35,550 nucleotides of DNA, taken from Blastochloris sp. (GTDB lineage Bacteria > Verrucomicrobiota > Verrucomicrobiia > Methylacidiphilales > JAAUTS01). Where the stretch lies: assembly GCA_012031345.1 (NCBI GenBank), contig JAAUTS010000012.1:1-35550 (forward strand), written 5' to 3'. The notes beneath the pieces are model-generated. The model was given only the letters and a program-made list of their open reading frames with translations. It did no database searches and was not told the origin of the DNA. The position numbers and the translations under genes were made by a program. Each line of letters begins with the position of its first letter. The stretch's first letter is position 1. Of this stretch, positions 1 to 35,550 are shown in pieces.

Positions 1-465
1 CTTTTTAGTGATACGGCATCAAACCCTGCCGGGTGAAATCCGTTTCTCATCTCAAAAGGCCGTCCGGAGCCTCAATGAGTTTCTAAAACATACCTCAGAC
101 TGAAGCATGCATTCTGGGTTCGGAGACAGGGCGAACGCACTTTACTGATAGGCGCCTGAGGTAGGCTACATGTGCGGAATGTCTTTTTGTCTGCCGTCAC
201 TGCGAGGAGTCTTCGACACGGCCGTCCAGTGGGAAGTGGGGTTGGGGGGAGAGGTCGCGCTTAAGTGGATGGCAGGCTTTTGGCTTGTAACCAATCCCGA
301 TTACGAGCACGAAGCAGGGTGCTTTAGCGACCTACGCGGTTCCAGGGTCTTTGATCCGCGACTCCATTTTCCCCTGAAATTTTAGCTTTGCGAAGGGCTT
401 GGGTTCCGTCATGATCTCTCCTCGCTTTTGGAGAGCGTCCGCTCTGCCAAGGACACAAACTTTAA

Positions 466-539
466 CGGGCTGTAGCACAGCTTGGTAGTGCGCTTGAATG
501 GGGTTCAAGAGGTCCCGAGTTCAAATCTCGGCAGCCCGA
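466..539 (+). tRNA. tRNA-Pro (anticodon GGG)
   Basis: Cloverleaf read by eye: acceptor CGGGCTG/CAGCCCG, D arm GCAC..GTGC, anticodon arm CTTGA-ATGGGGT-TCAAG (anticodon GGG), T arm CCGAG-TTCAAAT-CTCGG, discriminator A. Confidence 0.93.
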
Positions 540-664
540 TAACGCTTGTGTCCTTTCTTCCCCTTGCTCCTCGTGCGTCCCGACCACAGCCACCTAAGGC
601 GGGTGTCGGGAAAGGCTTGGATGAATCGCAAGGACGCAAGGAGCGCGAAGGGAAGGGGGGGGTG

Positions 665-882
665 ACAGGGCAAACGCACTAAAGTTATTAAGTCTGTGCT
701 GTTTGAATCAGACAAGAACCTTTTTTAACCACAAAGCCCCCACGAATCCACCCCCTACCGCCCCACCGCCCAAAGGAAAAAACTTTTTTAATTCGTGTAA
801 CTTAGTGTCCACCTGCTCGCGACGTGTCGGAGTTCGTGGTTTAAACTCTTTCCTCTTTCTGAAATTTAAGTGCGTTTGCCCT
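665..882. repeat. Intergenic element with inverted ends: perfect 14-bp inverted repeat AGGGCAAACGCACT (667-680 and 869-882) enclosing AACCACAAAG../..TTCGTGGTTT arms
   Basis: agggcaaacgcact at 667-680 and its exact reverse complement at 869-882; inner arms ttttaaccacaaagcccccacgaat (~721-748) and attcgtgtaacttagtgtccacc...gttcgtggtttaaa (~790-846). A related copy agggcgaacgcact lies at 128-141. Confidence 0.6.
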
Positions 883-1159
883 GGGGGGGTGATTTTTGAA
901 TTTGGATCGGAGGGTGGGGGAGCTTCGACTTGCTGACAGCGGATAGCTGTTCTGGAAACTTTACACTTCGCCTTGCCCAAGCAGGCGCGGAAACCGTCCG
1001 CGACCTAACGGCTATTCCCATTGACCTCCTCGCGGTGCCTCGCTACGAAAGAACCTTGTGTCTGAACCTGTTTCGGGCCCATGACGCTGTGCTGACCGCC
1101 CATCAGCATGCTTATATTAAGGGCACGCATCCATACACCTACCAAGAAAGAACATCACC

Positions 1160-2314
1160 ATGGCCAAAGTAGTCATCGAGCACGTTTACAAAATTTACGA
1201 CGGAGAAAAGGGTCGCCCGGATAAAGTTGCCGTGGACGACGCCCACTTCGAAATCGAAGACCGCGAATTCATGGTTTTGGTCGGTCCTTCCGGCTGTGGG
1301 AAAACCACCACCCTGCGCATGATCGCCGGCTTGGAAGAAATCAGCCGGGGCAAAATTTACATCGACGGCAAAGTCATCAACGACGTTCCTCCCAAGGACC
1401 GTGACATCGCCATGGTTTTTCAGAACTACGCGCTCTACCCGCACATGTCGGTTTATAAAAACATGGCTTTCGGGCTCCAGCTTCGCAAGGTGGCCCAATC
1501 GGAAATCGACCGCCGCGTTATGGATGCGGCCAAGATCCTCGGCCTGACCCATCCGGACAATCTCCTGGAGCGCAAACCCAAGGCACTCTCCGGCGGTCAA
1601 CGTCAACGTGTTGCCCTGGGCCGCGCCATCGTGCGTCAACCCAAGGCCTTTCTCTTTGACGAACCCCTCTCCAACCTCGATGCCAAGATGCGGGTGGAAA
1701 TGCGCACGGAAATCTCCAAACTTCACCTCCGCCTCAACAGCACCATGATCTACGTCACCCACGATCAGGTCGAAGCCATGACCATGGCGGATCGCATTGT
1801 GGTCATGAAAGATGGCAAGATCCAGCAACTGGCCGAGCCCCTCACCATCTACAACCAACCCGCCAACCTCTTCGTGGCAGGCTTCATCGGCAGCCCCCCC
1901 ATGAACTTCCTCCACGGCATCATCGTGAAAAAGAACAACTCGATCGTCTTCGAAGAACGCAGCAAAGAAGGTGCCCTACCCGGACCCGTGGCCCTGACCT
2001 TGGACGACGAACATGCCCGCAAGCTGGCCCCCTACGAAAACAAAAACGTCGTGCTTGGCATTCGCCCGGAGAACTTGGAAGACAAGCTCTACGTCAGCGA
2101 TCCCGACCCCGGCTCCATCTTCGAATCCACCCTCGAAGTGCTCGAACCCATGGGCGCCGAGACCTATCTTTACCTCAACACGGGCCATCATAGCATCATC
2201 GCCCGCTCGCAACAGGTTCAGACCAAAAATGAAGTGGGCCATCCGATCAGCCTCGTGGCCGACATGAAAAAAGCCCGCTTCTTCGACACCGCCACGGAAA
2301 ATCTCATCGCCTAA
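1160..2314 (+). CDS. ABC transporter ATP-binding protein, MalK/UgpC/MsmX family (sugar-type importer ATPase)
   Basis: Walker [11 protein letters not shown], signature [14 protein letters not shown], Walker [14 protein letters not shown]-loop [11 protein letters not shown]-terminal TOBE-type region. Confidence 0.93.
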
Positions 2315-2395
2315 GCCCGCTAAACCCCCACTCTGTTCAACCACAAGTTGGGGCGCGGCCGCGCCAAAGGGCAGGAGCTCTCAGCCTGAGCTGCC

Positions 2396-2896
2396 TCAAG
2401 CCTGAACGTCTTCGGGATGCCCCGTCCGGGCAATGTAATCCTCAATCCGGAACAAATTATTTTCCGCCCGTCGCGTGATTTTGAGCAAGGCATCCATGGC
2501 CGAAACCTCCTCGACCTGTTCCTCCAAAAACCACTGCATAAAGTTCTGGGTCAAGCGATCTCCATGCTCCGAGGCCTTGTTATAGATGGCTTCAATCTGC
2601 TGGGTCACACGCAACTCCTGCGCGTGGGCCAACACAATCGCCTCCTCCACCGAGGCAAAGCTGGAAACGGGCTGGGGAATGGCGGGAATGGTGATCTTCT
2701 GATCCGTGTCATTCAGATAACCCAACATCTTCATGGCATGGGACCGCTCCTCATCCGCCTGTTTGGCAAAGTATTTGGAAAGTTCCGGCAACACCTCCGA
2801 TTCCAACCAACAGGAGAGAGCCACGTATTGCAGGAAGGCCGCCATCTCATGGCCCACCTGTTCATTGATCAATTGGGACGTGCTTGAGTGTATCAT
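2396..2896 (-). CDS. Ferritin-like non-heme iron storage protein
   Basis: Ferritin-type four-helix sequence: LINEQVGHEMAAFLQYVALSCWLE...FAKQADEERSHAMKMLGYLND...FLEEQVEEVSAMDALL. Confidence 0.88.
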   Translation of the reverse strand: MIHSSTSQLINEQVGHEMAAFLQYVALSCWLESEVLPELSKYFAKQADEERSHAMKMLGYLNDTDQKITIPAIPQPVSSFASVEEAIVLAHAQELRVTQQIEAIYNKASEHGDRLTQNFMQWFLEEQVEEVSAMDALLKITRRAENNLFRIEDYIARTGHPEDVQA

Positions 2897-3029
2897 GAGA
2901 GCAATTTAGTGGATGGCGGAGTCATTGCAAACCCTCATCTCCCGCAACTTTCTCCTCCTACCCCCTTCCATTCGAGTCGATAAATGCTTTGTGCCGAGCC
3001 GCCTCCCTGTGGTTGAATCAAGGGCTTTT

Positions 3030-4208
3030 ATGGCAGATAAACCGCTGGAGCAGCTCGAACAGTTCGCCATCGAGGTCATACTCGAACGGCGTTACGGCAA
3101 GCGCGCCGCCCTCCTCCGCTCCTTCCTCCATCTGCTCTCCCTGCTCTACACCCGCATCGTCCGCCTGCGTTGGTGGCTCTACCAAAACCGCATCATACGC
3201 TGGCACCCCACCGGCGCCCTCATCATCAGCGTGGGCAACCTCACCGTGGGGGGCACGGGCAAAACGCCCATCGTGGAAAAATTCGCCAAAACCCTGGCCC
3301 AACATGGACGCAAGGTCGCCATCCTCAGCCGCGGCTACAAAAGCGTGCCCAAACCGCTGACCCAGCGTCTCATCGATCGCTACCTTCGCTTTCGCGGAGA
3401 AGATCCCCCGCGCGTCGTCTCCGACGGACGCTCCCTCCTGCTGGACTCCGAGCGGGCCGGGGACGAACCCTACATGCTCGCCTCCAACCTTCAGGATGTT
3501 GTTGTTCTCGTCGATAAAAACCGCGTCAAAAGCGCGCTCTACGCCATCGACCGTTTCCGTTGCGACACCATGTTGCTGGACGACGGCTACCAATACCTGC
3601 CTTTGAAGGAACGGCTCAACATTGCTCTGGTGGATCGGCACACGCCCTTTGGCAACGAATACCTGCTGCCCCGAGGCACCCTGCGTGAACCGCGGGAACA
3701 TCTCAGCCGGGCGGATCACATCTTTATTACGAAATGCGACGGTTCGGACATCTCCCTGCTCAAGGATCGAATCCGTCATTACAACCGCCACGCGGAACTC
3801 ATCGAGTGCGCCCACTACCCGCTTTATCTCCAGGACCTTTACACGGGGGAACAAAAACCTCTCAGCTATCTTCAGGACCGTGACATTGGCGCCATCGCGG
3901 GCATTGCCGTGCCGGAAAGTTTTGAAGAAGGACTCAAACGACTCGGCGGACGCCTGATTTACAGCCGACACTACGCGGATCACCATCGCTTCAGTCAGCA
4001 GGAAGTGTTAAATGCCATCAACCGCACCCGCACCCGGGGTGGCCACGCCCTGCTCACCACGGAAAAAGACGCCGTGCGCTTCCCCCGAGTGGATCGACGC
4101 GACCTGCCCATCTACTTCCTGCGCGTGGAAATCCGCCTCATCAACACCAGTGAACGCTTTGAAGACCTCATCCTCCGCCTCTGCCGCATGAACGGAACCA
4201 AAAATTAA
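3030..4208 (+). CDS. lpxK: Tetraacyldisaccharide 4'-kinase (lipid A biosynthesis)
   Basis: LpxK motifs: [69 protein letters not shown]. Start placed at MADKPLEQ inside the longer ORF (2913). Confidence 0.92.
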
Positions 4209-4286
4209 CCAACACCTAACACGCTCCCTTCACGCCTTGGGATCGAATCATTTTTTAAACAAAATACCTTCCAGCCGCGTCTTGTT

Positions 4287-4805
4287 ATGATGTCGGGATC
4301 ACCCATCTTGGAAAGGCTTTACGATGAACACGCGGATGCGGTCTTTGGTTTTCTTTTACACCTCAGTGGCAGTGAGGCGGATGCGCGGGATTTGTTGCAG
4401 GACGTTTTTTTGAAATTGGTCAGGAAACCCGGCCTGTTGGGTTCCGTCCACCATATCCGCGCTTTCCTGCTCCGCATGGCCCATCACGCCTTTGTCGATT
4501 CCATCCGCCGTCGCCAAACCCGCGAACGATCCGCCCTGGCCTTGGGAGAGGCGTCCTGCTGGTTTGCTCATCAACATCCGCCCGGAATGGAACAGGATTG
4601 GGGGCCGGAAGTTTCCCGCGCCATGACTCAAATTCCAGCGGAGCAGCGGGCCGTGCTGCATTTGAAACTTTGGCAGGAACGGACTTTTGCCGAAATCGGT
4701 CAAATTCTCGGCATCTCCACCCACACCGCCGCCAGTCGTTACCGCTATGCTTTAAACAAAATGGAAGCCTTGCTGCGTCCTCACTATGAACAACGCCATG
4801 ACTGA
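4287..4805 (+). CDS. ECF-type RNA polymerase sigma factor
   Basis: Region 2 LYDEHADAVFGFLLHLSGSEADARDLLQDVFLKL and region 4 IPAEQRAVLHLKLWQERTFAEIGQILGISTHTAASRYRYALNKM. Confidence 0.9.
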   Translation: MMSGSPILERLYDEHADAVFGFLLHLSGSEADARDLLQDVFLKLVRKPGLLGSVHHIRAFLLRMAHHAFVDSIRRRQTRERSALALGEASCWFAHQHPPGMEQDWGPEVSRAMTQIPAEQRAVLHLKLWQERTFAEIGQILGISTHTAASRYRYALNKMEALLRPHYEQRHD

Positions 4806-5169
4806 TTTCGAAAAAAAATTACAACAGCTTGAGCCCCTGTCCGCTCCCTCTGATCTTCGGGATCGGATTCTTCGCGCCTGCTCGCGGGAAGAAGAGTCGA
4901 ACGCGTCCGCCTGCGGTCTTCTTTCCTGGCTTAGGCTCCTGTATCCCGGTCATGCTTGGAGTTTGGGCTTTGCCGCTCTCTGGCTTTTGGTCTTGGCTCT
5001 CCATTTGGACACCCCGGAGCGCACTGTCCCTTCAGGCCCCACCTTGTCTTGGATCGCCTGGAAAGAAATGCAGAAGGAGCAGATTTTGTTACTGGCCCAA
5101 CTGGAAACCCCCCGCTTTGAAGTCAATCTGCAACAAGGCAGCTTCGCTCTGCCCAAGGAGGATTTATGA
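4798..5169 (+). CDS. Small single-TM protein, candidate anti-sigma factor (ORF can also start at 4786)
   Basis: Overlaps the 3' end of the sigma gene and overlaps the next ORF by ATGA; one hydrophobic segment (WSLGFAALWLLVLAL). Confidence 0.6.
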   Translation: MTDFEKKLQQLEPLSAPSDLRDRILRACSREEESNASACGLLSWLRLLYPGHAWSLGFAALWLLVLALHLDTPERTVPSGPTLSWIAWKEMQKEQILLLAQLETPRFEVNLQQGSFALPKEDL

Positions 5170-6623
5170 AACTGACCCGACTCTTGCGACCCCTCAGCAT
5201 TACCCTGCTTGCCCTTTTCACCCTGATCGCCCTGTTTTACGCCGTGATAAATTGGCGAGGTGCCCATGCTTGGAAGAAGGCGGAAACCCAACTGCGGGCC
5301 AAAGGCGAACCTCTCAGCATCGCAGAACTTCTCCCTGAACCTGTTCCTGACGACCAAAACGTAGCCATGGCCCCGGTCTTCCAGGAGCTGTTCACCCATG
5401 AAAGCACCAGCCAACAACCCGCTATGAGCCTTGAAAGCCCACCCAAGGCAAGACTTAAGCAACTGCGCGAGATTCTGAATCTTCACCCCAATCAAGCAGA
5501 CACACTTCCTGCCTTTGATCGCGCCAGAGCTTCAAAATTCAAATCAACGCCGGAACTGGAAGCCGCTTTTACAAAACATGATGCCCTGCTTAAAGAGTTG
5601 GAGGATGCCTTGAATCGTCCACTGATCAGTTGGAATTTGGATTATGAGAAGAGTTTTTTACTGACCATGCCTCACCTGGGCATCCTCTTGGATTTGGCCA
5701 AGGTATATCAGTTACGCGCCTTGATGCGTCTGGAAAAAAATGACTCGGAAGGCGCACTGCAAGACTTGGCCCTTCAACTAAGATTGGCAACCATCGCAGA
5801 ACAAGGTTCCTTGATGATCGGTTATTTAGTCGCAACCACCATTCGACAAACACACACAAACACGGCTTGGGAAATTTTACACCGACAAGCGTGGAATTCC
5901 GCCCAAATTTCTAAACTCGGTTCCCTTCTCAACAACCAGGACCCTTTAAACTCGCTCAACATGTCCCTCCGCTGGGAACGTGCAGCATTTTTGGATTTGA
6001 CCGCTCAGAAAAGTTTCAACTTGATGTATGACTTGATCGGCATTGCCCAGGATTCAAATGAAAAGGTGCCCTTGTCCGTTCAAATGGGTATCTGGGTGTG
6101 GAAGGCTCTTCCAGAGGGTCGGCTGGATTCTGATAGAGCTCATTATGTGGAATGCATGGAACTGATCATGGGCTGGAAAGAGGCAAAAGAACTTAAACCG
6201 ATGTCCACACGTTTTAATGATCGTATAAAACAAACTGGGTTTATCACTCAGGCAGTCAATATTTGGACCTACAAAAGTATACCCGCATACAGTCCAATCC
6301 TGATGAGAGCAGCGCAAATTCAGGCTAATCTTGGATTTGTCCAAACCGCGTTGGCGATAGAACGCTATCGACTAGCCACCGGAAGGATTCCCGACTCTTT
6401 GGATCTCTTGATCCCGGACTACCTGCCCTCCCTTCCTCAAGACCCCATCAGCGGACGGCCTCTTTTCTACAATAACCGTAGGGACGGTTCCTACCTTCTG
6501 TATTCTATCGGCTGGAACGAGAAGGATGATGGCGGTGAACCAAACCGGGACGCAAAACAGGGCGACTGGGTCTGGCCCTCTCACCCCGGAATTCTTAAAC
6601 TGAAAGAATCCTCCAAACCTTAG
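5166..6623 (+). CDS. Hypothetical membrane-anchored protein, translationally coupled to the sigma operon
   Basis: 485 aa ORF with N-terminal TM (LSITLLALFTLIALFYAVI) starting at an ATGA overlap with the previous ORF; C-terminus FVQTALAIERYRLATGRIPDSLDLLIPDYLPSLPQDPISGRPLFY resembles PVC secreted/pilin-like C-terminal segments. Confidence 0.75.
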   Translation: MKLTRLLRPLSITLLALFTLIALFYAVINWRGAHAWKKAETQLRAKGEPLSIAELLPEPVPDDQNVAMAPVFQELFTHESTSQQPAMSLESPPKARLKQLREILNLHPNQADTLPAFDRARASKFKSTPELEAAFTKHDALLKELEDALNRPLISWNLDYEKSFLLTMPHLGILLDLAKVYQLRALMRLEKNDSEGALQDLALQLRLATIAEQGSLMIGYLVATTIRQTHTNTAWEILHRQAWNSAQISKLGSLLNNQDPLNSLNMSLRWERAAFLDLTAQKSFNLMYDLIGIAQDSNEKVPLSVQMGIWVWKALPEGRLDSDRAHYVECMELIMGWKEAKELKPMSTRFNDRIKQTGFITQAVNIWTYKSIPAYSPILMRAAQIQANLGFVQTALAIERYRLATGRIPDSLDLLIPDYLPSLPQDPISGRPLFYNNRRDGSYLLYSIGWNEKDDGGEPNRDAKQGDWVWPSHPGILKLKESSKP

Positions 6624-6762
6624 CCGCTGGAATGCCGTATCAACAGAACCTCCAGCTTAGTGAATTTCACGTCTTGGGGTTGCACCTTTCTCCTCACATT
6701 TGTTTCACAAATTTTTTACTTTTTTCTAACAAATCCGGCCGTTCCTGCGTTAAGCTCGGGAC

Positions 6763-8418
6763 ATGAAACCAACCCAGCACTCCCTGATTCTGATTCTCTG
6801 TCTGCTTGTTTCACTGGTTCCCGCCCAGGCGCAGTATGAGGACAAATTGAAATCTCTGCGTCACAACATCGGTCAGGCCGATTCCGCCAGCAGCAGCTCG
6901 GAGTCACGACTTTCCAAAACGCGGGAGGAACTGAGCGCCTTACAGCAAGTGGAAAGTTTTGTGGCTAAGGATGACTTCAGCAATGCCATCCGCATCGTCA
7001 AGCGGGCTTTGGCCCGGAGTGAAAACGAAGCCAACCAAAAGCTTTGAACCGCGCTTCTGGCCGATCTGGAAAAAGAACAGGCCGCATACCACGCCGCGCT
7101 GGAGAAAAAAGTGGAGACCCAACTCAAACTTGCGGCTGAAGCGGTGATGAAGGCCAAGACCCTGCCCGAGTTGGATGCGGTGACGGATGACCTCACCCAT
7201 TTTTCTTCGGAAGAGCTCAACCGCGGCAGCAGTCCCCAGATCAATCGTCTGCGTAACCGAATCAGTCAGGCTCAGAGTTTTATCAATCGTTGGCAGGAAT
7301 ATTTCCTGGCGGGTGTGGAGGAAAATCCGGGGAGGCAACTGGAAATCCTGAACGACCTTACCCGCAGCCGCTCCTCCTATCGTCTCCTGGCCCCGGAGTT
7401 TCTGACTTCCTTGCGCGATTCCCTCTTGAAACAGCAGGTAGCCAAGGTGGATCAGGTGGTGGAATCCCTGAAGCCCAGGCTGGCTAAAGCCAAGGGAGTT
7501 GATGATGTGCAAATCCTGTTGGAAGAAATTCAGCAACTACAAAACGGCCTGACCTACTCTTCCGTGCCACGTCGGAAGCTGGAACGAGTCGTCACCACCC
7601 TGAACTATTGGCTACAGGTCCTGAGCGCGGAAGCGTCGGGCCAATCCCAAAATCTGCTCGGCCAACTCAACAACATGGAAAGCAATTCCTACAATTTTCA
7701 AGCCGACTTGATTGACCAGGACTGGGTCGAAGCCAAACGACGTCAGGCTCTGGCCAATCTCAACCCGGAATATCAAAAGCGGGTCAAAGTCCTGCGCCCC
7801 CTCGTGGATGAAGCCTTGGTGGCCAGCACCAAGCAGGGCGATCTCGAATCCCTGCACATCACTTTGGAGACACTGCTCAATCATTCCAACTTTTCCGGCC
7901 AACTACGAAGTCAAATCAATGACCTACGCAATGAAGTCCGCAGTCTGAGCCGTTTGCATGAAAGTCTGAAGGATCAGGATGAGGCTTTGTTTCTCAAGGA
8001 GGCGGGCAAAAAGTTGTCAGACTCCAATCCCTGGGTGGGTTTTTCCCGCTCCTTGCGCCAACCCCTGCTGGTCAAGGGCGCGGAACAATTTTATGGTCTG
8101 AAGTTGAGCTTCAAAAAAGATCAAAACCTGCACCCGGCCCTGCGCGACCTCGCCAGCGCTGCGGCAGGGAAGAATGATTGGAAAACCGCCCTGAGCGCCC
8201 ATCAACTCATCACCCGGCTCAGTCCCCAGGAAGTCGTCACCTCGGACCAGCAACGTCTCGCCGCGATTCAAGCCTACCTCGAAGGTATGCGCTTGAAGGA
8301 AGCAGGAGAAAAGGATCTGGCCATGGCCTCCCTTCAATTGGTGCTTTACCATGATGGAACCGGTGTCCCCCGGCAACAAGCCATCGCAGCCCTGCAAGAG
8401 CTGCGCGCCGCGCGTTGA
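6763..8418 (+). CDS. Exported coiled-coil protein interrupted by an in-frame TGA (7045-7047)
   Basis: ORFs 6763-7047 (signal peptide MKPTQHSLILILCLLVSLVPAQAQ) and 7111-8418 are in the same frame; coding-like sequence continues through the TGA (ENEANQKL*TALLADLEKEQAAYHAALEKKVETQLKL). Confidence 0.6.
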
Positions 8419-8520
8419 GGAGGGGGGGAGGGTTACTCGTTTCGAGTTTCGGGTTTCTAGTTGCTGAAAACTGAACACTAAAAACCGCAAACTCATTTCT
8501 GTCTTAAAACTTTAAACTCC
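8419..8520 (-). repeat. Dispersed repeat family R2, copy 1 (reverse orientation)
   Basis: Reverse complement GGAGTTTAAAGTTTTAAGACAGAAATGAGTTTGCGGTTTTTAGTGTTCAGTTTTCAGCAACTAGAAACCCGAAACTCGAAACGAGTAACCCTCC is nearly identical over long stretches to 20298-20380. Confidence 0.8.
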
Positions 8521-8644
8521 ACCTAAGCAGGGCCGGGCGGGACGCCCAGCCCAGCGGACAAGATGTCCGCGCTACATCAAAGACGTTCGGAACCAACCTA
8601 CTTTCGCGGTTCCTTGACGAATCTGCGGCAACCCATGATAATCC

Positions 8645-9391
8645 GTGATGCTTTCCTTTGTTCCCTTACCCTTCCTTGCCTCCGGCGGCGTGACCTACGC
8701 TTTTCAAAATGCGGATTTTGCCGGCAAGGTGATTATTTTTATTTTGTTGACGGTCTCCGTCTTCACCTGGTCCGTCCTCTGGACCAAGGTCAACCTCATT
8801 CGTCAGGCCAAAAAAGAAAATCTTTTCTTTCTCAAACGTTATCGGAACGACCGCAGCAGCCTGGATCTTTACACGGAAAAAAAACATTATCCCAGCTCCC
8901 CGCTATCTTTTGTTTATCAGGCCGGTGCCCGGGAATTGTCCTTCCATCTGCTGGGTTCTTCCACCGTGGACGAAACTTTCCGCGCCCGCCTGGAAGATGC
9001 GGACAAGGTGGATTCCGTTTCGATGGCTTCCGTCCGTTCAGCCATGGAAAGGGCCGTGGGGGAACAGGCTCTGGCCATGGAATCCCAACTCATCCTTCTC
9101 TCCACCGCCGCCAGCGGGGGCCCCTTCCTGGGACTGCTGGGCACGGTCTGGGGAGTGATGGAGGCCTTCAGCGGCATTGCTCTGGCGGGTCAAGCCTCCC
9201 TGAGTGCTTTGGCGCCGGGGGTTTCCGGCGCTTTGATCACCACCGTGACGGGCTTGGTCGTGGCCATTCCGGCCATGTTCGGCTACAATTTTCTGATCAC
9301 CACCATCCGCGCCATGATCGTGGAAATGGAAAATTTTTCCGCTGAATGCGGAGCTGATTTTGAACACCGCTATCTGAAATCCCGTTCCTAA
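8645..9391 (+). CDS. MotA/TolQ/ExbB proton channel family protein
   Basis: TolQ/ExbB-like: VSVFTWSVLWTKVNLI...LSTAASGGPFLGLLGTVWGVMEAFSGIALAGQASLSALAPGVSGALITTVTGLVVAIPAMFGYNFL. Confidence 0.92.
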   Translation: MMLSFVPLPFLASGGVTYAFQNADFAGKVIIFILLTVSVFTWSVLWTKVNLIRQAKKENLFFLKRYRNDRSSLDLYTEKKHYPSSPLSFVYQAGARELSFHLLGSSTVDETFRARLEDADKVDSVSMASVRSAMERAVGEQALAMESQLILLSTAASGGPFLGLLGTVWGVMEAFSGIALAGQASLSALAPGVSGALITTVTGLVVAIPAMFGYNFLITTIRAMIVEMENFSAECGADFEHRYLKSRS

Positions 9392-9403
9392 AATGAAACT
9401 GCA

Positions 9404-9503
9404 TTTTACCACAGAGAACATCGGGAACACAGAGTTTCAGCATGAGGCTTATCTTCTGAAAATTCAGATTTTCTCTGTGCCCTCTGTGTGCTCTGTGGTT
9501 CTT
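9404..9503. repeat. Inverted-arm element of 9-nt units (ACCACAGAG family) between tolQ-like and tolR-like genes
   Basis: Left arm ACCACAGAG|AACATCGGG|AACACAGAG; reverse complement of right arm ACCACAGAG|CACACAGAG|GGCACAGAG; inner palindrome TCTGAAAATTCAGA. Confidence 0.8.
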
Positions 9504-9510
9504 CTTTTTC

Positions 9511-9923
9511 ATGAAACGTCATTCTTCACGATATCAAGGTCATGTCATGACGGAGTTGAACATCACTCCGCTTCTGGACTTGGTTTTTGTGTTGTTGATT
9601 ATTTTCATGATTACCACGCCGCTGATTGAGCAGCAGATCAGCTTGAGCCTGCCCACGTCCAAGCCCACGCCTCCGGCTCAGGTGGATCCCAAGTCCGTGC
9701 TGCAAGTCAGTCTGGATGCCCAAGGCTCCATTTTCTCGATAACAAAAAAATCAGCCTACGCGAGCTGGAGCTAGCCATCAGCCGTCAGATGACGCAGGAC
9801 CCGAACTCAGCCGTGGCTCTGCGCGCGGATGCCAAGCTGCAATACCAGCAGTTGGTGGATGTTTTGGATTTGATCAAAAGCTCCGGAGCCAAACTGGGTC
9901 TGGTGACCAGCCCGGATCAATGA
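9511..9923 (+). CDS. ExbD/TolR family protein, apparent 1-nt frameshift near 9743
   Basis: MTELNITPLLDLVFVLLIIFMITTPLIEQQISLSLPTS; after ~9743 the coding frame shifts to FLDNKKISLRELELAISRQMTQDPNSAVALRADAKLQYQQLVDVLDLIKSSGAKLGLVTSPDQ, ending at TGA 9921-9923. Confidence 0.85.
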
Positions 9924-10877
9924 AAGATCCCGTGAACACTCCGCTGCATGGTTCCCCACGCAAGCAAACCCTGGCCTGGGTTTTGGGGATTCATGTGGTC
10001 ATTCTTTTTCTTTTTTTTTCTGCTGCCCGGCCTCTTCAAGCCTAAGCCGCCGGAACGCTTCATCGAGATGATTCCCTTGGGCAACCTCGATCCGGGGGAA
10101 GGACGTCCCGACTCCCGCGACCAGAATTCCGGAGGCGGTGCCCCGGCAGCCGCCGCTCCGTCAGCTATCCCGCCCACTGCTCCGCCCAGACCCACTCCGT
10201 CTCAAGCCGTGGTTCCTGCTCCACCAGTCCCGCGCGAGCGTGATCCCGCGCCTGCCCCCATTCCAACCCCTAAACCCATCCCGACTCCGCCCCTCCCGGC
10301 TCCTGTTCCGAGGCCTGTGGTTAAAACGGAAACTCCCAAGCCCAAGCCCCCACCCACTCTGGCCCCGACCAGCCCGTCTAAAATCAAAGTCAATTTGAAC
10401 AACGTGGTGACGAAAGAGTCGGGCTCCTCTTCCTCCACCCAGCCTAACAAGAGCCAGGCTCAAGGGGTCAGCGCCTCGGATATTGAGGGTCAACTCAAGA
10501 AGAAGCTAGGGGCAGGCCGGGGCGAAGGCAGCGGCGAGGGACAGGGTAACGCAGGTTTACGCGGCGGGGAGGGATCGGCACGGTTGGGAGATCCCAAGGG
10601 GCTGAGCGAAGCTCCCTGGTATGATGTGTATATTGGAAATCAGTTGAAAAAAAACTGGGCCCGCCCCGCCCTGAGCGGCTCGACTATCGAGACCTGGGTT
10701 TCGGTTCGGATTTTGAAGGATGGCAGCGTGCAACTGCTGCGTATCACCAAAAGTTCCGGGAACCAGGACATGGACCTTTCCGTTCGCAACGCGGTGGAGG
10801 CCGTCCGCAAGCTGGATAATCCGCCCCCTCCCGGCCTGCCCGATCCCTATGATCGTGTAGTGAAGTTTGAGTTGTGA
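9920..10877 (+). CDS. TonB/TolA-like energy transducer, apparent frameshift in a T9 run (~10011-10019)
   Basis: ATGA overlap with the tolR-like stop gives start MKDPVNTPLHGSPRKQTLAWVLGIHVVILFLFF; the frame must shift in poly-T to continue LLPGLFKPKPPERFIEMIPLG; Pro-rich linker; C-terminal YIGNQLKKNWARPA...VSVRILKDGSVQLLRITKSSGNQDMDLSVRNAVEA. Confidence 0.85.
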
Positions 10878-10884
10878 GAAGAAT

Positions 10885-11121
10885 GCAGTTTAACCGCGAA
10901 GTTCGCTAAGGCCGCGAAGCTTGTCTTGGGTAAAGTGATTCGAAACCAAATCCATCCAACTCACTCTATAGAAGTAAATCACCAGTTACTTTGTGGCCTT
11001 AACGTCTTTGGAACCCCTGATTAAAGACAATCAACCCGCAAAGATCGCGAAGAAAGCCGGGTTTTTAACAGAGGAATTTATTTTTCTTTCTTAGCGGTCA
11101 TCGCGTCTTGGCGGTTAAATA
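10885..11121. repeat. Inverted-arm element (ACCGCGAAG family), with nested second-word arms
   Basis: Left TTTAACCGCGAAG|TTCGCTAAG|GCCGCGAAG; right arm reverse complement TTTAACCGCCAAG|ACGCGATG|ACCGCTAAG; internal ctttgtggccttaacgtctttgg and aacccgcaaagatcgcgaag segments. Confidence 0.75.
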
Positions 11122-11149
11122 GTGTCTCCCTTTGCGATTAGGCCTTTGC

Positions 11150-11602
11150 TTAACGCAGACGCAGGAGGATGCTTTTGATTCGGTCCTCGCTCTTGGGGCT
11201 GACACTTTGGATTTTGGGGTGGCCCTGGAAATGGTTGTGCACCAGACGCCGCTCAAAGGAATTCATGGGCGGCAACTCCGCCTCCTTCCCGGTTTCCATG
11301 ACCTGGCGGGCCACTTCATCCACTTGTTGCATCATGCGGTCGAACTCCTGTTGTCGGAAGTTTTCCACATCGATCAGAATGCGCGGGGTGTCGTCGTCCT
11401 CCCCCTGATGGATGATGCGGTTGAGCAGGTATTGGAGATCGTCGAGAGTTTTCCCACCACGGCCCGTCAGTCGGCCCGGTTCGCGGGTGAGGATGTGCAG
11501 GGTGGGACCCATAGGGCGCTCTTCCTCACGGATTTCAAAGACCTGGCCGAGGTGGCCGAGCAGCAGCTCCAAGGTTTCTTTCGGTGAAATACGTGGGTTC
11601 AT
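11150..11602 (-). CDS. Jag/KhpB-like KH-R3H RNA-binding protein
   Basis: KH GRLTGRGGKTLDDLQYLLNRII and R3H-like ELPPMNSFERRLVHNHFQGHPKIQSVS; lies downstream of yidC as in the conserved block. Confidence 0.9.
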   Translation of the reverse strand: MNPRISPKETLELLLGHLGQVFEIREEERPMGPTLHILTREPGRLTGRGGKTLDDLQYLLNRIIHQGEDDDTPRILIDVENFRQQEFDRMMQQVDEVARQVMETGKEAELPPMNSFERRLVHNHFQGHPKIQSVSPKSEDRIKSILLRLR

Positions 11603-11627
11603 GGCGGGTGGGTGATCAGAGCTGGGA

Positions 11628-13449
11628 TCAGGGTTTCTTTTTCTTCAGGGCTTTGGCTTTGAGCCGTTTGGCGGCTACTTCCGCTTTCATGTCGTCCAGG
11701 GTGATTTCCTTCAGCCTCAGATTGACATAGAGCTGAACAATGGAAAGCAGGTTCTGGACCGTCCAGTAAAGGGACAGGGCCGAACTGAAATTATAACAAA
11801 AGAGCAGGAAAAGAATGGGCATGAACTTCATGATCTTGATCATGGGATTGTCCACCCCGGCGGGCTGCGGAGTGACCGACATGCTCCAATACATGGTTGC
11901 GGCCATGATCAGAGGCATGGGGTTGACCGGGAAATCATAACCGAAGAAGGGGATATGAAAGATGGTGTCCGGTTGGGACAAGTCCGTGATCCAGAGGAAG
12001 GACTGGTGCCGCAGCTCGATGGCGGTCTGCAACATGGAATAGAAGCCGAGAAAAATGGGAAATTGCAGAAGCAGGGGGAAGCAGCCGCCCACGGGGTTGA
12101 CTCCGTAATCCTTGTAAACCTTGATCATCTCCTCATTGAGCTTTTCCGGTTTGTCCTTGTACTTCTCCTGGATTTCCTTGATCAGGGGCGCCACCGCCGC
12201 CATGCGTTTCATGCTGCGGTTGGCCATGCCCTGGGGCGTCCATAGGATGGCCTTGAGGAAAATGGTCAGAATGACGATGGCCCAACCGTAACTCTGAACC
12301 ACGTCATGGATCAAATTCATGGACCAGAGCAGAAAACGACTGACCCAACTGAACATGCCAAACTCCATGACTGCTGCCTTGTCCTCGCCCATGGCGATGA
12401 GGCGGCTATTCTCCCTGGGACCGGCATAGACTTCAAAACGCTGGGTCACGCTGGCACCGGGATCCACTTGCAAGCCCGGAACCGTGAGTTGGGTGACCAC
12501 TCCGTCCGGGATGGCCTGGTTCTTTTCGCGCAGCTCGGGGAAAAGGCGGCGGGTGCCCTGCATTTGGACGGCGGGTTGATCCAGGGGATCGACGATGAGG
12601 ACAAAGAACTGATTCTTCATGGCCACCCAGTTGAGGGTATGTTCCGGCTTGCTGCGGATCACGTCCTTCCCGGACCAAAGCTGGATGCCGATCAAGGGAA
12701 TCATAGCCGGATCAAACTCATGAATCTTATGCGTGTGATAGCCACCTTGGCTGTCCTGCCAGGAGAAGCCGACCAGAGCGCGTTCCGCTCCGTGCTGGTA
12801 GGTGGGTATTTGCGAACCCAGATCGAGGAGGTAAGGGCCCAGAACCTGAAGACCGCCGCCTGTGTTGGTCACGGTTTGTTCAAGGCCGATCGTGTAATCC
12901 CCCTTCAAGGTATAGGTCCGCTGCAACTGCAAGCCCGAGCCCAGCTCACGGCCCAGAGTTACGCTGTCCGCACTCTGGCTCAAAATCTGGTATCCATGGA
13001 TCCCGTAAACGCCGCCCCAACCCTTCAGGTTCAAGATGGGCGCCGGACCTCCGAGATTGATCACCACAGGCTGCTCTTCCGTGGTGGTGTGTTTGAGCAG
13101 GCTCACCCGGCGGATGGCTCCCCCGTGCGTGCTGAATTCGGCCCGGATGAACTCATTCTCCAAAACAACCTTCTGCTCCGGCGGCAGATTCGGCTCCGGC
13201 TGCTCGCTGCTGGGCAGGGGGCCGGCTAGGAGAGTCTGCTGAGAGAGATCGGTGCTGCTGCCTGACGGCAAGGGAACAGCGGGGGCCGACTGCGGCGAGG
13301 GTCGCCGGCTGGACTGCTCCCGGAGCTGGCGGCGGGGTGGTGCCCGGCGCGGTTGGGGGCGGCGGCGGGAAAATGACGTTGATGATGATCGGGTAAACCA
13401 AAATCAGGGCCAGACAGAGGGTGATGTAAATCCAGTTTTTCTTATCCAT
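11628..13449 (-). CDS. yidC: Membrane protein insertase YidC, apparent frameshift near 13280-13292
   Basis: N-terminus [27 protein letters not shown] (13449 down) in one frame and the rest ([27 protein letters not shown]...[46 protein letters not shown]) in another; C-run at the junction. Confidence 0.93.
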
Positions 13450-13807
13450 GAAATTCTTTCTCAGCAAGGTGGGTTGTTCGGGTTTCCGTGCCCGGACTGG
13501 CGTGACAGCCGCATCTTTGTGGCGTCCCGTTTTGTTTCAAAGGCACAGGATCATAGCCCTGACCGCCCCATGGCTGGCAACGCAGAATTCGCCACAAGCC
13601 CAAAATAATCCCGAGCGCCAGACCGCGTTTTTCGATGGCTTGCACGGCGTATTCCGAGCAGGTGGGCGTAAAACGGCAGCTTCCGCCTGTGACACCAAAA
13701 AAAATCTTGAGCGGGGAGAGAAATTGCTGATAAGCCCGCAGCAACACTATGGCCACTCGGCGGGGCCAAGGGAGGCAGACTTCAGAATTCCGGGGGCTCG
13801 GGTTCAT
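13442..13807 (-). CDS. yidD: Membrane protein insertion efficiency factor YidD
   Basis: [68 protein letters not shown]. Start [10 protein letters not shown] chosen. Confidence 0.93.
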
Positions 13808-13827
13808 GAGAAAGGGGGGGTAAAATC

Positions 13828-14376
13828 TCAACGGGGTTTGCCTGCCCATCCGCAGCGTTCCCGCAGGAGATCAAAATCTTGGGCCAATGCCGCCCGATCC
13901 ACGGCTCCGGCAGATTTGCGGGCAATCCAAACGCTCTGCAAATGTTCCGGAAGGCTGGCCTGACAACGACGATACAACTCTCGCAGACAACGCTTGATAC
14001 GGTTGCGGGCCACGGCATTTCCGCAAGCTTTGGGAACGACAAAACCCGCCAAGCGCGGTTCCTCCGGGCGGATCAGATAGTTGCAGACGAGGTGACGGCC
14101 CGTTTGGCGTTTCCCCTGTGCCTTGATGCGCTGAAAGTCCGTGCGCAGGCGGAGGATGCGGGAGCGGGGCAGGCGTTGATCCGGAGCGGGGCGGCTGCCG
14201 GAATCAGGCTTGGGTGTGACGGCAAACTTGCGCTCCGTTCCCTTGGGAGTCAGACGCTTACGACCCTTGGCCCGACGCCGGGCCAGCAAGGCACGTCCCG
14301 TTTTGGTGCGGGTGCGGGACAAAAAGCCGAATTTCCGTTTACGGGTTCTCTGGGAGGGTTGATAAGTCGGGCGCAT
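13828..14376 (-). CDS. Fused ribosomal protein L34 - RNase P protein component (RpmH-RnpA)
   Basis: One ORF: L34 [42 protein letters not shown], then ~30 aa linker, then Rnp[35 protein letters not shown]...[26 protein letters not shown]. Confidence 0.88.
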
Positions 14377-14521
14377 ACAATCAGTTCTTTCTCGTTGGTT
14401 CTCTTAAAGTAAGGCTAAAAAGAGTATCCGTTTCGCCCAAGCTGTCAACCGTGAAGGAAAAAGCCGTCAGAGTGAATGCCCTAAAATCGGGTTGTCGGGC
14501 CTTGGAGCGAAGCTTCAGTAT

Positions 14522-15154
14522 TCAATAATCGCTCCCGACACCTTCGTAAGTTGCGGTGATCTGATTTTTATCGAAGCGATCCAACATTTCCACGTGACCA
14601 TCCACGAACAGCACAGGGGTTTTATCCGACTGTTTTGTGCCGTCTGTTTCTTCAAATGAAGGCGTTTGAGGCGGATAGTCATCCGGGTCCGCATCTTCTT
14701 CACCAAAACTACGGTGGATAGTTTCTCCAGCCAAAATGTGTTTGGAAGGTTGTGGAATTAACAGTCGATTCACTGCCGCAAAAGGGGCTGAAGGACTGGG
14801 CCGAGCGGCCCTGGACCCAAGATAATAACCAAATTTCCTATCTGACACATTGGGGCAAACAAAAACGCTCAAATCCTTTTTAGTGTAGTCCGCCAGTTGC
14901 TGGGTCCAAGCAATGGGCTCTGTCGGCTCGTCCGTGTCTTGATAGGCAATGGTCCCGCCTGCCATTGGATACAAATTGTCGTTTTCGTCCGCATACAAAT
15001 TCAACATGATCCCGATCTGCCTCAAGTTCGAAGCGGACTTGGTGTCGCGGGCCTTGCCCAGGGCGTTGTTGATGGCCGGAATCGCCAATCCCACCAGCAG
15101 TCCGATGATCACCACTACGACCAACAACTCAATCAAGGTAAATCCACGTTTCAT
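14522..15154 (-). CDS. Type II secretion/pilin-like protein with prepilin N-terminus (PVC pseudopilin)
   Basis: MKRGFTLIELLVVVVIIGLLVGLAIPAI prepilin motif; C-terminal VLFVDGHVEMLDRF. Confidence 0.88.
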   Translation of the reverse strand: MKRGFTLIELLVVVVIIGLLVGLAIPAINNALGKARDTKSASNLRQIGIMLNLYADENDNLYPMAGGTIAYQDTDEPTEPIAWTQQLADYTKKDLSVFVCPNVSDRKFGYYLGSRAARPSPSAPFAAVNRLLIPQPSKHILAGETIHRSFGEEDADPDDYPPQTPSFEETDGTKQSDKTPVLFVDGHVEMLDRFDKNQITATYEGVGSDY

Positions 15155-15208
15155 GACCTTTATCCTAGAGCGAACAGGGCGGGAAACAACAGCAATTCTC
15201 CGCCTCCT

Positions 15209-15859
15209 CTACTGAAAGAACCGCATAATCTCCAAGACGCCCTCCCATCCCAGCAACACCAACAAAAACGTAAACAGCAGGGCGAGTAAACCCATGATGT
15301 CCCCCAGCAACAACACCAAACCATCATTCTCCATCAGACCGAGTCCAATCAGCACAATGGGAATTGCATAAAGCCAATTGGTGAACGGCAGGGGCAGGGG
15401 CAGCAAAATGCCCAAACAAGCCACCAAAAAGCCATGCGCACGATGTGACCAGGGATGCAGACAAATCCTGCTGTGTCGTGGTTTGAGAAAACGCTCGATC
15501 CAACGACAAAGCCTGGAAGCTTCCCGGACAATCTCCTTAATCCGATGATCCGGCACCCGGTAATCCTGGATTCTGGAGGGAACCCAAAGATGTCGCCCAA
15601 ACGCCATTCTCATCCCTGAAAAAAACAGCACAAAGCCCAGCGGCACGGCCACCACAGGCAACATGGCAGGCAGACTGAACAAGGCGATCACTGCGGGATA
15701 ACCCCGCCCGGACAAGTGATGCAACATGCGCCGAATAGTGATGGGGTGCTCATGGCTCTCCTCTTCCATTCTCTGGAAGATGTCCGAGAGCGACAAAGCG
15801 CGGAGTTTCCCTGCTCCCTCGGTAAATTCTTGCTGCTGCGTCTCAGGAGAAGGGGTCAT
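15209..15859 (-). CDS. ExoD family exopolysaccharide synthesis-associated membrane protein
   Basis: LSDIFQRMEEESHEHPITIRRMLHHLSGRGYPAVIALFSLPAMLPV..PLGFVLFFSGMRMAFGRHLWVPSRI and C-terminal TM segments fit ExoD. Confidence 0.8.
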   Translation of the reverse strand: MTPSPETQQQEFTEGAGKLRALSLSDIFQRMEEESHEHPITIRRMLHHLSGRGYPAVIALFSLPAMLPVVAVPLGFVLFFSGMRMAFGRHLWVPSRIQDYRVPDHRIKEIVREASRLCRWIERFLKPRHSRICLHPWSHRAHGFLVACLGILLPLPLPFTNWLYAIPIVLIGLGLMENDGLVLLLGDIMGLLALLFTFLLVLLGWEGVLEIMRFFQ

Positions 15860-16020
15860 GTAATATCCAGATCAGTCTTAACCTATTTTCGAACCTTGAC
15901 CAGAGACTTTCTTTAGCCTTGTTCCTTCATCATTTTGCCACAATCTATCCAGTCATGTGGCGGCTACTTCTTCAAATACGACTGGAAACGGGTTTGTGAA
16001 CGGTTTTCCACCCATCATAA

Positions 16021-16079
16021 AAATTTGTGTCCACCTTTCTTTACCCTGTGAGCCTTCCGCCCTCTGTGGTTAAACTCTT
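16021..16079. repeat. Solo arm of the inverted-arm repeat type upstream of prs
   Basis: Reverse complement reads ACCACAGAG|GGCGGAAGG|CTCACAGGG|TAAAGAAAG|GTGGACACAAAT; no convincing partner arm found. Confidence 0.45.
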
Positions 16080-16094
16080 CCACCCCATCCTCCT

Positions 16095-17063
16095 ATGAAA
16101 TTCGGCAACCATCTGCAAATCTTCACTGGCTCCGCCAATCAACCTCTGGCCGAACGCATCGCCAAATATCTCGAACTCAAGGTCGGCAACGCCACCGTCA
16201 CTTCTTTTCCTGATGGCGAAACCTTTGTCAAATATGAGGAAAACATCCGGGGGAACGATATCTTCATCATCCAACCCAGTTGCACTCCGACCAACCACCA
16301 CCTGATGGAATTGTTCATCATGCTGGATGCCGCCCGCCGGGCCAGTGCCGCCCGCATCACTGCTGTCATGCCCTTCTACGGGTATGCCCGTCAGGATCGC
16401 AAGGATCAGCCCCGCGTCCCCATCACCGCCAAACTCGTGGCCAATCTCCTCGTCGCCGCTGGTGCCAATCGAATTCTCACCATGGACCTGCACGCCCAGC
16501 AGATTCAAGGCTTCTTCGACATCCCGGTGGACCATCTTTACGCGGCTCCGGTTTTTTACAAACATCTGGCTCATCGCGATTTGAAAAACATGGTGGTGGT
16601 CTCTCCCGATGTGGGAGGCATGAAGATGGCCGCCGCTTACTCCCAGCATCTCGGCGCCGGCCTGGCCATCGTGGCCAAACGCCGCGTCAGCGCCACTGAA
16701 ACCGAAGCCCTCTACGTGGTGGGTGAAGTGGAAGGCAAGGATGTCTTGTTGGTCGATGACATGACGGAAACCGCCGGCACCCTGACCTCCGCCGCCAAAA
16801 CTCTCAAGGCTCACGGGGCAAAAAATATCTCCGCCCTGGTTTCCCACGCCATCCTTAATGATAAAGGGCTGGATCGTTTGAAAAATTCCGAAATCAAGGA
16901 ACTCATCACCACCGACACCACCCCTGTGCCCACGGGTAACGGACTGCCCATCACTGTCCTGAGTGTGGCCGATCTGTTAGGAGAAGCCATCAAACGCATC
17001 CACTACGGCGAATCCGTCTCCTCACTCTTCGAAGTCCGCGAAGGCAAGAAGATGGGATATTGA
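16095..17063 (+). CDS. prs: Ribose-phosphate pyrophosphokinase
   Basis: IFTGSANQPLAERIAKYL, FPDGETFVKYEENIRGNDIFIIQPSCTPTNHHLMELFIMLDAARRASAARITAVMPFYGYARQDRKD, VLLVDDMTETAGTL. Confidence 0.96.
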   Translation: MKFGNHLQIFTGSANQPLAERIAKYLELKVGNATVTSFPDGETFVKYEENIRGNDIFIIQPSCTPTNHHLMELFIMLDAARRASAARITAVMPFYGYARQDRKDQPRVPITAKLVANLLVAAGANRILTMDLHAQQIQGFFDIPVDHLYAAPVFYKHLAHRDLKNMVVVSPDVGGMKMAAAYSQHLGAGLAIVAKRRVSATETEALYVVGEVEGKDVLLVDDMTETAGTLTSAAKTLKAHGAKNISALVSHAILNDKGLDRLKNSEIKELITTDTTPVPTGNGLPITVLSVADLLGEAIKRIHYGESVSSLFEVREGKKMGY

Positions 17064-17122
17064 TATTTCCACGACCTCCCTTTCCATTGCCCGGCGCTGG
17101 ATCCAGGTGCTAGTTTTTTCCT

Positions 17123-17595
17123 ATGAATGTGGATCGTATTTTACAGGAATTCCACAACGCTTCCGTAGATTGTCTTCTGATTGGCGGCATGAATTTTCTG
17201 CTCAATCATGAGCCCGAGTTGACCTATGACGTGGACCTGTGGGTCAGAGATGAAATCTCGAACCTAAGCCGGGTGGCCCAGGCTTTGGTTGCCTTGGAAG
17301 CTCGCTGGGGCACGAGTGAAGACACTTGGGGCCCTGTGTCCCTGCAAGCCGAGTGGCTGCAACGACAGGTTGTTTTTTGTCTAACTTCTCCTCATGGTGC
17401 GATTGATATTTTTCGCAGAGTGCGAGGTTTGGAAGACTCTTATGCACGTTGCCATGAACAAGCTCACCTCCAAACAACCGCTGGCGGGGTGCCTTATCTT
17501 TCCTTGAGTGCAAAGGATATGACCTCTGTCAATTGGCTCTACCCGAGGGGCAAAGAAAACAACGGCGTCTTGAAATCTTGCGCCGATCCCTATAA
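17123..17595 (+). CDS. Nucleotidyltransferase-like protein, with an apparent 1-nt deletion near 17523
   Basis: CLLIGGMNFLLNHEPELTYDVDLWVRDE (GG..N..DVDLWV NTase pattern). After 17523 the alternative frame reads LCQLALPEGQRKQRRLEILRRSL* ending at TAA 17593-17595, more plausible than the annotated frame. Confidence 0.75.
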
Positions 17596-17605
17596 ACATA
17601 AATCC

Positions 17606-17803
17606 ATGCTTGTGGAACCTTCAGACCTCAAGGCGCAGGAGGAAAAAAAGCGTGAGCTGGCCTGGGACCCGGCGGAGCGTTGGAAAGTTCTTCAGGAAAC
17701 CATCACCTGGGCAGAAGCGCAGCTTCCACCGGAACAACGTCGCAACCGTCCCCGTTGGCATTCCGCCGCATCAGAGGAAAGTAGCGTAACGTTGAATGAG
17801 TAA
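17606..17803 (+). CDS. Small (65 aa) protein paired with the nucleotidyltransferase
   Basis: ATG 10 bp after the corrected NTase stop: MLVEPSDLKAQEEKKRELAWDPAERWKVLQETITWAEAQLPPEQRRNRPRWHSAASEESSVTLNE. Confidence 0.65.
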   Translation: MLVEPSDLKAQEEKKRELAWDPAERWKVLQETITWAEAQLPPEQRRNRPRWHSAASEESSVTLNE

Positions 17804-18116
17804 TTTTTTCAAATTGGAAAGCTCCTGCCTGGGTTATTAACCTGACTCCATGTAGCTAAGTGCCTTGGAACAAGCCTCTTGGATTAAGGATGAGAATAGC
17901 TTGGGAATAACTTTTCCATAACTTCCCCATGACTTGGATATCTACCCTTTAGCCGCCTTGTCTCTTGGGTTCGGCTCTGGTTTTTCACAGCTTATTTTTT
18001 TACCAAAAGGTTATGGCTCATCGGCTTATAAAACTTGTCTTCTGTTATTAACACCTATATTACAGTTACCTTCTTTCCTTTAAAGAATTATAGTATAGCC
18101 AAGAACAAGCACGCTC

Positions 18117-19208
18117 ATGAAATTCACTCTACCCCGCGACAAATTCCTCGAAGGTCTTCAAACTGTTCAAAGTGTGGTCAGCACCCGCACTACCTTGCCC
18201 GTTCTGGGCAACGTCTTGATCAGGGCGGAGGGAAGCTCTCTCAGCCTGGCCACGACGGATCTGGACACGGGGATCCGCACCCAAGTGGAAGCGGAGATTG
18301 AAAAAGGTGGCAGCACCACGCTGCCCGCTCGCCGACTCTTCAGCATCATCCGTGAATTGCCCAACACCGATGTGCAGGTCGAGGTGGACGCCAAAAACAA
18401 CGCCTCCATTCGCGCGGGGAACAGCTTCTTTAAAATCATGGGCTTGGCGGAAGACGACTTCCCTCCCTTCCCCAAGACCGAAGGAGCCAACATTTTCAAA
18501 CTCGATCAGGCGGTTTTCCGCGAGATGTTGAAAAAACCGCTTACGGCATGTCCACGGATGAAAGCCGTTATGTTCTTAATGGTGCTCTGCTCAGCTTCAA
18601 GGACAGCAAACTCACCATCGTGGCTACGGATGGGCGTCGCTTGGCTTTGATTGAGCATGATCTGGAATTTCCCAAAGCCAACGAAGTGGATGTCATCCTC
18701 CCCACCAAGGCCGTGAATGAACTTCAGCGCGTTCTCACGGATAGCGGGGAAGTGCAGATCGCCATTGCGGAAAATCAGATCAGTTTCAGCATCGGCAACA
18801 CCTTCCTGGTTTCCAAGTTGATCGAGGGCAATTACCCCAATTACAAGCAAGTCATTCCCAGTGAAACCAAGGAGCGCGTGACCGTGGAGCGCGAGTTGCT
18901 GTTGACCAGCGTCAAGCGTGTGGCTCTGCTCAGCAGTGAGAAGTCGAATTCGGTCAAACTCAACTTTGGTAAAAATTCACTCGAAATCACGGCGAACACC
19001 CCGACGTCGTGAGGCCCGTGAAACCATTCCGGTGAACTATAAAGGCAAGGAATTCAGCATCGCCTTCAATCCTGAGTTTCTTTGTGATCCCTTGCGGAAT
19101 TTGGAAAGCGACGAGATCTTTTTCGATTTCACGGATGAATTGAGCCCCGGCGTGATCCGTTACAACAAACCTTTCCTCTACGTTCTCATGCCCATGCGCA
19201 CGGCTTAA
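18117..19208 (+). CDS. dnaN: DNA polymerase III subunit beta (sliding clamp), two apparent frameshifts (~18531-18537, ~19000-19015)
   Basis: MKFTLPRDKFLEGLQTVQSVVSTRTTLPVLGNVLIRAE; YGMSTDESRYVLNGALLSF..IVATDGRRLAL; NYKGKEFSIAFNPEFLCDPLRNLESDEIFFDFTDELSPGVI..FLYVLMPMR, in three frames. Confidence 0.95.
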
Positions 19209-19268
19209 GGCCAGTGCGTATGACCGGGTTTCCCGGCCGAGAGCAGGAATCGCGATTGCGCTAGACCC

Positions 19269-20301
19269 ATGTTAACCGGGCTGAGATTGAGTCAGTTCCG
19301 TTGTTACACCGAACATACCCTGACGGACCTTGGACCCAAGGTGGCCTTCGTTGGTGAAAACGGGCGCGGCAAAACCTCTTTGCTGGAGGCGATTTATTTT
19401 TGTTGCGATGCCGTTCTTTCCGCACCCATCAAACACGCGAACTGATTCATTGGGGTGGAACCAGTCTGGGAGTGTCGGGTGATTTTCAGGAGGAACCCGT
19501 GCGACGATTGAAAGTGGAGTGGAGCGTGGAGGAGCGGGTTTTAACCTTGGAGGAGCAGCCCAGGGCCAGTTTCCGTGAGTATTGGGGCCAGATCCTGGTG
19601 GTGGTTTTTCAAAACAGTGACCGACACCTCTTGCAGGGCCCGGGCCAACTGCGGCGGCAGTGGGTGGACAGCCTGATTGCCTCGCTGCACCCGGAGTATC
19701 TGCAATGGATTCAGCGCGCGCAGTTGTTGTTGAAACAAAAAAATGCCTATCTCCGCAAAGGCGGCGGGGATCGCGGACTATGGAACAGTCTGACCGATCC
19801 TTTGGAAGAGGTCACCCGTCGCATCCACGAGGCGCGCGAGACTTTCACCAACCAAGCGGCTCCGGTCTTGGAGGAAACCTATCAACATCTCACCGGGAAA
19901 CAGGAACAACTTACCCTCCGTTATGAAGCGGAGATTCCGCGTCAACTGGCCCGCGAGCGGGCAAGCTGTGGGAGATGGAAAACCAATTCAAAACCGCGCA
20001 GCTCGGACCACATCGCGACGACTGGAAATTTCAACTTCAGGGACAAGTTCTGCGTGCTTATGGGTCGGAAGGACAGGTGAAGTCCGCCGCGCTCGCCCTG
20101 CGTCTGCTGGAGCTGCGCCTGATGCAGGAGCGCTGTGGTCGTTGGCCCCTGCTTTTGATTGATGACGCCCTGAACGACCTGGATTTAGGACGACGAGAAC
20201 AATTCTGGAGCCTGCTTCCCCACGGAGCCCAACAATTCTACGCCACGCCTCAGATGGAACAACTCCCCGCACAGCAAGACTTTCAGGTTCAGGTCTTATA
20301 A
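19269..20301 (+). CDS. recF: DNA replication and repair protein RecF, two apparent frameshifts (~19396, ~19955-19970)
   Basis: MLTGLRLSQFRCYTEHTLTDLGPKVAFVGENGRGKTSLLEAIYF (first segment absent from the ORF track), then RCRSFRTHQTRELIHWG.., then TAQLGPHRDDWKF..LLIDDALNDLDLGRREQF. Confidence 0.9.
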
Positions 20302-20380
20302 AGCTTAAGACAGAAATGAGTTTTCAGTTTTTAGTGTTCAGTTTTCAGCAACTAGAAACCAGTAACCTCCCCCCCTCCCC
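20298..20380 (+). repeat. Dispersed repeat family R2, copy 2
   Basis: TAAGACAGAAATGAGTTTTCAGTTTTTAGTGTTCAGTTTTCAGCAACTAGAAACCAGTAACCTCCCCCC matches the reverse complement of 8419-8520. Confidence 0.8.
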
Positions 20381-20511
20381 TTTCAACTGCACAAAGCTTG
20401 CCTTGATTCGCGGAGCCTAGTAGCTTCGGGCCGATCCTTGTCCGGCAAGGGTCTTAAATCTTAAGCATCACGATTCAATCATCTAATCACACCATTCAGG
20501 AAAAAAACGTT

Positions 20512-22589
20512 ATGGCCGCAGACACCTCCGTTGTTGAAAAAGTAGAAGCACCCGCCCTCAAGCCCCTTTCACTCAAATCCCCTCTGGCTCCCACGCCCAA
20601 GAATCCTCCGAAATACGCGGTGACCATCCGGAACACCCAGGGCCAGGATGTGGTGCTGGCGGATCCGAACGCCACCCGCGCTTTGGTGGCGTTGATGGAT
20701 GTTCACGCTGTCAATGGCGGTGCCGCATGTCACTGGGGCGGCCCGGCGGCCTTGGCTGAGGCCATGGCAGCCATTCACGCCATCATGTTCGCCACCCAGG
20801 TCGCCTTGGCATGAGGCTTTCAACTTCGTCAACGATGCGGGTCATACGGAAAACGGCGTCTATGCTCTACGCGCCAACTACGGCTTTGATGGCATGACCT
20901 TTCGGGATCTTCGCGCATTCCGCAGCATCCAAAGCAAGTTGACGGGTCACGGAGAGTCGCACCTGAATCCGGAAGGCGTTCTGCTCAGCAACGGGCCGCT
21001 GGGTTCTTCCCTGCCGCAGTCGCAGGGCTTGGCCATCGCGGATCATCTGGCCAAAAATGATCGCGTCACGATCTGTGTTCTTTCCGATGCAGCGGCGATG
21101 GAAGGCGAGGCCAAGGAATCTTTTTCCGCCATCCCCGGCTTTGCCGCCAAGGGTCTGGTCAATCCCTACGTTCTGGTCATCACCGACAACGACACCAAAT
21201 TATCCGGTCGCATCACGAAGGATTCCTTCAGTATGCAGGGCAGCTTCGATGCGCTGGCTCCCCAGGGCTGGCATGTGATCAAAGTCGAGAAGGGGAACGA
21301 TTTGCAGACGGTTTATCAGGCCTTGGAAAAAGCCCTCAGTGCCGCTCAAGCCGATCCCAAAAAACCGGTCGCACTCTGGCTCAAGACGGTCAAAGGCTTT
21401 GGCATCAAGGCCACGGAGGAAAGTTCCTCCGGGGGACACGGCTTCCCTCTCACCAGCGGAGAAAAAATCACCGACTGGATTCATGAAATTTATAACAATG
21501 CCGCTCCCCAGGAATTTTTGGATTGGGCGCAGGAACTGAAGAAACTTTGGGAAGACAGCGAGGCGAAAAAAGCGGCCAAGGCGGCGGCAGCAGCTCCGGC
21601 AACGCCCGCGATCAAAAAGACAAAAATTCAGACCGGACTCTCCAAGGGCGCCATCACGGCGGCCAAGGAAGGCCTGCCTGTCTTTTCGGTGGCAGCGGAT
21701 TTGGCGGGCTCCACAGGCATGAGCACTTTCCAAAAAAGTTTCCCGGATCGCTCCCTGGACGTCGGCGTGGCCGAGTCAAACATGATCAGCACCGCAGCGG
21801 GTCTTTCCAAAGTGGGCTTCATTCCCATCGTGGACACCTTTGCCCAATTCGGTGTGACCAAGGGAAACCTGCCCCTCACTATGGCCGCTCTCTCGCAGGC
21901 CCCGGTCATCGCGGTGTTCTCCCACGCTGGATTCCAGGACGCGGCGGACGGTGCCTCCCACCAAGCCACCACCTATATCGCCGCCAGCCAGCCCCATTCC
22001 GCATACTGCGGTGGTGGTGCTGTCTTGTGCGGATGAGGCGGAAGCCTTCATGTATCAGGCCATCCAACGCATCGCGCAGCAGCGCAGTCAGGGAGGGCAT
22101 GGAGAGTCCGTCATCTTCTTCCTGGGTCGTGAAAATTATCCTGAGAGCTGGGTGCCGGGTGCCCGTTATGTTTGGGGTAAGGCTCAGGTGATGCGCGAGG
22201 GTAAGGACGTCACCTTGATCGCCAACGGTGCCCTGGTCGGTAATGCTTTGAAGGCGGCGGATAAGCTGAAGGAAAAAGGCATCCACGCGGCGGTCATCAA
22301 CAATCCTTTTGTTAATCAGGTGGATCTCGCCACCATCGCTCCGGTGGTTCAGGCCAGCTCAGGCAAATTCATTACTTTGGACGATCACCAGATCATCGGC
22401 GGCTCCGGCGCTCAAGTGGTTCATGCCTTGGTGCAGGCGGGTCATTCCATCCGCGCGAAGAGTCTGGGCATCAATGGAGAGTTTGGTCAGTCGGCGTATC
22501 TGGCGGATGAACTTTACGAGAAGCATGGCCTGGGAGCCGATGCCGTGGTGGCCGCCGCCGAGTCCCTGGTGAAGGGTTTGAAGGGTTAA
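20512..22589 (+). CDS. Divergent transketolase, apparent frameshifts (~20795-20812 and ~21990-22005)
   Basis: HWGGPAALAEAMAAIHAIMF / WHEAFNFVNDAGHTENGVYALRANYGFDGMTF..NGPLGSSLPQSQGLAIADHLA..AGSTGMSTFQKSFPDRSLDVGVAESNMISTAAGLSKVGFIPIVDTFAQFGVTKG / PHTAVVVLSCADEAEAF..GKFITLDDHQIIGGSGAQVVHALVQAG. Confidence 0.88.
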
Positions 22590-22614
22590 ATCGCGGTCGT
22601 CAGCGCGTTGTTTC

Positions 22615-23289
22615 TTACAACTCCAGGATTCGGCGCACGGCTTCTTCTTTGCCGAAGACGCCGATGAAGTCGTTAGGATGAAACTCGTGCTTGGGGCTGA
22701 CCTCGCCCCGGCACACCAGACGTCTGGCATCCGAGCTGACTTCCTCCGAGAAGAGCGCGACCACATTCAAATGAAAACGTTCGCGGGGGCGAAGTTCAAC
22801 CAGGGTTTTGCCCACGAATTCCGCCGGCACCAGCAGCGTGGCCATGAAGTAACCATTCCCCATGGGCAAAGCTTCGCGCACTCCTTCCAGGAGAACCTTC
22901 TGGGCCAGGGTTTGTCCGGCGTCTTCCGAAGGCACCACCACATCGGAGGCGCCGAGTTTCAGCATGATGCGTCGCTCGGTTTGGTGGCCCACCTGCACCA
23001 CCACGCGGCGCACGCCCAGACTTTGCAGCGTGGAAAGCACCAGCACATTTTCTCCCAGCTTATCGCCCAGGGCCAAAATCACTCCGGCACAATCCTGAAG
23101 TTCCTGGGCCTGGATGGCTTTTTCATCCGAGGCATCCACGATCACGGCCGTGCTCACCGCGTCCTTGATCGCCTCCACGCGTTCCCGGTTTCTGTCGATG
23201 GCGATCACTTCCACTCCCATGTGGGCCAGGGCGCGGGCGGCGGAGCTTCCGAAGCTTCCCAGGCCGATCACGGCGTATTTTTTACTCAC
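22615..23289 (-). CDS. TrkA/KtrA-type potassium channel NAD-binding regulatory subunit
   Basis: KYAVIGLGSFGSSAARALAHMGVEVIAIDRNRERVEAIKD..VIVDASDEKAIQAQELQDCAGVILALGD plus C-terminal RCK-C-like region. Confidence 0.93.
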   Translation of the reverse strand: MSKKYAVIGLGSFGSSAARALAHMGVEVIAIDRNRERVEAIKDAVSTAVIVDASDEKAIQAQELQDCAGVILALGDKLGENVLVLSTLQSLGVRRVVVQVGHQTERRIMLKLGASDVVVPSEDAGQTLAQKVLLEGVREALPMGNGYFMATLLVPAEFVGKTLVELRPRERFHLNVVALFSEEVSSDARRLVCRGEVSPKHEFHPNDFIGVFGKEEAVRRILEL

Positions 23290-23313
23290 GGATGTTGGTC
23301 TCCCGATTAGGTG

Positions 23314-25076
23314 TTAATAGAGCAGGATGTTCTCCTGCGGGTAGCGGGTCAAGGTCTGACGTTCCCGATAAAACAGGCTCCAAAGAAAAGTGATGATCCC
23401 GATTCTGCCTAAAAACATACAAACGATCAGAACCCAGCGTCCCAGATCCCCACATTCGGTGCTGCCCCCCAGACTCAGGCCCACGGTGGAGAGGGCGGAG
23501 ATCACTTCAAAAAATGCCGTCAACGGCTCCAACCCCTCCACGGAAATCAGGATCAAGCCACAAGCAAAAGCCATCATGCCATAGAGCAAACACAGAGCCA
23601 TGGCCCGGGCGCAGAGACTTTCACTGACCTCACGGCCAAACAAAGACACGCTGGGCTCGCCGCGCACCAGGGATTTGAAGTAAGCCAAGACTGTCCAGAC
23701 CGTGGTCACTTTCAATCCACCAGCAGTTGAACCCGGTGCCCCTCCGATCACCATCCAGACCAGGATCAATCCCATGCTGAGAGGGGCGAGTTGAACCAGA
23801 TCCATGGTCTGGAAGCCGGCCGTGCGCGGCATGGTGGCCAGGAAAAAGGCCTGACCTAGTTGATCCCCGGCGGACAGGGAGGCCAGGACACCTTCCCGCT
23901 CCGAGAGCCAGATCACCAGTGTGCCCAGGCTGAGAAGCAGGAGGTTGGAATACAGCACCACTTTGGTTTGCATCTGCCAGCCGCGCACCCTGCGGCGTCC
24001 CGGCAGATGCAGCACATCCACCAGCACCGGAATGCCCAGTCCCCCCAGGATGACCACCAAGGAAAGAGTCCAAAGACCGGGCAGGAAGGTGGCGAATCCC
24101 TGGGTGCTCAACCCTCCTGCCAGACTGCTGAAGCCTGCGTTACAAAAGGCGGAGACCGCATGAAAAATGGCCTGCTCCGTCCGCATCGCGGGGTCCGGGA
24201 TCAGTTCCCGCCATTGCCACCACAAGATTGCCGCCGCCAGCGCTTCGATGCTCAGAGTGATTCCTAAAATCCGAATCAAAATGACATGCACCCGTTCAAA
24301 GATGTCTGCCTGCACCAGATCCTGCACCGTCACCCGTTCCCGAAAGCCCATGGAGCCGCCGAAGAACATCACCACGCAGGCCGTCAAGGTCATGATGCCC
24401 AAGCCTCCGATTTGGATCAGCCCCAGCAAAATCCAGCGTCCGGTCTCGGTAAAGGCCGTGCCCGTATCCACCACCGTCAGGCCCGTGACGCAGACCGCGC
24501 TGGTCGCGGTAAAAATGGTGTCGGTCCAACTCAAAGGTTCATGGGTGGAGCGCGGCATTTTCAAGGCCAGGCTCCCCAGCAACACCAGGCCCAAAAAACT
24601 GAGCAAAACCAACACGGCCGGTTGAATCCGCGACTGGGCAAAGGAGTTGAGCTGGCTGGCCATTTGGCGCAGAAGCTCCACGGCGATGTAGCCTTGGAAA
24701 AAGAGCAGACAGGCACTGGTCAGATCCGAGGGGTCCAATCCCAGCTTCAAAAATAGCTGGTTACCCCAAGCCATGCCGGGCACGAAAAACAGGAGCAACA
24801 GAAACACCAACAGACCGCTCAGGCTGTAGGTCAGCCAGTGGCGGCGCAGATAGTCCAGCTTGTGCGGGACCAGGCCAGTCTCAACCAGGACATCAGGCTG
24901 AACAAAGCTGCCGCGCTCAGTTCTGCCTTATGCAGCCACCAGGTCCAGGTTTCATCCAGCGGGAAGCCATGCTCCACTACCAACAGGGAGCACACGGGAA
25001 GAAAGAGCAGCAGGGCGATTCGGTTAAGAACCCGATCCACCGCTTCCACCAGTTCCTGAGAGGCATGCCAGCGCAT
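23314..25076 (-). CDS. TrkH/KtrB family potassium uptake protein, apparent frameshift near 24885-24895
   Basis: TSAVCVTGLTVVDTGTAFTETGRWILLGLIQIGGLGIMTLTA, HAVSAFCNAGFS, GGAPGSTAGGLKVTT, EVISALSTVGLSLG; the N-terminal segment (24831-25076) is in another frame and continues as DVLVETGLVPHKLDYLRRHWLTYSLSGLLVFLLLLFFVPG. Confidence 0.92.
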
Positions 25077-25115
25077 CCACTTCTTTAGCGGGCCGCTGGC
25101 GGGAAGGCAAGGGTC

Positions 25116-25346
25116 CTAGGCTTTGGGCTGGGCGTGGTCCGCATAACGGTCGAAGCGATTCGACAGAATGAAGAAGGTGGGAGCCCAGAGACCGACAAAA
25201 ATCCCGAAGCGTTCTCCGTGAGCCACTTCGAGCGGATCCGACCCGACACCACCCGCCGCATACCAAATCGCGATCGAGCCTGCGATGGAAGCGAAGCCCA
25301 AGATGAAACAGATTAGACCAAGTTTACGATAAATAGTTGAACTCAT
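25116..25346 (-). CDS. Small two-TM hypothetical protein
   Basis: MSSTIYRKLGLICFILGFASIAGSIAIWYAAGG...ERFGIFVGLWAPTFFILSNRFDRYADH. Internal start chosen because the upstream part of the ORF overlaps repeat sequence. Confidence 0.65.
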   Translation of the reverse strand: MSSTIYRKLGLICFILGFASIAGSIAIWYAAGGVGSDPLEVAHGERFGIFVGLWAPTFFILSNRFDRYADHAQPKA

Positions 25347-25419
25347 AGATCCAAACTCTAAGGGCGATTTCAACAAACGCAAATGACTGAGCTTGGTTGG
25401 TGACGGGTGAAAGGAGATC

Positions 25420-25485
25420 TCTAATTTCTGATTTCGTATTGCTGACGGCGGATCTTCAAACTTTACACTTCCAACTTTAAACCCC
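25420..25485 (-). repeat. Partial/diverged copy of repeat family R2
   Basis: TTGCTGACGGCGGATcttcAAACTTTACACTTCCAACTTTAAACC; matches ttgctgacagcggat (930-944) and the reverse complement of agtttaaagttggaagtataaagc (30510s). Confidence 0.5.
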
Positions 25486-25548
25486 GCCCGGCCAGAGCGA
25501 CCCTTGACCCGCGTCGCCTTCCCCTTCATGCTCGCAGTTTCCTGCATC

Positions 25549-26423
25549 ATGGATATCCGTTACAAAGCCATCCAACGTGTTTTTATTTTTGCTCTGAGCT
25601 TGAACATCGCCTTGGCAGTGTTGAAGTGTTACATCGGCGTGCAGACACGCAGCTTGGGGGTGGTTTCGGATGCTTTGCATTCTTTTCTGGACGGCGCGGC
25701 CAGTGCGGTTGGGTTGTTGGCCATTTACATGGCGGCTCAACCAGCGGATGAACAACATCCCTACGGGCATCGCAAATTTGAAATCATCGCCACCTTCATT
25801 CTCTCGGGATTGTTGCTGCTGAGTTGCTGGGAAATTTTGGGCAGCGCCTACACCCGCTTGATGAATCCGGTTCCCACGCCTGATTTTTCCTGGGCAGCCG
25901 TGCTGGCGATTCTGGCCACGGTGGGAATCAACTTCGCCTTCTCTCTTTATCAACGCAGGCAGGCGGACGCTTTGCAAAGCCCCTTGCTGGCGGCGGATGC
26001 CAGCCACACCCGCTCCGACATGTATTCCAGCATCCTGGCTCTGATCGGCTTGGGCACGGCGGCGTTGGGTTGGTTCTGGGTGGATGCCGTTGCCGCCATC
26101 GGGATTGTCTGCATCATCGCCCGCGCGGCCTATCTCATCATTCAGGACAGCATCGACACCGTCGCGGAGGCCAACCGCTTGGATCAGGACGAGGTCCGCT
26201 CCGTGGTGGAAAAAGTGGCGGGAGTGGAAAATGCCCACGCCATCCGTTCCCATGGCATGAAAACAGACATTCATCTGGATTACATATCCGGATTGATGAA
26301 AATCTTTCCGCCAAAGAAGTTTTTGAGATCGAAGAAGGCGTGACTGCGGCTGTGAAAAAACAATTTCCCGCCGTCACCCACGTGGCCATACGCCACGAGC
26401 CGACCGGGTTGAGAGAGTCCTAG
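25549..26423 (+). CDS. Cation diffusion facilitator (CDF) transporter, apparent 1-nt deletion near 26280
   Basis: SDALHSFLDGAASAVGLLAIYMAAQPADEQHPYGHRKFEIIATF, ADASHTRSDMYSS; the C-terminus in the shifted frame reads HIRIDENLSAKEVFEIEEGVTAAVKKQFPAVTHVAIRHEP. Confidence 0.93.
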
Positions 26424-26450
26424 GATTCCTCTCTGCCTCAAGATTCCGGC

Positions 26451-28280
26451 CTACAATAGTTCTTTCAACTCCCGCACCCGTTGGGCGAAGAGTTGCAGGG
26501 CCTGGGCCACGGGCTGTGGGGAACTCATGTCCACTCCGGCCAGTTGCAGCGTCTCCAGAGGATAGCGTGATCCCCCTGACTTCAGAAAGGCCAGGTAACG
26601 CGTGCGTTCCGCTTCGCCTCCCGCCAAAACCTGCTGGGACAAAGCCAGGGACGCGGAAATGCCAGTGGCGTATTTGTAAACGTAGAAAGCGGAGTAGAAG
26701 TGCGGGATGCGCAGACATTCCAGCTCCAACACCTCGTCGATGACCATGTCCGGTCCATGATAACGCTCCAACAAAGCGCGATAGACCGAGCGCAGGCTCT
26801 CTAGGGTGAGAGGTTCCCCGGCCTCGTCCATGGTGTGGATCAGCTTTTCAAACTCGGCAAACATGGTCTGCCGGATCAGGGTGGCGCGGATGTCATCGAC
26901 CTGACGATTGATGATGTAGGCCCGCATCCGGGGATCGTCGGTTTTTTCCAACAAATCGTGGGTCAACAATTCTTCATTGAACGTCGAGGCCACCTCGGCC
27001 AGGAAGATGGGGTAGTGGTAATCCTGGAAACGTTGTTCGCGTTGGCTATACCAAGTGTGCATGGAATGACCCGCCTCGTGGGCCAGGGTATAGACATCGG
27101 AAAAGACGTCCTCCTTGTAGTTCATCAGGATGTAAGGCGGGTTCCCATAGCTGCTGCTGGAAAAAGCACCGCTACGTTTGCCCTTGCTCTCGTAACGATC
27201 CACCCAACGATCACGGAACCCTGATGCCAGCGTGTCGGTGTATTCGTCTCCGAGCGGATGCAAGGCCGCCACCACTTTTTCGCAGGCGACGTCGAAAGAA
27301 GTTTGCTGTTCCATCCGTGCGGTTATGGGCACGTAGGTGTCATAAAAATGCAGCTCCTTCAACTTCAGCACTTCCTTGCGTAATTCATAATATTCATGCA
27401 GGGGCGCGAGATGGGCGTGGACGGTTTCGATCAGGTTGTCATAGACGGAGACGGGCACATGATCCGAAAAGAGCGAGGCCTCGCGGGCGGAGGTGTGGTG
27501 ACGGGCCTTGGCCTGGAAGACATCGGTCTTGACCGAGTGGATGAGCGAAGAGGCCAGGGTGTAGCGGTGCGCTTGGAACTCCTCGTAGTATTGATGAAAA
27601 GCGCGCCGACGCAGCTCGGGGTCGGATTTGACCAGGAAGGAGGAAAACAGACCGTGCGAGAGTTCGCGTTCCTGACCCTTGTCATCCTTGATCACGCCGA
27701 AGTTCATATCGACATTGGTCAACTGGGAGAAGGTCTCCTGAATGCCGCTCAGAGGCAGGGAGACCATGGCCAGCAGTCGTTCCTCATTTTCAGACAGAAC
27801 GTGGGGCTTGTAGCGGCGCAATTTTTGCAGCTTGATCGTCCACTCCGCCAGGCTGGGCTCGCTCAGGAATTGGGCAAAGCTTTCGTCCGGGATGCTTTGA
27901 ATTTCCGGCGTGAGAAACGCAGCCAGTTCCGCCGCCTGAATCATCACATGCTGGAAGCGGCTTTCCCGCGCCAGGTTGGCCTCGCTCGAACTGTCTTCCG
28001 AGGAGCGCAGGGAGGCGTAGTGGCCGAGACGTTCGGCGATGAGGTCCAGCTCCCGGTCAAATTCCAGACAGCGCTGGAGCTGCGCGGCGGATTGATGAAG
28101 TGTGCCTTTGAAATCGAGATACTTCGGAAATCGCTTAGCATACGAGGCCAGGTCACGATCCCAGGCGGCTATCGTCCACATAAAGTCGGTCGAGGTTTCC
28201 AGGTGTCGGCCACCGGGAGGGAGGAGCGGAGAGGGGTTTGGGGTCGGGGCGGAGGCGGGGTTGGAATCGAGAAATCGCAT
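26451..28280 (-). CDS. pepF: Oligoendopeptidase F (M3 family metallopeptidase); true start may be internal (~28181)
   Basis: Zinc motif YTLAHEAGHSMHTWYSQ; PYILMNYKEDVFSDV; EVASTFNEELLTHDLL; FYVYKYATGISASLALSQQVL. Confidence 0.93.
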   Translation of the reverse strand: MRFLDSNPASAPTPNPSPLLPPGGRHLETSTDFMWTIAAWDRDLASYAKRFPKYLDFKGTLHQSAAQLQRCLEFDRELDLIAERLGHYASLRSSEDSSSEANLARESRFQHVMIQAAELAAFLTPEIQSIPDESFAQFLSEPSLAEWTIKLQKLRRYKPHVLSENEERLLAMVSLPLSGIQETFSQLTNVDMNFGVIKDDKGQERELSHGLFSSFLVKSDPELRRRAFHQYYEEFQAHRYTLASSLIHSVKTDVFQAKARHHTSAREASLFSDHVPVSVYDNLIETVHAHLAPLHEYYELRKEVLKLKELHFYDTYVPITARMEQQTSFDVACEKVVAALHPLGDEYTDTLASGFRDRWVDRYESKGKRSGAFSSSSYGNPPYILMNYKEDVFSDVYTLAHEAGHSMHTWYSQREQRFQDYHYPIFLAEVASTFNEELLTHDLLEKTDDPRMRAYIINRQVDDIRATLIRQTMFAEFEKLIHTMDEAGEPLTLESLRSVYRALLERYHGPDMVIDEVLELECLRIPHFYSAFYVYKYATGISASLALSQQVLAGGEAERTRYLAFLKSGGSRYPLETLQLAGVDMSSPQPVAQALQLFAQRVRELKELL

Positions 28281-28398
28281 CCCCCACCCTACTCAATGCT
28301 TGAGCAAAGGGCAACTTTTTGAAGGCAACAGAGAAGAGGAAGGGAGAAAAAACGAGCCATCAATAATTAGACAAGCTAATGATTGGGCGGATTTGAAA

Positions 28399-28513
28399 GA
28401 GCTTAACGCAAAGACGCTAAGGGACTAAGGCGCGAGATTATTTTTAAACTGATTAGAAATAGGAAGATTGGTTTTCCTTGAGCTCTTTGCGTCTCAGCGT
28501 CGTTGCGTTAAAA
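28399..28513. repeat. Inverted-arm element of 8-nt units (ACGCAAAG family)
   Basis: Left TTA|ACGCAAAG|ACGCTAAG|GGACTAAG|GCGCGAGA; right arm reverse complement TTTTA|ACGCAACG|ACGCTGAG|ACGCAAAG|AGCTCAAG. Confidence 0.8.
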
Positions 28514-28524
28514 AAACGTTCCCA

Positions 28525-30432
28525 CTAAGTCAAGCTTTCAGCCTGACTGTTTTGCTGGGCCGTGGGTCCCTTACGAACCCAGACGGCGAGGATGGATAGG
28601 TCGGAGGGGTTGACCCCGGAGACGCGGGAAGCTTGGCCGAAGCTGCGGGGGCGGACTTCTTTTAACTTCAGTCGCGCCTCGGTTTTTAAACCGCGGATGG
28701 CGTCGTAGTCCACCCAATCGGGGATGACTTTATCCTCCTGGGTTTTGACGCGGGCGATTTGCAGCAATTCCCGTTCGATGTAACCGGCGTATTTGATATC
28801 GGTCTGAACTTGGTCGGCAATTTCCGCGGGAACTTGTTGAAAGTTTTCCGGCAGGTCCTTCCAGGAAAACTCCGGCTTCCGCAACCATTCTTCCAGCGTC
28901 CGGGTTTCGCGACGTTCGCGCCGGAGTTCTTCCGTGATCTGGGCGATGCGTTCGCGTTTCGCCCGCAACTTAGCAACTCGTTCCGTTGTGGCCAAGCCGA
29001 TCTCTGCTCCGAGTTCGGTCAGGCGCAGGTCGGCGTTGTCCTGACGGAGGAGCAGGCGATACTCGGCCCGGGAGGTAAACATGCGGTAAGGCTCCTTGGT
29101 TCCCTTCGTGACCAGATCATCGATCAGGACACCCAGATAAGCTTGGTGTCGTCCGAGCAGGAAAGGGGCTTTTCCTTGAACCTTGAGAGCGGCGTTGATG
29201 CCTGCCATGAGCCCCTGCCCGGCAGCTTCCTCGTAACCGGAGGTGCCATTGATTTGCCCGGCGAAATACAAGCCCGCCACCGCCTTGGTCTCCAGGCTGG
29301 GTTGAAGCTGGGTCGGGGGACAAAAATCATACTCCACCGCGTAACCCGCCCGCATCATCTCGACCTGCTCCAAGCCGGGGATGCTGCGCAGGAAATCGTA
29401 TTGCACCTCGACAGGCAGGCTGGTGGAACAGCCGTTGATGTAAAATTCATCCGTATGACGACCTTCCGGTTCGAGGAAAATCTGGTGACGTTCCTTATCG
29501 GCAAAGCGAACAATCTTATCCTCCAAGGAAGGACAGTAGCGGGGTCCGGTGCCCTGAATGATGCCACAGTAAAGGGGGGATTTGTCCAAGTTCGCGCGGA
29601 TGATGTCGGCTGTCTCAGCAGTGGTGTGGGTGATCCAGCAAGGAATTTGTTCCACGTGGAACAATCCACCTTGTGGCCCCTCATTCCCTTCCCAATGGTT
29701 CAATGTGAAAATATCATGCCTCCCCTTCCGCACCCACTCGGGCATGAAGCTGAACATGGGCGCGGGGTTGTCGCCGTCCTGCCGCGCCATCTTGCTGAAG
29801 TCGATCGTTCTGCCGTTCAAGCGCGGGGGCGTCCCTGTCTTGAGTCGCTGCACTTCAAAACCCAGGCGACGCAGGCAGTCGGAAAAATCACTGACTCCAT
29901 CCCCCATGCGTCCGCCCGTGGCATTTTTCAGCCCCACATGCATGAGGGCTTTGAGGAAAGTTCCGGTGGTGATGATGACGCTCTTGGTTTCATAACGCAC
30001 CCCCATGCTGGTCAGCACGGCGCGAACTTCGTCCTGGTGCGTTTCAATGTCGGCAATGTTTCCTTGTTTTAAATCCAGATTGGGTTGAGCCTCGATGGTG
30101 GCCTTCATCCGGAACTGATACGCCTTTTTATCCGCCTGAGCCCGGGGAGCACGGACGCTGGGGCCTTTGGTCGTGTTAAGCATGCGAAACTGGATGCCGG
30201 TGGCGTCGGTGTTCAAACCCATCTCGCCGCCCAGCGCGTCAATTTCGCGCACCATGTGACCCTTGGCCAAGCCGCCGATGGCGGGGTTACAACTCATCTG
30301 GCCGATGGTGTCGAGGTTCATGGTCAGGAGCAGAGTGCGACAGCCCAGGCGCGCCGCCGCCAGCGCGGCCTCGCAACCCGCATGGCCCGCCCCCGCCACC
30401 ACCACGTCGTAAGCTGTAGGATATCGAAACAT
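28525..30432 (-). CDS. mnmG: tRNA uridine-5-carboxymethylaminomethyl(34) synthesis enzyme MnmG (GidA)
   Basis: YDVVVAGAGHAGCEAALAAARLGCRTLLLTMNLDTIGQMSCNPAIGGLAKGHMVREIDALGGEMG; CPSLEDKIVRFADKERHQIFLEPEG; GYEEAAGQGLMAGINAA; TSRAEYRLLLRQDNADLRLTE. Confidence 0.97.
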   Translation of the reverse strand: MFRYPTAYDVVVAGAGHAGCEAALAAARLGCRTLLLTMNLDTIGQMSCNPAIGGLAKGHMVREIDALGGEMGLNTDATGIQFRMLNTTKGPSVRAPRAQADKKAYQFRMKATIEAQPNLDLKQGNIADIETHQDEVRAVLTSMGVRYETKSVIITTGTFLKALMHVGLKNATGGRMGDGVSDFSDCLRRLGFEVQRLKTGTPPRLNGRTIDFSKMARQDGDNPAPMFSFMPEWVRKGRHDIFTLNHWEGNEGPQGGLFHVEQIPCWITHTTAETADIIRANLDKSPLYCGIIQGTGPRYCPSLEDKIVRFADKERHQIFLEPEGRHTDEFYINGCSTSLPVEVQYDFLRSIPGLEQVEMMRAGYAVEYDFCPPTQLQPSLETKAVAGLYFAGQINGTSGYEEAAGQGLMAGINAALKVQGKAPFLLGRHQAYLGVLIDDLVTKGTKEPYRMFTSRAEYRLLLRQDNADLRLTELGAEIGLATTERVAKLRAKRERIAQITEELRRERRETRTLEEWLRKPEFSWKDLPENFQQVPAEIADQVQTDIKYAGYIERELLQIARVKTQEDKVIPDWVDYDAIRGLKTEARLKLKEVRPRSFGQASRVSGVNPSDLSILAVWVRKGPTAQQNSQAESLT

Positions 30433-30510
30433 GGAGCTTAAGCTAAGCATACTTTTATTAAATGGTCACGAATAAGGCATAAACTATTGATGATAAATGG
30501 TTTAGATTGG

Positions 30511-30593
30511 AAAAGTTTAAAGTTGGAAGTATAAAGCTTTAAGACCAACTATCAGTAACTAGAAACCGTAACCCGAAACGAGTAACTCCCCCC
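30511..30593 (+). repeat. Dispersed repeat family R2, copy 3
   Basis: AGTTTAAAGTTGGAAGTATAAAGCTTTAAGACCAACTATCAGTAACTAGAAACCGTAACCCGAAACGAGTAACTCCCCCC. Confidence 0.75.
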
Positions 30594-30642
30594 TAAACAT
30601 TTTAATCTGGTTCCTTTTTCCGCATCGCAATATAAAGGGTGG

Positions 30643-31227
30643 ATGAAGTCCCGGTCCTTTCCTTTGTTGGTGATGTTGTTTTTTCTCCTTCCTTCCCTGG
30701 CTCAGGCGCACACGGGGCAGGGGCATGACGGGAGTTTCATGCATGGCGTCGCCCATCCCCTAACAGGTTGGGATCATTTGCTGGCCATGGTGGCGGTGGG
30801 GCTTTGGGCAGTGGCTCTGGGTGGACGAGCCCGCTGGGTTCTGCCTCTGGGCTTTGTGGGATTCATGCTGGTGGGTGGGCTGCTCGGAATGCAAGGTCTG
30901 GGCCTGCCTCTAGTGGAGCGGGGCATTCAACTTTCCGTGCTGGTTCTTGGTTTGGCTCTGGCCTTGGCCCTACGCCCGCATGGGATGCTTTCCTTGATGT
31001 TAGTGGCGGGCTTTGCCCTGTTTCACGGGCAGGCGCATGGCGCGGAGATGCCTCAGATGGCGAATGCCGGGCTTTACTTCCTCGGCTTTGCCCTCGCCAC
31101 CACCCTGCTGCACGGCCTGGGTCTGGCCTTGGGTTTTTCCCTCCAGCGCGTTGTCCGCCAGGCCTCCAGCCTGCGCTGGGCCGGCCTGGTCATTTTTATG
31201 ATGGGTCTGGTCTTGGTTTGGCGTTGA
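30643..31227 (+). CDS. HupE/UreJ family protein
   Basis: HTGQGHDGSFMHGVAHPLTGWDHLLAMVAVGLWAVALGGRARWVLPLGFVGFMLVGGLLG; C-terminal HGLGLALGFSLQR. Confidence 0.93.
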   Translation: MKSRSFPLLVMLFFLLPSLAQAHTGQGHDGSFMHGVAHPLTGWDHLLAMVAVGLWAVALGGRARWVLPLGFVGFMLVGGLLGMQGLGLPLVERGIQLSVLVLGLALALALRPHGMLSLMLVAGFALFHGQAHGAEMPQMANAGLYFLGFALATTLLHGLGLALGFSLQRVVRQASSLRWAGLVIFMMGLVLVWR

Positions 31228-31247
31228 GCTTGGTGCGGGGTGAGAAG

Positions 31248-31330
31248 AGTTTGAAGTTTTAAGACAGAAATTAGTTTTCAGTGTTCAGTAGCTAGAAACC
31301 CGTAACTCGAAACTAGTAACTTCTTCCCCC
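31248..31330 (+). repeat. Dispersed repeat family R2, copy 4
   Basis: TTTGAAGTTTTAAGACAGAAATTAGTTTTCAGTGTTCAGTAGCTAGAAACCCGTAACTCGAAACTAGTAACTTCTTCCCCC, close match to copies 1-3. Confidence 0.8.
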
Positions 31331-31333
31331 TCT

Positions 31334-31879
31334 ATGCCAAGAAACATTGTTTACTTCGACTTGGAAACGCAGAAAAGCGCCCAGGAGGTGGGAGGCTGGG
31401 GCAACATTCGGGACATGAAACTGGCCATCGGAGTTACCTACAGCACCGCCTTGGGAGGCTACAGCATTTATCATGAGAAGGATGTGGCGGACTTGATCAA
31501 GGAGCTGCAACGGGCGGATTTGGTGGTGGGATTTAACATTCTGCGTTTCGACTATACGGTGCTGGAGCCCTATGCCTGCTTTGATTTTTCCCAGGTGCCC
31601 AGCTTGGATCTGATGGTCAGCATTGAGGAAAAAATTGGTCATCGTATCGGTCTGGACGCAGTGGCGGAAGCCTCCCTGGGCATCAACAAAACCGCCGATG
31701 GCATGGAGGCCCTGAAATGGTGGAAAGAAGGGCGCTTGATGGACATCGCGGAATACTGTTGTTACGACGTCAAAGCCACCAAGATGGTCCACGAGTTCGG
31801 AGCTCAGGAGGGACGGGTCTTCTTCCAAAGCAACAAAACCAAACTCCGCCAGGAAGTGCCGGTGGAGTGGACGCTTTGA
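31334..31879 (+). CDS. RNase H-like fold protein (predicted 3'-5' exonuclease / helicase-associated)
   Basis: IVYFDLETQKSAQEVGGWGNI; ADLVVGFNILRFDYTVLEPY; SLDLM; GRLMDIAEYCCYDVKATKMVHEFG: DEDD-type acidic motif arrangement. Confidence 0.75.
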   Translation: MPRNIVYFDLETQKSAQEVGGWGNIRDMKLAIGVTYSTALGGYSIYHEKDVADLIKELQRADLVVGFNILRFDYTVLEPYACFDFSQVPSLDLMVSIEEKIGHRIGLDAVAEASLGINKTADGMEALKWWKEGRLMDIAEYCCYDVKATKMVHEFGAQEGRVFFQSNKTKLRQEVPVEWTL

Positions 31880-31885
31880 GTGGAG

Positions 31886-32482
31886 TCACCATGAAGATCA
31901 GGAAGACCATGAAGGAGTATGAGAGACCCGAATCTTTGTGTTCCTGGCCTTGATGGAGGTGGCGCGCCCCGGATGGAGTTCTCCGAGTTGTCACATCGTG
32001 TGATTGGTTGTGCGATTGAAGTTCACCGCCACCTCGGTCCCGGACTCTTGGAATCAACTTACGAACAATGCCTCGCGCACGAAATAAAACTACAGGGCTT
32101 GCAGTTCCATCTCCAGCATCCGCTTCCAGTGGGATACAAGGGACTACAGTTAAGTTGCGGCTATCGCGTCGATATCCTGGTCCATCAACAAATCATACTG
32201 GAACTCAAAAGTGTCGAGCGTCTGCTTGGCGTCCACGAGGTGCAACTGCTTACTTATATGAAGTTGGCTGAGATACGGCAGGGGTTTCTGATTAATTTTA
32301 ATGTCAAACGGTTGAAAGATGGACTCAGGAGTTTTGTTTTGTAATTTGCCCGGAAAAGCGAGGCTGACTTGCCGGAATGGATTCAAAAAGTGAACTTGAA
32401 GACCTGTTGAAACAGATCCGGCACCACCCATTCTTTTAACCCAAACATCTTCATGTTCTTCATGCCCTTCATGGTTATAAAT
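31886..32482. mobile_element. Putative mobile element: GxxExxY gene bounded by inverted arms of 9-nt CATGAAG units
   Basis: Left arm ACCATGAAG|ATCAGGAAG|ACCATGAAG|GAGTATGAG (31888-31923); right arm (32444-32480) reverse complement ACCATGAAG|GGCATGAAG|AACATGAAG|ATGTTTGGG. The GxxExxY ORF lies between; the element starts ~8 bp after the upstream stop codon. Confidence 0.6.
31973..32344 (+). CDS. GxxExxY protein (PD-(D/E)XK nuclease-like family)
   Basis: MEFSELSHRVIGCAIEVHRHLGPGLLESTYEQCLAHEIKLQGLQF..YRVDILVHQQIILELKSVERLLGVHEVQLLTYMKLAEIRQGFLINFNVKRLKDGLRSFVL; name-giving GLLESTY motif. Confidence 0.92.
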   Translation: MEFSELSHRVIGCAIEVHRHLGPGLLESTYEQCLAHEIKLQGLQFHLQHPLPVGYKGLQLSCGYRVDILVHQQIILELKSVERLLGVHEVQLLTYMKLAEIRQGFLINFNVKRLKDGLRSFVL

Positions 32483-32761
32483 GCAACAGGGTAGAGGATA
32501 ATCTGTCATTTTCGATGGGAGAGGTTTTTTATCTCAGACTGGGTTCTATAAAAAAACTTCCCGTATCACGCGCGGGGTTTCATACCCAAAACACCTTCCT
32601 TTCAGGCAGCATCCGCTGTTCCCGTGGTAAAATAGGGTCTGGGCCCCCGTCTTGGCAGGCTCTGGCCGGACCTCCAATTAAAGACGAAAAGACAAGACTC
32701 CAAACTGGGTTATAAACTGCTGGCTTGTCAGATTCACAAAACTTGCTATTTTCTACCGCTT

Positions 32762-33873
32762 ATGACTGATTCTCGTTTAGCTAGGCAGACTGCGGAGAGG
32801 CTCATTGGATCCAGAGCCCAACTCTTGAAATACAATGGATTGGTGGGTTTCGACGGTTTTGTCGATACAATCGTGGAGGTGGTGGATCAAAGGCAAAGCG
32901 TGACCAAATACACGCCGTTCCGTTCCATCAAGGCCTTCGCCAAGCGCGTGGACAGTGCCGCGGGCAAAAGTGCCAACTTTGAAACGGTCAACACTTTGGA
33001 GAAACTCGGCGGCAACGGCCCCATCATGGCCTTCGCCCTCAGCACCCTCGGTGCCCCCATCGAATACCTCGGCATGGTCGGTTATCCCAAGGTTCACCCC
33101 GTTTATGTGGAATTCGCCAAACGCGCCAAAATCCACGGCATTACCGAACCCGGCCTGACCTCCGCCTTCGAGTTCGGTGACGGCAAGCTCATGTTCGGCC
33201 AGCACGGCACTGTGCATGAAGTGAGCTGGGAAGTGATCAAAAACGTTTCGGCGACAAAAATTTCCGCAAGTTGTGGAACAACGCCAACTTCATCGCCATG
33301 GTCAACTGGACCATGCTGCCGCACATGTCGGCCCTTTGGAAAAAAATCCTGAGCGAATTCAAACCCGGCAAAGACGAGAAGCGCAAGGTGCTCTTCTTTG
33401 ATTTGGCCGATCCGGCCAAACGCATTGATGCCGATTTGTTGGCGGCGCTGAAAATCATCGGCGAGTTCCAACAATATCATGACGTGATTCTGGGGCTGAA
33501 TGAAAGCGAAGCCCTGCATGTGGCCAAGGTTCTGCGTTTGAAGAAATTCCCCCGCAGCCAAAAAGGTTACGCCGCGCTGGCCGGAGCCATCCGCGAGAAG
33601 TTGGTGCTGCACACCGTGGTGGTGCATCCTATGGAATTCGCCTGCGGTGCGGACGCGGAAGGGGAAGCCTTCGTGACCGGACCTTACACGGCCAAACCCA
33701 AAATCACCACCGGGGCGGGAGATCATTTCAATGCCGGGTTCCTGATTGGAAGACTGCTGGGACTGAGCCTGGCCCACTCCCTGCAGTTGGCCGTGGCCAA
33801 TTCCGGGTTCTATGTGCGTCACGCCCAGAGCCCCAACCGCGAACAGTTGGTGCGCTTCCTGCAAACTCTTTGA
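32762..33873 (+). CDS. PfkB-family carbohydrate kinase-like protein, apparent frameshift at ~33240-33246 (A-run)
   Basis: GFDGFVDTIVEVVDQR; ETVNTLEKLGGNGPIMAFALSTLGAPIEYLGMVG; after the A-run the shifted frame reads RFGDKNFRKLWNNANFIAMVNWTMLP...TGPYTAKPKITTGAGDHFNAGFLIGRLLG. Confidence 0.88.
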
Positions 33874-33892
33874 GTTTTTAGAACGCTCTTAC

Positions 33893-33928
33893 AAACCGCC
33901 TCATCTTTCGGGATGAGGCGGTTTTTTT
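33893..33928 (+). terminator. Rho-independent terminator downstream of the PfkB kinase
   Basis: AAACCGCCTCAT-CTTTCGGG-ATGAGGCGGTTTTTTT: 12-bp stem followed by a T-run. Confidence 0.9.
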
Positions 33929-33948
33929 GGCGAAAAATAAAGGTCGCT

Positions 33949-34500
33949 TTAGGGCAGGATGTGAACGGGGGTGAGGACTTCGACCAAGTCAAATAGTTCC
34001 ATCATGTCCCGGTTGCGGAGGCGGATGCACCCATGGCTGCTGGGGCTGCCGATGCGGTCCTCGTGGTTGGTGCCATGGAGGTAAATGTAGCGGGACTGGG
34101 TGTTGGCGTTGTGGGGTTCGTCCCCTGCCAGCCAAAGGATGCGGGTCAGGATCAAGTCCTCCTCCGTCGAGTCATTATCCGGCGACCAGAGCTGGCCCGT
34201 GGGTTGGCGACTTTGAAAAATCGCGCCCAGGGGTTGGCCCTGTCCGATTTTTTCCGCGATATGGAAACGTCCCGTCGGCGTGCGGTAACTACCCTCTTCC
34301 GTGCCCAGACCGAATTGGGAGCTTGAGCATGGGACGCTGAAAACGCATTCCCCGTCATGGAACACTTCGAGGAGCTGCTGGGGAATGGAGATAGTGACTT
34401 GCATGATGAGGTTCAGCGGGACTAGTTCCAGCTTGGAGAAATTCCGCAGGCTGACAATCCCCACTCGCCTGGGTCCCATGTTTTGACAAATATTTAACAA
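33949..34500 (-). CDS. L,D-transpeptidase (YkuD domain)
   Basis: IYLHGTNHEDRIGSPSSHGCIRLRNRDMMELFDLV; catalytic HGxx..SHGCIR motif. True start may be internal (MQVTISIPQQ). Confidence 0.92.
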   Translation of the reverse strand: MLNICQNMGPRRVGIVSLRNFSKLELVPLNLIMQVTISIPQQLLEVFHDGECVFSVPCSSSQFGLGTEEGSYRTPTGRFHIAEKIGQGQPLGAIFQSRQPTGQLWSPDNDSTEEDLILTRILWLAGDEPHNANTQSRYIYLHGTNHEDRIGSPSSHGCIRLRNRDMMELFDLVEVLTPVHILP

Positions 34501-34553
34501 ATGATTAGCGAAGCCCTGACAACCCAGGGCGGGGAAAGCGGCAGAGTGTGGGC

Positions 34554-35550
34554 ATGAAAACCAGTTTGCTCATGGTGAGCTTCCTCTCGGTGCTGGCTGC
34601 CTGCAGTTCAGCAGAAACCCGTTCCCTCCACATCAAAGTCGAACCCGAACGTGATCGTGTCCTGCGCTCCAGCGCGGGGGATGTGATCTTTCAGGTCGAG
34701 ATTCGTGGTCGCACGGAGAAGCCCCGGCAACGACTGCCCTTGAATCTGGCTGTGGTGCTGGACCGTTCCGGCTCCATGAGTGGAGCCAAGCTGGAGCAGG
34801 CTAAGCAGGCCGCCTTGACCGTGCTGGATCAACTGGCTCCGACGGATTATTTTTCACTACTGGCTTATGACGATGAGGTGCAGGTGCTGGTTCCGGCGCG
34901 GCGGGTGGAAAACAAGGAAAGGGTGCGGTCGGCCATTCTGGCTCTTCGGGCCGGGGATTCCACTGCACTCTATGCCGGGGTGCGCGAAGCTGCGGAACAG
35001 GTGAAACGGTATCTGAGCCGGGAAAAGATCAACCGCGTGATTCTGCTTTCGGATGGTCTGGCCAACGTAGGTCCGAGCAAGCCTTCCGATCTGGCTTCTT
35101 TGGGCGGACGTCTCCTGGAGGAACGCATTCATGTCACCACGATTGGCTTGGGTGATGATTACAATGAGGATCTGATGATGGCACTTTCCGAGGCCAGTGG
35201 TGCGAATTATTACTACGTGCGGGATGCGGAAAAGTTGCCGGGCATTTTCCGGGAGGAGTTGGGAAATTTGCAAAGCATCGTGGCGCGTAACATCAGGATC
35301 ATCCTTGAGATGCCGGAGGGGGTGCGTCCGGTGGAAGTCATGGGTCATCCCGAGGTGGTGTTTAAAAACAATCGCGCGGAACTCGTTTTGCAGGAGCACT
35401 ACGCGGCGCAGCAGCGCGGTTTTTTGATTCGTTGCGAGGTGTTGAAGCCTCAAGGTAAGAGTCAGGAGCTGGCCCGGGTGACCCTGCGTTATCAGGATGA
35501 GGTGGCCGGGTGTCGCGCGAGGATTCATGCCGGCCCGACGGATGGACGGA
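34554..35550 (+). CDS. VWA-domain lipoprotein/secreted protein, truncated by the window end
   Basis: MKTSLLMVSFLSVLAACSSAE signal/lipobox; MIDAS NLAVVLDRSGSMSGAKLEQAKQAALTVLDQL, GDSTALYAGVREA, VILLSDGLANVGPS. Open frame to the window end; missing from the supplied ORF track. Confidence 0.9.
   Translation, partial: MKTSLLMVSFLSVLAACSSAETRSLHIKVEPERDRVLRSSAGDVIFQVEIRGRTEKPRQRLPLNLAVVLDRSGSMSGAKLEQAKQAALTVLDQLAPTDYFSLLAYDDEVQVLVPARRVENKERVRSAILALRAGDSTALYAGVREAAEQVKRYLSREKINRVILLSDGLANVGPSKPSDLASLGGRLLEERIHVTTIGLGDDYNEDLMMALSEASGANYYYVRDAEKLPGIFREELGNLQSIVARNIRIILEMPEGVRPVEVMGHPEVVFKNNRAELVLQEHYAAQQRGFLIRCEVLKPQGKSQELARVTLRYQDEVAGCRARIHAGPTDGR

Follow-up and report, generated by a model that had tools for sequence, protein, structure and literature searches.

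A GxxExxY nuclease gene between inverted arrays of 9-nt units is probably a small mobile element that carries its own recognition sites

The intervening sequence (IVS) in the 23S rRNA of Coxiella is an S23 element with 28-bp terminal inverted repeats that are cut by RNase III, and mobility of IVSs has been suggested (PMC4990558). In REP/TnpA-REP (RAYT) systems and REPINs, a nuclease gene is accompanied by cognate inverted repeats, gene-less palindromes are dispersed, and repeat and enzyme co-evolve (PMC8266576, PMC3116915). A GTAG-tagged REP family, a different repeat from the one described here, has been reported from Verrucomicrobia (PMC3733652). For GxxExxY, our literature search returned passing mentions only, PF13366 was scarcely mentioned, and searching by the letters of the repeat retrieved unrelated sequences only. 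No published description of the element was found by this search, whose scope excluded preprints and subscription journals.

The locus lies in a stretch of 35.5 kb, here called the window. A GxxExxY gene encoding 123 aa (31973..32344, + strand; stop codon at 32342-32344) is enclosed by a left arm of three 9-nt units with the core CATGAAG (31888..31914, + strand; ACCATGAAG, ATCAGGAAG and ACCATGAAG) and a right arm on the - strand (32449..32475; ACCATGAAG, GGCATGAAG and AACATGAAG in reverse complement). The unit of these arms is NNCATGAAG (9 nt), one unit being NNCAGGAAG. The inverted-repeat search returned 31888-31921 and 32442-32475 as 34 nt that are 79% complementary. Jointly the arms match 41 of 42 core positions of a 3×9 model, whereas the maximum in 2,000 Markov shuffles of the window flanks was 33, and a scan of the entire window ranked this pair highest. 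A chance repeat is ruled out by these shuffles together with the shifted control windows described below. The sequence-only reading had claimed inverted CATGAAG-unit arms with the GxxExxY ORF as their sole content, and both claims held; the fourth left unit that it had counted, GAGTATGAG, is no unit. The 3.18-Mb genome to which the window belongs contains three exact copies of the 15-mer ATGAAGNNCATGAAG, two in the right arm and one in a gene-less CATGAAG mini-element on contig C44.

Like S23/IVS elements, the locus consists of a single small gene enclosed by inverted arms that are built from short tandem units (arm about 27-28 nt), and it shares with them locus-specific flavours and a patchy distribution. 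The units differ in length (9 nt for GxxExxY, 7 nt for S23), and the S23 protein belongs to PF05635 instead of the family of the GxxExxY nuclease. The IVSs known so far are located within 23S rRNA genes. By contrast, the window gene belongs to PF13366 and stands between two protein-coding genes; it is thus not a 23S rRNA IVS element. As in REP/TnpA-REP, cognate inverted repeats flank a nuclease gene and gene-less inverted pairs are dispersed. Membership in that group was rejected because the encoded protein is no HUH Y1 transposase: the enzyme is of the PD-(D/E)XK type, the arms are tandem non-palindromic heptamers instead of hairpins, and the GxxExxY gene is itself multi-copy and crosses phyla. 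By analogy, the element may work much like REP/TnpA-REP without being a member. Inverted ends, gene-bearing and gene-less forms and empty sites are also found in insertion sequences and MITEs, but here the ends consist of tandem units, no DDE or HUH transposase is encoded, and no target-site duplication was seen. A classical insertion sequence can be dismissed, as there is no transposase between the arms and no duplication at the pairs read. The initial impression that the locus resembles no IS, intron or retron needs correction: the layout is shared with S23/IVS, and the workings would be like those of REP/TnpA-REP.

The start codon of the gene is most likely the ATG at 31973 rather than that at 31919, because the PF13366 match begins at residue 23 of the longer ORF. 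PF13366 (5e-41; 140.2 bits, cut-off 22) and TIGR04256 (1.7e-42; 144.5 bits, cut-off 35) were the only family matches of the protein. In the alignment, G24, E27 and Y30 of the G-x-x-E-x-x-Y motif are invariant; E27, D67, E77-x-K79 and Q91 are present in the window protein and invariant across 71 relatives. An AlphaFold2 model (pLDDT 95.9) has a PD-(D/E)XK fold, and its structural matches include Cas4, Hjc and restriction enzymes, the nearest solved structure being Cas4 SSO0001 (4ic1; VIA-align Z 10.0, rmsd 3.2, 98 residues). The predicted fold and active site resemble those of Cas4 and other PD-(D/E)XK nucleases. Unlike with Cas4, no CRISPR context was noticed at the window locus, and no PDB chain matched the protein sequence at E<1. 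The protein thus combines an acidic residue and D...ExK with a restriction-endonuclease-like fold, as in the PD-(D/E)XK superfamily, and the earlier placement in PDDEXK_3 (PF13366) is borne out by profile matches, invariant site residues and modelled fold. The nuclease site is thus intact.

To ask how general the arrangement is, we gathered loci by protein alone, from PF13366 matches in 60 related genomes and tblastn-confirmed relatives in named GTDB genomes; copies found by place were then added, which gave an enlarged set of 144 loci from about a dozen phyla. A unit comprises a 7-nt core plus a linker of 1-3 nt. With strict, ungapped 9-nt spacing and a score of at least 34/42, a threshold reached by 0.2% of shuffles, arms were present in 79 of 109 loci. 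When linkers of 1-2 nt were allowed this became 96 of 110, and with linkers of 1-3 nt 109 of 144 (shuffles: 0/288). Unit lengths of 7, 8, 10 and 11 nt gave little or no excess at GxxExxY loci (n=109). At one common threshold, a simpler version of the test detected arms in 86 of 139 windows at the gene and in 0 of 399 control windows shifted by 900-1200 bp. About a quarter of GxxExxY loci, including L002 of the window genome, stay below the arm threshold. Among 194 sampled genomes of the phylum, 104 carry PF13366; three-unit CAYGAAG arrays occur in 18 of these 104 and in 2 of the 90 others, and the reversed control pattern was found in none of the 194. The co-occurrence of arrays and gene, which the sequence-only reading had proposed to look for in many genomes, is thus evident. 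At four loci (L113, L017, L052 and L239) a complete mini-element with both arms, not one arm per side, stands on each side of the gene; the two flanks of L239 are also direct repeats of each other over about 90 bp.

The core varies between loci (CATGAAG, CACGAAG, CGCGGAG, CGCAGAG, CACAGAG, CAGGATT, CGGAATT and others) but both arms of a given locus agree in it. Mapped onto a tree of 142 proteins, the five flavour groups require 16 changes, compared with 48.9 when labels are shuffled. One change on this tree suffices to separate CATGAAG (11) from CACGAAG (53) (SH-aLRT 96), whereas 27 are required for the phyla of these loci. In 55 of 59 cases, a protein's closest neighbour from a different phylum has an identical core; among paralogues within one genome the figure is 1 of 45. 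From these tree changes and this pattern of core sharing, arm sequence is a property of the protein lineage and is carried with the protein across phyla. A flavour set by the host genome is ruled out, as paralogues within one genome differ in core. Unrelated phylogenetic distributions of arms and gene would have spoken against the proposed association; arm sequence instead tracks the protein phylogeny.

Three residues, 4, 103 and 120, separate the CATGAAG and CACGAAG flavours. CATGAAG loci (n=13) have S4/Q103/S120, apart from one locus that deviates at 103 and one with a gap at 4, and a CATGAAG locus fetched later (G180 C70) also has S/Q/S. CACGAAG loci (n=39) have D or E at position 4, mostly T, I or V at 103, and R120. 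R120 accompanies C at core position 3 in almost all flavours; as it is near-universal, only the S120/CATGAAG side is informative for a link between residue and base. Because the CATGAAG clade represents one evolutionary event, these residues are a lead to the determinants of specificity, not proof.

At the window locus, the element stands between an RNase_H_2-domain gene (31334..31879, + strand; PF13482) and the N-terminal part of a ketohexokinase-like (Khk) gene (32762..33352, + strand; PF25270), which form the left and right edges of the empty site in relatives. The ketohexokinase-like gene is divided between overlapping ORFs (32762-33352 and 33271-33873), perhaps by a frameshift or a sequencing error. 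In genomes G002 and G010 the same two neighbours adjoin without arms or gene, and in G003 a different short gene occupies the site. Between genes that we take, from their translated flanks and not from database matches, to be purM and purH, four species (G001, G003, G004 and G005) carry the element; the site is bare in G006, with five bases between stop and start, and it holds a gene-less mini-element of another flavour in G002 and a single arm in G010. At the presumed xseA site, G005 and G001 have gene-less mini-elements, and G003 has a solo arm. Further empty sites correspond to L170 (in G003), L165 and L164 (in G006 and G002) and L162 (in G005 and G001). The search for empty and filled pairs in relatives that had been suggested was thus successful at the window locus, at purM|purH and at several others; the target-site duplications sought alongside were absent from all pairs read. 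Gene and cognate arms are one evolutionary unit, which is present or absent at orthologous sites and moves across phyla.

The element usually fills the gap that separates the stop codon of its upstream neighbour from the start of the gene that follows. At many loci only 0-10 nt separate the left arm from the start codon of the GxxExxY gene, and the right arm begins just past its stop codon, as might be expected if the locus were a resident regulatory or defence module whose protein binds the arms only to control its own expression, its patchiness being due to horizontal transfer and loss. We regard this explanation as very unlikely, since gene-less arm pairs lie at a distance from all GxxExxY genes, conserved operon genes occur with an empty site between them, and the purM|purH and xseA junctions have been re-used by different flavours. 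The window itself contains a gene-less mini-element of flavour CACAGAG (9408..9499, no strand assigned), identified by window scan and sequence, in which ACCACAGAG, AACATCGGG and AACACAGAG are followed by inverted CTCTGTG units ending in GGT; its units are 9 nt long, its inverted arms are about 38 bp apart and its joint score is 39/42. In G180, 53 exact three-unit arrays, mostly close inverted pairs, contrast with only four GxxExxY genes, one of which encodes a CATGAAG-type enzyme that matches the mini-elements and is 72% identical to the window protein.

Some copies belong to repeats that are larger than the element. Loci L216-L227 of G180 belong to a set of about 30 palindromic repeats that are nearly identical; the stretch conserved among them continues some 25-35 bp past the CATGAAG arms on each side. 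Loci L350-L353 of G185 include three copies of a GxxExxY element with an identical internal deletion, which removes the D67 stretch, inside a larger repeat, and on contig C90 of the same genome the flanking repeat occurs alone, without the element. Overall, the multi-copy repeats of these two genomes reach 25-110 bp beyond the arms, and the copies may have hitchhiked on another repeat. Because a dispersed repeat passes the arms in G180 and G185, what moves may not be just the stretch from arm to arm. The original proposal that nuclease and arms form one mobile unit is backed by association, flavour tracking and empty sites. These dispersed repeats, and the complete mini-elements on both sides of the gene at L113 and L017, would also suit arms that belong to an unrelated transposase as its MITE- or REP-like repeats and gather at GxxExxY genes, or a gene that rides on larger dispersed repeats. 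Such an origin is improbable in our view, given that GxxExxY lineage predicts flavour across phyla, that paralogues of one genome differ, and that genomes lacking the gene seldom have arms. No match was found among 50,697 phage records, which gives no indication of a phage origin; plasmid records yielded eight matches, all below 60% identity.

S23 (PF05635) genes from the same genome group are enclosed by inverted arms with 7-nt units at 22 of 27 loci and with 9-nt units at 1 of 27, and their arm flavours are locus-specific (L116, L117, L292-L319). The inverted-arm layout is thus wider than the GxxExxY nuclease. A probable S23-type gene-less mini-element, recognised from its sequence and a weak scan score (31273..31322, no strand assigned; 7-nt units AGTTTTC AGTGTTC ... 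CGTAACT CGAAACT AGTAACT), lies upstream of the GxxExxY element at a distance of about 560 bp.

The S23 parallel raises the question whether the element acts at the RNA level, like the IVS of 23S rRNA: pairing of the arms in a polycistronic transcript would give a stem for cleavage by RNase III or by the encoded protein, and the unit would be silent in the mRNA and spread via RNA. The shared layout at S23 loci and the RNase III-cut terminal repeats of the Coxiella IVS point in this direction, as does the strong co-orientation of the GxxExxY gene with its neighbours (left, 67 of 79 loci, 67:12; right, 63 of 78, 63:15; neighbours called by a longest-ORF proxy). If the arms were maintained as an RNA stem on the strand of the gene, differences of the G-U type between arms should exceed those of the A-C type. 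No such excess was found in 56 clean loci (53 G-U, 55 A-C), in a larger set of 125 loci (125 and 165) or in S23 arms (17 and 16). Linker dinucleotides match between the arms of a locus in 49-54% of cases and between loci in 40-43%, while cores match between arms in 88-95%. A base-paired RNA stem is thus unsupported by mismatch type and by linker co-variation, and spread at the RNA level seems unlikely, though less so than the two alternatives above. Because there is no G-U excess and linkers barely co-vary, we prefer double-stranded DNA sites: the arms fit best as repeated sites on DNA that would be bound in this form.

Taken together, our findings make it probable that the locus is a small, undescribed mobile element equipped with recognition sites of its own. 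We assign a probability of roughly 60% to a single-gene DNA element that moves horizontally and whose arms would be the cognate double-stranded recognition sites of the GxxExxY nuclease. In the proposed mechanism, the GxxExxY protein would bind the repeated heptamer of the arms and nick or cut there, and host repair or copying would subsequently insert or remove the unit. Gene-less copies would be served in trans. Expression could occur by read-through from the host operon, which would explain the orientation bias. Mobilisation may depend on something other than the nuclease activity, because S23, a different protein family, has the same layout with 7-nt units.

More tentatively, and with less than even confidence, we suggest that GxxExxY represents a class of autonomous bacterial mobile elements, in which a stand-alone PD-(D/E)XK enzyme reads a three-fold heptamer by a changeable code (e.g. 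residues 4, 103 and 120 for core base 3) and can move whatever DNA lies between two inverted arms; S23/IVS would be a sister class with 7-nt units. The PD-(D/E)XK superfamily is, to our knowledge, not known to mobilise DNA alone. If the suggestion is true, most autonomous mobile DNAs would be far larger than this element, and the common GxxExxY family would acquire a role and a substrate, together with a specificity code that can be tested. The natural pairs of enzyme and site variants could be used for studying how specificity changes in a small nuclease, and the S23 parallel may offer a way into the old question of the origin of 23S rRNA intervening sequences.
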